Source of the DNA: Humisphaera borealis
Lineage (GTDB): Bacteria > Planctomycetota > Phycisphaerae > Tepidisphaerales > Tepidisphaeraceae
NCBI RefSeq assembly: GCF_015169395.1
Contig: NZ_CP063458.1
Location: 1,426,001 to 1,490,000, forward strand
Direction of reading: 5' to 3'
Length of the DNA stretch: 64,000 nucleotides
In this document: one piece after another, positions 1-64,000 of the stretch
Numbering within the stretch: position 1 is the stretch's first letter
Layout of the letters: the number at the start of each line of letters is the position of its first letter
Notes under the pieces: generated by a model
What the model was told of the DNA's origin: nothing
The model's input: only the letters and a program-made list of their open reading frames with translations
Databases searched by the model: none
Translations under genes and position numbers: made by a program

Positions 1-412
1 CAAATGCCCAGTGCGGCGCGTATTCCGCGCCCTGCTCAACCCAGCGCCGCAATGTCTGCTTCTGGGCATCGGTCAGCTTCACCTTCATCGAAGGCGGCGG
101 CATGACTTCGTCTTCGTCGTTACTGACGATGCGTTTGATAATCTCGCTCTGGTCCGGCTTACCCGGGACGATCGCGATTTCGTCGGAACTGCCGGCGCGG
201 GTCGCCGCCTCGCGAACGTCGAGCCGCAGCTTGGCCTTGCGGGACTTGTCGTCGATGCCGTGGCACTTAAAGCAGTACTGCGAAAGAATCGGCCGAACGT
301 CGTGGTTGAAGTCGACCGGGCCGTCCGCCGCGCGCGCAGCCGGTGCAACGATCCACGCCAGGACGCAGACCACGGAAACAGACCACAGCCGTGTGAGGGG
401 AAGTTTCGGCAT
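1..412 (-). CDS. Planctomycete cytochrome-type protein (PSCyt1/DUF1549 family), 5' part only
   Basis: The reading frame starts at ATG 412 and runs off the left edge of the window (137 codons seen). It opens with a signal peptide (basic start, hydrophobic stretch, then ARAADGPVDF), followed by a c-type haem motif in YCFKCHG and the segment RLDVREAATRAG...PGKPDQSEIIKRI...MPPP. This order (haem motif, LDVR, PGKP.S.L/I..RI, MPP) is the usual start of the large planctomycete proteins that carry PSCyt1, DUF1549 and DUF1553 domains. These are exported, haem-binding and of unproven function; many lie next to sulfatases. The visible part ends in a WVEQGAEYAPHWAF segment typical of the end of the PSCyt1 module. 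The later domains are outside the window, so the full architecture is inferred. Confidence 0.85.
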   Translation of the reverse strand, partial: MPKLPLTRLWSVSVVCVLAWIVAPAARAADGPVDFNHDVRPILSQYCFKCHGIDDKSRKAKLRLDVREAATRAGSSDEIAIVPGKPDQSEIIKRIVSNDEDEVMPPPSMKVKLTDAQKQTLRRWVEQGAEYAPHWAF

Positions 413-622
413 AGAAGAACTAATTGAAGGCTTCTTACAGTGTTACCAGCCTACGCATGATACCAGAAGCAAAAGTGTCGCACTTCTGTTTGACAAAGCC
501 CCGGCGGACCGTCGATTCTTACGGCCGCGTCGAAGCTCACCGTTACACCGTTCACTCCGTTCGACATTCATCCAAGTCCCTCCCCATATGGGAGGGACAG
601 GTCGTCCGACTGCAAAGGACCC

Positions 623-1873
623 ATGGCCGACACCGCTTTTCACTCCGCTCGCCAGCGATACGCCGATCTTGGCGTCGATGTTGACGCCGCTTTGTCGCGT
701 CTGGCCGGTATATCGATCTCCCTGCACTGCTGGCAGGGAGACGATGTCACCGGATTTGAAAGTTCCAGCCAGTCGCTCGGCGGCGGTATTGCCGTGACCG
801 GGAGCTACCCCGGTAAGGCCCGTAACCCAGCCGAACTTCGCGAGGACCTCGACAAAGCACTGTCGCTCATCCCCGGATCTCACCGGCTCAATCTGCACGC
901 CAGCTACGGCGAGTTCGGCGGTGTCAAGGTCGATCGTGACCAGATCGATGTAAGCCATTTCGCAGGCTGGATCGATTGGGCTCGAAGCCGGCGTATGGGG
1001 TTGGACTTCAACCCGACGTTTTTCAGCCATCCGCTCGCTGCCGACGGATTCACGATCGCCCATTCAGATGACGGAATTCGCGGGTTCTGGGTTCGCCACG
1101 GCCAAATTTGCCGAAAGATCGGTGCCGCCATGGGGGCGGCGCTGGGGTCGCCGACCGTCACGAATGTCTGGATTCCGGACGGCTACAAGGATACCCCTGT
1201 GGATCGCCTTGCCCCGCGCCGACGACTTGAAGACTCGCTGGACCGCATCTTTGCCGAGCCGCTAAGCCCGGCTCATAACCTCGACGCGGTCGAACCCAAG
1301 CTGTTCGGTCTGGGCTCGGAGAGCTATGTCGTCGGCTCACACGAGTTTTACCTTGGCTACGCGATCCGTCGTGGCAAGCTCATGTGCTTGGACGCCGGTC
1401 ACTATCACCCCACGGAGACCATCGCCGACAAGCTGACCAGTGTGCTGATGTCGGTGGATCGGGTTCTGCTGCACGTCAGCCGGGGTGTCAGGTGGGACAG
1501 CGATCATGTCGTGACGCTGAACGAAGAGCTGCTGGCGATCAGCCACGAGCTGGTGCGGAACGACCTGCTCGGGCGGGTGCATATCGGCATGGACTATTTC
1601 GACGCCAGCATCAATCGAGTGGCGGCGTGGGTCATCGGTGCTCGAAACGTGCTGAAGTCGCTGTTGATTGCCCTTCTGGAGCCGACCGAGCGGCTGCGAC
1701 AGGTGGAGCTGAACCGAGATCTGACTGCCCGGCTTGCGATACTGGAAGAGTGCAAATCTTTGCCATGGGGAGCCGTGTGGGACGAGTATTGCCGGCGACA
1801 GAGCACGCCGGTGGGCCAATCCTGGCTGGATGAGGTCCGAGCCTACGAGCAACTGGTGCTCTCCAAACGGTGA
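623..1873 (+). CDS. rhaA: L-rhamnose isomerase
   Basis: A 416-residue cytoplasmic enzyme, close to the roughly 419 residues usual for RhaA. It interconverts L-rhamnose and L-rhamnulose, the first step of rhamnose breakdown. Family landmarks are [15 protein letters not shown] near residue 32, the substrate/metal region with [28 protein letters not shown] and the later [13 protein letters not shown] and [10 protein letters not shown] segments that carry the metal-binding Asp, His and Glu residues. The ATG at 623 is preceded by AAAGGA, a good ribosome-binding site. Unlike enteric bacteria, no rhamnulokinase or aldolase gene lies beside it; the neighbours are a cytochrome-type gene and rho. It probably works with kinase and aldolase genes elsewhere on the chromosome. 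Confidence 0.95.
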
Positions 1874-2138
1874 AATAACGCATTGGAGGGGTCGCAAACG
1901 CCGCAGCCAGGAATGCAACCCGCGACGACAGATCGGGTTTCGTTTGCCTCCGACAGCTTTTCTGCTATATCTACACGCTCTTCCGAGGGATTCCTCTCCC
2001 CCGCAACCTTGCGTTGGTATTCGAGCGGCGGTCGATCCGTCGTGGTTCGCGACAGGCTTCCGGGTTCTAGCATCGCCTGTTCCGGCCGGATCGAAAAGCT
2101 CTTTTACCGACCACCCATACATTCGGACGCACCGCCTC

Positions 2139-3251
<1,113 letters not shown>

Positions 3252-3371
3252 GGACGGGGATCACCATAGAGACTCGGAGACAAATAGTGGACGCTGATGG
3301 TGGATCGATTTCCCGTCACCGATGAATACATGGGTGACGGCCCAAACGGTTAGGATGAAGAGAGGCTGAAG

Positions 3372-3599
3372 TTGAGCAAGTCGCCGACAGACAATCCAGG
3401 AGCCGCTCCAAGCCGTGACTGGTTTGGGTATCTCGCCGCGGCATGTGGCGTGATATCCGCCACCCTCATCCTATATCTCATCGCGACTACCCCGCACATG
3501 CAAAGTGTGCTTTGGTTCGTGATTGCAGGCGTTTCGCTGTACTCGGGGGTACTGCACTTTTTTCGCGCAGTCAAATCAGATCGCTTGGCGGATGGATAA
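3372..3599 (+). CDS. Small two-helix membrane protein, hypothetical
   Basis: A 75-residue frame with a TTG start at 3372 behind an AGAGG-like site. The first 17 residues are polar and proline-rich, then come two hydrophobic stretches (about residues 18-41 and 46-66) joined by a short loop TPHMQS, and a charged tail KSDRLADG. That is the pattern of a small inner-membrane protein with two transmembrane helices. I do not recognise a family. It sits between rho and the HerA-like ATPase, on the same strand, with about 120 bases on the left and 157 on the right, so an operon is possible but not shown. Competing frames on both strands overlap it, which lowers confidence. Confidence 0.5.
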   Translation: MSKSPTDNPGAAPSRDWFGYLAAACGVISATLILYLIATTPHMQSVLWFVIAGVSLYSGVLHFFRAVKSDRLADG

Positions 3600-3668
3600 C
3601 TTTTAGAGCTTGGTTTCGAGATCACCGCCGCTCGTCCCTTTCGTCCGAGAGAACTTTCACGATTACGA

Positions 3669-3714
3669 GCTGCCCTCCGTGTCACCGTGCCTCCGTGGTG
3701 AACTCTCCCGCATT
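3669..3714. repeat. Solitary arm of the CCTCCGTG repeat family, upstream of the HerA-like gene
   Basis: This stretch (CTGCCCTCCGTG...CCGTGCCTCCGTGGTGAACTC...CCGCATTC) closely matches the right arm and right flank of the inverted-repeat element inside priA at 22073-22234. Only one arm is present here. It ends about 40 bases before the ATG of the next gene and is open in that gene's frame, so an annotation that picks the earliest start (3610) would wrongly add repeat-derived residues to the protein. Confidence 0.75.
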
Positions 3715-3756
3715 CGTGATACAACACGCTCTCGACGCAAGCAGGAGCCACCGCAG

Positions 3757-6240
3757 ATGCAGGACTTCGAAAAACTCGGCGCGTTCTACCTCGGCCGCGA
3801 ATATGACCTAGCCGCCCGCAAGGCCGAAGACAACCTGATCCTTTACGATTCGAAGGATCTCACGACCCACGCCGTTTGCGTCGGCATGACGGGCAGCGGC
3901 AAGACCGGCTTATGCCAAGCGCTCCTCGAAGAAGCCGCGATCGACGGCATCCCCGCAATTGTCATCGACCCCAAAGGCGATCTGGGGAATCTACTGCTGA
4001 CCTTCCCACAGCTTCGGGCGGAAGACTTTGCACCATGGATCAACGAAGACGACGCCCGCCGGAAGGGCGTCTCCCCCGCCGACTTTGCCGCCGGGCAGGC
4101 CAAGCTGTGGAAAGACGGACTGGCGTCATGGGGGCAGGACGGTTCGCGCATTCAGAAGCTGCGCGACTCGGCCGACTTTGCAATCTATACGCCCGGTAGC
4201 ACGGCCGGTATTCCGGTGTCGATCGTCAAGTCGTTCAACGCCCCGCCACCGGCGATCCGTGACGATACCGAAGCGTTCGGCGACCGTATCAGCACGACGG
4301 TCACCAGCCTGCTCGGCCTGGCCGGCGTTGATGCCGACCCGATGCAAAGCCGCGAACACATCCTGCTGTCGGCGATCCTGTCGCACGTCTGGCGGCAGGG
4401 ACAGAATTTGGACCTGGGTTCTCTGATCGCCCAAATCCAGCAGCCGCCGATGACGAAGCTCGGCGTGATGGACCTGGAATCGGTCTTCCCGCAGAAAGAT
4501 CGCTTCGGCCTGGCGATGCGGCTGAACAATCTTTTGGCCGCGCCTGGATTCGAAGCCTGGATGAGCGGCGAGCCGCTCGACATCGGCGCGATGCTGCACT
4601 CCCCGGCCGGCAAGCCGAAGATCAGCATCTTCTCGATCAGCCATCTGTCGGACGCCGAGCGGATGTTCTTCGTCTCGATGCTGCTGAACGAGACGCTCGG
4701 CTGGGTGCGGCAGCAGCCGGGGACGACCAGCCTGCGGGCGCTGGTCTACATGGACGAAATCTTCGGCTACTTCCCGCCGGTACAGAATCCGCCGAGCAAA
4801 CTGCCGCTCCTGACACTCTTGAAGCAGGCCCGCGCGTTCGGCGTGGGCATGGTGCTGGCGACGCAGAACCCGGTCGATCTGGATTACAAGGGGCTGAGCA
4901 ACTGCGGCACCTGGTTCATCGGACGACTGCAAACGGAGCGCGACAAGGCCCGCGTACTCGACGGGCTGGAGGGCGCATCATCCACCGCCGGCGGAAGCTT
5001 CAATCGCGGTGAGATGGAGAAGATCCTGTCGCAGCTCGGCAGCCGGGTGTTCCTGATGAACAACGTGCATGAAGATGCGCCGGTCATCTTCGAATCGCGG
5101 TGGGTGATGTCGTATCTCCGCGGCCCGCTGACTCGCAACCAGATCAAGTTGCTTCAAGGTGGCGCGCCATCGGCGACTGCAACACCAGCGGCCGTGACGG
5201 CACCTGCAGCGGCCCCGGCGGTGTCGGCGGCTCCGGTTGTTGCTGCTGTAATCCCTGCCTCGCCGCCCGCGGCGCCATCGTTAACGGCGGGTGTTCGCCC
5301 GGTCCTGTCGCCGGGAGTCCCGCAGTACTTCCTGCCGGTTCGCTCGCAGCAGCCGGCTGGCGCGAAGCTTCAATATGTACCGGCGATCCTCGGCCGGGCG
5401 GACATCTACTTCCGCGACAGCAAGTCGGGCGCTGACGCCCAGCAGACGTACAGTTACCTCGGTGACCTGGAGCCCGGGCCGGTGCCGCTGATGTGGGAGA
5501 ACGCCCGCGAAGTTCAGGTCGATGAGCGCGATCTGGATCCGCAGCCGTCTGGAAACGCAATCTTTGCCGACGTCCACCCCGAAGCCGCCCGTGCCCGCAG
5601 TTACGACGGCTGGAAGAAGATGCTGTCGGATTGGATCTACCGCGGTGCGAAGCTGGAAGTCTTCAAGAGTTCATCGCTGGGCCTCACGAGCAAGCCGGGT
5701 GAATCGGAGCGAGATTTCCGCGTCCACCTGCAGCAGGTCGCCCGCGAAGGCCGCGACGAGCAGGTCGAGAAGCTGCGAACGAAGTACGCTCCGAAGCTGG
5801 CGGCACTGCAGGATCGCATCCGTCGCGCCGAACAGCAGGTCGCCGTTCAGCGGGAACAGGCCAGCGGGGCCAAGACGTCAACTCTCATCTCCGTTGGCGC
5901 GACGATCCTGGGCGCGTTGCTGGGCCGCAAAACCCTGTCCATGGGCAACGTGAGCCGGGCCGGCACGGCGGCGCGCGGCGTCGGCCGGTCGATGAAGGAA
6001 AGCTCGGATGTCGATCGCGCGCAGGAAAATGTCGATGCCCTCAAACAGCAGTTCGCCGATCTGGAATCACAGTTCAACGAAGAGACGGCGGCGCTTGATG
6101 CGCGATCCGATGTCGCTAACGAAACGCTGGAGCGTCTTCCCATGCGACCGAAGAAAACGGATATCACTGTCAAACTCGTCTGTCTCGCCTGGACCCCGAA
6201 TTGGGTCGCCGCATCCGGCACGATTGCAGCGTGGGAGTGA
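3757..6240 (+). CDS. HerA/DUF853-like ATP-binding protein with C-terminal coiled coil
   Basis: An 827-residue P-loop ATPase of the HerA/FtsK-related group. The N-terminal half has Walker A GMTGSGKT (43-50), a PAIVIDPKGDLGN strand, the Walker B-like region LVYMDEIFGYFPP and a sensor segment GVGMVLATQNPVDLDYKGLSN. A proline/alanine-rich linker follows (roughly residues 475-520). The C-terminal part has an uncharacterised domain, a coiled coil rich in Lys, Arg, Glu and Gln, a short glycine/alanine hydrophobic stretch (TLISVGATILGALLG) and a second coiled coil. ATG 3757 is chosen because the ATPase domain begins at once after it and upstream codons are made of a dispersed repeat. Such proteins occur widely but their job is not settled; DNA or protein translocation is a guess. 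The acyltransferase gene follows after 48 bases. Confidence 0.8.
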   Translation: MQDFEKLGAFYLGREYDLAARKAEDNLILYDSKDLTTHAVCVGMTGSGKTGLCQALLEEAAIDGIPAIVIDPKGDLGNLLLTFPQLRAEDFAPWINEDDARRKGVSPADFAAGQAKLWKDGLASWGQDGSRIQKLRDSADFAIYTPGSTAGIPVSIVKSFNAPPPAIRDDTEAFGDRISTTVTSLLGLAGVDADPMQSREHILLSAILSHVWRQGQNLDLGSLIAQIQQPPMTKLGVMDLESVFPQKDRFGLAMRLNNLLAAPGFEAWMSGEPLDIGAMLHSPAGKPKISIFSISHLSDAERMFFVSMLLNETLGWVRQQPGTTSLRALVYMDEIFGYFPPVQNPPSKLPLLTLLKQARAFGVGMVLATQNPVDLDYKGLSNCGTWFIGRLQTERDKARVLDGLEGASSTAGGSFNRGEMEKILSQLGSRVFLMNNVHEDAPVIFESRWVMSYLRGPLTRNQIKLLQGGAPSATATPAAVTAPAAAPAVSAAPVVAAVIPASPPAAPSLTAGVRPVLSPGVPQYFLPVRSQQPAGAKLQYVPAILGRADIYFRDSKSGADAQQTYSYLGDLEPGPVPLMWENAREVQVDERDLDPQPSGNAIFADVHPEAARARSYDGWKKMLSDWIYRGAKLEVFKSSSLGLTSKPGESERDFRVHLQQVAREGRDEQVEKLRTKYAPKLAALQDRIRRAEQQVAVQREQASGAKTSTLISVGATILGALLGRKTLSMGNVSRAGTAARGVGRSMKESSDVDRAQENVDALKQQFADLESQFNEETAALDARSDVANETLERLPMRPKKTDITVKLVCLAWTPNWVAASGTIAAWE

Positions 6241-6288
6241 TCCTCTTGTTTCGTGTCGCTTCCTGCGCCTTCGTGGTTAACGATCCAG

Positions 6289-7272
6289 ATGCCAGATCAA
6301 GACGATGACAACCGTAAGCCGGCGACCGTCACCCGGCGATTCCGATTTCTATGTGAGTATCTTCTGGTTTTCGGCTGGACCTTCGGCCTGCGCCTGCTGC
6401 CCCGAAGGGCGGCGCTCTGCTGGGGCACCGTGCTCGGAACGGGGGCATATTTCCTGCTGCGCTCCGACCGTCGCGTAGCGATGGCGAATCTCGACATCGT
6501 CTTTGGCGACCGCCGATCAATATGGTTCAAGCGGGAACTGGCGCTGGAAACGTTTCAGCGAATCGGCGAAGTCATGATGGGCCTGCTTTGGGCGCCGCGA
6601 CTGGATCGCCGGCTCGTCGCCCGACTGGTGGACGGCGAAGCGTTCCTTCAGACGCTCAGGCAACTGGACGCCTCGCACCGGGGCGTGGTGATCGTTACGC
6701 CACACTACGGCGACTGGGAGCTGGCGTGTATTGCCGGCGGGTTCGCGGGATATCCGATGGTCAGCGTCGCCGAGCCGCTCGCCAATGAACGCATCGATCG
6801 TCTGCTGACCGAATGCCGCACGTCCTCAGGAAACGGGATCATCCCGCCCAAATATGCCTTGTTGAAGCTCGTACGAGCGCTGCGATCGGGCCAGCGTGTC
6901 GGACTACTCTGCGATGTGAATGGTCGCCGGGGGCGCGGCGGCGTATGGAACCAGTTCTTCGGCCTGGCGATCTACAACGGCGTGGCGATGGCAGAACTGG
7001 CGCTGCGAACGAAGTCGGCGATCGTCTTCGTCGCCGCCGAGCCTCTGCGCGACGGCCGACTGCACATTCGGTCGACGCTGCTCGATCCTGTATCGACAGC
7101 AGACCGCGCCGATGACATCCGCCGGGTTACTCAGGACGTCACAAACCTGGTTGAAGAGCAAGTTCGCAGGAACCCCCGTCCCTGGCTTTGGACGTACAAA
7201 CGATGGAAGCGGCGTCCGACAGAAGCGCGCAATCCTTACCCGCACTATTCCAACTACAAGCGAGTTGAGTAG
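6289..7272 (+). CDS. Lysophospholipid/lipid A late acyltransferase family (LpxL/HtrB-like)
   Basis: A 327-residue protein of the LpxL/MsbB acyltransferase family, which moves an acyl chain onto lipid A or a related lipid at the inner membrane. Near the N-terminus is a hydrophobic anchor (LLVFGWTFGLRLLPRR), then the family's RSDRRVAMANLDIVFGD segment, the catalytic H-x4-E motif as HYGDWE (His139, Glu144), and the later conserved block LLCDVNGRRGRGGVWNQFFG. The ATG at 6289 starts the protein; a GTG 36 bases earlier is possible but would add unremarkable residues. No other lipid A genes are adjacent, so the true acceptor is not known. The 48 bases before it contain a sequence like the dispersed GCGCCTTCGTGGTTAA-type repeats. 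Confidence 0.85.
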   Translation: MPDQDDDNRKPATVTRRFRFLCEYLLVFGWTFGLRLLPRRAALCWGTVLGTGAYFLLRSDRRVAMANLDIVFGDRRSIWFKRELALETFQRIGEVMMGLLWAPRLDRRLVARLVDGEAFLQTLRQLDASHRGVVIVTPHYGDWELACIAGGFAGYPMVSVAEPLANERIDRLLTECRTSSGNGIIPPKYALLKLVRALRSGQRVGLLCDVNGRRGRGGVWNQFFGLAIYNGVAMAELALRTKSAIVFVAAEPLRDGRLHIRSTLLDPVSTADRADDIRRVTQDVTNLVEEQVRRNPRPWLWTYKRWKRRPTEARNPYPHYSNYKRVE

Positions 7273-7324
7273 TCATGTCGAAGTGATACCGCACCGCGGA
7301 TCAACACGCTTGCCGTAGCAAGTA

Positions 7325-7519
7325 TTACATCATCATAAAGTCGTCAGCCGAGATCGTGAACGACGACTCGTCCTGCTGACCGGACTGCGCGCGATCGCTG
7401 CGATCCGATTTGGCGCGGTTGTCACCCTGTTGCGGCTGGCGCGTCACCGGCGATTCCTGGCCGGACTGCGTGGGGGAATAGGTGGACTGTGACTGCGGTT
7501 TCTGTTCGATCGTGGTCAT
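7325..7519 (-). CDS. Small Gln/Ser-rich disordered protein, hypothetical
   Basis: A 64-residue frame with a good AGGAG site ten bases before its ATG at 7519. The composition is striking: very rich in Gln, Ser, Asp, Thr and Arg, no hydrophobic core, and a distinct tail SSFTISADDFMMM. It is likely to be unstructured. I do not recognise a family. Its length and disorder recall Pup-type modifiers, but the tail lacks the C-terminal Gly-Gly-Gln/Glu or similar ending, so that is not claimed. It stands alone, convergent with the acyltransferase gene, with about 255 bases of non-coding DNA between its start and the next gene. Confidence 0.55.
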   Translation of the reverse strand: MTTIEQKPQSQSTYSPTQSGQESPVTRQPQQGDNRAKSDRSDRAQSGQQDESSFTISADDFMMM

Positions 7520-7774
7520 GGGCCTCGTGCTCCTGTTGAACGGGTCGAAGAAGATACTGCAAAAACGCTGCTTCGGCCATTCGGAATCGGGCTCATTCGC
7601 TTGCCCGAACGTCCGAATAATCGTTCTCCGCCTCCCGGGGGTACCGCTCTATATCAATTGCTGCATCGGCCAATTGCTCTCAGCACTTCGAAGTGTGACA
7701 CAAGTTTAGCGCTCGCGCCGCCCGGCGTTCAAGCGGGACCTTGGCTTTGTTTTGCCGAATTCGTAGTTTTGGGG

Positions 7775-8731
7775 TCAATCCAGTGGAACCGTCGCCCGGC
7801 GGATCCTATCGCGAATAGCGATCCACTCGGGTTTTTCGGGAGGTACTTCGATATAGATCGTCCTTAACCGCATACCATCCAACTCGTGTAGTACGGCATA
7901 CAGATGCTGCGCGTACTCGGTCGGATCGTTGGGCATCGCCACGATCGGTCCCCACTTCTTGAAGATCTTAAGCGGACTCAGCACAACGATCCCGTTCGAC
8001 TGCGCATCGGTCTGCGGATGGATCAGGCCCCGTTGTGCCGTCTCAAACCGCACAGCCGGCGTTAGCGGCGCATAGTGCCGCTCCATCTGCCCCGGAGAGG
8101 TCTGGCTCGCGGCCGGCGCGGCGACCAGGTCCGGCTCGCGGACCGTGCCCAGGATGAACTCCAGTTGGCGTCGGCTGACACCTCCGGGCCGAAGGATCGT
8201 CGGCACCTCCCCTGTCAGGTCGAGCACGGTCGACTCAATGCCTACCTTGCAGGGCCCGCCGTCCAGCACCAGGTTCACCCGGTCGCCGAGGTCGTCGCGA
8301 ACATGCTCGGCGGTTGTCGGGCTCAGGTGGTTCGACCGGTTCGCGCTGGGTGCCGCCACCGCCCCGCCGAACGCCTTCAGCAGTTCGAGCGCCACAGGAT
8401 GATCGGGCACGCGCAGTCCCACCGTCTGCAAGCCGGCGGTCGCTTCATCTACGATCGACGGATGCTTCGGCAGCACGATCGTAAGCGGCCCCGGCCACCA
8501 AGCCGCGGCGAGCGTTTGCGCCGCGTCTGACCAGCCGGTGGTGAACTTCTGCGCCGTCTCGATGTCGGCGACATGTACGATCAGCGGATTGGTCGCAGGT
8601 CGCCCCTTGGCGGCAAAGATCGCCCGCACAGCGTCGGCATTGGTGGCGTCGGCCCCCAGGCCGTAGACAGTCTCCGTCGGAAACGCCACCAGCCTCCCGG
8701 CCCGCAAATGTTGAACGGCTTGATCGATCAT
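7775..8731 (-). CDS. tsaC: L-threonylcarbamoyladenylate synthase (Sua5 type)
   Basis: Makes threonylcarbamoyl-AMP from threonine, bicarbonate and ATP, the first step of the t6A modification of tRNAs that read ANN codons. The 318 residues hold the YrdC/Sua5 fold (about 1-185) with FPTETVYGLGADA near residue 17, AKGRPATNPLIVHV and the SANRSNHLSPTTAEHV segment, followed by the extra C-terminal Sua5 domain (GQMERHYAPLTP onward). That makes it the long Sua5 form rather than the short TsaC form. The start lies at ATG 8731. It is a housekeeping gene standing alone; a DUF2103 gene lies upstream on the same strand. Confidence 0.95.
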   Translation of the reverse strand: MIDQAVQHLRAGRLVAFPTETVYGLGADATNADAVRAIFAAKGRPATNPLIVHVADIETAQKFTTGWSDAAQTLAAAWWPGPLTIVLPKHPSIVDEATAGLQTVGLRVPDHPVALELLKAFGGAVAAPSANRSNHLSPTTAEHVRDDLGDRVNLVLDGGPCKVGIESTVLDLTGEVPTILRPGGVSRRQLEFILGTVREPDLVAAPAASQTSPGQMERHYAPLTPAVRFETAQRGLIHPQTDAQSNGIVVLSPLKIFKKWGPIVAMPNDPTEYAQHLYAVLHELDGMRLRTIYIEVPPEKPEWIAIRDRIRRATVPLD

Positions 8732-8786
8732 CGCTGTGCGCTAACTTCGCAAATGGGAAAAAAGTATCAAGTCAGGGCGCCGCCGG

Positions 8787-9104
8787 TCACGACGGCTTTG
8801 AGTCGGTCTGTCGATCACCGTCATCAACGGCGATCCCTTCGGCAATCAGCCAGATCCTGGTCTGTGTCGAATCGGAGCAGATCAGGAAAACCTCCTGCAC
8901 CGTCCCCGTCCCGGTATACAGGCACTTCAGCCCCGCCTCCGTCGGATACTGCACCTTGAAGTTCGGCGGCGTTTTGCCTCGGCGGACCTTGATCCGGCCG
9001 GGGACAATCCGGCTCACGTGCGGGCACTCCTTCACGATCCGATCGAGGATCTCGTCGAGACCGCCGACCCGGCCGTGCTGGCGTTTGATGCGTCCGAACT
9101 TCAT
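8787..9104 (-). CDS. DUF2103-like protein
   Basis: A 105-residue protein when started at ATG 9104, which follows an AGGTCGAG site. It begins MKFGRIKRQHGRVGGLDEILD and continues with a basic IVPGRIKVRRG segment and a beta-rich second half (FKVQYPTEAGLKCLYTGTGTVQEVFLICSD). The pattern fits DUF2103, described as predicted metal-binding, but I base this on memory of the family only. An in-frame start further upstream (9227) gives 41 additional residues that look non-coding, so it was not used. The gene is 55 bases upstream of tsaC on the same strand and could be co-transcribed with it; it is divergent from the peroxiredoxin gene. Confidence 0.7.
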   Translation of the reverse strand: MKFGRIKRQHGRVGGLDEILDRIVKECPHVSRIVPGRIKVRRGKTPPNFKVQYPTEAGLKCLYTGTGTVQEVFLICSDSTQTRIWLIAEGIAVDDGDRQTDSKPS

Positions 9105-9256
9105 CTCGACCTGATCATAACCGTTTCGGCTTCGCCGTGCGGGTTGAGGCGTTGCCGGATGTACCGGCACGGCACTACCATGCGAACCTCCATAGCCCGC
9201 AACGATCGATGTGGTCGAGCGAAACAAAGCCTGTGCTTACACCAGAGGAGCATCTC

Positions 9257-9727
9257 ATGGACAACCAACCCCTTAAAATCGGCGAACCCGCCCCCGATTT
9301 CGAACTGATGGACGAGAACAAGAACAAGATCAGCCTGTCGAGCCTGCGCGGCAAGAAGGTGGTCCTCCTGTTCTACCCGATGGATTTCTCGCCCACCTGC
9401 ACGACCGAGCACTGCGCCTTCGGCCCCGCCCTGCCACAACTGGCCGGCGACGGCGGTACGGTCGTTTACGGCGTCAGCATCGACAGCCCCTTCTGCCACG
9501 CCGAGTACAAAGCCAAATACAACATTCCCTACAGCCTGCTGGCCGACCCGACCCGCAAGATGGTCAAGGCGTACGGCATGTTTGCCGGCGAAGAGCCGTA
9601 CAACTGCGGCAAGCGCGGCACCGTGATCATCAACAGCACAGGCCTGGTGGCCGCCTGGCAGGAACAACCGATGCGCGAACCCCGCGAGGTCGAGAAGCTC
9701 AAGCAGTTGATCGCCTCGGCAGAGTGA
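9257..9727 (+). CDS. Thiol peroxidase of the Bcp/AhpC-TSA family
   Basis: A 156-residue peroxiredoxin that reduces hydrogen peroxide and organic hydroperoxides in the cytoplasm. The strong site AGAGGAG before ATG 9257 fixes the start. The sequence opens LKIGEPAPDFELMDE, then has the active-site segment FSPTCTTEHCAF with the peroxidatic cysteine at residue 48 and a second cysteine five residues on (53), the arrangement of atypical two-cysteine Bcp enzymes. An Arg expected to activate the thiol lies in the C-terminal half (CGKRGTVIINSTG). Genes on both sides are unrelated. A 19-bp-arm palindrome begins eight bases after the stop codon. Confidence 0.9.
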   Translation: MDNQPLKIGEPAPDFELMDENKNKISLSSLRGKKVVLLFYPMDFSPTCTTEHCAFGPALPQLAGDGGTVVYGVSIDSPFCHAEYKAKYNIPYSLLADPTRKMVKAYGMFAGEEPYNCGKRGTVIINSTGLVAAWQEQPMREPREVEKLKQLIASAE

Positions 9728-9734
9728 GACTTTC

Positions 9735-9776
9735 CGTGTGGCACGGGCAAGCGAGTACGCTTGCCCGTGTCACACG
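9735..9776. repeat. Intergenic palindrome, GGCACGGGCAAGCG type
   Basis: A nearly perfect 19-nt inverted repeat with the 4-base loop AGTA; the one mismatch can still pair as G-U in RNA. It lies just after the peroxiredoxin stop codon. There is no T-run, so it is not a classical intrinsic terminator, though it could stabilise the 3' end of the mRNA. The words TGGCACGGGCA and TGCCCGTG recur in the palindrome of the thiC leader (17231-17303). Confidence 0.8.
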
Positions 9777-9822
9777 AAGCCCATGCCGCGAACGGCACCC
9801 ATCACAGGCAGCGGGAGGTCTC

Positions 9823-10725
9823 ATGTCTCGAATGATCGCAATACTGGCACTTCTGCTGTCGGCGACGGTCGCCACCGCGCAGGACGCCAAGCCGAAATGG
9901 GCCAAGCTGAAGCCGAAGACGCCCGACGGCTTCAAGATGATCGAAGCTGTCGTGGCGACCTACCCCGAAGATGTCGTGAAGCTGACGGTGTACGTGCCCG
10001 ACAAGCCCGGCAAGTATCCCTGCATCCTCGATATTCACGGCGGAGGTTGGGCGAATCGGCAGGTCGAATCCGACAAGCCGATGATGGAGCGCCTCGCCCA
10101 GCGCGGCTATGTGACGGCGATCATTGCGTATCGACTGTCAACGACGTCGAAGTTCCCCGCCGCCCTGCACGACTGCAAAAGTGCAGTTCGTACCCTGCGT
10201 GCCCGCGCCGCCGAATGGAAAATCGACCCCGACCGCATCGGCGTGATGGGTGGCTCTGCCGGCGGCCATTTGTCCGGACTGCTGGCGATGACCGGCGGCA
10301 AGCCCGACTTCGAAGGCGACGGGCCCCACAAGGACCAGTCCAGCGCTGTCAAGGCCTGCATCGTCATGGCGGCGACCCAGGACCTTCACGCGGCGAACGA
10401 ATTGAAATCCGCCGAGAACGCTGTCGCGTTCTTTGGCGCTACTTGTGCCGATAAGCCCGACCTCTACCGGGCCGCCTCGCCGATTCATCACGTTCGCGTT
10501 GGCGTCCCTCCGGTCGTTTTCATCGAAGGCGAGAAAGACACGCTCAAAGTCGGCCGGGCGGAAATGATGGAAAAACTGAAGGCTCTGCACATCCCAACGG
10601 CGGTCCACACGCTGAAGGATGCGCCGCACCCGTTCTGGATGAGCGACCCGTGGTGCGCCCAGACCGTAGACATCGCCGACGCGTTCTTTAAGGAACACCT
10701 CCGCAAGCCCACAATTGAACGCTGA
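9823..10725 (+). CDS. Secreted alpha/beta-hydrolase, carbohydrate esterase-like
   Basis: A 300-residue exported esterase. A signal peptide (MSRMIAILALLLSATVATAQ) leads into an alpha/beta-hydrolase of the BD-FAE/acetyl-xylan-esterase type. Visible parts are the oxyanion-hole motif HGGGW (72-76), the nucleophile elbow GGSAGG (Ser145), an acid near EGEKD and the catalytic His in DAPHPFW. It would remove acyl groups from sugars or polysaccharides in the periplasm or outside the cell; the exact substrate cannot be read from sequence. GGGAGG before ATG 9823 supports this start over the open codons upstream. It is convergent with a small membrane protein gene two bases beyond its stop. Confidence 0.85.
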   Translation: MSRMIAILALLLSATVATAQDAKPKWAKLKPKTPDGFKMIEAVVATYPEDVVKLTVYVPDKPGKYPCILDIHGGGWANRQVESDKPMMERLAQRGYVTAIIAYRLSTTSKFPAALHDCKSAVRTLRARAAEWKIDPDRIGVMGGSAGGHLSGLLAMTGGKPDFEGDGPHKDQSSAVKACIVMAATQDLHAANELKSAENAVAFFGATCADKPDLYRAASPIHHVRVGVPPVVFIEGEKDTLKVGRAEMMEKLKALHIPTAVHTLKDAPHPFWMSDPWCAQTVDIADAFFKEHLRKPTIER

Positions 10726-10727
10726 GG

Positions 10728-11126
10728 TCAACCGGCCAGCACGAGTGGTGCGGCGACCAGGCTGATGACCGCGGCGATGAAGGTGCCCACCATGACGCCG
10801 CGCCAACCGTATGCGCCGTACATCCAACCGGCGAGGCCGAAGTTGAGGATCAGGATCGCCACCCACGTCCCGCAGATGCCGCCGACGTCCCACCGCCATC
10901 GCATTGATGCGACTTTCATTGCGCCGACCATCGCGAAGTAGAGCACCATCGCGCCGATGGCGTGACCGAAATCCATCATCGCGGTGTCCTGCAAGGGCGG
11001 TGGTGGTCGGCTGGAATAGTTGAGGAACGGCACGGCCGGCACCAATGGCGACGCGGACGGCTCGGCATCGGACGTAGATGCAACGGCGGGTGCGGGTGGA
11101 TCAGGTTCGTCGTGGGACTCTGGCAA
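10728..11126 (-). CDS. Integral membrane protein, hypothetical
   Basis: A 132-residue frame. The first 45 residues are proline, serine and acid rich and probably unstructured in the cytoplasm; after that come three hydrophobic stretches (about residues 52-70, 80-100 and 107-131) linked by short turns such as RWRWDVGG and YGAYGWRG. This predicts three membrane helices with the C-terminus inside or just after the last helix. I know no family for it. Its start is 21 bases beyond the stop of the BNR protein gene on the same strand, so the two are likely to be transcribed together. Confidence 0.6.
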   Translation of the reverse strand: MPESHDEPDPPAPAVASTSDAEPSASPLVPAVPFLNYSSRPPPPLQDTAMMDFGHAIGAMVLYFAMVGAMKVASMRWRWDVGGICGTWVAILILNFGLAGWMYGAYGWRGVMVGTFIAAVISLVAAPLVLAG

Positions 11127-11147
11127 AACGGCTCCGAATCGCTGTCA

Positions 11148-12290
11148 TCAGTACGAGACCTCGGCCACCCATATCTCCGAGCGGCCCTTGGTCTGACCGT
11201 GATAGTAGAACATCAGCCCGCGGTCTTTCTCGGTCGGCACGATCCATGTGTAGCCGTAGTCGGTGTTCTTGTCGTCGGGGATGCTGGGGAACTCCAGTAC
11301 GACGCGCTCCCGCTTGAACTCCAGCGACTTGGGATCGCCGCGCCAAAGCCAGACGCGGCCGGGCTGAGGCCGCTCTGCGGTCAGGATGACCAGTTCGCCG
11401 TCTTTCGATGGGTTCATCATCGCGAACGGATGGGCGAGCGTTCCCTTCTTTTCAACGCCGATCTGCGATTCGTCGGTCTTCCACGTTTTGGCCATGTCGT
11501 CGGAGACCGCGATGTACTGTCGGGCGGCACTGATCGTTCGGCTGCGGATGAAAATGAGCAGCCGATTCCCGCCGCCCGGGGCGGCCTTGGGGGCATGAAC
11601 GAGGACTGGTTCCCCGCCGTCGACGTCATTAACAGTGGTGGGTTCGCCCCATGTCTTGCCGCTGTCAACGGATGTCGCGACCCAGATCCCTTGCTCGTGC
11701 GGTGTGCTCCCCTTGCGGTAGTGGCCGGTCGCCATCAGTCCAGCGCCCGGGACGCGGACGATAGACGTGACCGAGCCGGTTTTGTTGGGTCCAAGGGTGG
11801 GCGTTTCGACTGGCTGCCAGGTTCGGCCCTGGTCGGCCGATCGCCAGCCGAAGATGTGGTTGGCTTTGTTTCCCGTGTGGGCCATCGCCAGCAGGACGAT
11901 CGCGCCGTCGTCGGCGACGGCCAGGCCGAGGTTGCCGCTGTTGGCGAAGTCTTTGCCGGGGCCGAACTCCCGCAGGATGTTCGGCGATGAGAACGTCTTG
12001 CCCCCATCGGAGGAATAGCTGACGGCGGGCGATCCGCCGCCGCCGTGATACGCCCCCGCGAGATAGGCGACCACGATCGATCCGTCGGCGGCGCGAACGG
12101 CTTTCGGCCAGGCGAGATGGGCGAACTTGGCGTCCTTGGGCGCGGGGACGGCAATGCGAACGGGGCCGCCGTCGGTTTGTTTGGCGGCCCATTCCGGAAG
12201 CGGCTCGGCCGCGCGAGAGACACCCGATAGGGAAATGACTGCGAACAGGACGATCGATGCAGCCCCGCCCGATGCAACTCGAAGGTTCAT
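11148..12290 (-). CDS. Secreted BNR/Asp-box (sialidase-like) protein
   Basis: A 380-residue exported beta-propeller. ATG 12290 gives a signal peptide (MNLRVASGGAASIVLFAVISLSG then SRAAEPLPEW); an earlier start at 12344 would bury it. Four Asp-box motifs mark the propeller blades: SSDGGKTF, SADQGRTW, SVDSGKTW and SDDMAKTW. The fold is that of exo-alpha-sialidases and related glycan-binding proteins. The C-terminal YGYTWIVPTEKDRGLMFYYHG segment is also sialidase-like. I cannot confirm the full set of catalytic Arg and Tyr residues, so activity is uncertain; many planctomycete members are simply called sialidase family or exo-alpha-sialidase. A small membrane protein gene follows downstream. Confidence 0.8.
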   Translation of the reverse strand: MNLRVASGGAASIVLFAVISLSGVSRAAEPLPEWAAKQTDGGPVRIAVPAPKDAKFAHLAWPKAVRAADGSIVVAYLAGAYHGGGGSPAVSYSSDGGKTFSSPNILREFGPGKDFANSGNLGLAVADDGAIVLLAMAHTGNKANHIFGWRSADQGRTWQPVETPTLGPNKTGSVTSIVRVPGAGLMATGHYRKGSTPHEQGIWVATSVDSGKTWGEPTTVNDVDGGEPVLVHAPKAAPGGGNRLLIFIRSRTISAARQYIAVSDDMAKTWKTDESQIGVEKKGTLAHPFAMMNPSKDGELVILTAERPQPGRVWLWRGDPKSLEFKRERVVLEFPSIPDDKNTDYGYTWIVPTEKDRGLMFYYHGQTKGRSEIWVAEVSY

Positions 12291-12492
12291 GTCGTTGTTA
12301 CACGCCACGGGTCGAACGGTTGCCATACCGCTGGCGAGCGACATGACGGCTCAGTGGGGCACACGATGGCGCTGTGCCCTTACCCGCCAAGGCGTGCAAC
12401 AAACGCGGCATGCTCTGGCGTCGCGACGCCGCGGTCGACCGCCGCGAAGATTGCCGGCAGATCTCCCCGAAGCATCGCCTTGGCAGAAGGGC

Positions 12493-13461
12493 CTAGGATA
12501 GTGCCTTCACCTGCTGTGCTGCCGCAGACGGACGGCGGACGTCCCACACGAGCCGGGCGCGCTCCATGAACCGGATGACGAGGTACGACAGATCGATCTC
12601 ATACTTCTTCAAGCCGTGCTGAGCGCTGGTCGGGAAGGCGTGGTGGTTGTTGTGCCATCCTTCGCCCAGTGCCAACGCGGCGACGATAGGGTTGTTGCGG
12701 CTCATGTCGCCGGACTTGAACGTGCGATAGCCGAAAAGGTGGCAAATTGAGTTCACGCTCCAGGTGGCGTGGTGCATGACGACGACACGCACAATCGCAC
12801 CCCAGAACATGGTGACAAGCCCGCCGGTAAACGTGCCTTTGACGTACAAGCCGACGGCGAACGGAATGAGAATCCCGAGCAGAATCCAGAAGCCGTACAG
12901 GCGGTCGACGAAACGGACCAGCGGCGACGCGACGAGGTCGTTGACGGAGCGGGCGACGTCCGGCGCATCTCGATGCAGGAGCCAGCCCGTGTGGGCGTGC
13001 CAGAGCCCGCGGAGCACGCCGAGCGGGCCACTCCCGTGCAGGTTAGGCGAATGCGGGTCGCCGTGGTCGTCGGAGTTCTGATGGTGTCTTCGGTGCGTCG
13101 CGGCCCAGCGGACCGGCGGGCCCTGTGCGGCCATGCAGCCGAGGATGTAGAAGATCGCCTCAACCCAGCGATGCGTGGTGAATGCGCGGTGGGTGAGCAG
13201 GCGGTGATAGCCGATGGTCACGCCAAACCCGACCGCCAGGTAACAGACGGCCATCACGAGCATGTCGATCCAGGCGATGCCGCCGGCGAAAGCAAAACCG
13301 ACGGCAACAGCCAATCCGATGTAGGGAAGAAGAACAGTCACCCACATGGTGACGGCAATCACCAGAGATGGTCTGTCGAGGTGCTCGTTCGCTTCGGCAT
13401 CCGTCTGTTGACCGGTCTTTTGCCTCGGAATCCAACGGCCTGCGGTTGTCCACAAATCCAC
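12493..13461 (-). CDS. Fatty-acid (acyl-CoA) desaturase
   Basis: A 322-residue membrane-bound di-iron desaturase that puts a double bond into acyl chains. The three histidine boxes are all present: HRLLTH (86-91), HRRHH (123-127) and HNNHH in GEGWHNNHHAFP (near 267). Pairs of hydrophobic helices come before the first box and between the second and third, as in the delta-9 family. The start is a GTG at 13461, giving a 35-residue polar N-terminus. The nearest neighbours are not lipid genes. Between it and the BNR gene lie about 200 bases, including a 31-codon frame (12380-12475, minus strand) that I do not trust. Confidence 0.92.
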   Translation of the reverse strand: MDLWTTAGRWIPRQKTGQQTDAEANEHLDRPSLVIAVTMWVTVLLPYIGLAVAVGFAFAGGIAWIDMLVMAVCYLAVGFGVTIGYHRLLTHRAFTTHRWVEAIFYILGCMAAQGPPVRWAATHRRHHQNSDDHGDPHSPNLHGSGPLGVLRGLWHAHTGWLLHRDAPDVARSVNDLVASPLVRFVDRLYGFWILLGILIPFAVGLYVKGTFTGGLVTMFWGAIVRVVVMHHATWSVNSICHLFGYRTFKSGDMSRNNPIVAALALGEGWHNNHHAFPTSAQHGLKKYEIDLSYLVIRFMERARLVWDVRRPSAAAQQVKALS

Positions 13462-14044
13462 TCAACATCCTTGCGCTAAGGTGACACCCCGAACAGGCGA
13501 GCCGGATCAACGGCGCGGTCCCTTTGTTCAGTTGGACGCGAGAATACTCGCAGCACTTGCCGCAAAAAAGAAGCGGCGCGCCCCAGTGCTACGAATTGAT
13601 GAAGGCTGATGTTCGGCGTTCACGGCGGAACCGTTCAGCCCTGCTTTCCGGTGGGGCAGGCATTCTTGCCTGCCGCGAGCCCGCGATGCCGGCATTCCTG
13701 CCGGCCTGAGCGGGATCGCAGCCGGACGCCGACACACACTGCTTCGCATGACCTCAACCGGGCAAGAATGCCCGGCACTCGGTCATGCGAGGCAGGCAGG
13801 AATGCCTGCCCCACCTTGCGAAACGACCCTGAACGTTCACGTCGCAATTCGCGGTGACGCAGCCGTGATGAACGCCAAGACTCAGAGACGCCAAGGTCGC
13901 GATCCAAGGCAGTGCAACTCTTGGCTTCTCAGCGCCGTCGCGTTCAATCCTGAAACGAGAGGGAGCTTTCATCATCTTGGTATTGGAGCCAGCGTCCTTG
14001 TGATGAACTCCGTCTCTTTTCTCTGCCGGATATCGAACTGTTCT
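13462..14044. other. Gene-free, palindrome-rich interval
   Basis: 583 bases between the desaturase start and the end of the beta-helix gene. The centre holds the composite palindrome at 13650-13815. Near 13868-13910 is another repeat-like string (GAACGCCAAGACTCAGAGACGCC). Several short frames cross the interval on both strands, but they are built from the repeats and none looks like a real protein. Confidence 0.6.
13650..13815. repeat. Composite palindromic element, GGTGGGGCAGGCATTC type
   Basis: The outer arms (13650-13674 and 13791-13815) are inverted copies of 25 nt with one mismatch. Inside are two more short perfect hairpins with the same design: 13688-13705 (GCCGGCA/TTCC/TGCCGGC) and 13758-13775 (CCGGGCA/AGAA/TGCCCGG). 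All carry the core CATTCYTGCC or its complement. It lies fully between genes, and no transposase is present. Confidence 0.8.
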
Positions 14045-15355
14045 TCATTTGCGCTCGAAGGCCCCCAGGTCCGGCGCGGCCCCCTTGAATGGAAAGCCGT
14101 TCGCTACTCCCTTATCGATCAGTTGGCTGTCATCCGAGGGCCGCATGAAATCGACCAGCGGCAGGCTTCCGTCGGCGTTTCGCGGCAGGACGAGTTGCTC
14201 CTCATTAAGACCGGAAAAATCCTTGTCCGTCAGGACCAGTTTTAGATCGAACGAGTTGTTCGCCGAGTCGGATTTCGCGGCGTCGAACTTGGTCAACTCT
14301 CTGCGGCCTTTGTAGCCGACGTTGTTGCGCAGCTTCTGGCCGTAACCGTCCACGTCGGTTCGATTGTCGGCCAGGCGACAGAGCATGTTGAAGTTGGCGC
14401 CGTTGCGATAGGCGGAATTGTTGAACCAGTCGCCGCCGCCGGGCTGGTGGTTGGCATAAAAGCCGCTGGCCTTGTTGCCGACGGCGAGACAGAAGCGGAC
14501 GGTGTGGCGCGGGATCGGCTTGGGCAGTCGGTCGGCGGGAAGGGTGGCGAACCCGCCGGCCTTGAAGCCGTTGCCGTCGGCGAGGCTCTTCCTCTCGCTC
14601 GAGTAGCCGTTGTACATCGCCCAGCAGTTCTCGAACGTGACCGCTTCGTGGGCGCTGATGCAGTCGTAGCCGTCGTCGCTGTTGAACCAGGCACGGCAGC
14701 CTCGGAAGACGTTGCCGGTGCTCCCCTTGGTCGGATGGCAGCCGAAGCCGTCGACATTGCCACCTTTGCCGTCTTCGCTGGTGTAGTCCCAGTTGCGGTA
14801 GGCGTCGCAGTTGAGGAAGAGGTTGTTCGAGCCGCGTACGCTGTAGATGCCGATCGCCTGCCCGTCGTGGATCGAGAGGCGTTCGTAGATGTTGTTGCTG
14901 CCATCGTTGGCGAAGCCGATCGATTGTGAGTGCGTCTTCAGGGTCGCCTGAACGCCGACGACTTCCAGCCCCTTGAGATGGATCCAGGACGCCGGGACGT
15001 AGAAGGCGTCGATCCGCATACCTTGGGGCTTGACCGCCGAGTAGTCGAAGACCGGCTTCTCGTCCTTGTAAGCGGCGTACGTAATCGGCTTGCCCGGTAG
15101 GCCGCTCTTGTCGAGATGGGTGACGTACGCCCAGATCTTCTCTTTGCGGGCGATCTGCTGTTCGGTCATCGCATAGGTGCCGCCACGAATGTGGACGGTA
15201 TCACCGGGAGCGACGGCTTTCTGCGATTGCTGGATGGTGGCGAAGGGTTTGTCGAGGGTCCCGGGGTTGTCATCGTGCCCGTCGGGGGCGACGAAGAACT
15301 CGGCGGCGGAGGCCGACGAGGCGAGCAGGAGTAGAACCCCAATACAGAAACGCAT
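14045..15355 (-). CDS. Secreted right-handed beta-helix protein, PL9 pectate lyase-like
   Basis: A 436-residue exported protein. A signal peptide (MRFCIGVLLLLASSASAAEF) is followed by EFFVAPDGHDDNPGTLDKPFATIQQ, the standard entry of DUF1565/beta-helix proteins, and then by repeated turns rich in N-N-x-(I/V/F) such as GSNNIYERLSIHDG, GSNNLFLNCDAYRN and FNNSAYRNG. The segment around NSDDGYDCISAHEAVTFENCWAMYNGY and DGNGFKAGG resembles PL9-type polysaccharide lyases, in which Asp residues bind calcium and a Lys serves as the base. Its probable job is cutting an acidic polysaccharide outside the cell, but this is inference. The C-terminus (LGAFERK) completes the helix without an anchor. thiC lies 29 bases upstream on the same strand. 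Confidence 0.8.
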   Translation of the reverse strand: MRFCIGVLLLLASSASAAEFFVAPDGHDDNPGTLDKPFATIQQSQKAVAPGDTVHIRGGTYAMTEQQIARKEKIWAYVTHLDKSGLPGKPITYAAYKDEKPVFDYSAVKPQGMRIDAFYVPASWIHLKGLEVVGVQATLKTHSQSIGFANDGSNNIYERLSIHDGQAIGIYSVRGSNNLFLNCDAYRNWDYTSEDGKGGNVDGFGCHPTKGSTGNVFRGCRAWFNSDDGYDCISAHEAVTFENCWAMYNGYSSERKSLADGNGFKAGGFATLPADRLPKPIPRHTVRFCLAVGNKASGFYANHQPGGGDWFNNSAYRNGANFNMLCRLADNRTDVDGYGQKLRNNVGYKGRRELTKFDAAKSDSANNSFDLKLVLTDKDFSGLNEEQLVLPRNADGSLPLVDFMRPSDDSQLIDKGVANGFPFKGAAPDLGAFERK

Positions 15356-15384
15356 TTGATTTCGCTCGGTTCGTCTCTGTTACC

Positions 15385-17181
15385 TCACAGCCCCGTCTCA
15401 TTCACCACAATCCCGTGCGCCTTGAGCGTGTTGATTTTCACCAGCTTCTGCACGCCCTTGGCTGCTTCTTCGTCCTTCAGGGTGTCGCTGTGACAGGCTG
15501 CTTTCTTGCCCTTGTGGGCGAGGCGCATGATCTCTTCGGCGCTCAGGTTGCCGCGGGCTTTGAGGATATCCGCTCCGCCTTCGGTGACGCCGGGGCTGGC
15601 GATCGCCTTTTTGGCGGGCTGGCTCTGCTCGTCCTTGCCGCTGAAGAACTCGGTGATTTCCTTGCTGATGCGGACGCTGCACCAGTCGTGGCCGCACATG
15701 GCGCAGAAGTCGGTGTCGACTTCCAAATCTTCGTCGTGGTAGGCGCGGGCCAGTTCGGGGTCGAAACTGAGGTCGAAGTGTTTCTGCCAGTTGAGCGCGG
15801 CGCGGGCCTTGGTCAGCTCGTCGTCGCGGTCACGCGTGCCGGGGATGCCCAGGGCGACGTCGGCGGCATGGGCGGCGATCTTGTAGGCCACGCAGCCCTG
15901 CTTCACGTCGTCCTTTTTCGGCAGGCCGAGGTGTTCCTTCGGCGTCACGTAACAAAGCATGCTCGCGCCGTGGTAGCCGGCGGCGGTGGCGCCGATGCAG
16001 CTCGTGATGTGGTCGTAGCCGGGGAAGATGTCGGTCACCAGCGGTCCGAGGACGTAGAACGGCGCGCCATGGCAGAGCCGCCGTTGGAGCTTCATGTTGA
16101 ACTCGATCTGGTCGAACGGCACGTGGCCCGGCCCTTCGACCATCACCTGCACGCCCTTGCGCCAGGCCCGCTCGGTCAGTTCGCCGATGGTGGCCAGTTC
16201 GCCGAGCTGGGCGGCGTCGGTCGCGTCGGCCAGACCGCCGGGGCGAAGGCCGTCGCCGATGCTGAACGTGACATCGTGCTCGCGCATGACGTCGCAGATC
16301 TGCTCCCACATCGTGTACATCAGGTTCTGCTTGTGGTGGGTGATCATCCACTTGGCAAGCAAGCTGCCGCCACGGCTGACGATGCCGATGAGGCGCTTGC
16401 GCACGAGCGGAAGGTGCTCGCGCAGCACGCCGGCGTGAATCGTGAAGTAGTCGACGCCCTGCCGGGCCTGGTGCTCGAGGGTCTCCAGGACGATCTGTTC
16501 GTTGAGGTCTTCGATCTTGCGGCCGATGATCATCGAGTAGATCGGAACCGTGCCGATGGGTACGGTGCTGTTCTCGATGATCGCCGCTCGGCAGGCGTCT
16601 AGATCGCCGCCGGTGGACAAGTCCATCACCGTATCGGCTCCCCACTTCTCGGCCCATTTCAGCTTCTCGACTTCTTCGTCGGTGCCGGACGAGATCGGTG
16701 ACGCGCCCATGTTGGCGTTGATCTTCGTCAGCGACGCCCGGCCGATCGCCATGGGGTCGAGGTTGTGCTTCAGGTGGTTGCGGTTGGCCGGGATGACCAT
16801 GCGGCCGGCGGCGACTTCCCGGCGGATCTGTTCCGGGGTCAGGTGGGGTTCACGCAATGCCACTCGCTTCATCTCCGGCGTCACAACACCGACGCGGGCG
16901 AACTCAAGCTGGGTGATGGGCTCGAACCCCGCCGGCGGCTCGGCGGATTCTTCACCGGTGCGGGTCCAACCCTCCGGCAGGAAATCCCACGCCGTCTTAT
17001 CGCTCGGCTGTGGCATGCCCGGCGTATCGGGGCTGGCGTAGGTCAGCGGCTTTCCGATTGCACCGCGCTGCGCGAACGAACCCGGCGTCGTTCCCTGCTT
17101 TTCCGTCGAGGGGTTGTCACCGAGCGGCGGCAGGGTCCACGAACGGTCAACGACAGGGGCGGATTCGGTGGCTTGCGACAT
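15385..17181 (-). CDS. thiC: Phosphomethylpyrimidine synthase ThiC
   Basis: Radical-SAM enzyme that turns aminoimidazole ribotide into the pyrimidine half of thiamine. ATG 17181, preceded by AAGGAG at ideal distance, gives 598 residues; an ATG 27 bases upstream has no such site. Markers include [46 protein letters not shown], the zinc-binding region, and the C-terminal cluster motif CAMCGHDWC (Cys493, 496, 501), which binds the 4Fe-4S cluster. The gene is controlled by a TPP riboswitch about 240 bases upstream. No other thiamine genes are next to it. The gene downstream, a secreted beta-helix protein, is unrelated although only 29 bases away. Confidence 0.98.
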
Positions 17182-17230
17182 GTACTGCTCCTTCAGAGTG
17201 TGCTTCATTCCGTCGAATCACGGCTACTTG

Positions 17231-17303
17231 TGGCGTGGGCATATACGCATGCCCGTAGTCGTCGAAGTCGACGCTTAAGGGCAAAGCCTGTTTGCCCATG
17301 CCA
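17231..17303. repeat. Composite palindrome inside the thiC leader
   Basis: Outer arms TGGCGTGGGCA (17231-17241) and TGCCCATGCCA (17293-17303) are inverted with one mismatch. Inside are two smaller hairpins: GGGCAT/ATGCCC with a 6-base loop (17238-17255) and GGGCAAA/GCCTG/TTTGCCC (17279-17297). It lies between the TPP aptamer and the thiC start. On the transcribed strand no T-run follows, so it is not a standard terminator. Its words match the palindrome at 9735-9776. Confidence 0.7.
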
Positions 17304-17418
17304 ACCAGCACCCGTGATCTGGGGTGAACTGGACCGCTGTGCAACTATTGGGGAGAGGAGCAGACCAGGCGATTCCGCGAAAGAAATCACCGCGAAGGCG
17401 GACGACAAGCCGGTTTCG

Positions 17419-17518
17419 CTTCCCTACGCCGGTCGTTAGCCGGATCAGGTTCCAAGGGTCTGCTCTCAGGTACCTTTTGCAACGCTACTTGCGTCGCAGG
17501 GGCACCACCCCTAGCGAT
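17419..17518 (-). promoter_or_regulatory. TPP riboswitch (THI element) controlling thiC
   Basis: On the minus strand the conserved thi-box parts appear in order: AGGGGTGGTGCCCCT, CTGAGA (17464-17469), ACCCTTGGAACCTGATC (the core at 17443-17452), then CCGGCTAACGACCGGCGTAGGGAAGC. This is the full three-way aptamer that binds thiamine pyrophosphate. It lies about 240 bases before the thiC ATG, a long leader. Whether it acts on transcription or translation cannot be read off; no clear terminator follows, so Rho-dependent or translational control is possible. Confidence 0.95.
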
Positions 17519-17705
17519 CGAATGAAAGTGTAGGCCGGTGCACAGCCGCACGCAACCAAGCGTTGGTGTTTCCGTCGGTTGCGTCGAATTGGGGTGGGCG
17601 AATTGACGGCAGACGCGCCCGAACTTGCGGCGATTGAGCCGGCCTCTACAATCCGCCGCCTTAGCGCAATGCTTACGGATTCTTAACGAAACGACCGGGA
17701 CCGCA

Positions 17706-18329
17706 ATGTTCAATCTTCTGCCCAGGGACACTGTCTTTTTTGACCTTTTTGAGGGAATGGCGCTGCTGGCGATCAAATCGGCCGAGCACTTGCTGGAGTT
17801 TGCCAAGTCCTATCCTGCCTACGAGATCGCGCTCCAGAAGATCCGCGACGAAGAGCACGCCGCCGACCAGTTGGCCCACAAGGCCCTCGACCGGCTCGAT
17901 ACCACGTTCATTACCCCATTCGACCGTGAAGACATCCATGCCCTGATCGGCAATCTCGACGACATCATCGATGACGTCGACGCCCTGGCCAAGCGGTTCC
18001 CTCTGTTCCACATCCACGCGATGGACCCGCAGTTCCTCAAGCAGGCGCATGTGCTGGTCGAGGCGACCAACGTTCTGTCGGTCGCCGTTCACAAGCTGCG
18101 CAAATCGCGAAAGCTGTCGGACCTGTCTGCCTCGCTGATCGAACTCCACCATCAGGAGAGTATCGCCGACGACAACCACCATGCGGCACTGAGCCGGCTC
18201 TTTGATGGCTCTACCGCACCGTTGGAAGTGATCAAGTGGAAAGAGCTGTTTGATCTCGTCGAAGACGCGATCGACAACTGCGAAGACGCCGGGAACACAC
18301 TGGAGCGGATCCTTCTCAAGAACGGCTGA
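17706..18329 (+). CDS. DUF47 family protein (PhoU-like partner of PiT)
   Basis: A 207-residue, all-helical cytoplasmic protein. DUF47 proteins resemble PhoU and are nearly always encoded just before a PiT phosphate permease, as here (gap of 115 bases). The start MFNLLPRDTVFFDLFE is the classic DUF47 opening; the E/D-rich motifs EEHAADQLAH, DREDIHALIGNLDDIIDDVD and DLVEDAIDNCEDAGNTLE are the metal-binding-like ExxxD segments of the PhoU fold. It probably tunes phosphate uptake by the permease. ATG 17706 follows a stretch without coding character. Confidence 0.92.
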   Translation: MFNLLPRDTVFFDLFEGMALLAIKSAEHLLEFAKSYPAYEIALQKIRDEEHAADQLAHKALDRLDTTFITPFDREDIHALIGNLDDIIDDVDALAKRFPLFHIHAMDPQFLKQAHVLVEATNVLSVAVHKLRKSRKLSDLSASLIELHHQESIADDNHHAALSRLFDGSTAPLEVIKWKELFDLVEDAIDNCEDAGNTLERILLKNG

Positions 18330-18444
18330 GGACCGCAGATCGATCGCGCCGCCCTGCACCATGATTCACAAGATGTCTTGCGGCCGGGCCGATCGATTGC
18401 TCTGACCTGCCGCACAGCGCCCCTGACGCCCTCTGAAATCTGCC

Positions 18445-19611
18445 ATGACTGTTTCCCTAATCGCAGCCTCTGCCACGCAACCGACGCCGGCGTTCATCGG
18501 TTTGATCATCTTTATCATTTTCGTTGCGCTGATCTTCGACTTTCTAAACGGCTTCCACGACGCGGCAAACTCGATTGCAACGATCGTTTCCACGCGCGTC
18601 CTTTCGCCGACGCAAGCCGTCGCGTGGGCGGCGTTCTTCAATTTCATCGCGGCGTTTCTTTTCGGTACGACCGTCGCCGGAACGATCGGCAGTGGACTGA
18701 TTCATAGCGCCCCTCAATTTCTGGATGTGTACGTCGTACTTGCCGGACTGACGGGGGCCATCGTCTGGAACATCATTACCTGGTGGCTGGCGCTGCCGAC
18801 AAGCTCATCGCATGCGCTGGTCAGTGCTGCTGCCGGAGCGGCAATCGCCAAGGGCGGTTTCGGGGCGATTGTCATCGGCTCCAAGTGGGGGCTGCTCCTG
18901 CTGTTTATCGTCTTGTCTCCGCTCATTGGCATGCTGTTGGGCGGATTCCTGATGATCGTGCTGGCCTGGACCTTCCGCCGCGCCCACCCCCATAAGGTCG
19001 ATACCGCCTTCCGCAGGCTTCAGCTGGTTTCGGCTGCGATCTACAGCCTGGGTCATGGCGGCAACGACGCCCAGAAGACGATGGGCATCATCATTCTGCT
19101 GCTGTCGGCCGCGGGTCTGTCCAACTGGGGCGCGCCCGACCCGCACAACTTCGTAGAGAACGGTTTTGCATGGCTGCGGTCGCTCGCCGGCGAAACCGGA
19201 TGGGCCCACAGCTTGTTGAACCTGGTCCACCACCAGCATTCGGTGGCGTGGTGGGTGATCCTGTCGTGCCACGCCGCGATCGCGCTGGGCACGATGTTTG
19301 GCGGATGGCGCATCGTCAAGACGATGGGCTCGGGCATTACCAAGCTTCAGCCCATCGGCGGCTTCTGTGCCGAAACTGCCGCCGCCACCACGATCATCCT
19401 CGCGACGCGCATGGGCATCCCCATCAGTACCACACACGCCATCACCGGCTCGATCCTCGGTGTCGGGACCACCAAGGGCGTGCGGTCGGTTCGCTGGATC
19501 TGGGGCCAGCGCATCATCCTGGCCTGGGTTCTGACGATCCCCTGCTCGGCATTCATTGCAGCCGTCACGTACTTCGTCATCCATCTGACTTTAGAGGCGT
19601 GGTTCAGGTAG
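18445..19611 (+). CDS. pit: Low-affinity inorganic phosphate transporter, PiT family
   Basis: A 388-residue permease with about ten membrane helices that carries phosphate (often as a metal-phosphate complex) with protons or sodium. The two duplicated PiT signatures are seen: FDFLNGFHDAANSIAT near residue 33 and YSLGHGGNDAQKTMG in the second half, with TSSSHALVSA and IPISTTHAITGSILGVG as the repeated P-loop-like motifs. The gene follows a DUF47 gene on the same strand, which is the usual pair. Another phosphate protein, PhoU, is encoded 20 kb away with no Pst transporter in the window. Confidence 0.95.
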   Translation: MTVSLIAASATQPTPAFIGLIIFIIFVALIFDFLNGFHDAANSIATIVSTRVLSPTQAVAWAAFFNFIAAFLFGTTVAGTIGSGLIHSAPQFLDVYVVLAGLTGAIVWNIITWWLALPTSSSHALVSAAAGAAIAKGGFGAIVIGSKWGLLLLFIVLSPLIGMLLGGFLMIVLAWTFRRAHPHKVDTAFRRLQLVSAAIYSLGHGGNDAQKTMGIIILLLSAAGLSNWGAPDPHNFVENGFAWLRSLAGETGWAHSLLNLVHHQHSVAWWVILSCHAAIALGTMFGGWRIVKTMGSGITKLQPIGGFCAETAAATTIILATRMGIPISTTHAITGSILGVGTTKGVRSVRWIWGQRIILAWVLTIPCSAFIAAVTYFVIHLTLEAWFR

Positions 19612-19649
19612 GTGACCGCGCGGCGGGGTACGCCTGTATCGCGACGATC

Positions 19650-20333
19650 CTAAAACAGGGTGTCCCGCTCCACAGGATCGATCAGTCGCCTGTCGTTGTT
19701 CTTCACCGACCCCACCCGGCTCGATACCGGGTACGCCTCCATGTCATCCGCCGGATAGGGCTCGAGCAGTCCGGTGAACTCTTCCGCCGACCGCTCCTCG
19801 GGCGTCAGCCATTTCTTGTACGCCGACGGCGGCAGGATCACGGGCATGCGGTCGTGGATGTCGGCCATCAGCGCGTTCGGGCGTGTGGTGATGACTGTTC
19901 CAGACGGCAACTCCGAGCCGTCGCTGGAACTCCACATCTCCCACAGCCCGGCGAACGCAAACAGGTTTCCAGACTTGAGGCGGATATACATTGGCGTCTT
20001 GGTCTTGTCCGGGTTCTTCCGCCATTCGTAGAACCCGTCGGCCAGAATGAGACAGCGCCTTCGCGAAAGCGGGCGACGGTAGGTCGCCTTCTCGGCGACG
20101 GTTTCGGCGCGGGCGTTGATCATCTTGCTGCCGATCGAGACGTCCTTCGCCCACGACGGCACCAGTCCCCAGTACAGATGCGTCACCTCGTTCGGATGCT
20201 CGTTGGTAATCGCCAGGATCGGCTGCGTCGGGGCGATGTTAAATCGCGGGGCAAGCTCCGGCGGCAACGCCGTGATGCCGGGAAACTGCCTGAGGATCTG
20301 TTCGAGCTTGGAGAGCGTATAGCGGCCGCACAT
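19650..20333 (-). CDS. yedK: SRAP-domain protein (HMCES/YedK type)
   Basis: A 227-residue protein that forms a covalent link to abasic sites in single-stranded DNA and shields them from cleavage. The start must be ATG 20333 so that the protein begins Met-Cys-Gly-Arg-Tyr, because after loss of Met the Cys becomes the reactive N-terminus; an upstream start would destroy this. Other family residues are N-A-R-A-E-T (Asn and Glu of the active site), RRCLILADGFYEW, FAGLWE and the His in DIHDRMPVIL. The gene is convergent with pit and stands alone. Confidence 0.93.
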   Translation of the reverse strand: MCGRYTLSKLEQILRQFPGITALPPELAPRFNIAPTQPILAITNEHPNEVTHLYWGLVPSWAKDVSIGSKMINARAETVAEKATYRRPLSRRRCLILADGFYEWRKNPDKTKTPMYIRLKSGNLFAFAGLWEMWSSSDGSELPSGTVITTRPNALMADIHDRMPVILPPSAYKKWLTPEERSAEEFTGLLEPYPADDMEAYPVSSRVGSVKNNDRRLIDPVERDTLF

Positions 20334-20439
20334 GTTCGCCGATAGCTTAGCCATCCCGTAACCAGAAGGCTTGGCCCGTCCGCCACTGGGTGCAGGTTTG
20401 CGACCGCTTTATCTTCCATAGCGTCCGATTGGAGGTCTT

Positions 20440-20907
20440 GTGTTTCCAGTAACCCATGGCATCGCAAGGATGCTCATCTTAACACTCGTACTGACCTATC
20501 TCGCACCCGGCGTAACGCTTGCAGAAGCGCCCAAGACGCCGGCGGAATTGGTTCAGGGCCGATGGGTACGGTACCAGATGACCCCCAGCGGCCGGGTCAA
20601 GCTCGTCAAGGAGCACACCGAGAACAAGACGGTGGTTACGGCCTACGACAAGAATGAAACCCTGATCTACGCCCACGCGTCAGACTTCAAGGTGGAGCAA
20701 TCGGGCAAGGTTTCGGTTTTCACCTTCACCAATCGTCGGATCATGGCAGGTCCGAACGCCGGCCAGAAGCTGGACGGGGAAGTGTCATTCGTTTGTCGCG
20801 TTACCGAAAAGCAATTCGTAGAGGTCTACGGCCTATTGGAAAACGACAAGGAAGCCCCCTACCTGATCGTCTGGGAGCGCATACAGTACGATCCGCTTCC
20901 TCGATGA
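20440..20907 (+). CDS. Secreted hypothetical protein
   Basis: A 155-residue frame with a GTG start at 20440 immediately behind a strong GGAGG site. A signal peptide covers about residues 1-29 (hydrophobic LILTLVLTYLAPGVTLA, then EAPKTP). The mature part starts AELVQGRWVRYQM and is a small beta-rich domain (KLVKEHTENKTVVTAYDK, FKVEQSGKVSVFTFTNRRI, KQFVEVYGLLEND). The opening and strand pattern recall the lipocalin-like TIGR03067 domains of planctomycetes, but the match is weak and I do not name it. It is convergent with priA, 21 bases from its stop. Confidence 0.7.
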   Translation: MFPVTHGIARMLILTLVLTYLAPGVTLAEAPKTPAELVQGRWVRYQMTPSGRVKLVKEHTENKTVVTAYDKNETLIYAHASDFKVEQSGKVSVFTFTNRRIMAGPNAGQKLDGEVSFVCRVTEKQFVEVYGLLENDKEAPYLIVWERIQYDPLPR

Positions 20908-20928
20908 CCGCACCGAACGATCGGGCCA

Positions 20929-23529
20929 TCAAAGCAACGACACCGGGTTGACGTCCACCGCAATGCGCTCGGACTTGTTCAGCAGGCCTCGCGCCCGTAC
21001 CGAGGCGAGAACTCGCTGCAGCGGAGTGGCCGCCGGGCTCTGCAATACGATCTGGTGTCGGAAGTAACCGGCGATTCGCCCGACCGCGCAAGGCATCGGC
21101 CCCTTGATCTGCACGTTGGTTCCCGCGGCAGCGATCGCCAGTTCGCCGGCCAGTTCCTCGGCGGTCTGCTGCACCTTGTCGGCCTCCTCGTCCCGCAGCA
21201 CGATCCGCGCCATTCTTGCGAACGGCGGCAGGCCCACTTCCTTTCGGCTGATCAGTTCCCGCTCGGCAAATCCCACATAATCCTGCTTGATCGCAGCCTG
21301 GATCGTCGGATCGTCGGGCAGAAACGTTTGCAGAATGACACGACCGGGCAGATCGCCGCGTCCTGCCCGGCCGGCGACCTGGGTGATGAGCTGGAAGGTC
21401 CGCTCGGCGGCGCGGAAATCGGGCAGAGCCAGCGCCGTGTCGCCGCTGATCACGCCGACGAGCGTGACGTTCGGATAGTCGAGCCCCTTGGCGATCATCT
21501 GGGTGCCGAGCATCACCTGGATCTCTTTGCGGCCGAACTTGCCCAGTAGTTCTTCATAGTCTTTTGCCGAGCGCATGGTGTCGCTGTCCACGCGGGCGAA
21601 CTTGATGTCGGGGAACTTCCGCTGCATCTCTTCTTCCACCCGCTGCGTACCAAGCCCGAACAGGCTCAGCAGCTTGCCGCATTCAGGGCACTGCGTGGGT
21701 AGCGTGTTGACCGCCAGGCAGTAGTGGCAGTGCAACTGCCCGGCGTGTGCCGACGCCATTATCTTCGCGCTCAGCGTGTGTTCACCCGTCGAGCGGTGAT
21801 ACGTCATCGTCTTGTCGCAGTACTTGCAGGTGACGACGTGCTGGCAACTGGGGCAGTGCACATAGTTCGAGTACCCGCGCCGGTTCAGCAGCAGGATCGC
21901 CTGGTGCCCCTGGGCGACCGTGTTCGTCAGCATGTACTCCAGCCGCTGGCTGAACAGGTTCACGCCGCGACGCATCCTCATTTCCTGCTTCATGTCGATG
22001 ACCTCGACGTGAGGAAGCGAAAGTCCGCGAACCCGGCGCGGGAGGGAGAGGAGGTGGTAGTTCGAAGACGAAGAATCACCACGGAGGCACGGAGGCACGG
22101 AGGGCAACTCGACGGATGACGACTTTGCCCCTGCGGCGACTCGGCTCTGATCAATCTGTTTTAGATCGTGGCGTTGCGAATGGTCGGCGGAATTACGGGT
22201 TGCCCTCCGTGCCTCCGTGCCTCCGTGGTGATTCTCCGCATTCCCGGCCGTCGCTTCACGCCGGACGCGCTCATACATCTCCAATGAAGGCGTCGCGCTT
22301 CCGAGCAGGATCGGCACCTTTTCGAGTTGCGCCCGTTTTACCGCGACGTCGCGGCCGTGGTACCGGGGCAACTGGTCCTGCTTGTAGCTCGATTCGTGCT
22401 CCTCATCGACGACGATCATCCCCAGGTTCGGCACCGGAGCGAAAATCGCCGACCGCGCTCCCACGATGACCTGCGCCTGGCCGGTGGCGATCTGCTGCCA
22501 GTACTTGTGCCGCGTTCCGGCGCTCAGGCCGCTGTGGAGGATGGCGACCTTGCCGAACCGCGCGACAAACCGTCGGGCCGTCTGCGGCGTCAGTGCTATT
22601 TCGGGAACGAGCACGATCGCCTGACGACCCTGCGCCAATACCCGCTCGATGCATTGCAGGTAGACCTCCGTCTTGCCGCTGCCGGTGACGCCCATCAGCA
22701 GGTTCACCGAAAACCCGGCCGAAGGGGACGGCTGTGTAGACCCGTCCACCCCCGCCGGTGGCGACAGCCTGGGGAGTATGTCATCGAAGACCTTCTGCTG
22801 GTCCTCGTTGAGCGCGATAGATACTTCCGTCGCCGGCACCACAAGCGTGTCGGCAGTCATTCCCGGCAGATCGACCTCGGCTTTAAGCGAAATCCAACCC
22901 AGACCGGCAAGCTTGCGGACGGTGTTGGGCTTAACGCCCGCTTCCTTGGCCAACCGAAGGAGTTCGACCGAATGTCCCGGCTCCAGTTGCAGCAGCCTTG
23001 CCAGCACGGCCCGGCGTTTGGGTGCCTTGGCCTTCTCCAAAAACGCCTGCACTTCTTCACGCGGCTTGGCCAGTTGAACGAACGTGATGTACCCCACCCC
23101 GGTCCGCTTCTTGACCGCCGAGGGGATAATGCATTCCAGCACCAAGCCCAGCGGGGCGATGTAATACCGGCTCATCCAGCAGGCCAATTCCATCAGCGTG
23201 GGCGGGATGAGCACACGTTTGTCATCGATCCCCAGCAGCGGCTTGATCTTGGACGGGTCGCGATAGTCGGTCGTCGGCTTGATCGCGGTGACGTAGCCGA
23301 AATTGGGTTTGTTTCCGCGTCCCAGCGGTACGCGGACGCGCTGGCCCACGACCACGCTGCCGACGAGCGTTTTCGGGATCGCATAGTCGAGGGCGCGGTC
23401 GACACTCTTTTCGATCGCAACTGCCGCGAAAGGGCCCTCCGCGGCTGTAGGCAGAGCCCGTGCCGGAAGTTGTGCCGGCTGATCGAAGACGCCGAAGAGA
23501 TTGGGAGTGTCGGAGGTCGATCCATCCAT
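20929..23529 (-). CDS. priA: Primosomal protein N' (replication restart helicase PriA)
   Basis: A 3'-to-5' DNA helicase that reloads replication at stalled forks. At 866 residues it is longer than the 732 of E. coli PriA. The N-terminal DNA-binding part is followed by Walker A GVTGSGKTEVYL, the DEEH box in VVDEEHESSYKQDQLPRYHGRD, and SATPSLEMYERV. Then comes an unusual segment of about 55 residues (432-486) encoded by an inverted-repeat element. Downstream are LPHVEVIDM, the zinc-binding cysteines (CPSC, CKYC, CHYC, CPEC), GTQMIAKGLDYPNVTLVGV and QVAGRAGRGDLPG. The zinc region also has about 14 more residues than usual between its second and third cysteine pairs. Stop and start frames are clean, so the gene is probably functional. 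Confidence 0.95.
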   Translation of the reverse strand: MDGSTSDTPNLFGVFDQPAQLPARALPTAAEGPFAAVAIEKSVDRALDYAIPKTLVGSVVVGQRVRVPLGRGNKPNFGYVTAIKPTTDYRDPSKIKPLLGIDDKRVLIPPTLMELACWMSRYYIAPLGLVLECIIPSAVKKRTGVGYITFVQLAKPREEVQAFLEKAKAPKRRAVLARLLQLEPGHSVELLRLAKEAGVKPNTVRKLAGLGWISLKAEVDLPGMTADTLVVPATEVSIALNEDQQKVFDDILPRLSPPAGVDGSTQPSPSAGFSVNLLMGVTGSGKTEVYLQCIERVLAQGRQAIVLVPEIALTPQTARRFVARFGKVAILHSGLSAGTRHKYWQQIATGQAQVIVGARSAIFAPVPNLGMIVVDEEHESSYKQDQLPRYHGRDVAVKRAQLEKVPILLGSATPSLEMYERVRREATAGNAENHHGGTEARRATRNSADHSQRHDLKQIDQSRVAAGAKSSSVELPSVPPCLRGDSSSSNYHLLSLPRRVRGLSLPHVEVIDMKQEMRMRRGVNLFSQRLEYMLTNTVAQGHQAILLLNRRGYSNYVHCPSCQHVVTCKYCDKTMTYHRSTGEHTLSAKIMASAHAGQLHCHYCLAVNTLPTQCPECGKLLSLFGLGTQRVEEEMQRKFPDIKFARVDSDTMRSAKDYEELLGKFGRKEIQVMLGTQMIAKGLDYPNVTLVGVISGDTALALPDFRAAERTFQLITQVAGRAGRGDLPGRVILQTFLPDDPTIQAAIKQDYVGFAERELISRKEVGLPPFARMARIVLRDEEADKVQQTAEELAGELAIAAAGTNVQIKGPMPCAVGRIAGYFRHQIVLQSPAATPLQRVLASVRARGLLNKSERIAVDVNPVSLL
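22073..22234. repeat. Inverted-repeat element inserted in frame in priA
   Basis: The two ends (22073-22108 and 22199-22234) are perfect 36-nt inverted copies of each other, each with two CACGGAGG-type units (GGAGGCACGGAGGCACGGAG). The 90-base middle shows no repeat of its own. The whole is 162 bases, exactly 54 codons, and is open in the priA frame; it encodes HHGGTEARR at one end and PSVPPCLRG at the other. A lone arm of the same family lies at 3669-3714. It has the structure of a small non-autonomous mobile or REP-like element. Confidence 0.85.
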
Positions 23530-23708
23530 GTGTCACCGGCAGTCCTAACATTATACGCACTTGCCAGGCGGTTTTCACGACGGCGGTCCGCCGAGCAACC
23601 ATTTCGTCCAGGCGGCCATTCGCCGACATCTGTCTGCTTGGACCGAATCTCTGTTTCGGTTACCGTCGAGATGTTCGCATTCCGAGTCGACGGACGGTAC
23701 CCACGCTT

Positions 23709-24707
23709 ATGCCCCCAGCCCCATCAGATGCTCCTGCCGAGACGGTTTCTGCACCGACCGCCGAAACTACGTCTCCACCGGCAACCGATGCGCCCCCGCA
23801 GCAGCGGACCGCAACCCAGTGGGTGATGTTCGCCTGCATCGCGGCGGCGTTTGGCGTCTTCTGGTGGGCCGGCGACTTGTTGTCCATCCCGCGATACCGC
23901 GGCTTCAATGCCAGCCTGCTGCGCCAGCCAGGCGGGTCGGCAGTGCTATCGATTATCGCGGCGGTTGTACTGATGTTTGCCGTCGCGTTCGTGGTGGGAA
24001 TCGTCGCACGGCGGTTCTGGCTGCTCGCCGGTCCACTTGCAGCGCTGGCGGGGCTCAGTGCGTGGTCATTCCGAGGCGGTGCGGGTTACCACGCGTTCCT
24101 GGCTTCATCAACGTCGAGCAACGGCACCGGCGTGTTCTTCATCCTCGCGATCGAGTGCCTGATCTATGGCGTTGCGCTCGCTGGTATCTGGTTGATGGTC
24201 TACCGCCTGTTCCGATCGCCGGAGGCGAATTCCGAACGGCCCTACTCCCTGAAACCCACCGGCGAAGCGATTCAAGTCGTGCTGACGCAGGCCGCGTTTA
24301 CCATCCTCGGTGTCATCCTGTTGGTTCCCACGTCGGACAAAGGACAGGCGTTTTTCGGCGTACTGACTGCGTCCATGCTCGCGGCGGGTCTCACCCGCTA
24401 CTTCCATGACAGCCGATCGCCCAACCAATGGATCTGGGCGGCCCCGATTCTGGTGGGGTTCCTCGGGTTCGTCGTGAACGGGTTCGGCGACGGCGCTCAG
24501 CTTGCCATCGAGACCGGCCGCCTGACCGGCACCTTCGCCGCCCTCGCTCGCCCGCTCCCCCTGGACTACGCCACGGCGGGCGTCGTGGGATCACTCATCG
24601 GGTTGGCAATGACAACGCACGACTGGGAAGTCGTTACCTGGGGTTATGCAGCACACGCCTGGCAGAAGTCCAAGAGGCAACCGCCCGCCCAAAGCCCTGG
24701 GGTCTAA
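23709..24707 (+). CDS. Polytopic membrane protein, hypothetical
   Basis: A 332-residue protein. ATG 23709 gives a proline/alanine/threonine-rich N-terminus of about 35 residues, followed by some eight hydrophobic stretches (for example WVMFACIAAAFGVFWWAGDL, SIIAAVVLMFAVAFVVGIV, FFILAIECLIYGVALAGIWLMVYRL, WAAPILVGFLGFVVNG). The last part ends with a cytoplasmic basic tail. I recognise no transporter or enzyme family; it may be specific to planctomycetes. A longer frame reaching back to 23460 overlaps the divergent priA start and was not used. It is convergent with a pseudopilin gene. Confidence 0.7.
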   Translation: MPPAPSDAPAETVSAPTAETTSPPATDAPPQQRTATQWVMFACIAAAFGVFWWAGDLLSIPRYRGFNASLLRQPGGSAVLSIIAAVVLMFAVAFVVGIVARRFWLLAGPLAALAGLSAWSFRGGAGYHAFLASSTSSNGTGVFFILAIECLIYGVALAGIWLMVYRLFRSPEANSERPYSLKPTGEAIQVVLTQAAFTILGVILLVPTSDKGQAFFGVLTASMLAAGLTRYFHDSRSPNQWIWAAPILVGFLGFVVNGFGDGAQLAIETGRLTGTFAALARPLPLDYATAGVVGSLIGLAMTTHDWEVVTWGYAAHAWQKSKRQPPAQSPGV

Positions 24708-24785
24708 CCTGAATGTTTCAAGACGCAGTGGGCGGACTCCAGGTGCCGCTGTGATCGCACATCTGGTGTGATCGTACGTCCGCCG

Positions 24786-25598
24786 CTACTGATCCAGCCG
24801 CCAGAACGGTGCCGGCTTGCCTACCAGATTCGCCTTGGCGAACGCATTGCTTGGAGCGACATCGCCGCCTCCGGGAATCTCGGCCGTCTTGATCGAGATG
24901 GCGTGACCGTCAAACATCAGGAGGTTCGTTGTCGTCTTGTTGTTGTGCCGAGCACTCACACGATTGGGGTAAGACTGCACGTTGACGGCGCCGACGCCGT
25001 CGAACAGGAACACGACGTCCGACGCGTTGCGGATCTGGTTGCGCTTGCGGCCGTACGGGAAAAGGGTGCTCGGAACACGACACATGGGGATCCCGGCATC
25101 GTTTCCGCTCGTCCCATTGGGGGCGTACCACGACCAGACCGCCAAGCCCGGATTGCCCCAGGCGGACACACAAACTTCGGCCGCGTCCGCCTGCCCGTCC
25201 TTGCGACTGGTGTTGTAGGCATTGCTGGCGATGTCCATCGTGCCGGCCGGGCACTTGAGTGCGGTGTCCTGTGCCAGGGGCGATGTCGAACTTCGGTAGT
25301 CCGGGTAGCTCAGATCGCCATAGTGAACCATCAGCGAAGCCCATGATTCATATCGAACGGTGCCGGCGGCATTGGCGATATCGCATGGCAGCAAAGCGTT
25401 CTTGTTCGAATTGCTGTACATCATCGCGCAGTTCCCCAACTGCTGCAGATTCGCGAGGCACTTGATCGTCTGCGCCTGTTGACGAGCGGCGGCCAGCGAT
25501 GGGAGCAGAATGGAGATCAGCAGCGCAATGATTCCGATGACCACGAGCAACTCGACCAATGTAAAACCAGAACGGCGGGTGGAAGGGTTGGCAGACAC
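24786..25598 (-). CDS. Pseudopilin-like protein with prepilin N-terminal methylation motif
   Basis: A 270-residue protein started at GTG 25598, where GGAGG sits five bases upstream. After a short basic leader (STRRS) comes the prepilin peptidase site and helix [19 protein letters not shown], then [25 protein letters not shown], the standard opening of the many planctomycete type II secretion/pseudopilin-like proteins. The C-terminal half has the typical HNN...LLMFDGHA segment. Such proteins are cleaved, methylated and built into pseudopili or attached to the envelope; single-copy functions are unknown. An ATG-like frame start at 25745 would put 49 extra residues in front of the leader and is unlikely. 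Confidence 0.88.
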
Positions 25599-25918
25599 CG
25601 AAGCCTCCAGAGAATTGCGGCCTGTCAGAATCCGTCGTCCCCACCCCGCAAAATGGCCCGGACCGACGAACCCGTCGGTGAAACAGCTCCGGGATTGCCA
25701 TTCTCCATCGAGCGGAACTGCTGTCCCGTCGGCTGGTAAAATCACGCCTGGATGTGACCGGCTTGTCCCATTGTACCCGAGCGTAGACTTTCAGACCCCG
25801 GCGAAAAACTCGGGAAGCTCAATAAATGGCGAACGGGCAAGCCACCACAGGTGGCAAACATGTGTAAGCAAACGGCGGCGCAACCGTTCAGATGGACGAC
25901 CCAAATATGCCTCGCCGC
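25599..25918. other. Gene-free interval between pseudopilin and lpd
   Basis: 320 bases upstream of the pseudopilin gene. I see no gene. A small palindrome GCCACCACAGGTGGC lies near 25844-25858, downstream of lpd, but it has no T-run. The interval probably holds the pseudopilin promoter, which I could not identify. Confidence 0.5.
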
Positions 25919-27340
25919 CTACACGTGGATCGCTCGCTTATCGACTGCCATTGCGGCTTCCTTGACGGCTTCGCTGAGCGTCGGGTGGGCGTGGAAGGAT
26001 CGCGCCAGGTCTTCGCTGCTCGCCGCTAGTTCCATGGCCACCACGCATTCGGCGATCATGTCGCTGGCGTGCCCGGCGAGGATCTGCACGCCGACAATGC
26101 GGTCGGTCTTGGCGTCGGCGACGATCTTCACCCAGCCGTCGGCATCGTCGATGGACTTGGCCCGGCCGTTGGCAGTCATGGGGAATTTGCCGACGTTCAC
26201 TTCCATTCCCGCCTTCTTCGCCTCGGCTTCGGTCAGGCCGACCTGTGCCAGCTCCGGGTGCGTATAGACGACGCCGGGCACCGTCTTGTAGTTGACGTGA
26301 CCGGCTTTGCCGACCATCAGCTCGGCGGCGGCGACGCCTTCCTCTTCGGCCTTGTGGGCGAGCATCAGCCCGCCGATGACGTCGCCGATGGCGTAGATGC
26401 CATCAACATTCGTCTTGTAGTGGGCGTCCACCTTCACGAAGCCGCGCTGGTCGAGCTCAACACCGACCGCATCCAGTCCCAGCCCGGCGACGATCGGCTT
26501 ACGGCCGGTGCAGACGAGGCACTTGTCAGCGATCTCGGTCTCGATCTTGTCGCCGACCTTGTAGGTGACGTGTACTTTGTCGCCTTTGATCTCGGCCTTC
26601 TGTGCGCCGGCGCCGAACTTGAACTTCAGTCCCTGCTTTTCGAGCAAAACCTGCAGCCGGCCGGCAAGTTCCTGGTCCATCAGCGGCAGGATGCCGGGGG
26701 TGAACTCGAGGACGACCACTTCGGAGCCGAGCCGGGCCCAGACCGAGCCCATTTCGACGCCGATGTACCCGCCGCCGACCACGATGAGCTTCTTGGGCAC
26801 TTCTTTGAAGTCGAGCGCTTCGGTCGATGTCACGACGAACTTGCCGTCGAACGGCAGGCCCGGAAGCTCGGTCGGGATAGATCCCGTCGCGATCAGGATC
26901 TTTTTGGTCTTGAGCGTCGTGGTCTTGCCGTCGGCGGCTTTGACCTCAACCGTGTCCTTCGCGGCGATGCGGCCGGTGCCGGTGTACGGGTCAACCTTGT
27001 TCTTCTTAAACAGGTAGGTGATGCCGCCCGTCATGCCTTTGACGACCTGATCCTTGCGCGCCAGCAGCTTCGGCAGGTCGAGTGACAGGTTGCCGATGTT
27101 GATGCCGTGCCCGGCGAGCTTGGTCTTGGCTTCGTAGTAGCGGTTGGACGAGTCGAGCATCGCCTTGGAAGGGATGCAGCCGACGTTCAGGCAGGTGCCG
27201 CCCCACCAGCCCTTGTCGACGCAGGCGACCTTCATGCCGAGCTGCGCGGCGCGGATCGCGGCAACGTATCCGCCGGGGCCGGCACCGATGACGACGAGAT
27301 CGTAACTGTTGGAAGCGACGGGATCGGAGGCTTGGGTCAT
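25919..27340 (-). CDS. lpdA: Dihydrolipoyl dehydrogenase (E3)
   Basis: A 473-residue flavoprotein that reoxidises the dihydrolipoyl groups of pyruvate or 2-oxoglutarate dehydrogenase complexes or of the glycine cleavage system, passing electrons to NAD+. The FAD-binding motif VVIGAGPGGYVAAIRAAQLG, the redox disulphide in GGTCLNVGCIPSK, the NAD motif IVVGGGYIGVEMG, the second FAD segment YAIGDVIGGLMLAHKAEEEG and the C-terminal HAHPTLSEAV with the catalytic His-Glu pair are all present. ATG 27340 is chosen because the FAD fold begins 14 residues after it. No E1 or E2 genes are adjacent. Confidence 0.96.
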   Translation of the reverse strand: MTQASDPVASNSYDLVVIGAGPGGYVAAIRAAQLGMKVACVDKGWWGGTCLNVGCIPSKAMLDSSNRYYEAKTKLAGHGINIGNLSLDLPKLLARKDQVVKGMTGGITYLFKKNKVDPYTGTGRIAAKDTVEVKAADGKTTTLKTKKILIATGSIPTELPGLPFDGKFVVTSTEALDFKEVPKKLIVVGGGYIGVEMGSVWARLGSEVVVLEFTPGILPLMDQELAGRLQVLLEKQGLKFKFGAGAQKAEIKGDKVHVTYKVGDKIETEIADKCLVCTGRKPIVAGLGLDAVGVELDQRGFVKVDAHYKTNVDGIYAIGDVIGGLMLAHKAEEEGVAAAELMVGKAGHVNYKTVPGVVYTHPELAQVGLTEAEAKKAGMEVNVGKFPMTANGRAKSIDDADGWVKIVADAKTDRIVGVQILAGHASDMIAECVVAMELAASSEDLARSFHAHPTLSEAVKEAAMAVDKRAIHV

Positions 27341-27504
27341 AGGACGCGGAATTGTAGGGATCGGAGGCTTCGAGGGGTAGGTCATCACGCCGGCACGAAC
27401 AGGATAGGCGTTAGGGCCTGCAACTCGATGCGTCAATCTTCTGCATCGTCTCTTGTAACGGTATACTGCTCACACGCCAATTCCCATCGAAAGGACCCGT
27501 CGCC

Positions 27505-28392
27505 ATGCTTCGTCTCCCCCGGCTACCCACGTTGCTGTTGTCGGCTCTTGCCCTGACACATCTCGCGACCGCGGTCTTTGCCGACGGACCGGCGTTGCCA
27601 CAGTGGGCTGACAACCAGGTGCGAGCCCGCCTGACGGTGGAGGGTGATAAGCTCAAGGCCGACAGCAAAACGACGGAGGCGAAGGATCTTGCGGCGCAGC
27701 TGACGCGACGCGACGCCGATGTTCGCCTGGCCAAACCTTCGACCGGCGTGCTTCCGGGTGACAAGCTTTATGACGCCGCCGCCAGGTCCACCGTGGTCTT
27801 CTCGAGCCTCTACAAGTGCAACAAGTGCGAGCACACGCACGCCAACGCCGCCAGCGGTGTGATCATTTCTGCCGACGGCATCGTCGCGACGAACTACCAC
27901 GTGATGGCCAACAAGGAGGCGTTCGCGTTTGTCGCAATGACATACGACGGCAAGGTGTATCCGGTGGTTGAAGTGCTGGCGGCCGATGCGGTGCGCGACG
28001 TGGCGCTGGTGAAACTCGGCGGTGCCAGGGACCTTCCCGCCGCCCCGGTCCGCGCCGGCAGCACCCCGCTGACGGACGTCGTCGTGATGAGCCATCCCGA
28101 CGGGCGGTTCTTCAGCATCACCAAGGGTGTTGTGTCGCGCTATTTCCGCCGCGGCAAGGACGGCAACGGCCCGGTCTTCATGCAGATCACGGCGGACTAC
28201 GCCAAGGGCAGCAGCGGCGGCCCGGTCCTGAACACCGCCGGCGAAGTGGTCGGCCTGGTATCAAGCACGAACAGCGTCTACTACAACCAGGGGAAAGACG
28301 GCGAACTTCAGAACCTGCAGATGGTGTTCAAAGATTGCGTGCCGGCGGACGCGATTCTGGGGTTGGTGAAGAACGCGCCGGCGGCCAAGTAG
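27505..28392 (+). CDS. Exported trypsin-like serine protease (S1C, no PDZ domain)
   Basis: A 295-residue periplasmic or secreted protease. A signal peptide covers residues 1-26. The protease domain has the catalytic His132 in ATNYHVMA, Asp165 in RDVALVKL and Ser237 in AKGSSGGPV, with the first Ser in place of the usual Asn of GNSGGP. It resembles HtrA/DegP proteases but lacks the PDZ domains. Just before the protease core is an unusual CNKCEHTH segment (Cys105, Cys108, His110, His112), which could bind a metal or form a disulphide. A TATACT hexamer at 27462-27467 is a candidate -10 promoter box. It is followed, after about 95 bases, by an SGNH hydrolase gene on the same strand. Confidence 0.85.
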   Translation: MLRLPRLPTLLLSALALTHLATAVFADGPALPQWADNQVRARLTVEGDKLKADSKTTEAKDLAAQLTRRDADVRLAKPSTGVLPGDKLYDAAARSTVVFSSLYKCNKCEHTHANAASGVIISADGIVATNYHVMANKEAFAFVAMTYDGKVYPVVEVLAADAVRDVALVKLGGARDLPAAPVRAGSTPLTDVVVMSHPDGRFFSITKGVVSRYFRRGKDGNGPVFMQITADYAKGSSGGPVLNTAGEVVGLVSSTNSVYYNQGKDGELQNLQMVFKDCVPADAILGLVKNAPAAK

Positions 28393-28486
28393 CCTTCGTA
28401 TCGCGGACCGCAACTGTTTGGCAGGTCAACAACTCAGTAGGCAGACCAGAAGCGGAGCTGACAGGGCCGACAAGGGGGATTCCTCC

Positions 28487-29344
28487 ATGACCGAATCCAT
28501 TGAAACGCTACCGCGGAAGGGCTCGGGGTGGCGACGCGCTACCAAGGTCGTCATCATTGGGTCAACATTGCTCATCCTGCTTGTATCGATTGCCAGCAAC
28601 TACGTCCTCTTCCGCCAGTTTGATCGCACCTATCGCGAGCTCTCCGCGACGCAGCTCGATCCGCTCGGGCTCGTCACCGCGAATTTTCCCCCTGATGTCC
28701 CATCCGATGCCGCCGCGAAGAAGCTGCCGGCCGTCATGTTCCTGGGCGATTCCCGGGCGCGACAGTGGCCTGTCCCTACTGTGCCGGGCTGTCGGTTCGT
28801 CAACCGCGGCATCGGCGGGCAGACGACCGAGCAGGTGAAGGGACGCTTTGACCTTCTGGCCAGTGACGAAGCGCCCGATGTGCTGGTGATTCAAGCCGGC
28901 ATCAATGACCTGAAGGCGATCCCCCTCTTCCCGCACCGGCGCGACAAGATCGTCGCCGACTGCAAGGCCAACCTTCGGCACATCGTCGATCAAAGCATGG
29001 CCGGGAAAAGCGTCGTGGTCCTGACGACCATCTTCCCGACCGGAGATGTGACGTTGGACCGCCGGTGGGTTTGGTCGCCGGAAATCGAGCGGGCGATCAT
29101 TGAGGTCAACGGCGAGCTGCGCAGGTGGGTGGCGGACAGGCACTGGCCGGCCGATCGGGTGGTTCTCCTGGATTCGTGGTCGCTGTTGCAGACGAACGGC
29201 AAATTGCGCGAAGGCTTTGGCAAGGACACCCTGCACCTCAGCCCACAGGGCTACGAAGCGCTAAACGGGGAGCTTGCAGCCGTCGTGAGGTCCGCACTGC
29301 GGACCAGAGCGGCAAGCAATGCGGGACCGTCTTCGCGACCGTAA
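28487..29344 (+). CDS. Membrane-anchored SGNH/GDSL hydrolase
   Basis: A 285-residue protein anchored by one N-terminal helix (about residues 20-42) after a short cytoplasmic tail. The SGNH blocks are clear: block I FLGDSR (Ser89), block II NRGIGGQTTEQ with its Gly, block III QAGINDL with the Asn, and block V DTLHLSPQGYE with the catalytic Asp and His. Members of this fold deacylate sugars, lipids or peptidoglycan; the outward-facing location fits a carbohydrate or cell-wall esterase. ATG 28487 is chosen over the open frame reaching back to 28418. It stands just before a pair of sulfatase genes on the same strand. Confidence 0.85.
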   Translation: MTESIETLPRKGSGWRRATKVVIIGSTLLILLVSIASNYVLFRQFDRTYRELSATQLDPLGLVTANFPPDVPSDAAAKKLPAVMFLGDSRARQWPVPTVPGCRFVNRGIGGQTTEQVKGRFDLLASDEAPDVLVIQAGINDLKAIPLFPHRRDKIVADCKANLRHIVDQSMAGKSVVVLTTIFPTGDVTLDRRWVWSPEIERAIIEVNGELRRWVADRHWPADRVVLLDSWSLLQTNGKLREGFGKDTLHLSPQGYEALNGELAAVVRSALRTRAASNAGPSSRP

Positions 29345-29419
29345 GGCCAAAAGTCCGCAAGGCAGACCTTCAAGAAGCGGCGGTAATATCTTTCACCACT
29401 CGAACGTTCCATAGCCGCC

Positions 29420-30907
29420 ATGCTCAACCGCCGCACCCTTCTCGCGTTACTTCTTTTGCTCGCTGGTTGCCCTGTCTGGGCTGCCGACAAGCCTGCCAGA
29501 CCCAACATCCTGTTTATCGCGATCGACGACCAGAACGACTGGGTCGGTTGCCTGAAGGGGCATCCGCAGGCGAAGACGCCGAACCTCGACGCCGTCGCGG
29601 CACGGGGAACCAATTTCGCGAACGCACACTGCCAGGCGCCGCTGTGTAACCCGTCGCGGACGAGCCTGATGTTCGGCTTGCGACCGAGCACGACCGGCGT
29701 CCACGGGCTGTTGCCAGGACCGCGTGCGGTGGCGGCGACCAAGGACCGCGTCTCGCTTCCGCAGGCGCTCATGGCCGGCGGGTACTGGACCTACTCCTGC
29801 GGCAAGATCTACCACGACGGCGCGATGCGCAAGGCACCCAAGGACAAGAACGCGCCGGAGTTTGACGAAGTGGGCCCCGCGCCGGCCATGCCCAAGCCGA
29901 AGGAGAAGATCGTCAAGGCTGGTGCCGGCAATCATCCGCTCATGGATTGGGGCGTCTTCCCCGACGACGACAAGGAGCAGGCGGATTGGAAGATCGCCGA
30001 CGCAGCAATCGATGCGCTCAAGCGTACGCCGAAGGAGAAGCCGTTCTTCGTCGCCTGCGGATTTCGGCTTCCACACGTTCCCTGTTTCGCGTCGCAGAAG
30101 TGGTTTGACATGTACCCTGAGGCGTCGCTCCAGATGCCGCCGGTGTTGGCGAACGACCGGGCCGATGTGCCGGCGTTCGCATGGTATCTGCACTGGTCGC
30201 TTCCCGAGCCGCGGCTGAGCGCGCTGGTTAAGGCCGGCGAGTGGAAATCACTCGTCCGCGCGTACCTCGCATGCACAACGTTCATGGACAGCCAGATCGG
30301 GCGGGTCGTCGACACGCTGAAGGAGACCGGCCAACTCGACAACACGATCATTGTCATCTGGGGCGATCACGGCTGGCATCTGGGGGAGAAGGGGATTACC
30401 GGCAAGAACACATTGTGGGAGCGTAGTACGCGTGTGCCCCTTGTGTTCGCCGGACCGGGAATCACCGCCGGTCAAACCTGCAAGCGGCCGGCGGAATTAC
30501 TGGACATCTATCCGACGCTGGTCGAGCTGACTGGCGTGAAGAAGGTCGACGGCCTGGAAGGCGTGAGCCTTGTGCCGCAATTGAAGGACGCGTCGGCGAC
30601 GCGGGATCGCCCGGCGATCACCACGCACAATCAGGGAAACCACACGGTTCGTAGCGAGCATTACCGCTACATCCGCTATGCCGACGGGTCGGAAGAACTC
30701 TACGACATGCAGAACGACCCGAACGAGTGGAAGAACCTGGCGAAAGACCCCCGGCTATCGACAGTGGTTGAAGATCATCGCAAGTGGCTGCCGAAGGTCG
30801 ATGTTCCCGCCGCCCCCGGTAGCGCCAGCCGTGTGCTGACCAAGGGGGAAAACGGAGAGTGGATCTGGGAGGGGAAAGTGATCAATCCGAAGGCGTTGGA
30901 GGAGTAG
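29420..30907 (+). CDS. Exported type I sulfatase, iduronate-2-sulfatase-like
   Basis: A 495-residue secreted sulfatase that removes sulfate esters, probably from polysaccharides. The signal peptide (residues 1-21, with a cysteine at 17 that might be a lipobox, LLAGC) precedes PNILFIAIDDQND, the first metal-binding aspartates. The sulfatase signature CNPSRTSLMFGLRPSTTG gives Cys76 as the residue to be oxidised to formylglycine. Further metal ligands lie in WGDHGWHLGEKG. The form CxPSR with WHLGEKG is typical of iduronate-2-sulfatase-like S1 families. The maturation enzyme is not in the window. A terminator-like hairpin separates it from the next sulfatase gene. Confidence 0.93.
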   Translation: MLNRRTLLALLLLLAGCPVWAADKPARPNILFIAIDDQNDWVGCLKGHPQAKTPNLDAVAARGTNFANAHCQAPLCNPSRTSLMFGLRPSTTGVHGLLPGPRAVAATKDRVSLPQALMAGGYWTYSCGKIYHDGAMRKAPKDKNAPEFDEVGPAPAMPKPKEKIVKAGAGNHPLMDWGVFPDDDKEQADWKIADAAIDALKRTPKEKPFFVACGFRLPHVPCFASQKWFDMYPEASLQMPPVLANDRADVPAFAWYLHWSLPEPRLSALVKAGEWKSLVRAYLACTTFMDSQIGRVVDTLKETGQLDNTIIVIWGDHGWHLGEKGITGKNTLWERSTRVPLVFAGPGITAGQTCKRPAELLDIYPTLVELTGVKKVDGLEGVSLVPQLKDASATRDRPAITTHNQGNHTVRSEHYRYIRYADGSEELYDMQNDPNEWKNLAKDPRLSTVVEDHRKWLPKVDVPAAPGSASRVLTKGENGEWIWEGKVINPKALEE

Positions 30908-30916
30908 AGGTCGCGT

Positions 30917-30953
30917 GGAGGACAGACATACTTGTCCGTCCTCCAATGTTTTT
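30917..30953 (+). terminator. Probable intrinsic terminator after the first sulfatase gene
   Basis: A 12-nt inverted repeat with one mismatch (GGAGGACAGACA / TGTCCGTCCTCC), loop TACT, followed after four bases by a run of five T (30949-30953). It starts ten bases after the stop codon. The sequence word pattern resembles the other intergenic palindromes here. Confidence 0.6.
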
Positions 30954-30986
30954 CCGCTGAGTTGAGAACATTTCGAAGGAGGAACC

Positions 30987-32447
30987 ATGTACCGCTTCAT
31001 CCCCGTCATAGCCCTGCTGCTCATCCCTTCCCTGCTTCACGCCGAAACGCCGCCGGCGAAGAAGCCCAATGTATTGCTGATCGTCTCTGATGACCTGGGT
31101 GCGCGCCTCGGCTGCTATGGCGATCCGCTGATGAAGTCGCCGAACCTCGACAAGCTCGCCGCCCGCGGCGTGCGGTTTGCCAATGCGTATTGCCAATTCC
31201 CGCTTTGCAACCCGAGCCGTGCATCGTTCCTGACTGGCCTCCGCCCCGACACACTGAAGGTCTACGAGAACGCCACCCAGTTCCGGAAAAACATTCCCGA
31301 CGCACAGAGTGTCGGCCAGACGTTTCAGAAGGCCGGTTACGATGTCGCCCGCGTAGGCAAGCTCTATCACTACGGTGTTCCGGCACAGATCGGCACCGAT
31401 GGTCTCGACGACGAACCGACCTGGAACCGTCGGTTCAATCCCGCCGGCAGGGATGTGAAGGAGGACAAGGACAAGGTCCTTCGCACCGAATACGACCCCA
31501 TGGAGAAAAAGACCATCGTCAAAGACAAGAACGAGCTAAACCAGACTGGCGGCACGTTGAGTTGGCTGGCGTCGGAAGGCAGCGACGGAGAACACACCGA
31601 TGGCAAGATCGCCGACAAAGCAATCGAGTTGCTTGCCGCCGCGGGGGATAAGCCATTCTTCCTCGCGATCGGCTTCTTCCGGCCGCACACGCCTTATGTC
31701 GCCCCGAAGGTTCCCTACTTCGGCTTCTATCCGCAGGACAAGGTGCCGGTATGGGTCGAGCCCGCGGGCTGGCGCGATACCGTGCCAAAGATCGCGCTGA
31801 ACCTGAAGCCCGATCAGGAACACATGACCGAGGCCCAAAAGCGTGAAGCGGTGCAGGCGTACTATGCGTCCACCAGCTTCATGGATGCCCAGGCGGGCCG
31901 GGTGCTCGACAAGCTGGACGAGTTGAAGTTGACGGATAACACGATCGTCGTGTTCATCAGTGATCACGGCTATCAGCTCGGCGAGCATGCTCAATGGCAG
32001 AAGATGTGCCTCTTTGAGCTGTCCGCGCGGGTACCGATGATCATCGCCGCACCCGGCGGCGCGAAAGGTGCCGTATCGACGCGTCCGGTCGAGCTGGTCG
32101 ATTTACATGCGACTCTGGCGGACTTGGCGGGTGTTGCTGCGCCCAAGACCGACGGCACCAGCCTTAGGCCGCTTGTAAAAGACCCCGCCGCGGCATGGGA
32201 CAAGCCCGCCATCACCCAGGTGACACGCGGCGGTGGCGCGGGCCGCAACAATGCCAAGGCCGAAAGCAAGCGAGTCATGGGGTACTCGGTTCGAACCGAG
32301 CAATACCGATACACGCAATGGGGTGCGTCCGGTGCGGAGCTCTACGACCATGCTGCGGACCCGGCCGAGATGAAGAATCTCGCCGCCGACCCAAAGTACG
32401 CAGCCGTCGTGGCAAAGCTGAAAGCTTTGTTGCCGCCGACGAATTAG
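30987..32447 (+). CDS. Exported type I sulfatase, iduronate-2-sulfatase-like
   Basis: A 486-residue secreted sulfatase next to a paralogue, 80 bases behind its stop. GAAGGAGG before ATG 30987 is a strong ribosome-binding site. Signal peptide residues 1-19 (MYRFIPVIALLLIPSLLHA), then KKPNVLLIVSDDLGARLGCYGD with metal ligands, Cys74 in CNPSRASFLTGLRPDT, and ISDHGYQLGEHAQWQK with the remaining ligands and a Lys that binds sulfate. The C-terminal part ends with the usual AELYDHAADPAEMKNLA block found in the family. Substrate is not known; tandem sulfatases with different subfamilies often act in sequence on one polysaccharide. Confidence 0.94.
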   Translation: MYRFIPVIALLLIPSLLHAETPPAKKPNVLLIVSDDLGARLGCYGDPLMKSPNLDKLAARGVRFANAYCQFPLCNPSRASFLTGLRPDTLKVYENATQFRKNIPDAQSVGQTFQKAGYDVARVGKLYHYGVPAQIGTDGLDDEPTWNRRFNPAGRDVKEDKDKVLRTEYDPMEKKTIVKDKNELNQTGGTLSWLASEGSDGEHTDGKIADKAIELLAAAGDKPFFLAIGFFRPHTPYVAPKVPYFGFYPQDKVPVWVEPAGWRDTVPKIALNLKPDQEHMTEAQKREAVQAYYASTSFMDAQAGRVLDKLDELKLTDNTIVVFISDHGYQLGEHAQWQKMCLFELSARVPMIIAAPGGAKGAVSTRPVELVDLHATLADLAGVAAPKTDGTSLRPLVKDPAAAWDKPAITQVTRGGGAGRNNAKAESKRVMGYSVRTEQYRYTQWGASGAELYDHAADPAEMKNLAADPKYAAVVAKLKALLPPTN

Positions 32448-32507
32448 CTCAGGGTTACGCCGTGCCGATCGGCATGTTCCTCCTTCCGCGAGAACTCGCC
32501 AAATCAA

Positions 32508-32543
32508 GACAGCCTGCACATTTGATGTGCAGGCTGTCGTTTT
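32508..32543 (+). terminator. Intrinsic terminator downstream of the second sulfatase gene
   Basis: A perfect 14-bp stem (GACAGCCTGCACAT / ATGTGCAGGCTGTC) with a 3-base loop TTG, followed by GTTTTC. It starts about 60 bases after the sulfatase stop codon. This is the clearest terminator on the plus strand of the window. Confidence 0.8.
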
Positions 32544-32728
32544 CGGTGCCTGGCGTTCCTCTCGCAGGCACTTTGCCGGCCGTCGGACACTCCGTTCGGT
32601 CAAATCCAATTCTAAACACTGATCACGATTACGGCGATTCCAAACCGTTGGAGTGGTGTCCGCAGGTTGATGCTGGCATGTCCTCGGACGTGGCACGAGC
32701 GTTGCTAATTCTTGATCGTAGTTTGGGG

Positions 32729-33568
32729 CTAGGCTCTGTCTAATGGACCCAGAATCCTCAAGTATTTCAGCATGATTCCGAGTTTTACGAAGCCAAGGAA
32801 GCTTAGTCCGAGCTTTTCGTACCGGGTGGCCAGTCTCCGGCACTCTTTCAACCAGCCCACGGCCTGCTCGATGCGGGATCGTTTCCGGTAGGTTTTCTTG
32901 TCGAAACGTTCGCCTATGGGGCGTTTCTGGTTGCTCTTTCGCGGGATGACCGGCTCGATGCCGCAGTCTTTGAGGAACTCGCGAGTTGATTCGTAGCTGT
33001 ATCCCTTGTCGCCTGCCAGTTGATCGGGCCAGCCGATCCGACGAGGTCTGCGGACACTGTGGATCAGGTTGTGGAGTTGCGTCGATTCGTGCGTCTGACC
33101 GGCCGTGAGGGTGGCTCCGAGGATAAGGCCCTTGCCGTCAGTAACCAGGTGGAGTTTCGATCCCCATCCGCCGCGGCTGCGGCCCAAATGGTGGTCGTCG
33201 GGTTCGAGGGTGTCGAGCGGGTGCTTTTTTTTGCGAGCACCGGCCGCGGCCCGGCCGGCGCGGATGTTCGTGCCGTCGACCAGCCACAGGTCCCAGTCGA
33301 TCTTGCCGGCCTTGTCCAGTCGGATCTGAAGGGCCTTGAGGATCTTGTCGAAGGTGCCGTCGCGACGCCAGCGGTTGAAGCGTTGGTTGACCGTTCCGAA
33401 CTTGCCGTAGCGTTCGGGCAGGTCACGCCAAGGAGCGCCCGAGCGGAGAATCCAGAGCATGCCGTTGAGGACGGTGCGATGATTGAGCCACTTGCCGCCG
33501 CGAGCCTGCCTGGGAAACAGGTCCTTGAGAAGGGCCCATTGATCGTCCGTGATTTCGTAGCGAGCCAT
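32729..33568 (-). CDS. IS5-family transposase
   Basis: A 279-residue DDE transposase. GGAGG stands five bases before ATG 33568. It begins MARYEITDDQWALLKDLFP with the IS5-type DUF4096 domain (RTVLNGMLWILRSGAPWRDLPERYG), and the catalytic triad is seen as Asp98 in LVDGTNI, Asp187 in AGDKGYSYES and Glu234 in RSRIEQAVGWLKECRR. The single frame is intact with no frameshift, so the copy may be active. The stop codon TAG (32729-32731) is not inside the element: it is formed by the CTAG next to the left end, which is the duplicated target. Confidence 0.95.
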   Translation of the reverse strand: MARYEITDDQWALLKDLFPRQARGGKWLNHRTVLNGMLWILRSGAPWRDLPERYGKFGTVNQRFNRWRRDGTFDKILKALQIRLDKAGKIDWDLWLVDGTNIRAGRAAAGARKKKHPLDTLEPDDHHLGRSRGGWGSKLHLVTDGKGLILGATLTAGQTHESTQLHNLIHSVRRPRRIGWPDQLAGDKGYSYESTREFLKDCGIEPVIPRKSNQKRPIGERFDKKTYRKRSRIEQAVGWLKECRRLATRYEKLGLSFLGFVKLGIMLKYLRILGPLDRA

Positions 33569-33657
33569 CAGAACCTCCGTGTGGAGGCAGCATGGCATGC
33601 AATAATAGAAAGCGCAATTCCTAACGAGCGCCGAACTTGGCATCCATTAGACAGAGC
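32733..33657. mobile_element. IS5-family insertion sequence, complete (925 bp)
   Basis: The ends are inverted repeats GCTCTGTCTAATGGA (32733-32747) and TCCATTAGACAGAGC (33643-33657), perfect over 15 nt. Both are flanked by CTAG (32729-32732 and 33658-33661), read as a 4-bp target duplication; a 2-bp TA duplication with one or more added terminal bases is the alternative. One transposase gene fills the element. It sits in the gap between a sulfatase and an ankyrin gene and does not break a recognisable gene. Confidence 0.9.
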
Positions 33658-33726
33658 CTAGGTGCCGCAACAGAACCCTCACCTCGGCCTCATTGGGACT
33701 ACACCGCGACAGGTCAGGATGCATAG

Positions 33727-34665
33727 ATGGTTCATCGAGATTACGGAACGGCACGATGTGGTGCCGCTCACGGAATGACATCCTCGGGAATGGAGTCCCG
33801 GCAGAGGCAGCGCGCGACGATCGCTGCTGATCCGCCCGCGGTTCCCTGGGCCTCACTTACGGCAATCGTCGCTTTGGGGGCCGTGTTGATCTGCTGGCAT
33901 TTCGGTCTTGCGTTTCGTGTATTGTCCAGCGATTTCGACTTTCACCAGCGCGTCGCCGAAGGGGATACCAAGGCGGTGGAACGCCTCATCGAATTGGGTG
34001 CCGACGTTAATTCGGTTGATCGATCCGGGAATACACCGCTGATGGTTGCGTGCTCGTTTGGCAATTCACCCGTGGTGAAACTGCTTTTGTCCAAGGGTGC
34101 TGATCCCCGTCGAGAGAATCGGACTGGTGCTACCGCATTGCACGCTGCTGCTGGTGGACTTATCACGTCTGACGAATGCGTCCGCCAGTTGCTGCATGCT
34201 GGTGTCGATGTTGATGCCAAAAGTTCCATGGGGCAGTCGCCGCTGATGCTTGCCGCGTTGCACGACCGTCTTGGAGCTGTGGCGCTGCTGATCGACAAGG
34301 GTGCCGACTTTACGGCCCGCGACAGCCGGGGCCGGAACGCCCTGTGGTACGCGGCGGGTGGCGGAGAAGGACAGTCCGTGCGGCTACTGGTCGCACTGGG
34401 ACTGAGTGTGTCCGATGTGGATATGGCGGGTAACACGCCGCTGCACGACGCGGTAGCCGCCGAGTCGGAACGGTCGGTCGCCGTTCTTTTGGCGGCGGGT
34501 GCCGACGCCGAGAGGGCTAACCTTGATGGCCTCACGCCGCTCAACATGGCGACGCGATCCGGAAACCTCGTGATGATCCGATCGCTTACGGGCCATAAAG
34601 TGCCCGATTTCCATCGCTGGGCGGAACCGACATCCTCACCGACGTGGACCTCCATCGCCGAATGA
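33727..34665 (+). CDS. Membrane-anchored ankyrin-repeat protein
   Basis: Up to 312 residues. A hydrophobic helix (about residues 42-64, WASLTAIVALGAVLICWHFG) follows a polar N-terminus, so the repeats are probably outside the cytoplasm. About seven ankyrin repeats fill residues 70-300, with the standard G-x-T-P-L and LL..GAD.. patterns (SGNTPLMVACSFGNSPVVKLLLSKGAD, GQSPLMLAALHD, AGNTPLHDAVAAE, DGLTPLNMATRSGN). These bind protein partners. The start is unsure: ATG at 33727, 33775 or 33790 are all possible and none has a strong ribosome-binding site. It lies 65 bases beyond the IS, which may have separated it from its original promoter. Confidence 0.85.
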   Translation: MVHRDYGTARCGAAHGMTSSGMESRQRQRATIAADPPAVPWASLTAIVALGAVLICWHFGLAFRVLSSDFDFHQRVAEGDTKAVERLIELGADVNSVDRSGNTPLMVACSFGNSPVVKLLLSKGADPRRENRTGATALHAAAGGLITSDECVRQLLHAGVDVDAKSSMGQSPLMLAALHDRLGAVALLIDKGADFTARDSRGRNALWYAAGGGEGQSVRLLVALGLSVSDVDMAGNTPLHDAVAAESERSVAVLLAAGADAERANLDGLTPLNMATRSGNLVMIRSLTGHKVPDFHRWAEPTSSPTWTSIAE

Positions 34666-34703
34666 TGCGATGGTGGCTTCCCCGTCTGCTCCAGGGGCGG
34701 CGG

Positions 34704-35405
34704 TTAGTTCTTGAGCGGGTCCCAGTATCGCGCGTCGAATGAGTCGGAACGGGAGATAAACTCCGCGTGGCCGTCACAAAACGCTACGTTGGCTCTTCCC
34801 TTCGTGAAGTCGGTGGAGTCTTCGTACTGCCGGTCGTGACGCGCGGAAATGACGTTCTTCCCTCTGCCGAGCTCTGCCTGCCAGGCCCAGCATCCGTCAT
34901 CGACGGTTTCCGAACTTTCTTCGACGATGAGGATCTTGTCGGAGGGGCTACGCACCTGCGTGGTTTTAAGCGTCTTGTTACCGCTAATCCGGCAGATGTT
35001 GAAGTTCACACTGTAGCTGTACTTGTAGGCGGTTTTGTGAGACTCCAGGGTGTCGCTCGGACAACGTAGAACCTCCGGGTTCATCGGGCGGCTGATGTAG
35101 GGCGCGATACGACTATCTTCCAGTTTCCGCGCCGCTTCCCAATGTACCCAATCCTCGGGCAGACCCCCCGCCACGCCGCCGGCGGGACGCGGGTACTGCT
35201 GCTTGTTGTCGTTGCAATACATCGTGAACGCCATGCCCAGCTGACGCAGATTGCTGAGGCACTTGGTTCGATTTCCGGCCTCACGCGCACGCGAGAGCGA
35301 AGGCAGCAGAATGCTGATCAGCAGCGCAATAATGCCGATGACGACGAGCAACTCGACGAGCGTGAACCCCGGCCGCCGCCCGCCTCGCTTCGCTTGATTT
35401 CGCAT
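34704..35405 (-). CDS. Pseudopilin-like protein with prepilin N-terminal methylation motif
   Basis: A 233-residue relative of the protein at 24786-25598. A short basic leader ([12 protein letters not shown]) ends at [19 protein letters not shown], the prepilin peptidase cleavage and methylation site with hydrophobic helix, and [31 protein letters not shown] follows. The last third carries [10 protein letters not shown]...[12 protein letters not shown], the H...DGH module typical of these planctomycete proteins. ATG 35405 follows GGAGGCGT. Cells of this group have many such genes scattered singly; the role of individual members is unknown. Convergent with the ankyrin gene. Confidence 0.9.
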
Positions 35406-35584
35406 ACGCCTCCGAAGTGAAGGCAGGATTGTAGCATCGAGCGTGGCGCTTCGATAGTGATATCAGATACCAATCCGCATGCCGGCGCGGTCCCGTCGAC
35501 GGCCGGATTCCGATCGGCAACCCCCACGTCTTTCGGCCTTGGCGAAGACCTCCTAAGGTTCATTTTGCTGTCTTGCCCTGACGT

Positions 35585-36295
35585 TCAGCGGGGTCGGACC
35601 AGCATCTGCTCCACGACCGCCCTATCCGGCAGGTTCACACAGAGCATCACGCAGTCGGCCATATCTTCCGGCTGAATCATCTTGGCGCGGGCTTCCATTG
35701 GGGGAGGCACCGGTCGCTTGTCCAGTAGCGGTGTGGCGATGTCGCCCGGATAGATCGCACAGGCGCGAATGCCGTGTTGGCGTTCCTCGGCGTTGATCGA
35801 CTGTGTCAGTCCGGAGACGCCAAACTTGCTCGCCACGTATGCGGCGCCGGCTTTGGCATTGGCGAACATGCCGGCGTCTGAAACGATGTTGACGATCGTT
35901 CCCGATCCTGCCTTCCGCATCGCCGGCAGTACGCCCAGCACGAAGTAAACCGTGCCGTTGAGGTTGGCCGCGATGACGGACTGGTAATCGCCGGCGTTGA
36001 GCACTTCGAGTGAGCGCCGGGGAATATTGGTGCCCGCGCAGTTCACCAGCGCGGTCACGCCGCCCAGCTTGTTTACCGCCGCCGCGACAGTCTTCTCGGC
36101 CGCCACGGGATCTGCGATATCGCAGGAAAACACGTGTAGATTGCTGGCGTTGGTGCCGGCGAGTTGCCTGGTTTCCTCCAGGCCTTTTGCGGTCCGGCCG
36201 ACAAGGGCGACGGTCCATCCCTCGGCTGCCATGCGAAGTGCGACGGCACGGCCGACGCCGCTGCCCGATCCGGTGATGATTGCTGTTTTTGCCAC
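35585..36295 (-). CDS. SDR-family short-chain dehydrogenase/reductase
   Basis: A 236-residue Rossmann-fold oxidoreductase, the normal length for classical SDRs. The cofactor motif TGSGSGVG (residues 8-15), the NCAG motif (about 86-89), the Ser in IVNIVSDAG, and the YVASK pair (Tyr, Lys) make the complete active site. An Arg at the end of the second strand (LVGRT) suggests NADP(H). The substrate is unknown; names like 3-oxoacyl-ACP reductase are often given but would be a guess. It is downstream of the Gfo/Idh gene on the same strand with a palindromic interval between (36320-36379). Confidence 0.92.
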   Translation of the reverse strand: MAKTAIITGSGSGVGRAVALRMAAEGWTVALVGRTAKGLEETRQLAGTNASNLHVFSCDIADPVAAEKTVAAAVNKLGGVTALVNCAGTNIPRRSLEVLNAGDYQSVIAANLNGTVYFVLGVLPAMRKAGSGTIVNIVSDAGMFANAKAGAAYVASKFGVSGLTQSINAEERQHGIRACAIYPGDIATPLLDKRPVPPPMEARAKMIQPEDMADCVMLCVNLPDRAVVEQMLVRPR

Positions 36296-36319
36296 GATAG
36301 TTCCCTTTGCTACGACGAC

Positions 36320-36379
36320 ACGCCCACGGATAGCCGTCCGCGGGTTCTCGAATACCCACGGACTGCTGTCCGTGGGCGT
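36320..36379. repeat. Composite palindrome, CGCCCACGGA type
   Basis: Outer arms ACGCCCACGGA (36320-36330) and TCCGTGGGCGT (36369-36379) are perfectly inverted. The right half also forms its own 9-bp hairpin CCCACGGAC/TGCT/GTCCGTGGG (36355-36376), and the left half forms a weaker one (CCCACGGATAGCCGTCCGCGGG). It lies between the Gfo/Idh stop and the SDR start. A TTTG follows on the plus strand, too short for a terminator. Confidence 0.75.
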
Positions 36380-36414
36380 TTGCTCATACTTAAGTCACGA
36401 GTGCAATAATCCCC

Positions 36415-37506
36415 TCACGATCGCACTTGCGGCACGTCGATCCACTTGCCCTGCTCTGCCGACTGAATCGCTGCGTCCATGACCGCCTGCGCCCGGACGC
36501 CATCCCACAAACTCGGCGTGCAAGGCCGGCATTCGCGGATTGCCGCGATGAACTCGTAATTCTGGTCGTAACGGAATGTCTTAACAGGGTCGCCGTCGCT
36601 CGGGTCGCGCTTTGAACCCGGGTAGACCAGGAACTCCTTCGGAACAGGTACGGTCTGAAGGTCGGTGGTCCGTCGGTTTCCGATCCTTAGTTCCAGAGGC
36701 TTCTGCGTGGTGAACGTCAGCGTTCCGTCGGGACCGTTGACCTCGGCGACGTCCTGCCCGTAAAGGCCTTCGCCGCGGCCGGTCGCCAGTTTCGTGCTTT
36801 CCAGAACGCCGGTGCAGCCGGTCTTGTATTGCGCCAGGATGGCGACCCAGTCGTCGAGGTCGCTGACGGAATTACCGGCTCGCGTGTCGATCATGCGCTT
36901 TTGGTCGGAGACGAGGCGGCTGATCGGCCCGACCAGGAAGTGGCCGTAATCGATGCGGTGACTGAGCATGTCGCCGAGCTCACCGGAGCCGGCGAGTTTT
37001 TTCACCTGGCGCCAGCCGAGATTGCGGTCGCCCCAGTCCTGGAAACGCTGGGCCCGGAAATGGTAAGGCTGGCCGATGTCCCCCTGCTTGACCAGGTGGG
37101 TCATGTAACGCATCGCCGGGACGAAGCGATAGGTAAACGCCGTCATGTGGCGGATGCCGGCATTCTCGCAGACGGTCGCCATGTCCAGCGCGTCGGGGTA
37201 GTTCAGGGCGATGGGCTTCTCGCACAGGACATGCTTGCCGGCGGCGGCGGCGGCCTTGGCGATCTGCGGGTGCAGGAAGTTGGGCGTTGCGATGACGACG
37301 GCATTCACGTCGTCGCGGGCGATAAGTTCCTCCCATTTGGCATGCGTGGCCCGAATGCCCCACTTCTGGCTCGCCTCGGCGAGGACAGCGGGATTGCTGT
37401 CGCAAAGCGCTACGACTTTGGTGTCCGGACAAAGGGCAAAGCCGGGAAGATGGTTCTGCAGGGCAATGCCGCCGCTGCCAATGATGCCGACGCCGATGGT
37501 GCTCAA
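36415..37506 (-). CDS. Gfo/Idh/MocA-family oxidoreductase
   Basis: A 363-residue NAD(P)-dependent sugar or inositol dehydrogenase-like enzyme. The N-terminal Rossmann motif is GVGIIGSGGIALQNHLPG (about residues 5-22), then VIATPNFLHP, and the signature CEKPIALN with the catalytic Lys. The C-terminal alpha/beta substrate domain follows (residues 130-360), including GELGDMLSHRIDYGHFLVG where the His/Asp acid-base pair lies. Family members oxidise or epimerise sugars, inositols or remove them by unusual redox routes; planctomycetes have very many. GAGAGGAGACC-like sequence precedes the ATG at 37506. It is divergent from the sugar dehydrogenase gene. Confidence 0.92.
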   Translation of the reverse strand: MSTIGVGIIGSGGIALQNHLPGFALCPDTKVVALCDSNPAVLAEASQKWGIRATHAKWEELIARDDVNAVVIATPNFLHPQIAKAAAAAGKHVLCEKPIALNYPDALDMATVCENAGIRHMTAFTYRFVPAMRYMTHLVKQGDIGQPYHFRAQRFQDWGDRNLGWRQVKKLAGSGELGDMLSHRIDYGHFLVGPISRLVSDQKRMIDTRAGNSVSDLDDWVAILAQYKTGCTGVLESTKLATGRGEGLYGQDVAEVNGPDGTLTFTTQKPLELRIGNRRTTDLQTVPVPKEFLVYPGSKRDPSDGDPVKTFRYDQNYEFIAAIRECRPCTPSLWDGVRAQAVMDAAIQSAEQGKWIDVPQVRS

Positions 37507-37650
37507 GAGAGGTCTCCTTCTCGCCAGTTTGGGTGCAGGCGTAATGTAGCCGGCGGAGCGGAAAAGGGAACTTCAGCCGTTTCGGCCGGGGCCGCAACAC
37601 ACGCGGCACGCCCGTGCCAAGCAGCACGATTCTTTGATATCCTTTCCGAC

Positions 37651-38832
37651 ATGGCACGCCTCAATCCATTCGGCATTGTGTTGGCCCTGATTGCGCTCGC
37701 GATCCCCGCGGCCGCCGAGGATGTGCCACGAATCAAGCTTGAGAAGGTCGTCCAGCTCGATAAGCCGGTTGAGGTTCGTCATGATCCCGCCGGTCGGCTT
37801 TTCATGGTCGAGCAGACCGGGCGGGCTTTGATGTTCGAAAACGGGAAGGTCGTCGAAGAACCCTACCTCGATCTCTCCGAAAAGGTCTATGTAGCCTTCG
37901 AGTGCGGCCTACTCGGAATCGCTTTCCACCCGAAGTTCCAGTCCAACGGGCTGCTCTACGCCAGCTACACCACCGGCCAGCTCAAGCCTGGCGAGAAGGA
38001 GCCTGCGGTACGCTCGGTTGTTTCGGAGTTTAAGGTCGATCCAAAGGCCCGCCGGGTCGATCTGGCTACCGAGCGCGTCGTGTTCACGCTTGATCAGCCC
38101 TTTCCTAATCATAACGGTGGGCAAATTCAGTTCGGTCCGGACGGCCTGATGTACTTCGGCTTCGGCGATGGCGGCAAAGGGAATGACACCCTCAACGCCG
38201 GCCAGGACCCCGCCACCTGGCTCGGCAAGATCCTCCGTATCGACCCCACGCCCGACCCCGTCGCCAAGACGGCGTACACCGTGCCGAAGGACAACCCGTT
38301 CGTCGGCAAGGAAGGCTGGAAACCGGAGATCTGGGCGCTCGGACAGCGGAACCCCTGGCGGTTCAGCTTCGACCGTCAGACGGGCGATCTCTGGGCCGCC
38401 GACGTAGGGCAGGACATCTGGGAAGAGGTGAACCTGATCGTCAAGGGGGGCAACTACGGTTGGCGGATTCGCGAAGGCAGCCACGACCTCTGGCCGGCCA
38501 CGCCGACGACCACACCCCTGATCGACCCGGTCTTCGAGTATTACCACGATCGCCGGGCGGCGAGCATCACCGGCGGATACGTGTATCGCGGCAAGAAGAT
38601 TCCGGCGCTGCAGGGGTGGTACGTCTGTGGGGATTACTCTTACGGAACGCTCTTTGGGTTTAAATACGACGGGAAGAAGCTGTCTGGCTCTGGCGTCATC
38701 GTCAACCCGCAGACTGCCGATCGCGCCGCCGGTCAACGGCCGACGCAACCGTCGGGTTTCGGAGAGGACATCGACGGGGAGCTTTACATGTGTGACATCA
38801 ACGGGTGGGTCTACCGCATCGTCGCGCCGTAA
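37651..38832 (+). CDS. Exported PQQ-dependent-type sugar (glucose/sorbosone) dehydrogenase
   Basis: A 393-residue secreted six-bladed propeller of the YliI/aldose sugar dehydrogenase family, expected to use pyrroloquinoline quinone to oxidise sugars in the periplasm. Signal peptide residues 1-22 (ALIALAIPAAAED). Family motifs include GLLGIAFHPKFQSNGLLY, HNGGQIQFGPDGLMYFGFGDGG, KILRIDPTPDP, GQRNPWRFSFD, GGNYGWRIREG and ITGGYVYRGKKIPALQGWYVCGDY. ATG 37651 has no obvious Shine-Dalgarno site, but the signal peptide begins there; a much longer frame reaching 36829 lies antisense to the Gfo/Idh gene and is not real. No PQQ synthesis genes are seen. Confidence 0.9.
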   Translation: MARLNPFGIVLALIALAIPAAAEDVPRIKLEKVVQLDKPVEVRHDPAGRLFMVEQTGRALMFENGKVVEEPYLDLSEKVYVAFECGLLGIAFHPKFQSNGLLYASYTTGQLKPGEKEPAVRSVVSEFKVDPKARRVDLATERVVFTLDQPFPNHNGGQIQFGPDGLMYFGFGDGGKGNDTLNAGQDPATWLGKILRIDPTPDPVAKTAYTVPKDNPFVGKEGWKPEIWALGQRNPWRFSFDRQTGDLWAADVGQDIWEEVNLIVKGGNYGWRIREGSHDLWPATPTTTPLIDPVFEYYHDRRAASITGGYVYRGKKIPALQGWYVCGDYSYGTLFGFKYDGKKLSGSGVIVNPQTADRAAGQRPTQPSGFGEDIDGELYMCDINGWVYRIVAP

Positions 38833-38889
38833 TACTTAGTTAATGTCAATCTGTCGTTGCGCTTGAACGCGCCCCGCGTCGCGGCTGGA

Positions 38890-38908
38890 CCCACGGCGGC
38901 GCCGTGGG
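38890..38908. repeat. Short hairpin between convergent genes
   Basis: CCCACGGC/GGC/GCCGTGGG, an 8-bp perfect stem, between the ends of the sugar dehydrogenase and GNAT genes. It shares the CCCACGG word with the element at 36320-36379. No T-run follows on either strand. Confidence 0.5.
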
Positions 38909-38924
38909 CGTGCGATCGGAAAGC

Positions 38925-39494
38925 TCACTGAACGATCGCTAGAGAAAGTCCCTTCCATTCGCTCGCGAGCATCGTGTAGATCGCGTGATCGAGGTACCGC
39001 CCGTCGGGAAGCAGTTCCGCCTCGCGTGCGACGCGCTCGTCGACGAATCCGAGGCGCTTGGGTATCGCGCAGCTCCGCACGTTCTGGGTCGCACAATGGA
39101 TTTCGACCCGGTTTAGCTTTAGCTCGTCGAACAGGTGCGACAGCAAAACACGGCATGCCGCCGTCATGATGCCCCTGCCCTGATATGCCGCGTCGATCCA
39201 GTACCCCACCGTCGTCTTGCGGTTCCACCAATCGATGGCGTGAACACCGATCACGCCAATGAAACTCGGCCCGTCAAAGATGCCGGCATTGAAGCCGTCG
39301 TTGCGGGCAAACTGCTCGATCGCCTTCCGCTGCCACGCCCGGCATCCGTCAAGCGAGTACTCATCCGTCGCCCAAGGCATCCACGGCTTGAGGTGCTCGA
39401 GATTCCGCCGAACCGTCTCGTAGACGGCTCCCACGTGGCGGTCTTCAACAATGCGCAGGGAGAATCCGGGGATTGAAAGCGGCGCGGCAAACAT
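38925..39494 (-). CDS. GNAT acetyltransferase, RimJ/RimL type
   Basis: A 189-residue N-acetyltransferase from ATG 39494. The opening SIPGFSLRIVEDRHVGAVYETVRRNLEHLKPWMPWA is the RimJ/RimL/SpeG-type start, and the acetyl-CoA binding motif A appears as YWIDAAYQGRGIMTAACRVLLSHLF (Q-x-G-R-G). Then NRVEIHCATQNVRSCAIPKRLGFVDE with its conserved Asn and LGF. Such enzymes modify the N-terminus of ribosomal proteins, other proteins or small amines; the acceptor here is not known. It is convergent with the sugar dehydrogenase gene and 111 bases downstream of phoU. Confidence 0.9.
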   Translation of the reverse strand: MFAAPLSIPGFSLRIVEDRHVGAVYETVRRNLEHLKPWMPWATDEYSLDGCRAWQRKAIEQFARNDGFNAGIFDGPSFIGVIGVHAIDWWNRKTTVGYWIDAAYQGRGIMTAACRVLLSHLFDELKLNRVEIHCATQNVRSCAIPKRLGFVDERVAREAELLPDGRYLDHAIYTMLASEWKGLSLAIVQ

Positions 39495-39605
39495 GACCGA
39501 AAGGTAAGCGATGATCGCCTGAATCGCGACCGGTGGCAGCGGTGTGACTCCCCTCCCGACGAACCCCAAGCGATGTCAAACAAGGACTCAGACGACCTCG
39601 TCTAT

Positions 39606-40265
39606 TCAGACAGCATGCAGGTGGCGAATGATCCGGCCACTGTGAACGTAAATCACGTCCTCGGCGATGTTCGTGCAGTGATCGGCGATCCGCTCGAGGT
39701 TCTTCGCGATCATGATATTCGACAGATCCGTGCTGGCGGATGGGCCGTTGCGCTCCATGTCGCTCAGCATATCCTGGACGATCTGGTGATACAGGGCATC
39801 GACGACGTCGTCACTTCGCAGAACCTGCCGAGCCATCTCCACGTCGTTGAGATTGAAAGACTTGATGGTATCCCTGAGGGTCGTCAATACCGTGCTCGCC
39901 ATCAGCTTCAGGTCGGCGGGCGGGCGGTAGTTGCCGACCCGGGCAAGTGGCAGGACGCGCTGGGCGACATTCACCGCGCAGTCGGCGATTCGCTCGAAAT
40001 CAGAGTTGACCTTGATGATCGTAGTAATGAGCCGAAGATCGCTTGCGGCCGGCTGATGCAACGCCAGCAGGTCGATCGCCATCTTTTCAACTTCAACTTC
40101 CTCATCGTCGACTCGGGCGTCGGAGAGGATGGCATCCTGGGCAAGCTTGACATCGGCGTGAAACACCGATTCCACCGCAACTTCTACCAGGGACTGAATG
40201 GCGGCGGTCATCCTTGCGAGCCGTCCACGCAGATCGGAGACTAAATCCTGAAAATGACGTGACAT
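39606..40265 (-). CDS. phoU: Phosphate signalling complex regulator PhoU
   Basis: A 219-residue helical protein made of two PhoU repeats. GGAGG precedes ATG 40265. MSRHFQDLVSDLRGRLARMTAAIQ and AVESVF are the family's start; the two metal-cluster motifs are seen as DARVDDEEVEVE...DLLAL...DLRLI and IKVNSDFERIADCAVNVAQR, repeated in DDVVDALYHQIVQD and IMIAKNLERIADHCTNIAEDVIY. PhoU links the phosphate transporter PstSCAB to the PhoR/PhoB two-component system, but no pst or pho regulator genes lie next to it here, so its partners are elsewhere. Confidence 0.95.
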   Translation of the reverse strand: MSRHFQDLVSDLRGRLARMTAAIQSLVEVAVESVFHADVKLAQDAILSDARVDDEEVEVEKMAIDLLALHQPAASDLRLITTIIKVNSDFERIADCAVNVAQRVLPLARVGNYRPPADLKLMASTVLTTLRDTIKSFNLNDVEMARQVLRSDDVVDALYHQIVQDMLSDMERNGPSASTDLSNIMIAKNLERIADHCTNIAEDVIYVHSGRIIRHLHAV

Positions 40266-40658
40266 GGGATCGGGTCCTCCAACCTCTGGCGTCGAGCCGG
40301 GAACCGGCGCGAGACTCTCTAATGTACCACAGTTGCCGGTACCGGGCGAGGACTTCCGGCAGTAAACTGCTGCAAAACGCAAGATTAGCGCGATTCGCCT
40401 GTTCTCGAAACCTGCCAACCCGCCCGCTTTTCTGGAGTGCCCCGTTCGCAGCCGCGGATCACCGAAGCATCATGGCACCCAAGGCAAGACCCAAGGCGGC
40501 CAGGAAAAAGCCGCCGAGTTCGAGGACCTGCGACAGGATCAGAACCAATTGAGATCGAATCATGGACAGAGCATCGTCAGAACCCCCCTTTGAACATCGC
40601 ATGAAAAACGGGAACTATTGTTGACGATGCGCCCGCATGGTTTGCTGTGTGTTGTACC
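40266..40658. other. 393-bp interval between phoU and the DUF155 gene
   Basis: Upstream region of phoU (minus strand). The only coding candidate is the 34-residue hydrophobic frame at 40459-40563. A plus-strand frame (40214-40552) overlaps phoU antisense and has no protein-like features. I could not identify a Pho box or promoter with confidence. Confidence 0.45.
40459..40563 (-). CDS. Tiny hydrophobic membrane peptide, candidate
   Basis: A 34-codon frame starting at ATG 40563. The peptide has a short polar start (MIRSQ) and then a single long hydrophobic helix (LVLILSQVLELGGFFLAALGLALGAMM split by one Glu), ending LR. It is too short to judge by composition and has no good ribosome-binding site. 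The one-helix pattern is reminiscent of small membrane proteins. It is given with low confidence. Confidence 0.25.
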   Translation of the reverse strand: MIRSQLVLILSQVLELGGFFLAALGLALGAMMLR

Positions 40659-41810
40659 CTAGTGGATCCGCACGAAGAGCATCGCCAGATCAACGACAAA
40701 CAGCACGACGATCGACACCTCCAGGATTAGCATCCAGCGATTGTTCTGTTCGCTGCGCAGCAGCTGGTACAGCTCGTCCAGCGTCTTGAGCTTTTCGTCG
40801 ATCGTTCGGTGCCACTCTTCGAGGTGGAAGCGGTCCGACAAGGCCTGATAAATGCGGGCCATGTGCCAGTCGCCGAAAAACTTGGTCGTGTTCAGAAGTT
40901 CGTCGCTGAGGCGGGCAAGGTCAATGCGGAGTTCGCGAAGGTCCCGGGGAATGCCGATGGTCTTAAAGGTGCTCCACTTACGGGCACCAATGTCCCGGTA
41001 GGAGCGTTCCACTGCGCCGTCCAGCAGGCGGTCATAGGCTTCCAGCTCGGCGAGCTGAAGATTCGCCATCTCGATCAGGTAGAGCGCCTCTTCGAAGAAA
41101 CGCGGCTCGTCAATCACCAGCGCGGCATCCCAGTCGATCACCACGAGATCCTGCTCGTAGTAGCTCAGCCACTTGCCCGTAGATTCCTCCACCTCCTGAT
41201 CCGATAACCGGCCGTGATCGACCTCTTCGGTCAACAGTGCAGCAACCTCGCGGCGATGCAGCTTCAGCCAATCTTCGCAACGGTTGGCGGAACCACTCTG
41301 AGCGTTGAGGCAAAAGACCGTGTAGGCCTCTTCGTCCCGCAGCGAACCGTCAACCGGCCGGACAAAAAACGGTTCCAGCTCCTCGCGGACCTCATTGGCC
41401 AGTCGGCGTACTTCCTCGTAGAGATATGTTCCGTCCCCGAACCTCAGATCGTGATAGCTGGTCAGTTCATCGAGCGACTTGACCGTGAAGGGGACACGAA
41501 TCGTGATGCTGATGGCACCGACGGGCAGGATCTTGATCACACGCTCGAGCCGCAGCGGGCCATTCGGAGTGATCCTCTCCATCGCCGGCAGCCGAACCGT
41601 GTTCGGGCGGAAGAATGTGTGCTGCCGAGGCGCTCGCTTATTGGTGTCCAGCGCGAACTCCACCACTGGCTGGCCCAGGAGCGTCTGGATCGGACGCCGG
41701 TGCATTTCATACGCCACGTCAAAAGCATAAAAGTAGACGACCTCGCCGCTGTAGGACTCAACAGTCTCCGCACTGGCAGGTGTAGGTTTGCCGATGGCAG
41801 CAGCGGTCAT
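40659..41810 (-). CDS. RMD1/DUF155 family protein
   Basis: A 383-residue protein from ATG 41810 (AAGGG site a few bases upstream). The N-terminal and middle domain (about 25-330) is the DUF155 region: GEVVYFYAFDVAYEM, a variable part, then YYEQDLVVIDWDAALVIDEP and the long helical LYLIEMANLQLAELEAYDRLLDGAVERSY. The C-terminus LDELYQLLRSEQNNRWMLILEVSIVVLFVVDLAMLFV is the characteristic ExxNxR-W motif followed by a single membrane helix. The family is found from bacteria to mitochondria (yeast RMD1, human RMND1), where it sits on the inner membrane; the bacterial role is unknown. Two lipoprotein genes lie upstream on the same strand. Confidence 0.85.
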   Translation of the reverse strand: MTAAAIGKPTPASAETVESYSGEVVYFYAFDVAYEMHRRPIQTLLGQPVVEFALDTNKRAPRQHTFFRPNTVRLPAMERITPNGPLRLERVIKILPVGAISITIRVPFTVKSLDELTSYHDLRFGDGTYLYEEVRRLANEVREELEPFFVRPVDGSLRDEEAYTVFCLNAQSGSANRCEDWLKLHRREVAALLTEEVDHGRLSDQEVEESTGKWLSYYEQDLVVIDWDAALVIDEPRFFEEALYLIEMANLQLAELEAYDRLLDGAVERSYRDIGARKWSTFKTIGIPRDLRELRIDLARLSDELLNTTKFFGDWHMARIYQALSDRFHLEEWHRTIDEKLKTLDELYQLLRSEQNNRWMLILEVSIVVLFVVDLAMLFVRIH

Positions 41811-41885
41811 AGGGCCCTTCTCGCGAACGTTCTCTGGCAAATCGGGCGGAGGTTCTTTTGTTCCGGCTGTGACACGCCGCGTCTA

Positions 41886-42524
41886 CTACTGTTCCTGCCA
41901 TTCGAAGAACAATCGACCCGATTTCTGCGCGATCTGCTGGTTAATCTGATCGTGAACCAGCTGTTCCGTGGTGCCGCCGGTGGTCGGCGTGAAAGGAACC
42001 GACGCCCCGATGGGAAAACCCTGCCCGCTCTCCGGCGGCCAGAGCACTTCGGCAGTCTGTGCATCGACCACCCATACCGCTGCTTCAGCCTGACCGCTCG
42101 CTGTTTCGCCGAGCATTGAGCTCGTGGTCGTGTATCGTCGCAGGTCGATGTAAATGAATTGTTTGGCACCGCAGGCGCGTGCCAGCTCGGACGGACGCAG
42201 CCTCTTGTCCAGAGGCTGCGAGGATTGGGCACTGGTCGCCAGTCCCGGATCAAGCATAAACGTCAGCCCGTTGTCGCGCATCATGCCGGTCGCCAGTGCC
42301 GCAATGCGAATCGAATCGAGGGTTCCCTGGCCGGGGTTCCCGGAGAAATCGACAAGCAGGATGGTGGGCACGGGTGCGAGCTTGTAAGCCGGAGGCACCT
42401 TGGGTGGCGGTGTCGTGGCGTGGGCGATCAGGCCAGCCGCCGCGCAACCGATCGCCGAGAAGGCAATCACGCCGAGCACCAGCGAAGTCGCGACCCACCT
42501 GATGGCGTTACGCACATTCGGCAC
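41886..42524 (-). CDS. Putative lipoprotein, related to its neighbour
   Basis: A 212-residue protein with a lipoprotein signal peptide; the lipobox is FSAIGC with the lipid-carrying Cys at residue 27. The mature part opens AAAGLIAHATTPPPKVPPAYKLAP, then a beta-strand VPTILLVDFSGNPG, and contains FIYIDLRRYTT...GQAEAAVWVVDAQTAEVLWPPE. It resembles the next lipoprotein upstream (42615-43304), which has LIYIEIEGFALN...GRVRVVEITDGVGKVVF at the matching position, so the two are probably paralogues. I do not recognise a family with a known function. It may sit on the inner or outer membrane. The RMD1 gene follows downstream. Confidence 0.75.
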   Translation of the reverse strand: MPNVRNAIRWVATSLVLGVIAFSAIGCAAAGLIAHATTPPPKVPPAYKLAPVPTILLVDFSGNPGQGTLDSIRIAALATGMMRDNGLTFMLDPGLATSAQSSQPLDKRLRPSELARACGAKQFIYIDLRRYTTTSSMLGETASGQAEAAVWVVDAQTAEVLWPPESGQGFPIGASVPFTPTTGGTTEQLVHDQINQQIAQKSGRLFFEWQEQ

Positions 42525-42614
42525 GAGAACCTCCAGATTCGGAACAGGTTGACGTTCACAGGTTCAATGAGTCCGGATCGCTCATTCCTGAAGCAGAGGC
42601 GACAGCGACATCGT

Positions 42615-43304
42615 TCAGTTCGTCTCATACTCAACAAACTTCTGGACGATTGCGGTTCCAAAGGCGTCGATTGCACCGCGGTACGTGACGGCTCTGGTCA
42701 GGTTAGGCGTGCCGTCGGGTCCGGAATGCTCGGGGAAAACACCCGATACCGCGTCGCTGAAGACGACCTTGCCCACGCCATCGGTGATCTCAACAACCCG
42801 AACGCGGCCAGTGACTTCTCCGCGGAACAGTTCGAGCACGTCAGCAGGATTCAGTGCGAAGCCCTCGATCTCAATGTAGATCAGCCTGGTAACGCCCAGC
42901 TTCGGGGCGATCTTGGCGATCGGTTCGACATCGTACTCGGGATGATTGCGCTGGTACGCGAAGATTGCCGTTGGACCTGCGGCGGCTGGAAACTGGGTGC
43001 CCTTAAGTTCTTCGGCCTTGTTCGCTTGTGCGCCCTGCATCTTGCTTTGTACGGACTGAGCGATGTCGAGCTGCAGTCGCGGGAAGTCGACCTGGGTGCC
43101 GCGGTCAGTGGTCACCATGACGCCAACGGTCTGGTTTCCAAATCCCATGTACGCCGGCTTAACCGTCGTCCGCGATGCCTTACTCGCCGCAACGCCGAGC
43201 ACTGCGCAGCCTGGAGCCACTCCTAGCAGGCACAGCAGCGAAAGAATCGACAAAAAGGTCCGTCGTTGGAACGCTCGGCGGTGTCGAAGAGGAAGGTTGA
43301 ACAT
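42615..43304 (-). CDS. Putative lipoprotein
   Basis: A 229-residue lipoprotein from ATG 43304. The signal peptide (FQRRTFLSILSLLCLLGVAPGC) ends in a lipobox with Cys at residue 33. The mature part begins AVLGVAASKASRTTVKPAYMGFGNQTVGVMVTTD, followed by helical and strand segments, and has LIYIEIEGFALNPADVLELFRGEVTGRVRVVEITDGVGKVVFSDAVSGVFPEH. It looks like a paralogue of the adjacent lipoprotein (41886-42524), with 90 bases between. No function is known; the pair may form an envelope complex. An earlier in-frame start at 43379 adds 25 residues without coding appearance. Confidence 0.78.
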   Translation of the reverse strand: MFNLPLRHRRAFQRRTFLSILSLLCLLGVAPGCAVLGVAASKASRTTVKPAYMGFGNQTVGVMVTTDRGTQVDFPRLQLDIAQSVQSKMQGAQANKAEELKGTQFPAAAGPTAIFAYQRNHPEYDVEPIAKIAPKLGVTRLIYIEIEGFALNPADVLELFRGEVTGRVRVVEITDGVGKVVFSDAVSGVFPEHSGPDGTPNLTRAVTYRGAIDAFGTAIVQKFVEYETN

Positions 43305-43429
43305 ATTTCGATTCCAGTTGACGAACGATGGTGGCGTCTGACCAGAAGACGACGAAACTTGCTGGCAGGGCATCCTCAATCAAGGCGCTAGAGCGGGCCG
43401 CAGGTTCATTCACCGATCTCGGCCGAATC

Positions 43430-43930
43430 CTATTGCCAGCCATCCCACCCCTGATAGCGGATCAAGATTTTCCAGGCCCAGGCGAGGATGAAGAACCCGA
43501 GGATCCAGAAAAGTAGACGTCCCGCCGGCAGCATTGCCAGGAGTCGATGCACCGGTTTCCCGGAAATCGCCACGTACGCGCCCGCCCAGACCGTGCAAGC
43601 ACATGCCAATGCCAGGAGCATGCCCATCGGCTGTACGTAGAAGCTGGCGATCAAGTTCCCGTGAGCGAACCAGGTGAAGCTTGTCGTCATCCCGCAAGAC
43701 GGGCAAGGCATGCCCGCTCGTTCGAGGAGCGCACAGCTTTGCAAACCGAGACCGCGATGGCTACCGACGCCACTAGCGTTTGGAGTCAGGCCTGCGGCAA
43801 TGAGAAGGACAGTCAGGCAGGCGATCGAAATCCCCAGGCCGATCGCGCGGGTCATGGGTGGCGCAGCCGCAGTGAACCTCTTAGGCGCATACAGACGATG
43901 CGTAGACTGCTTTGGCCCAGCGACGTCCAT
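43430..43930 (-). CDS. DUF2752 membrane protein
   Basis: A 166-residue protein of the DUF2752 family. Its mark is the cysteine cluster in CALLERAGMPCPSCGMTTSFTWFAHGN, followed by two or three membrane helices (MGMLLALACACTVWAGAYVAI and RLLFWILGFFILAWAWKILIRY) and one helix before it (GLGISIACLTVLLIAAGL). Family proteins are small membrane proteins of unknown function with a possible metal-binding site. ATG 43930 is used; ATG 43855 (MTRAIGLG) is an equally plausible start. The lipoprotein gene is downstream, 125 bases away. Confidence 0.8.
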   Translation of the reverse strand: MDVAGPKQSTHRLYAPKRFTAAAPPMTRAIGLGISIACLTVLLIAAGLTPNASGVGSHRGLGLQSCALLERAGMPCPSCGMTTSFTWFAHGNLIASFYVQPMGMLLALACACTVWAGAYVAISGKPVHRLLAMLPAGRLLFWILGFFILAWAWKILIRYQGWDGWQ

Positions 43931-44568
43931 CGAATCGCCACTCTACTAGGCACCATCCGCGGTCGCAATCGAAACCGCACAACCATCGCGCGACGCGCGG
44001 CGCACCAGGCTCGTGACTTGAGACCGCTTTGCTAATTCAAACGTTGCTGCCGCCATCACCCCGAATACCTAGTTTGCCCGCTTCGGGCGCCTCATGCGGG
44101 CGAGACCAGCTGGCAACGCAGTTGATGACGGTATCCGCTTTGCTAGGCAAATTGTGCTTCCAGACACAGGCGACGACTTCTGCAATCTACCGTACCCGTT
44201 ATTTCGGGCGGTTTAGTAAAGCTACGTCGGCACATGTTGACAAGGCTCTGCGGTCGGGTCTACTTTGGAAACCTTGGTGTCGTGTTGATGGGTAAGACGT
44301 TGAGAACCGATCAGGCCCCGGCTTCTTCCGGTCGGAAATTGCCCTCGGACAGCCCTTTGAAGGCTTCCGAATGCTGCGCGCGGTTGACGCGGTTTCAGTT
44401 GGGCGTTTCGAGTCGAAAGGCTCGTCTGTTGATTGGACCGAGTGCCTGAGAAGGTGTCTTCGACGCGGGTGCTCATTGGCTGCGAATTGAGATGAGTCTG
44501 TCGTCTTGACGATATCAGGGGTGACGTCAGGACGATGTCATCGGCTTACTTGAACAAACGGAACGACG
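43931..44568. other. 638-bp interval without a recognisable gene
   Basis: Divergent region between the DUF2752 and glycosyltransferase genes. Short frames occur on both strands (for example plus 44234-44449 and minus 44222-44476) but their peptides look random. The base composition seems less GC-rich than in neighbouring genes. A weak TTGACA ... TACTTT pair (about 44236-44265) could be a promoter for the glycosyltransferase gene. Confidence 0.45.
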
Positions 44569-45966
44569 ATGCGCGTTTTCATGCTCGGGTGGGAGTTCCC
44601 CCCCTTCATCAGCGGGGGTTTAGGTACAGCCTGCTACGGACTCACCAAAGCGATGAGTTCGATCGGCCTGGATGTCCTCTTCGTTCTTCCGCGCCCAGTG
44701 GCCACGCCCTTCTCGACCCACGTTACGCTGGTCGCGCCGCGTCCGGGATCGCCTCTGGCGGCCCCGACGTCTGAGTTTCGATTGGACGAGTTTGATCATG
44801 TGACCTTCCGCACGGTAAACGCAGCGCTTGCAAATCCTTACAATACGCCCGCCGGTTACGCGGAACAGTGGCAGTCCAAGCCGACTGCGCTCGACACGGA
44901 TGTGGCACGGGTCCGCAAGACCGACCCGGTCCAGGACACCTCCTCCGATCCTGCACCGCAGTCCAAGCCACAACCAACGCCGGGTTTCATCGCGCCGCCA
45001 CAGGGCGGCGGAAGCGTGTACTCGGGAGATCTTTTCTCTGAGGTTCAGAGGTACGCCAACCTCGCCAGCGAGATTGCGCGGCAGGAGACGTTTGACGTCG
45101 TTCATGCACACGACTGGATGACCTTTCCGGCGGGATTAGCAGTTGCGGGAATCAAAGGCGTCCCGCTCGTCGTTCACGTTCACTCGACGGAGTTCGACCG
45201 GTCAGGCGTGCACGTCGATCAGCGGATCTATGATATCGAACGCCGGGGGATGCACGGCGCGATGAAAGTGGTGGCCGTCAGCCACCTCACCAAGAACCAG
45301 TGCGTCCAGATGTACGGCATCGACGCAAACAAAGTCGAGGTGGTCTACAACGCGATCGATATCGCCAGCAATGGCTTCAATGAAGAGGAATACTCGATCA
45401 AGAAGGACGAGAAGATCGTCCTGTTCCTCGGGCGAATCACGATGCAGAAGGGACCCGAGTACTTCCTGGCCGCAGCCAAGAAGGTGCTCGAGGTCATGGA
45501 CAATGTGAAGTTCGTGATGGCCGGTAGCGGCGACATGATCCGCCGGACCATCGAGATGGCCGCCGCGATGGGGATCGGACACAAGGTGCTGTTCACCGGC
45601 TTCCTTCGCGGGGGCGACGTGGAGAAGGTCTTCAAAATGGCCGACCTTTACGTCATGCCCAGCGTCAGCGAGCCGTTCGGAATTGCGCCCCTCGAGGCGA
45701 TGAGCCACGACGTGCCGGTCATCATCAGCAAGCAGTCCGGCGTCAGCGAAGTGCTCACGCACGCGCTGAAGGTCGACTTCTGGGACATCAACGAGATGGC
45801 GAACAAGATCATCGCTGTGCTGAAGCATCCGCCGCTGGCAAGTACGCTCCGGCAGCATGGCAGTTTCGAAGTCCGCAAGCTTTCCTGGGTCGATGCGGCG
45901 CGGTCATGCCAGTCTGTCTACGAACAGGCGATTGCTGGGATCACTTCCAATCTGGGCGGGAACTGA
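44569..45966 (+). CDS. GT4-family glycosyltransferase, glycogen/starch synthase-like
   Basis: A 465-residue GT-B fold enzyme. The N-terminal domain begins MRVFMLGWEFPPFISGGLGTACYGLTKAM, the donor-site glycine motif of glycogen synthase-like GT4 enzymes. Then come FDVVHAHDWMTFPAGLAVAG and PLVVHVHSTEFDRSG. The C-terminal domain has IVLFLGRITMQKGPEYFL, VLFTGFLRGGDVEKVFKMADLYVMPSVSEPFGIAPLEAMSHDVPVI, where the E-x7-E motif (EPFGIAPLE) binds the sugar nucleotide. It most likely transfers glucose or another sugar to a growing glycan; real substrate and product are not known. A proline-rich insert (about residues 115-150) sits in the N-terminal domain. Confidence 0.88.
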   Translation: MRVFMLGWEFPPFISGGLGTACYGLTKAMSSIGLDVLFVLPRPVATPFSTHVTLVAPRPGSPLAAPTSEFRLDEFDHVTFRTVNAALANPYNTPAGYAEQWQSKPTALDTDVARVRKTDPVQDTSSDPAPQSKPQPTPGFIAPPQGGGSVYSGDLFSEVQRYANLASEIARQETFDVVHAHDWMTFPAGLAVAGIKGVPLVVHVHSTEFDRSGVHVDQRIYDIERRGMHGAMKVVAVSHLTKNQCVQMYGIDANKVEVVYNAIDIASNGFNEEEYSIKKDEKIVLFLGRITMQKGPEYFLAAAKKVLEVMDNVKFVMAGSGDMIRRTIEMAAAMGIGHKVLFTGFLRGGDVEKVFKMADLYVMPSVSEPFGIAPLEAMSHDVPVIISKQSGVSEVLTHALKVDFWDINEMANKIIAVLKHPPLASTLRQHGSFEVRKLSWVDAARSCQSVYEQAIAGITSNLGGN

Positions 45967-46054
45967 AGCGAGACGTGACGGTGGCGAACCTCGGGGGACT
46001 TCATCTGGCCGCCGCGCCATTTGCCCTTGTGTTGCTCGCGTCTATACTCCAGGT

Positions 46055-46561
46055 ATGATGCTCAATCGAGCCGTTCGCAGCCTCGTTTGTGTGTCCGCCA
46101 TCGTCGGCGGATCCCTCCTTAATGGTTGCGTCGAGCGCGAGTTGATCGCTACTTCCTCGCCATCCGGTGCCCTTGTGACCGCCAACGGGCACGAGATCAG
46201 CCGAACGCCGATGAGTCGCGAGTTCCAGTGGTACGGCTACTACGATGCCTCGGTGCGGCTCGACGGCTATGAGACGAAGAAAGTCGTCACACCTGTCGTC
46301 GCACCGCCTTGGCTCTGGTTCCCATTCGACCTGGTGACCGAACTGCTCCCCATCACAATTCGCGACGAACATCGTGTCGAGTACGTGATGGAGCCCACGA
46401 CTGCCGCGATGACTGAACCTGCCGGCATGGTGGAACGCGGTCGCGAACTGCGTGGCCAACTCCAGTCTGGTGAGTTCACGAAAGTTAAACCACCAACCAC
46501 GCGACCGGCGACCAAGGCCACCACAAAAGCAACGGCAAAGCCCGCCACTCGAAGCGAATAG
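46055..46561 (+). CDS. PEGA-domain lipoprotein
   Basis: A 168-residue lipoprotein. The signal peptide from ATG 46055 (MMLNRAVRSLVCVSAIVGGSLLNGC) has its lipid-carrying Cys at residue 25. The PEGA domain follows at once: ELIATSSPSGALVTANGHEISRTPMSREFQWYGYYDASVRLDGYETKKV, the short surface beta-sandwich that is common in secreted bacterial proteins. The C-terminal third is low in structure: Thr, Lys, Ala and Pro rich (KPPTTRPATKATTKATAKPATRSE). It would sit on the membrane facing the periplasm or cell surface. It is 88 bases behind the glycosyltransferase gene. Confidence 0.83.
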   Translation: MMLNRAVRSLVCVSAIVGGSLLNGCVERELIATSSPSGALVTANGHEISRTPMSREFQWYGYYDASVRLDGYETKKVVTPVVAPPWLWFPFDLVTELLPITIRDEHRVEYVMEPTTAAMTEPAGMVERGRELRGQLQSGEFTKVKPPTTRPATKATTKATAKPATRSE

Positions 46562-46640
46562 CGTAGCTCCTGTGGGCAAAGTTTCTGGGTCAAAAAGAAA
46601 CCAGTCGTCGCCCTGCAACCACTTCGAAGTGAATCGAACC

Positions 46641-47321
46641 TCAGGCCGCAACGGTCTGAAGGTTTGGGATTGTGATCGACTTGGGCTTCAGCGCGGACTT
46701 GGTGTTGGTGACGACGACCGTCTCCCAAAGGTCAAGGGCGCTGAGCTGGTAGCGGTAATCGACTTCAAGATTGGTCCTGCGAACCAGGTCTTGCAACGGC
46801 AGGTCGCTGCGCCATCCAAGCTTGGTACACAGAGGGCAGAGCCACTTCTCTACCAACGCCACCATTCTGTTGGTGGACTGGAAGTGGTTCAGAATGATGA
46901 TTCGAGCGCCCGGCTTGGCAACCCGCTGAGCCTCCACGACAAGCTTAAACGGGTCGCTGACAACGCTGATCACATGGCTGATGAACACATGATCAAATGT
47001 GTCGTCGGCGAACGGCAGTCTCATCGCGTCGGCCTGAAAGACCGAGGCATTGGTCATCCCGCGTTCGTGAATCTTTTTGCGGGCTTCCTTCAGCATACCG
47101 GCCGACAGATCGACGCCGATTATCCGTCCGATGTTCGGATAGGAGTTCAGCGACTGGCCGGTCCCAATGCCCAGATCGAGCACCAGGTCCGAAGGGACGA
47201 TGTTCATGTGACTGATCGCCTTGGCGACACGCTTGCGGACGAGGCGACCGAACGTCGCGTCGTAAAAACCGGAGTGAAAATCGTAGATCTTACGAGTACT
47301 GGCTTCCTGCATCAGGAACAT
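46641..47321 (-). CDS. SAM-dependent methyltransferase, PmtA-like
   Basis: A 226-residue class I methyltransferase from ATG 47321 (AAGG site). The SAM-binding motif is VLDLGIGTGQSLNSYP, then IGVDLSAGMLKEARKK, ADAMRLPFADDTFDHVFISHVISVVSDP, and RIIILNHF. The region after motif III, VEKWLCPLCTKLGWRSDLPLQDLV, closely resembles the PmtA family that methylates phosphatidylethanolamine to phosphatidylcholine. Ubiquinone or other small-molecule methyltransferases of the same class are alternatives. No other lipid genes are adjacent. A TTG start at 47366 would give 15 more residues and is possible. Confidence 0.82.
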   Translation of the reverse strand: MFLMQEASTRKIYDFHSGFYDATFGRLVRKRVAKAISHMNIVPSDLVLDLGIGTGQSLNSYPNIGRIIGVDLSAGMLKEARKKIHERGMTNASVFQADAMRLPFADDTFDHVFISHVISVVSDPFKLVVEAQRVAKPGARIIILNHFQSTNRMVALVEKWLCPLCTKLGWRSDLPLQDLVRRTNLEVDYRYQLSALDLWETVVVTNTKSALKPKSITIPNLQTVAA

Positions 47322-47486
47322 GGCCTTGGGTCCTGCAATGAGACTGTGAACGCAAAATGTACCCAAGGATTACAATCCTTGCATAACGCTCGTTCGGTAT
47401 AAACACTTTAGCGATCGCGGCTCCGCTTGCCAACCTACGGAACTCTGCGCGACAAGTCAGACCTCCCATTCATCGCGCAAAACAAG

Positions 47487-48248
47487 TCAGACCTCGGACC
47501 ATTCCCCTTCTTCCGCGTCATACATTCCCGCCGCGGCTGGATCGAGTAACCAGGTTATCTTGGTGAGGGCCGGGTCGATCAGCTGTGCGGGGAACTTCTC
47601 TGGCTCGCGCGCCCCCTCGATCACCTGTTGTACCGCACCGGACTTGTCCGTGCCGGCGACCATAAAGAGGACGGCTCGACTTCGGTTCAGAAACGGCGCG
47701 GTCATGGTGATTCGCCAACTCTTGCCCGTCGTTGAATTCTCGACCAGCTGTCCGACCATGCGATGGTCCTGCTCCCTGACCGCCGGCGTTCCGGGAAACA
47801 ACGATGCAGTGTGGCCATCGGCACCCAGGCCCAGCAGTGCCAGGTCGACCCCGCCCGATCCGAACTTCTCCTTCAACATCAATCCGTACTCCTTGGCGGC
47901 CTCGGTGGCTTCGATCTCGCCACGGATACGGTAGATGTTGTCACCCGGTATCGGCACCTTCGAGAGCAAAGCCCGATACGCCATCGCGTAGTTGCTGTCG
48001 GGATGATCCGGCGGAACGCCCCGCTCGTCTCCGAAGAACAATTCCGTATGCACCCAATCGATTTGCGACCTGTAATGCGAGCTGGCCAATAGTTCGTACA
48101 GCGCCTTTGGAGTTGATCCACCAGAAAGCGAAAGACTGAACATACGACCCTCCCGAACCGCTGCGGCCGCAGCAGCTACGATTCGCTCGGCTGCCTCAAG
48201 GGCGATTGCAGGAATATCGGGCAAAACCTTGATCTCTGGAAGACTCAT
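47487..48248 (-). CDS. pgl: 6-phosphogluconolactonase
   Basis: A 253-residue enzyme (DevB type) that opens 6-phosphogluconolactone in the oxidative pentose phosphate pathway. The signature sequences are SLSLSGGSTPKALYELLA (residue 37 on), FFGDERGVPPDHPDSNYAMA and GLGADGHTASLFPGTPA, with the catalytic His in the last. The end ITWLLDPAAAG is also standard. ATG 48248 is the start used; codons before it (to 48302) look non-coding. No zwf or gnd is adjacent. The stop codon lies inside a 14-nt direct repeat (47452-47465 and 47482-47495). Confidence 0.95.
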   Translation of the reverse strand: MSLPEIKVLPDIPAIALEAAERIVAAAAAAVREGRMFSLSLSGGSTPKALYELLASSHYRSQIDWVHTELFFGDERGVPPDHPDSNYAMAYRALLSKVPIPGDNIYRIRGEIEATEAAKEYGLMLKEKFGSGGVDLALLGLGADGHTASLFPGTPAVREQDHRMVGQLVENSTTGKSWRITMTAPFLNRSRAVLFMVAGTDKSGAVQQVIEGAREPEKFPAQLIDPALTKITWLLDPAAAGMYDAEEGEWSEV

Positions 48249-48343
48249 GATTGGATGAAGATTAGACCGGAAATCACTCACGAGCAACGGCAGGTTCTGC
48301 ACTAACGCAGATCACGATCAACGCCATGCCCTTGCGAAGCAAA

Positions 48344-48373
48344 GCACCCACGAATCTCTCGATCCGTGGGTGC
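48344..48373 (-). terminator. Hairpin downstream of the surface-protein gene
   Basis: GCACCCACG (48344-48352) and CGTGGGTGC (48365-48373) form a perfect 9-bp stem with a 12-base loop, starting about 38 bases beyond the stop of the surface-protein gene on the minus strand. A T-rich stretch (TTTGCTT) follows in that direction, so it may be a weak terminator. It shares the CCCACG word with other palindromes here. Confidence 0.45.
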
Positions 48374-48410
48374 GCTCGCTTGAGGTCTTCAAGTCGTCGA
48401 TGACACTGCT

Positions 48411-51400
48411 TTACGGCACGGTGGCTGTGCTGGTGATCGATACCAGGGACAGACCGTCACGAACGGTAATGGTCAACTTGTACCCGCCGAGAGGGCTCGC
48501 CGCGGTATAGGTGTGAGCCGCCGTGACGTTGAACTGCTTCAAGACGGTGTCGTAGGCGATGGTTGCACCAGTGGCCGCCGTCCCGTCGCCCCAGTCAACG
48601 GAGACCAGGTAATCTGCGGGGGTCACATCGAACGGGTTGTTGTCAATGAAGCTCGCAACCAGCCCGTTAAAGTTGGTGTTGCGCGTCGCACTGAACAGCC
48701 GGCTGATGCCGCGGAGGGCCGCGTCACGGATGACGGCGGTGGAATTGATCACCGAAGCGGTCCCGCCTGCTGCGGGAGTGACCGATACCGTGACGGCGTA
48801 GGTGCCGTCGTCTGCGTACTGGTGAGTGCCGGTCACGTTGAACGCGGCGGTACCGGTCTGGGCGATTGTTCCCGCGGTCGTGGCGGTGCCGTCGCCCCAG
48901 TCGATGACCGCCACAAAGTCTGCGGCGACCGCGCCAGGATTGCTCGAGGTAAACCGGCCGACGATGACGTTGTTCAGCGTCTGACCTTCGACGCCGTTGA
49001 AGCTCACCGGCGTGGTTCCATTGACCACGCTGGAATTCGTCACCGTCGCGATCGGGTTAACGATTGCATCCGGCGAGTTGCCGTGACGGATGGTGACCGT
49101 CATGTTGAAGGTGCCGGCAGCGGTGTAGGTGTGGGTCCCATCGACGCTGAAGACGCCCGTACCTGCGTTGAAGGTGATGACGCCATTGGTCGTCGGCGTT
49201 CCGTCGCCCCAATTGATGATCGCGACGTAGTTGCCGACAACATCGGGGCCGCCAAGGGCATCGGTGAACGTCGCGACCGGGCCCGTGAAAGCCACGTTCG
49301 CCGTCGCCGTGATATCGATCTTGGTGGCTACGACTGCTGGGTTTACCGGGCCGTTGGTGATGATCGCCAGGCCGGTAAGGACTGCGTCCGGAGCGGTGCC
49401 GTGCGAGATGGTCACCGTTGTCGTGTAGTTGCCCTGGGTGAGATACGTGTGCGTGCCGGTGACCGTGAAGCTGTCGGTACCGCTGTTGTAAGTGACCGTT
49501 CCGGGGATTGGCGTCGTGCCGTCGCCCCAGTCGATCAGTGCCGTGTACGCGCTGGCGGCCTTGGAACCACCCGGATCGGTGAACGTGGCAACGATCGCAT
49601 TGGGGATCTGGATACCCGTCTGCCCGTTGACTGTGACGGCCGTTCCGACGACGGCTCGGTCGTCCACGGTGATCGGCACATTGATGATGTTCTGGATGCT
49701 GTCGGAACCGTTGATGGTCACGACGGCCGTGTACGAACCTTCGTCGACGTAATTGTGGGTGCCAACGACATCGAAGCTGAACCCGTTCGGCGTGAGCGTC
49801 GCGGGCGACGATGGCGTGCCATCGCCCCAGTTGATCGATCCGGTGAAGGTCACCCCACCGCCGGCGCTGCCGCGGAAGAAGGTGGCGATCTTCTTGGTCT
49901 CGCTGACGTTTTCGGTGAACTTCAATCCGGCGACCGGTGCACCGCCGCGGGCGGGGACACCGACCGTGGCAACGGAATTGCCGGTCAGCGTTGCTTCGCC
50001 GTCGCTGGTAATCGTGACCTTCACCGGGAAGTTGCCCGGCGTCGCGTAGGTGTGACGACCGGCGACGTGATACGTACCGGTGATGTCCAGCGTCACAACG
50101 CCGGCGGAGGTCGGCGTGCCGTCACCCCAGTCGATGGTCGCGATGAAATCGGGCATTTCACCAAGGCGTCCACCCGGGGTCGTGTACGCACCCGGCGGCG
50201 CGATACCCAGGCCCGGCCAGGAATTGGTGTCGGTGAAGATCATCACCTCAGCGTCGATCGGTTGACCGTCGTTGCCCTGGATCGCCGGCGACTCCTGGAG
50301 GGTCAGCGGGGCATCGGCCACGTGCAGGTTGTCGGTGTACGTGTTGTTGGCCGGGTTGGTATCCGGCGATCCGCTGGTGACCGTGGACGTCTGAACCAGA
50401 TCGTTGTCTTCGGACGTTCCCATCAGGAACGTGTAGGTCGTTCCTACGCCGGCCGGAAGCCGGGCGTTGGCCGCCGTCGGCGCGCCAGTGATGGTACCGC
50501 GGCGCGGCGGGTCGGCCGGAAGGTTGACGTTGAATGCAGGACCGCTGATGAGCGTTATGGGGTTGTTGCCGTAGTAGACCTGCTCGCGGGCACCGGCCTT
50601 GCCGGTCACCGGCGTATCCCAGCTGAACGCCACATTGACTGCGTCGCTCGGGCCGCGGTTGTAAATCGTCACCGTGTACGTGAAGAACGTGCCCTCGTAG
50701 ATCGTGGTCGCCTTGTTCGACGTGCTCACGATCGAAAGATCGGTCTGAACCGAAATGTTGCCGCCCACCGTGGCAAGGTTGTTGCCCAGCGCGGGATCGA
50801 ATGTCGTTGTGGAGGCGGTGGCTGTGTTGAATACGGTGCCGGTCACGTCCGACGCGATGTGCATCGTGATCTGGAACGTCGCCGACTGTCCGCTTCCCAG
50901 GCCGAGAATCGAGGACTGATACGTACCGGCCGATCCGACGGTGGGCGTGGAATTGACGGTGAAAGTCGGGCCGGCCGTCTGGGCAACCGACACGAAGGTC
51001 ATGTTCGCCGGAACGATGTCTACGACCGACACATTGTTCGCAGTGCTCGGTCCGTTATTCGTGACGATGATTTCGTAGGTAACATCGAGACCGGCCGTGG
51101 CATTGCCGACGGGGCTGATTTGAGTCTTGGTGACCTGCAGGTCCGCACGTGTGCTCACGATGACGCTGTCGTCTTCGGTATTGTCGGCGTTGCTGGATTC
51201 TGGCGTGGTCGTCGAAACTGTCGCAACGCCGTTGATGACGTCAAGCTCCGGCGTGGATGCTCCGACGCGATAGACGATCGTAAATGTGCCGGCGAGACCG
51301 GCATTCAGCGTTCCGAGGTTCGCGACGACATTCCCCTGCGCGTTGACCGCCGGATTCGTGAACGTGAATCCGGGCCCGCTCAGCTGAATCGCCGAACGGA

Positions 51401-51692
51401 AAGCGGAGCGTTCGGCCGGTGGCACGTTGAGGTCGTCGGGGTCGAACGTCAGCTGGACGTTGTCCGCCGGGTCGGTGCCCACGTTACGCACCGCGACGCT
51501 GTAGGTGATGTCGGCACCCGCGTTGACGGTTGGTTGAGGTGCGGCGGCAACGCTGACGACAAGGTTGGCCGCCAGCAGACGCCGGTCTTCCAGCGCCTCC
51601 GTGAAGGTCGCCTTGCGCAGCGCGGGCAATGACCGCTCGCGGGCCGAACGAATCAATGTGGCAAGGGGCGAACGACGGGACAGGAACCTCAT
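48411..51692 (-). CDS. Large surface/secreted protein with DUF11 and PKD-like repeats
   Basis: A 1093-residue protein from ATG 51692, behind GAGGGAG. The N-terminus is basic without a normal signal peptide but has TEALEDRRLLAA, a planctomycete-specific motif (LEPR-XLL type) found at the start of giant exported proteins. The next 400 residues hold about three DUF11/CARDB-like beta-sandwiches (VVSVAAAPQPTVNAGADITYSV..., LQVTKTQISPVGNATAGLDVTYEI..., DLSIVSTSNKATTIYEG). Then six copies of a PKD-like repeat, each with the core (I/V)(D/N)WGDGT. There is no visible anchor at the C-terminus. It probably forms part of the extracellular matrix or binds sugars or calcium; this is inference. The plus strand is also open over most of the gene, a result of the repeat composition. 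Confidence 0.88.
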   Translation of the reverse strand: MRFLSRRSPLATLIRSARERSLPALRKATFTEALEDRRLLAANLVVSVAAAPQPTVNAGADITYSVAVRNVGTDPADNVQLTFDPDDLNVPPAERSAFRSAIQLSGPGFTFTNPAVNAQGNVVANLGTLNAGLAGTFTIVYRVGASTPELDVINGVATVSTTTPESSNADNTEDDSVIVSTRADLQVTKTQISPVGNATAGLDVTYEIIVTNNGPSTANNVSVVDIVPANMTFVSVAQTAGPTFTVNSTPTVGSAGTYQSSILGLGSGQSATFQITMHIASDVTGTVFNTATASTTTFDPALGNNLATVGGNISVQTDLSIVSTSNKATTIYEGTFFTYTVTIYNRGPSDAVNVAFSWDTPVTGKAGAREQVYYGNNPITLISGPAFNVNLPADPPRRGTITGAPTAANARLPAGVGTTYTFLMGTSEDNDLVQTSTVTSGSPDTNPANNTYTDNLHVADAPLTLQESPAIQGNDGQPIDAEVMIFTDTNSWPGLGIAPPGAYTTPGGRLGEMPDFIATIDWGDGTPTSAGVVTLDITGTYHVAGRHTYATPGNFPVKVTITSDGEATLTGNSVATVGVPARGGAPVAGLKFTENVSETKKIATFFRGSAGGGVTFTGSINWGDGTPSSPATLTPNGFSFDVVGTHNYVDEGSYTAVVTINGSDSIQNIINVPITVDDRAVVGTAVTVNGQTGIQIPNAIVATFTDPGGSKAASAYTALIDWGDGTTPIPGTVTYNSGTDSFTVTGTHTYLTQGNYTTTVTISHGTAPDAVLTGLAIITNGPVNPAVVATKIDITATANVAFTGPVATFTDALGGPDVVGNYVAIINWGDGTPTTNGVITFNAGTGVFSVDGTHTYTAAGTFNMTVTIRHGNSPDAIVNPIATVTNSSVVNGTTPVSFNGVEGQTLNNVIVGRFTSSNPGAVAADFVAVIDWGDGTATTAGTIAQTGTAAFNVTGTHQYADDGTYAVTVSVTPAAGGTASVINSTAVIRDAALRGISRLFSATRNTNFNGLVASFIDNNPFDVTPADYLVSVDWGDGTAATGATIAYDTVLKQFNVTAAHTYTAASPLGGYKLTITVRDGLSLVSITSTATVP

Positions 51693-52427
51693 AGCACTCC
51701 CTCTCGAAATCACTCAATGGCGAACTTCAACGCAGCGGAACGCGGTGCATACACAGACACCGCTGGGATGCGATGCGATCCCGAACGACCTCCGATGTCG
51801 CCCGGTCGCCTCCGAAATATCCGAACCGTAAAGCCGACGCGATCTCGGCAATGACAGGCCGAAAAAACACCAGCAGTCGGGAACAGAAACCCGCCCGACA
51901 AACGGAGTTTACCGATAACTCACGCCGGTTGCATCAAGGCACCCAGTATCACAGGGGCAGGTCCGCAATGCAATCGCAAACTGGCACGTACAGATCCACC
52001 GTAAAAGTGTGTCGAATAAATGCTTAGGAACCCGAAGGCTGCTCGGTAACGCTGGTGCCGCACTTCACTGGTGGTCAACAGCGTATGAAAACCGTAATCG
52101 ACAGCCGAATCGCCCGCATATCCTTCGCGCTGTCTCCCTGCCACCGCGTGGAATGGCCTCGATTCTCCTCTCGAATGCCGTCGCGTCCGGGATCGGCCCT
52201 TGGGTCAGAGACACCCCGCAGCCGTTCGTGTATTCGGTACCCTCAGCGCGGAGGTTTCTTCCATTGACGATCATGGAATTTGAGGACGGTTCCACACGTC
52301 TGACCCGGCCAGTCCGGTGAGTTGGAATCCAAGTCGAATCCCCCAAAGCGGTAACCGTGACATTGATGGCTACTTGACGGCGGGCGTTTTACGCCAAGAC
52401 TAGGCGGTTTAGGCAAAGGACACTTTG
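51693..52427. other. 735-bp interval without a confident gene
   Basis: Upstream of the surface-protein gene (minus) and of a small plus-strand gene. Overlapping frames of about 90-103 residues exist (plus 52009-52320, minus 52065-52346). Neither has recognisable domains or a good ribosome-binding site, so neither is called. It probably holds promoters for both flanking genes. Confidence 0.45.
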
Positions 52428-52697
52428 ATGGGCGAGAAAGAGCTTCGAGAGAAGTACGGCGGCAAACTTGCGAAAGCGATCAATCGGGCAATTCGCGCCG
52501 AGATTCCTGGTGGCAACGAGGCTCTCGATAAGCTTACCGAGCTCGCAGGGCCCGCACGGCACAGCGGCTGGAAGAACCGCCAGGGCAAGAATACGGCCGA
52601 GGCCGACGCGTACTACAAGCACAAGAAGGAAGTCGTCGATCGCATGGAAGCCGACATTCGTCGCCGATGGGGTGTACCCGCCGACACCGGCTACTGA
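52428..52697 (+). CDS. Small basic hypothetical protein
   Basis: An 89-residue protein from ATG 52428, with AAAGGA upstream. It is highly charged and predicted helical: MGEKELREKYGGKLAKAINRAIRAEIP, a loop PGGNEALDKLTELAGPARHSGWKNRQGKNTAEADAYYKHKKE, and a last helix VVDRMEADIRRRWGVPADTGY. There is no signal peptide or membrane helix. I do not recognise it. The base use looks like that of its neighbours and the frame is the only long one in good context, so it is probably real. A 137-base gap separates it from the convergent sulfatase gene. Confidence 0.6.
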   Translation: MGEKELREKYGGKLAKAINRAIRAEIPGGNEALDKLTELAGPARHSGWKNRQGKNTAEADAYYKHKKEVVDRMEADIRRRWGVPADTGY

Positions 52698-52834
52698 AGT
52701 GCGCGGCCTGCGGCGTCAATAGTGACGACAATCCCTCGGGACGGTCGCAGCCTGGAATGAGCGTGCATTGACGTTGGCGCCGCTCAACGATCCTGACGAG
52801 ATTCGGCTGAAATCAGAACCAGAACCCACCTACC

Positions 52835-54283
52835 TCATTGATCAACCGAGCTCTTCGGACGCCACTGCCTTCTGAGCGCCGCCTCCGCCTGCACCTGTTC
52901 GCTGGCCAGTCGTGGAGAATCGATCGCGTTGGTTAGTTCGTTGGGATCCGTGACGGCATCGTACAGCTCGCGGGCGATGGTTCGGCCGGTGGTCCAGTCG
53001 CGCCATTCGGTGTATCTCACGCTCGGGGTTCGAACACTCACTCCCATCGCTTTAGGGCGTTTCTCGGGCTCGCGATCGTAGTACGCCGGGCGGGGATGCT
53101 GCGTATAAGCGGCGGCTTTGAGTTGGGCCAAGGGATCTTTGAGTATTGGCGTCAGGCTCGTTCCCTCCAAACCTTCAACAGGGGGCAGGCCGCACAGTTC
53201 CACCAACGTGGGAAATAAGTCGACCAGTTCTGTCAGTGATTCGGTCTTCTTACCCGCCGACGACATGCCCGGAGCGGAGATCATCAGAGGAACCCGTGCG
53301 TCGAACTCGAAGTTCGACGTCTTGGCCCAAAGCCCGTGCTCGCCAAGGTGATAGCCGTGGTCGCCGGCGAAGACGATGATCGACTTTTCGCCCATGCCGC
53401 TGGCGTCCAGCGCGTCGAGCACTTTTCCGAGCTGTGCGTCCAGGTAGCTGATGTTCGCGAAGTAGCCGTGCCGCATTTCGGCTTCGTCGCCGGGCGTCAA
53501 GGTAACGCGTTTATCGCCAGTCCCCAGGATTTCTCGACTGTCGTGGAACGCGATTTCGGGTGCACCGGTAGGACGCGCGGCATTCAGCGGCGGCAGTTTG
53601 TCACGCTGGTATAGATCCCAATACTTTTTCGGCGCGTTGAACGGTGCGTGAGGCTTCCAAAAACCGACGGCGAGGAAGAGCGGCTTGTCCTTGACCTCGC
53701 TCATGACGCGAATCGCCTCGGCGGCGACCCGGCCGTCGTAGTAGGCGTCGTCCGGAACGTCGCGGCATTCGCACTTGGGAGCCTTGGCGGTGTCGGGTGG
53801 CAGCTCCCCTTTGACCTGGGGTTTATCGTCGCCATGGTTTGCGTAAAAGAGGAACTCCGGTGCCGACCAGCTTCGGGCATCGCCTTTTTCCTTGGTATGC
53901 CAGTTGTGGAAGATTTTTCCGCTGCAACGAGTCTCGTAGCCGTGTTGCTTGAACCAGAGCGGCAACGTCATCACATCCGGTTTGAGTTCGCGGAAGTGGG
54001 TACCGTTGTTCCAGAGGCCGAGGGTATCGGGCCGCAGGCCGGTCAGCATCGACGACCGGGAGGGATTGCAGACAGCCTGCTGGCAGTAAGCTCGATCAAA
54101 CTGAAGTGACCTGGCAGCCAGACGATTCAGATTGGGCGTGATCGCCGATGAACCGTAGCTGGCCAGTTCCGGACGATAATCGTCCGCCATGATGAAAAGC
54201 ACGTTCGGTTTCGCGCTGGCTGCGAAAGTGCTGAGCGGAATGAGGCAGGCAAGAGCGACCAGTGCAAAAAAGGTTCGCGGCAT
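52835..54283 (-). CDS. Exported type I sulfatase, iduronate-2-sulfatase-like
   Basis: A 482-residue secreted sulfatase. Signal peptide 1-22 (FFALVALACLIPLSTFAAS), then KPNVLFIMADDYRPELASYGS with the first metal ligands, and Cys72 in CNPSRSSMLTGLRPDTLGLW, the residue converted to formylglycine. AGDHGYHLGEHGLWAKTSNFE holds the other ligands and the Lys near the sulfate. The C-terminal block RELYDAVTDPNELTNAIDSP completes the family pattern. It is closest in layout to the two tandem sulfatases at 29.4-32.4 kb. A TadG-like gene lies upstream on the same strand, 99 bases away. Confidence 0.94.
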   Translation of the reverse strand: MPRTFFALVALACLIPLSTFAASAKPNVLFIMADDYRPELASYGSSAITPNLNRLAARSLQFDRAYCQQAVCNPSRSSMLTGLRPDTLGLWNNGTHFRELKPDVMTLPLWFKQHGYETRCSGKIFHNWHTKEKGDARSWSAPEFLFYANHGDDKPQVKGELPPDTAKAPKCECRDVPDDAYYDGRVAAEAIRVMSEVKDKPLFLAVGFWKPHAPFNAPKKYWDLYQRDKLPPLNAARPTGAPEIAFHDSREILGTGDKRVTLTPGDEAEMRHGYFANISYLDAQLGKVLDALDASGMGEKSIIVFAGDHGYHLGEHGLWAKTSNFEFDARVPLMISAPGMSSAGKKTESLTELVDLFPTLVELCGLPPVEGLEGTSLTPILKDPLAQLKAAAYTQHPRPAYYDREPEKRPKAMGVSVRTPSVRYTEWRDWTTGRTIARELYDAVTDPNELTNAIDSPRLASEQVQAEAALRRQWRPKSSVDQ

Positions 54284-54382
54284 TCCGGAAAGATACCGCC
54301 GGACCGTGTCGGGGGGTTAGTAAAACCGCAAGCAGCAAGCTGCCGGTTCCCCTTGCAACGCAGGCGCGCCGGCGACCTCGAC

Positions 54383-55444
54383 CTACTTGACCATCGCGAT
54401 TTTGTCGTCGAGCATCGTCGTCTGAAGTTGGCCGACGTTGTCCCACCACCAACCTTTTTCGTCCATCAACCCCATGTAGAAGCGTGTCGCACCCGCGGGC
54501 ACGACAAAGCTCTGAAGCGTGCCATCGCTTTTCATACCGTCGCCAATAAAAAACACCTGCTTGAGGCCGGGCGACAGCGTGGAGAAGTTGCGGCTGTTCT
54601 CTGTAGTGAAGTCGAGTTCGGCAGCCTGCGAATACGTATTAGGCGCACGATCATCGAGGAATATGCCGACAAGCGACATAATCGGCGCCTTGGTGGAGTT
54701 GATTCCGTTGGCCGGATCCTGGCGAACGATCCAGTCGGTCTGTCCGTCAGGGCCGTAGGTGCCGGAGTTCTCGTACGACGTCTGACCTGTCGTTTGACGG
54801 AAGTAGACGGACATCCCGCCGGTCAAAGGAAGCGAGCTGATCCGAGTCGGCGAGTTGGTCGGTGCGACGCAGCCCAGGGGGTTGCCGCCGGTCGCCGCGA
54901 TGGTGCTGCCGTCGCCCATACCCGCAAGCCAGGGCGATCCCTTGGCAATGACCGTTGCAGTGATGATGTTGCCGCGGGCGGCAATCGCGGAAGTTGTGAT
55001 ATCGGTGCTACTCAGCCGTAAAGCGCTGGCAAAGACTGGTGCCAGCGGATTGCTCCGCGACTGCGTTCGACGGGCCGTGACACGAATCGCTGTTGCGGAG
55101 TTCTGCGCGGCGCCGGTCAGCACCTCGAACGTTCTGGTTCCGGGATCCCAAAGTCCAAATTCGATGTCTGAATCCGTCAGCACCACCGAGGTGCCTGCGG
55201 CGCTATTCATCGCTGCCACGGCCTTGGCCTGGCTCGTAGCAGTCGCAACGCTGGTCTTTAAGCCCGCAACGCCGTAACGGGCCGCGGCATCGGACGCCGA
55301 TTGCAGTTCAGTCTTGGCCAACTGGGCCCGTCCCCAGTCGACGGCGAATGTCGCCATCATGAGGAGAACGACCATGATCACGATCGAATAGACAACAACC
55401 GCGCCGTGGCGATGGTGAACCGAGGATGGGTGACCTGTGCTCAT
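54383..55444 (-). CDS. TadG-like pilus/Flp assembly protein
   Basis: A 353-residue protein. The start HHRHGAVVVYSIVIMVVLLMMATFAVDWGRAQLAKTELQSASDAAARYG is the TadE/TadG N-terminal helix with the A-A-D-A-A segment that marks TadG-like (DUF2134) proteins. The rest (about 60-353) is a secreted beta-rich region; the C-terminal 200 residues (GGMSVYFRQTTGQT..., GIFLDDRAPN..., ATRFYMGLMDEKGWWWDNVGQL) look like a lectin or carbohydrate-binding fold that occurs in planctomycete proteins. TadG is a minor pilin-associated protein of Flp/Tad pili. No other tad genes are in the window. ATG 55444 is the only reasonable start. Confidence 0.78.
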   Translation of the reverse strand: MSTGHPSSVHHRHGAVVVYSIVIMVVLLMMATFAVDWGRAQLAKTELQSASDAAARYGVAGLKTSVATATSQAKAVAAMNSAAGTSVVLTDSDIEFGLWDPGTRTFEVLTGAAQNSATAIRVTARRTQSRSNPLAPVFASALRLSSTDITTSAIAARGNIITATVIAKGSPWLAGMGDGSTIAATGGNPLGCVAPTNSPTRISSLPLTGGMSVYFRQTTGQTSYENSGTYGPDGQTDWIVRQDPANGINSTKAPIMSLVGIFLDDRAPNTYSQAAELDFTTENSRNFSTLSPGLKQVFFIGDGMKSDGTLQSFVVPAGATRFYMGLMDEKGWWWDNVGQLQTTMLDDKIAMVK

Positions 55445-55634
55445 CTAAGAGTGCATCGGGTGCAACGGGGTGGCACTTTGGCTTTACCAGCCAATTTTCT
55501 GCCGCGACTATCAGACGTTCTGCCTTTGCGGCGTATGACGATCATCGTGCAGAATGTTTCGCTTCAACTGGCGTTGTTCCTCCCGGTAGCGACCGGTAAT
55601 GCCACTCTGCGACGCCCTGCTCGGAAATCCACCC

Positions 55635-57551
55635 ATGCTCAACCGAACACTCATTCTGCTTCTGGCTGTCGGTCACTTGCTTTGCCCTGTCAGTCGAGCC
55701 GGCGCGGCGGAATCTACAAGGCCTAACATCCTGTGGCTCACCACTGAAGACATCGGACCGCAGCTCGGCTGTTACGGCGACGCGTACGCCGACACCCCCA
55801 ATCTTGATGCATTCGCCGCCCGGTCACTGCTCTACCTGACCGCCTGGTCGAACGCACCGGTGTGTGCTCCCGCCCGAACGACGATCATCGCCGGCGTTTA
55901 CCCGACAGCCACGGGTGGAGAGCACATGCGCTCCACCGCCCCGCTGCCCGCACAAGTGCGGATGTACCCGCAAATCCTCCGCGAGGCGGGGTACTACTGC
56001 ACAAACAATTCGAAGGAAGATTACAACCTCGCGCCCAACGGCAAAGTCTGGGACGAATCATCCGGCAAAGCACATTACCAGTCGCGCGGTGCCGGCCAAC
56101 CATTCTTCGCGGTGTTCAACCACGTCGGCACCCATGAAAGCCAGATTCGCACCCGTCCCCACAAGGCAGTGCACGACCCCTCCAAGGCCGTGATTCCCGC
56201 TTATCACCCTGACACGCCCGAGGTGCGGCAGGACTGGGCCCAGTACTACGACAACATCACGACCATGGACGGCTGGTTCGGTAAGCAGCTGGCCGAACTG
56301 GCGGCGGCTGGCCTGGCGGACGACACAATCGTTTTCTTCTACGGCGACCATGGATCGGGCATGCCGCGGAGCAAGAGAACCCCATTGAACTCTGGATTGC
56401 GGGTTCCGCTGCTCGTTCACGTTCCCGAAAAATGGAAGCACCTGGCTCCGCCGGAGTACTCGGCGGGTGGCAAGACCGACCGCCCCGTGTCGTTCGTTGA
56501 TCTGGCACCCACGCTGTTCAGCATTGCTAGCATCGCGGTCCCGGATTGGATTCAAGGTAAGGCATTCGCCGGAGGCAAGGTTGTCGAGCCGCGCCAGTAC
56601 GTGTTCGGCTTTCGCGGACGCATGGACGAACGGACCGACATGGTTCGCACGGCCCGTGACAACCGGTACGTGTACGTGAAGAACTTCATGCCGCACCGGC
56701 CGCACGGCCAAAGCGTGGGCTACCAGTTGCAAACGCCAACCACGCGTGTCTGGAAGGACCTGTTCGCAGCTGGGAAGCTCACACCGGAACAGTCATATTT
56801 CTGGCAGGCCCCCAAGGCGAGCGAGGAACTCTACGATCTTCAGTCAGACCCGTGGGAAGTCAGGAATCTCGCTGCCGACCCTGCACATCAGGCGACGCTC
56901 GAACGACTCCGCACCGCAACTCAAGACTGGATGCTTGCTACGCGCGACGTCGGTCTGCTGCCCGAAGGTGAGATCCACAGCCGATCCAAGGGAAGCGACC
57001 CGTACACCTACGGGCATTCGCCTGACTTCCCGATCGCGAAAATTCTCGCCGCCGCCCGTCTCGCTTCCAACGGCGACCCGTCGGCCGCCAAGTCGCTGGC
57101 GGGGCTGCTCGGCGACAGCGATTCTGCCGTTCGCTACTGGGGAGCGATCGGCCTGTTGGCCCGGGGCAAGGCTGCCACCGAAGCCCATCACGACGCCTTG
57201 GTCTCTGCGATGACAAAGGACGACTCGGTCTACGTCCGGATCGTCGCCGCCGAGGCTCTTGGCAAGTTCGGTAACGACGCAGATCTGGCGGCCGCGCTCA
57301 GGACCCTTCTGGCCGCAGCCGACGCACCCAAGACGGGTGCTTACGCAACGACGTCGGCACTGCAGGCGATCGACGAACTTGGTAGTAAGGCGATGTCGAT
57401 CAAGAGTGAATTGGCCGCCATCCAGGTCATCGACCCGACGTCCTATCCGCGCACTCGCGAGTACCCGACTCGGCTGATGGAAACCCTCTCTGCGTCGCTC
57501 GGTTTCGAGTACGGAAAACCGGCGAAACAGCCTAAGAAGGGCAAGAAGTGA
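55635..57551 (+). CDS. Exported type I sulfatase, heparan N-sulfatase-like, with HEAT-type tail
   Basis: A 638-residue secreted protein. The signal peptide (1-25) is followed by RPNILWLTTEDIGPQLGCYGD and the sulfatase signature CAPARTTIIAGVYPTATG with Cys77. YGDHGSGMPRSKR holds metal ligands with Arg/Lys near the sulfate. The CxPAR form and overall layout are those of heparan N-sulfatase (SGSH)-like sulfatases, different from the CxPSR form of the other three here. After the sulfatase domain (to about 440) a tail of roughly 190 residues holds helical HEAT-like repeats (SAAKSLAGLLGDSDSAVRYWGAIGLLARG, SVYVRIVAAEALGKFG) and ends in a basic KKGKK stretch. ATG 55635 starts the signal peptide. Confidence 0.92.
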   Translation: MLNRTLILLLAVGHLLCPVSRAGAAESTRPNILWLTTEDIGPQLGCYGDAYADTPNLDAFAARSLLYLTAWSNAPVCAPARTTIIAGVYPTATGGEHMRSTAPLPAQVRMYPQILREAGYYCTNNSKEDYNLAPNGKVWDESSGKAHYQSRGAGQPFFAVFNHVGTHESQIRTRPHKAVHDPSKAVIPAYHPDTPEVRQDWAQYYDNITTMDGWFGKQLAELAAAGLADDTIVFFYGDHGSGMPRSKRTPLNSGLRVPLLVHVPEKWKHLAPPEYSAGGKTDRPVSFVDLAPTLFSIASIAVPDWIQGKAFAGGKVVEPRQYVFGFRGRMDERTDMVRTARDNRYVYVKNFMPHRPHGQSVGYQLQTPTTRVWKDLFAAGKLTPEQSYFWQAPKASEELYDLQSDPWEVRNLAADPAHQATLERLRTATQDWMLATRDVGLLPEGEIHSRSKGSDPYTYGHSPDFPIAKILAAARLASNGDPSAAKSLAGLLGDSDSAVRYWGAIGLLARGKAATEAHHDALVSAMTKDDSVYVRIVAAEALGKFGNDADLAAALRTLLAAADAPKTGAYATTSALQAIDELGSKAMSIKSELAAIQVIDPTSYPRTREYPTRLMETLSASLGFEYGKPAKQPKKGKK

Positions 57552-57570
57552 GTTGAAGAGAAGAGATGTA

Positions 57571-58617
57571 TCAGGCCCAGTCGGCGTCGGTGTAGAACTT
57601 GTGCGACACGTCTTCAGTGCCCCGCCTGATCCGGCTGATGTCGTCGGCCGACAGCCGCTTCTGCCAATTCTTCACATTCGCCGCTGACGCCAACTGAACG
57701 AAGTGCGTGCTCTTGCCCGCTACGGCGGCGTCCTTGAGATTCCCTTCGTCGCTGCTTTCGCGGATGGTTTTCTCGGCCGATGGAGTCCAGGTCAGTTTGC
57801 AGTGGTCGTACATGCGGCGGTAGCCGCCGACAGGATCGAGCGACAGGTCTTCGTGTCGTACGTAGAGCCAGTCCGGCCGATTCTGCCGGTAGGCGTCGAT
57901 CACGTGATGGAAGACTCGCCACTGGAGGATGGCCTGGTCGATGATGTCGTCATTGCCCCGCTGCTTGCGGGCGATGTCGTCGGCAAACGGGGCGAGCGGC
58001 CCGGCCATCAGTTCTTTCTGGCCCGACCACTGTGTCCAGTCGAACACCCAGTTCTTGAGCTTGATTGAACTGCAGAAAGCGGCCGGGTGCCGAATCATCA
58101 CCACGATGTCCATGGCGAAACGGTCGGCCAGCCACGGCGTGGCGAACAGCGCGATCGGGTCTTTCATCAGCGGGCGGTGGCCGGTGAACCGCCGGCGGGT
58201 CCAGCGGAGCCAGTGATTCGTCGCCTTCCAGGCTTGCTTCAAGCTCGGGTCTTCGCCGTACGTGAACGACCATGAGTACCCGAACGTCAACGTCTTGCGG
58301 GTCGGCTTCTCCCATTCCGAGGCGTTGTGGGCGGCGACGTAGGGGAACCAGATGTCGGACCGGGTGAATGTATACGGAAGAACCCAGCCCGGCTTATACG
58401 GCTCATGGATGTAGTCCACGCCCGGTGCCGCCGCCAGCATGCGACCCACCCAGGTCGTCCCGGAGCGGTGAGAGCCGGTGACGAGGATTCCGCGCGTGTC
58501 GCAGAGTTTGGGGTAGCGCTGCATCCAGTTCTGTCCGACAGGTGCCGTCCCCTGCGAGCGGCGCGGGTCGGTGCTGGTCATCGGCTCGGTCGACTCCATC
58601 ATCAATTCCGTGGTCAT
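57571..58617 (-). CDS. Sulfotransferase
   Basis: A 348-residue P-loop-like enzyme that moves a sulfo group from PAPS onto an acceptor. The 5'-phosphosulfate loop is ILVTGSHRSGTTWVGRML (48-54), and the 3'-phosphate site is MIRHPAAFCSSIK with the expected Arg and Ser. W-rich central segments (YTFTRSDIWFPYVAAHN, WEKPTRKTLTFGYSWSF) lie around the acceptor site. It is predicted to be soluble. The natural acceptor is not known; a glycan or lipid glycoconjugate is likely. It is convergent with a sulfatase gene, 19 bases from its stop, which places a sulfate-adding and a sulfate-removing enzyme next to each other. Confidence 0.9.
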   Translation of the reverse strand: MTTELMMESTEPMTSTDPRRSQGTAPVGQNWMQRYPKLCDTRGILVTGSHRSGTTWVGRMLAAAPGVDYIHEPYKPGWVLPYTFTRSDIWFPYVAAHNASEWEKPTRKTLTFGYSWSFTYGEDPSLKQAWKATNHWLRWTRRRFTGHRPLMKDPIALFATPWLADRFAMDIVVMIRHPAAFCSSIKLKNWVFDWTQWSGQKELMAGPLAPFADDIARKQRGNDDIIDQAILQWRVFHHVIDAYRQNRPDWLYVRHEDLSLDPVGGYRRMYDHCKLTWTPSAEKTIRESSDEGNLKDAAVAGKSTHFVQLASAANVKNWQKRLSADDISRIRRGTEDVSHKFYTDADWA

Positions 58618-58723
58618 GAGGTTCCGCGCTTACGTCTGCGTGGCACAGCTTAATGATCCGTCGACATTCTTCGCAACAGCAGGAAACAGGACCCGCAAAT
58701 TAGTTCGCGTCAAACGCAAGGGC

Positions 58724-59797
58724 TTACGCCGCGGTAACCGCAGGCATTGCCGCGTGGAGTGTAATGCGGTTCCTCCCGTCTTTCTTGCTGCGGTACAAAG
58801 AAGCGTCTGCCCGGGCGATGAGCTGGTCGGCATAAGACGGAATGGACTGCGGGACGTCGCGTAACGCCGCAATTCCAATGGACATCGTCAGTGGTGGGAT
58901 CACCTCATTCGGCAACGTCTTTTGAAACAGCGTGGTACCGCCCTGCTTGTACTCGGCGCGGATACGGTCCGCCACCCCCGCTGCTTCCTCGGCGGAAGCA
59001 TGTGGAAGCAGCAGGATGAACTCGTCGCCACCATATCGCGCCGCAACGTCCATCTTTCGCATGTTGGCGCCGATGACCTTGCCCACGACCACCAGGATCT
59101 GATCACCGACCTGGTGCCCGTGCTTGTCGTTCAGTTGCTTATAGCCATCCAGGTCGATCATCACGCATGACAGATTCTGCGTATAGCGCTGGGCCTCGGA
59201 GAACAATTGCTCGAAGACGCGACCGAAGTGTCTGCGGTTATAGAGGCCGGTGAGAGGGTCCGTCGCAGCGACCTCTTCGACCTTCTTAAGTGATTCTTCC
59301 AGAAGGAGATTCTTTTCCTTCAGCGCGTCGAGCGTCTGTTCGAGCTCAAGACGCAGCGACTCGTTCTCCCTCTTGACCTTGGCAACCTGAAGATTCTTCT
59401 GGACGACCAGGGGGATCGTGAAGAGATAGTCGCCGACCTTGACCACGTAATCGGTCGCGCCACGCTGAATCGCTTCGGCGGCGATGTGTCCGACGTTCTC
59501 CCCGGTAACCATGATGACGGGTGTAGTGCAGCGCTTTTGAATCTCGCTGAGCAACTCCATGCCCGTGCCGTCTGTCAGGTTGTAGTCGGAGAGAATGAGG
59601 TCGAACGAGGCCAGGTCCTGGTCCAGGGCTGCCCGCTTGCTATCGACGCCGACGACCGTCCCGGCACCGAAGTGGTCTTCCAGCGTTTCACGGATCAGGT
59701 CCCGCTGATCAACGTCGTCTTCGATGATGAGCAATTTCAGGCGTTCCAAGTCGAGAATTCCTTCCGGCAGTCCATTTTGCTCTGCAGAAGCTGGCAA
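58724..59797 (-). CDS. Response regulator with GGDEF diguanylate cyclase output
   Basis: A 357-residue protein. Residues 20-125 are a CheY-like receiver (IIEDDVDQ, phosphorylatable Asp71 in LSDYNLTD, VTGE, YVVKV with the Lys). A coiled coil (about 138-175) connects to a GGDEF domain with YGGDEF (256-260) and the product-binding I-site RKMD (247-250), so it should make cyclic di-GMP and be feedback-inhibited. The start is a TTG at 59797 behind GAGG, as no ATG is available upstream of the receiver. It is the third gene of an apparent operon after a histidine kinase and a receiver protein, with a 45-base gap before it. Confidence 0.9.
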   Translation of the reverse strand: MPASAEQNGLPEGILDLERLKLLIIEDDVDQRDLIRETLEDHFGAGTVVGVDSKRAALDQDLASFDLILSDYNLTDGTGMELLSEIQKRCTTPVIMVTGENVGHIAAEAIQRGATDYVVKVGDYLFTIPLVVQKNLQVAKVKRENESLRLELEQTLDALKEKNLLLEESLKKVEEVAATDPLTGLYNRRHFGRVFEQLFSEAQRYTQNLSCVMIDLDGYKQLNDKHGHQVGDQILVVVGKVIGANMRKMDVAARYGGDEFILLLPHASAEEAAGVADRIRAEYKQGGTTLFQKTLPNEVIPPLTMSIGIAALRDVPQSIPSYADQLIARADASLYRSKKDGRNRITLHAAMPAVTAA

Positions 59798-59842
59798 CCT
59801 CGTTCTGATGCCAGCGAAAACTCACCTGATCAGTCCGCAGTG

Positions 59843-60343
59843 TTATCGCTTGCACAGGGCCTGCGGGATCCTGTGATGCGGGTACTGATGAATCTTGAGC
59901 CAGTAGTTGGCGCTGGCCCGCACGGTCTCCAGGAACTGCGCGCCACTGGCGGGCTTCAGGGTGTAGCTGTTGGCACCGTGCTCAGCCGCCTGCCTCATCT
60001 GCTGTTCGTCACTGACGCCGGTCATCATCACGATCGGCGTGTCATCGAGTTCTGGTATCGCCCGGATCGCTTTGAGCGTGTCCTGGCCGCCCATCCCGGG
60101 CATCTCGACGTCCAGAAAGATCAGGCCGGGTCGAGGCGCGTTGCTCCACTTGCCTCTTCGCTCAAGAAACTCCATCGCTTCCAAGCCGTTGGAGACTTCA
60201 AACGGCTGGCAATCCATGCCGCTACCTTCGATCGCGTCGCGGATCAGCATTCGGCAGTCCGGGTCGTCATCGACGAGCAGAACGGCAAGCGCGCCGCCGA
60301 CGGCGGTCCGTGCGTTCAAGAGGATGTCGGATTTCGTCTGCAT
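59843..60343 (-). CDS. Single-domain response regulator (CheY/Rcp1-like)
   Basis: A 166-residue protein with a receiver domain only. After 18 residues it has VLLVDDDPDCRMLI (acid pair 25-27), the phosphorylatable Asp78 in LIFLDVEMPGMGG, MMTGVSD with the switch Thr, and LKPAS with the conserved Lys. There is no DNA-binding or output domain, so it is likely a phosphate relay or acts by protein contact, like Rcp1. ATG 60343 is used; a GTG at 60370 would add nine residues. It is between a histidine kinase (52 bases upstream) and a diguanylate cyclase regulator (45 bases downstream). Confidence 0.88.
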   Translation of the reverse strand: MQTKSDILLNARTAVGGALAVLLVDDDPDCRMLIRDAIEGSGMDCQPFEVSNGLEAMEFLERRGKWSNAPRPGLIFLDVEMPGMGGQDTLKAIRAIPELDDTPIVMMTGVSDEQQMRQAAEHGANSYTLKPASGAQFLETVRASANYWLKIHQYPHHRIPQALCKR

Positions 60344-60394
60344 TGACCGTCTCGACGAGGCTTCCGTCACGACCGTTTGGTCACGCCGTGTTTC

Positions 60395-62161
60395 TCACGC
60401 CGCCCGCTGTCCCGGCGATTCCTTCGCCGTATCGGGCAGACTGCCGACGTAAAGGTACTTCCGATCGATCGTGAATCGGAACGTGCTGCCGACACCGACC
60501 AGACTTTCCACGCGGATGGAGCCGCCGTAGGTCTCTACGATGCTCTTGACGCTGGCCAGCCCGACGCCTTTGCCCGCGATACACTGCACGCTTGGGCTCT
60601 TTCCACGTCTAAACACCCGGAAGAGGCCCTTCATGTCATCCGGATCAATGCCCAGGCCGGTATCGCGAACGAAGAACTCCGGATGTTCGCGGTCGGATCT
60701 GCATCCGACGTGAATTTCACGAACCAGCTGGCCCGGAGCGCATTCGGACATCAACTCGATTCCTGCCGCGCGGAGCCGAGCCGGGTCGGAACCGGGACCC
60801 ATGTATTTAATGGCATTATCGACGAGATTCTGGAGCAACTGTCGCATCCGCGATCGCTCGCACACCAGAATAGGGAAGTCCGAGTCGACGACGAACCGGA
60901 TGTCGCGGCTTTCCAGATCCTGCGAGACCAGGTCAGAAACTTCGTGGACTACCTCGACGATCCGGATCGGCTCCATCTTGTGCCGACGTGTCTTAATCCG
61001 GCTCAATTCCAGCAGTTCCCCGATGAGCGACGTCTCGACCTCGACGTTCTTCTGGATGCGTTCCAGCCGATGAACGACATCCGCATCGAAGCTGTCGCGA
61101 TGCCTGTTTAGAAGCATGGACACCATCCCGTCGATGTTGCGGAGAGGTGCGTTGAGGTCATGACTGACCGTGCGCATGAAATCGTCCTTCTCCGCGATTT
61201 CCTGCCTCAATCGCTCGTTGGCCTGTTGGAGTTCGCCAGTCCGGCGCTGAACCTCTACTTCCAGTTCGTGGTTGTTTTGTGCCAGGCTGGCGTTGGCCGT
61301 TTCAAGTCGGCTGTTGCTCTCAGCAAGTGCGGACTGCTGCGAGCGGACTCGATGCACCATGTCGTTGAACGATCGAGCCAGCGTTCCGATCAGGTCCGCG
61401 CGATCGACGGCGACGCTGGTCTCGAGCTCGCCGCGGGCAATTCGCTGGGTCGCGGCGACGAGTTGGCGGATGGGCGTAAAGACGTGATGCACCAGTAGGT
61501 ACATCATGGGCACGCAGACGAGCACCGCGACAGCCCCGATAAGCAGCACCGAGAGCCTGACGTTCTGCCCACGGGCGTCCGTCTCGGCCTGGGAAAGACA
61601 GATCGTCACATAGCCGATGGGCTCCGTGTCGATCGAGGATTGCGCTGCAGTGCTGACCTGCCGGACCGGGCTCGTCAACTCGACGTAGCGACCCAACGAT
61701 GCCGCCCAGCCAGCAGTCGGAACGCCAAGTTCGGCAGTACGTTCTCGAGGATTGGCGAAGTAGGCATGGCCGGCCTGTTCGATGTCCGGATCAACCGACG
61801 CAACAGCCAGCTGGGAGCCGTTGGCGTCGAAGAATGCAACGGCAACCACGCCCCGCGTCTTCATGAGCTCGGCGCCAATGCGCTGCAGCTCTCCGGCGTC
61901 GAGACGACGCAGAGGTGGCTCGCTGGCCATCGCGAGCGTCTGCGCGAGCTGCGACGCGTGCTGCTCGGACATTCGGTCGATGCTTTCCCGCGTTTCGGAG
62001 ACAAACAGCCAACAGCTTGCGGCGAGTGTCGCGGCGAGCAGAACCAGAAAGCAAAGTACGAGCTTGCCTTGTAGCCCCGTATGACGGGTCAGCGGCGGGA
62101 GCCGTTCGGAGAGCCTTCCGAGTGCCGATGATCGTGAATCTGTTGGACCGATGGTGGGCAT
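60395..62161 (-). CDS. Membrane sensor histidine kinase with HAMP domain
   Basis: A 588-residue kinase from ATG 62161 (an ATG at 62203 is possible). Residues 30-55 form a first membrane helix (GKLVLCFLVLLAATLAASCWLFV), then an extracytoplasmic sensor of about 150 residues, a second helix (RLSVLLIGAVAVLVCVPMMYLLVHHVF), HAMP and a coiled coil. The H-box is VSHDLNAPLRN with His334, and the ATPase domain has LVDNAIKY (N), DTGLGID (G1) and GKGVGLASV (G2). These are all parts of a working kinase. It probably passes phosphate to the receiver just downstream and so controls the diguanylate cyclase in this three-gene set. The signal is unknown. Confidence 0.92.
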   Translation of the reverse strand: MPTIGPTDSRSSALGRLSERLPPLTRHTGLQGKLVLCFLVLLAATLAASCWLFVSETRESIDRMSEQHASQLAQTLAMASEPPLRRLDAGELQRIGAELMKTRGVVAVAFFDANGSQLAVASVDPDIEQAGHAYFANPRERTAELGVPTAGWAASLGRYVELTSPVRQVSTAAQSSIDTEPIGYVTICLSQAETDARGQNVRLSVLLIGAVAVLVCVPMMYLLVHHVFTPIRQLVAATQRIARGELETSVAVDRADLIGTLARSFNDMVHRVRSQQSALAESNSRLETANASLAQNNHELEVEVQRRTGELQQANERLRQEIAEKDDFMRTVSHDLNAPLRNIDGMVSMLLNRHRDSFDADVVHRLERIQKNVEVETSLIGELLELSRIKTRRHKMEPIRIVEVVHEVSDLVSQDLESRDIRFVVDSDFPILVCERSRMRQLLQNLVDNAIKYMGPGSDPARLRAAGIELMSECAPGQLVREIHVGCRSDREHPEFFVRDTGLGIDPDDMKGLFRVFRRGKSPSVQCIAGKGVGLASVKSIVETYGGSIRVESLVGVGSTFRFTIDRKYLYVGSLPDTAKESPGQRAA

Positions 62162-62459
62162 GCCTGCGCGTCCCCTACTGGCGCAGTGTGAGCAGGAACG
62201 CATCCTGTCATCGACCGAAGACGGAGGCTGCTTAACGACCCGAAATGTGTCACGCCCGGAAAGTAGTTCAGGGGCGGTGTATTCTGGTAATTTGGCGCTG
62301 AAATCGACGGGGGTGAGCACCTCCGCCGCTCTCAGGGTTTACAAAAGACCAGCCCGCACAAGCCGGGTTTTCGGAAACACACGCATTGACCCTCGCGGCT
62401 GAGGTCGCTGGCCTACCATTGCCCCACCGAACCGCGGCAGTCATTGAAAGTGTTCGACC

Positions 62460-63173
62460 ATGATATCTCCCACCTCGCTCGATCAATTTGAAACGCTTGC
62501 CAAGTCACGTCGGGCGACTCGACAGTTCCGGCCGGATCCGGTGGACTCGGCATTGCTGATGAGGGTCATCGAAATCGCGCATTGGGCACCCAGTGGCTAC
62601 AACCTTCAGCCGACGCACTTCACACTGGTAACCGAAGGCGCACGAAGAAAGCAGTTAAGCGTCGCATGCATGGGCCAGCATTCCGTCGCCGATGCGCCCG
62701 CAGTGGTGGTGATCAGTGGCGACCGCCGGGTGGTGGAGAATCACTTCGACGCCATGCTCGAGTCCGAGCGAAACGCCGGATCGCTCAAGCCGGCTTACGA
62801 GGCGCTGCTGCGGAAGTACGTACCGTTGGGTTTTCGTCGCGGGCCGGTAGGACTAAACCTGCTCTGGAAGGCGACGCTGCTGCCGATCGTCCGGCTGTTC
62901 CGCCCGATTCCGGAAATGCCCGCCGTGCACATGCGGTTCTGGCTGGCCAAGCAGACGTCGCTGGCGGCAATGAACCTCATGCTTGCCGCCGAGGCCGCTG
63001 GACTTGCCACGCTGCCGATGGAGGGATTCGATGAAGCCCGGGTTCGCCGAGTTCTGGGAATGCCCCGATCGCAGGTCGTCACGATGGTGATCGCCGTCGG
63101 CTATCCCACTGACGACCCCAGAAGTAAGACGCGGCTTCCGGTGCACACGGTGTTGCACCAGGAGCGCTGGTGA
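62460..63173 (+). CDS. Nitroreductase-family FMN-dependent oxidoreductase
   Basis: A 237-residue flavoprotein of the nitroreductase fold. The start FETLAKSRRATRQFRPDPVDSALLMRVIEIAHWAPSGYNLQPTHFTLVT has the FMN-binding RRATR and the WAPSGYNLQP segments. The end, MNLMLAAEAAGLATLPMEGFDEARVRRVLGMP and VIAVGYPTDD, is the family's other FMN site. It uses NAD(P)H to reduce nitro compounds, quinones or other acceptors; the physiological substrate is not known. An insert (about residues 95-145, LKPAYEALLRKYVPLGFRRG...) makes it longer than the smallest members. ATG 62460 is the start. It is convergent with the next gene. Confidence 0.9.
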   Translation: MISPTSLDQFETLAKSRRATRQFRPDPVDSALLMRVIEIAHWAPSGYNLQPTHFTLVTEGARRKQLSVACMGQHSVADAPAVVVISGDRRVVENHFDAMLESERNAGSLKPAYEALLRKYVPLGFRRGPVGLNLLWKATLLPIVRLFRPIPEMPAVHMRFWLAKQTSLAAMNLMLAAEAAGLATLPMEGFDEARVRRVLGMPRSQVVTMVIAVGYPTDDPRSKTRLPVHTVLHQERW

Positions 63174-63219
63174 GGAAGTAATTAAGGGGCAAAAGAAATG
63201 CTGGGCGGAAAGAAGAAGA

Positions 63220-63243
63220 GCCCGTCCGAAAACTCGGACGGGC
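63220..63243 (-). terminator. Intrinsic terminator for the pseudopilin gene
   Basis: A perfect 10-bp stem GCCCGTCCGA/TCGGACGGGC with loop AAAC. Read on the minus strand it is followed by TCTTCTTCTTTCC, a T-rich tail, and starts 39 bases after the pseudopilin stop codon. On the plus strand the tail is poorer, but it may also help end the nitroreductase transcript. Confidence 0.75.
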
Positions 63244-63282
63244 ATCTTCTCGATACAATGAGCTAGGCGAGGTGAGCGCGAC

Positions 63283-64000
63283 TTACGGGGCGGTCGCGTC
63301 ATCGTTGGGAAGCAGAATCGAGTCATCGCGACGATTCGGCAGGCCTGTCGCGCTGCTGCCGGAGCCGGTGGCAGTCGCGGTCGCCGGGCCGCTGGTGTAG
63401 ATGTTATCACGGTAAGGCTGGTTCGTGACCGGGATACCGCAGAATGGCGAGGTCTGCCATTCGACGTGACCGTCGACGTACACCACCTGCTGGCCGTCGT
63501 TGGAGTGGTTGTTGCTGTTGCCGCGGGCCATTTCAAGGCGAGAGGAGGTGTAGAGAACCGCCGTCACGCTGCTGCTGTTAGGATTTGCATAGCCACCCGA
63601 TGGGGTACCGGAGGTGCCAGGGCTGATATCGGCAGCGAATGGATAATCCGGGCTAAGGGTAGTATCAAACTTCCAGCCGTTCTGAACAGCGGTCGTGCTT
63701 CCGAACGGGGAGTTGTAGCTGTAAGAGTTGTAATCGCGGTAAGGGCCGGGCCAGTTCGAGAAATCTTGGATGCCCTGACCCGAGCCACCGCTGGAGTAAG
63801 CGCGGGTGGCGTTGCTGCTCGGGCACAGGAATGCCTCGGCTGTGAGATCCGTGCTCTTGAGCAGGTGATAGAAGGATCCACTGACGCTGTTCGCGCCAAC
63901 AGGGCCGGGACCATTAGTCAGGCTGAACGCGTTGTTAACTGGCGTCTTGTCCTTACCACCCTTGGTATCGACGCTGTGGCCCGCCGCAGGGTTGTAGTAC
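63283..64000 (-). CDS. Pseudopilin-like protein, C-terminal part (runs off the window)
   Basis: An open minus-strand frame that enters at the right edge and ends at stop 63283 (about 238 codons seen). The N-terminal prepilin motif is outside. What is seen matches the C-terminal region of planctomycete prepilin-like proteins: FYHLLKSTDLTAEAFLCPSSNATRA, a middle YRDYNSYSYNSPFG, FAADISPG, and SNNHSNDGQQVVYVDGHVEW with the H-x10-DG motif. The tail contains short Thr/Ala/Gly-rich sequence and ends NDDATAP. Only a 94-codon frame from a GTG at 63567 appears if one looks for starts, but the frame is clearly longer. An intrinsic terminator follows. Confidence 0.85.
   Translation of the reverse strand, partial: YYNPAAGHSVDTKGGKDKTPVNNAFSLTNGPGPVGANSVSGSFYHLLKSTDLTAEAFLCPSSNATRAYSSGGSGQGIQDFSNWPGPYRDYNSYSYNSPFGSTTAVQNGWKFDTTLSPDYPFAADISPGTSGTPSGGYANPNSSSVTAVLYTSSRLEMARGNSNNHSNDGQQVVYVDGHVEWQTSPFCGIPVTNQPYRDNIYTSGPATATATGSGSSATGLPNRRDDSILLPNDDATAP

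Follow-up and report, generated by a model that had tools for sequence, protein, structure and literature searches.

The essential replication-restart gene priA of Humisphaera borealis, which from its sequence appears to be a working helicase gene, carries a dispersed palindromic repeat in frame, as had been proposed when the region was first read. We consider it likely that a member of a hairpin family inserted into the linker between the two helicase lobes of PriA and is translated as a disordered loop of ~55–65 residues on a functional helicase. The gene lies at 20929–23529 on the minus strand of the window, the 64,000-nt stretch of DNA analysed here, and its frame runs uninterrupted by stops for 866 aa, including through the element. 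The left arm (22072–22108, plus strand) is a 37-nt perfect complement of the right arm (22199–22235, minus strand), which is its inverted copy, and the pair forms the longest perfect inverted repeat inside priA. The first-pass annotation was right about perfect inverted arms, which measure 37 rather than 36 nt and sit one base away from where it placed them. Each arm is built from three tandem copies of the octamer CACGGAGG followed by GCAAC. When the arms are extended to 48 nt (22064–22111 and 22196–22243), 44 of 48 positions are complementary; the element thus measures 164–180 bp and, with extended arms, occupies 22064–22243 (unstranded). Its 90-nt interior (22109–22198, minus strand) has no stops in the priA frame, and the whole element is free of stops in two of the six frames, one of which is that of priA. 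Base composition predicts ~4e-14 perfect 36-nt inverted repeats with arms at most 500 nt apart in the window, so a pair like that in priA is not expected there by chance. RNA of the coding strand has a folding energy of −111 kcal/mol, with z = −10.4 relative to dinucleotide shuffles. An Rfam search of the element gave nothing beyond a sub-threshold miRNA-hairpin match, which we judged spurious.

PriA is the best named match of the 866-aa product. The insert is flanked in the protein by SATPSLEMYERV on one side and NYHLLSLPRRV on the other, and alignment to PriA in the PDB is interrupted at residues 424 and 490. Measured from SATPSLE to NRRG, this segment spans 131 aa in H. borealis, against a median of 67 aa in 49 distant PriA proteins (linker-length controls from a PriA scan of GTDB contigs, which returned distant relatives only) and 65–79 in those family members where no repeat is visible. 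The difference amounts to ~55–65 extra residues, which agrees with the ~55 first estimated at a point where other PriA proteins have a short link. Alignment also bore out the expectation that related Phycisphaerae would lack the insert: it is absent from other PriA proteins of the family and class, except for relatives with unrelated repeats of their own, and distant PriA do not share the segment. We did not find PriA in G001, the only congener, whose assembly is 65% complete. Long linkers in several relatives might hint that the segment is an ancient domain of PriA, palindromic at the DNA level by coincidence. We give this idea next to no credence, because linker sequences are unrelated between genera, match the dispersed repeats of each genome and have no counterpart in distant PriA.

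The protein around the insert looks intact. Catalytic and zinc-ligand residues are kept on either side in an alignment of 28 PriA proteins, the H. borealis sequence conserves the invariant ATPase motif residues and Cys pairs, and identity to relatives is ~60–70% on both sides. An AlphaFold2 model (pTM 0.75) is folded except for residues 435–487, where pLDDT falls below 50, and its top structural matches in the PDB are all PriA. The model thus gives residues 435–487 as a predicted disordered loop on a PriA fold. A large insertion in an ATPase could instead have inactivated priA and left the gene decaying. Against such decay stand the single intact frame, the conserved motifs and flanking identity, the presence of inserts in several relatives too and the fact that this is the only full-length PriA in the genome; we regard it as very improbable.

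To place the element in its genome, we searched the complete 7.19-Mb sequence with a 19-nt arm pattern. Allowing at most 2 mismatches, we obtained 95 matches at ~61 sites, whereas the reversed arm pattern used as a control gave 2. The ends of the element therefore do belong to a dispersed repeat, as suspected, and an absence of arm copies elsewhere, which would have counted against the proposal, did not occur. The conserved portion of the family is the arm, with a consensus of approximately ATCACCACGGAGGCACGGAGACACGGAGGGCAACTCGA; its non-tandem GGGCAACTCG portion is likewise common to other genomic sites. Interiors vary between copies in this genome, some of them holding other repeats. Because interiors are not conserved and tandem-octamer arms can expand, we considered whether the palindrome arose in situ, with no element having moved, through template switching and slippage of octamers within a linker that was long to begin with. 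In this family the PriA linker does run longer and vary more, and in the relative G005 a genome pattern search found a heptamer repeat nowhere but in the PriA linker, for which reason we rejected it as a dispersed family. An in situ origin nevertheless seems unlikely to us, as the arm, including its non-tandem portion, is common to ~60 other genomic sites, so that the arms, at the least, must be copies of sequence from other places. Under the insertion we favour, an element of inverted tandem-octamer arms around a variable interior would have moved into the PriA linker as a unit and been co-transcribed and co-translated with priA, adding its ~55–65 residues. It would have been retained because the linker tolerates it and because it is open in the priA frame, presumably as a neutral passenger of no benefit. 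Neither a target-site duplication nor a mobility enzyme or transposase was found for the element.

Genes at the arm-bearing loci were called with a simple codon-usage model trained on those loci. On this basis, 37 of 39 paired elements are intergenic and priA, where the element is in frame, holds the only clear in-gene copy; the remaining, doubtful pair, L090, lies at a predicted gene's 3′ end. The role of in-frame protein spacer, proposed for the family in the first-pass annotation, is thus not typical of the family itself (one clear case among 39 pairs) and is typical of other repeat families in relatives. Of the 37 intergenic copies, 30 lie closer to the 3′ end of a gene than to any 5′ end, often 13–45 nt past the stop codon, which suggests that the CACGGAGG elements of this genome are 3′UTR hairpins, unlike the in-gene habit of the family in G002. 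Across L031–L090 these elements mostly sit 13–45 nt 3′ of stop codons, with purine-rich outer flanks. We dismissed the idea that the priA element is unusually open, since at least one open frame is present in 28 of 37 intergenic copies. Elsewhere in the window lie an intergenic orphan arm of the same family (3666–3701, minus strand), without a nearby partner, and, at 13650–13815 between predicted genes, a further palindrome whose arms (GGTGGGGCAGGCATTCTTGCC) are 28 nt long. An 864-kb sample of the genome contains 38 long palindromes of every kind. Three of the 38 are in genes, and all three are in frame: in priA, in shikimate dehydrogenase and in a farnesyl-diphosphate-synthase-like gene. The latter two (L186:16426-16519 and L209:7165-7257) belong to other repeat families.

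We then turned to relatives, most of them represented by fragmented assemblies, with repeat pattern searches covering 26 family genomes. In three more genera the PriA linker contains dispersed palindromes of unrelated sequence, each particular to one genome or genus. Those of G002 and of G023, which belong to one genus, have an outer octamer, GGACGCGG, and an inner heptamer, TGCAAAT; G021 has a palindrome of the heptamer GGGTATC; and G022 has one of GTGTGCCACCGGCGGCTTG. Matches to GGACGCGG number 61 in G002 and 42 in G023, those to GGGTATC 42 in G021 and those to the repeat of G022 19 in that genome. In the majority of the other family genomes the linker-repeat patterns match not at all, or once or twice; the TGCAAAT pattern is abundant in G021 as well. 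The PriA linker of L227 is long, yet no evident palindrome was seen there. Since these families were found via PriA, PriA itself is ascertained, which leaves the in-gene fraction of their other copies unaffected. In-gene sites, all in frame, make up 14 of the 19 around the G002 arms and 8 of the 20 examined for G021, and in G022 PriA is the only clear in-gene case. Profile matches are split by repeats in genes for conserved enzymes: MTA phosphorylase, MqnE (aminofutalosine synthase), MqnC, MiaB, a DEAD-box helicase, a PseB/CapD-type dehydratase, a TIGR00275 flavoprotein, homoserine dehydrogenase, leucyl aminopeptidase and FeoB, and the family profiles of the split enzymes match on either side of the repeat. 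One loop has been struck in MqnE of G002 and G023, by another palindrome in MqnE of G021, and in the paralogue MqnC of G021. The loci with different repeats in this one loop are L366 and L147 (G021), L358 (G002) and L354 (G023). In MqnE of G019 and G020 the two flanking match segments directly adjoin across a short loop, and the repeat is therefore absent there. The arms of the elements encode a periodic peptide, and interiors of the G002 copies are similar to one another, unlike those of the H. borealis family. These bacteria appear to keep gaining hairpin repeats in frame in housekeeping proteins.

Length changes between the sister species G002 and G023 bear on whether such inserts are translated. 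Gaps between the two PriA genes are 3, 93, 45, 12 and 30, and those between the MqnE genes are 3, 21, 3, 12 and 3; ten of ten are multiples of three, and no stop was gained in either. In MTAP, whose interior aligns ambiguously, two of four gaps are divisible by three, although overall the length differs by −15. Because length changed solely in multiples of three, the in-gene repeats of PriA and MqnE in these two species are probably translated. From its open frame and these cousins, we infer that the window's own priA element is translated as well. The hairpin might alternatively be removed by RNase III excision or skipped by ribosome bypass, leaving PriA without the insert or as two associating pieces. 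It is highly stable at −111 kcal/mol, the site between the two helicase lobes is a plausible split point, and RNase III is known to excise 23S intervening sequences (IVSs) that have terminal repeats, heptamers and S23p (PMC4990558). RNA ends left by RNase III cutting are, however, not rejoined. In-gene elements lack stops and are in frame, and the frame-keeping gaps of PriA and MqnE speak against both routes, as neither would demand multiples of three. We consider removal or skipping quite unlikely, and translation of the inserted element the better account.

In G021, one GGGTATC element brackets an ORF for a four-helix-bundle protein (TIGR02436, the S23/IVS protein family), and we therefore examined TIGR02436 genes across the class. 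At least one is present in 230 of 298 genomes. An inverted repeat scoring at least 14 surrounds the gene at 49 of 60 loci, with spans mostly of 410–620 nt, compared with none among 121 small genes and two among 117 random windows drawn from the same loci as controls. Among arms that are clearly periodic (match of at least 0.7), the period is 7 in 25 cases and 8 in 7. The Phycisphaerae genes at L293–L352 lie mostly between inverted repeats of such 7-/8-nt tandem units. At L310, in the family member G025, the flanking arms (GGCACGGAGGCACGAAGGCACGAAGG) belong to the octamer family of the window's element. H. borealis itself has a heptamer family that brackets a TIGR02436 gene at L298. A short palindrome of this family, L210:790-880, has no such gene, and at L045:568-657 the same family forms ~13 tandem heptamers, TACTGCC. 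None of the fetched copies of the H. borealis CACGGAGG elements, the priA copy included, holds a four-helix-bundle gene. We infer that the element in priA belongs to the IVS-type class as a member lacking the ORF, and its class would descend from, or share a mobility system with, IVS-type S23 (TIGR02436) elements. Short copies would then be ORF-less derivatives of elements encoding the four-helix bundle. Still more broadly, and with slightly less than even confidence, we propose that a widespread class of mobile Phycisphaerae IVS-type elements, with 7-/8-nt arm units and, when complete, a four-helix-bundle protein, spreads both intergenically and into genes, where ORF-less derivatives are kept in frame as new disordered loops of essential enzymes, repeatedly at the same permissive sites. 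If true, this would unite rRNA intervening sequences and coding palindromes of the Rickettsia type as one kind of element.

Comparison with known repeat classes narrows the initial description of the element as REP/MITE-like. A REP unit is itself a 20–40-bp palindrome with a GTAG or CGTC tag. The elements here resemble REP/BIME/REPIN sequences (RAYT transposase) in being inverted pairs of short repeats that are mostly intergenic. Their arms, however, are octamer tandems that carry neither a GTAG nor a CGTC tag and do not form palindromes on their own, a structure that rules out REP membership, and, unlike REP/BIME/REPIN, similar elements in relatives have in-frame coding copies. MITEs have terminal inverted repeats around a conserved interior, a target duplication and a related transposase. 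The priA element shares the inverted repeats, but its family has no conserved interior and we identified neither target duplication nor transposase, so that MITE fits only loosely and REP not at all. Cyanobacterial short tandemly repeated repeats (STRR) are dispersed, lineage-specific tandem heptamers, and may resemble the present elements in these traits.

Rickettsia palindromic elements (RPEs) are dispersed ~150-bp palindromic repeats of several families, found in frame in unrelated genes and also outside genes (PMC10969869). By behaviour these are closest to the window's element, a 164–180-bp palindrome with 95 arm matches that is in frame in the conserved gene priA; in G002 and G021 a good number of conserved genes hold in-frame repeats. 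In contrast to RPEs, the present elements occur in another phylum, have arms of tandem 7- or 8-nt units, form genus-specific families and have longer relatives that bracket a four-helix-bundle gene, and interiors in the priA-element family are not conserved. By the anatomy of the full-length relatives, the nearest counterparts are rRNA intervening sequences. The 428-nt IVS of Coxiella 23S rRNA has terminal repeats and three tandem heptamers beside an S23p ORF, and is excised by RNase III (PMC4990558). Likewise, long terminal inverted repeats form a stem here, and full-form relatives of ~430–470 nt have tandem heptamers near an S23 ORF. These elements differ from the 23S IVS in lying in intergenic regions and protein genes, the window's copy being in priA and without an ORF. 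We file the element as a member of neither group. Our best reading is an RPE-like, IVS-related palindromic element, presumably mobile, that sits in frame in a permissive inter-lobe loop.

In-frame coding palindromes have been described as unusually frequent in Rickettsia, and the same process elsewhere has been called conceivable (PMC10969869). They appear here in planctomycetes, where earlier descriptions outside the open-access literature are possible. Different families strike the same PriA and MqnE loops in different genera, and the frame is kept during later change. The link to palindromes also places the unexplained four-helix-bundle (S23/IVS) protein in a setting that can be tested, namely a hairpin element that lies outside rRNA. 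For annotation, HHGGTEARR or GTRGRGDAG residues in conserved proteins should be treated with caution, as they derive from repeats. One further idea concerned unit length: 7- and 8-nt units do read alike in all three frames and might have been favoured for it. We rejected such coding selection, because at GC 0.62 some 63–68% of random 7-/8-nt units have no stop in any of the six frames, and units of the CAGTAAG type contain stops.
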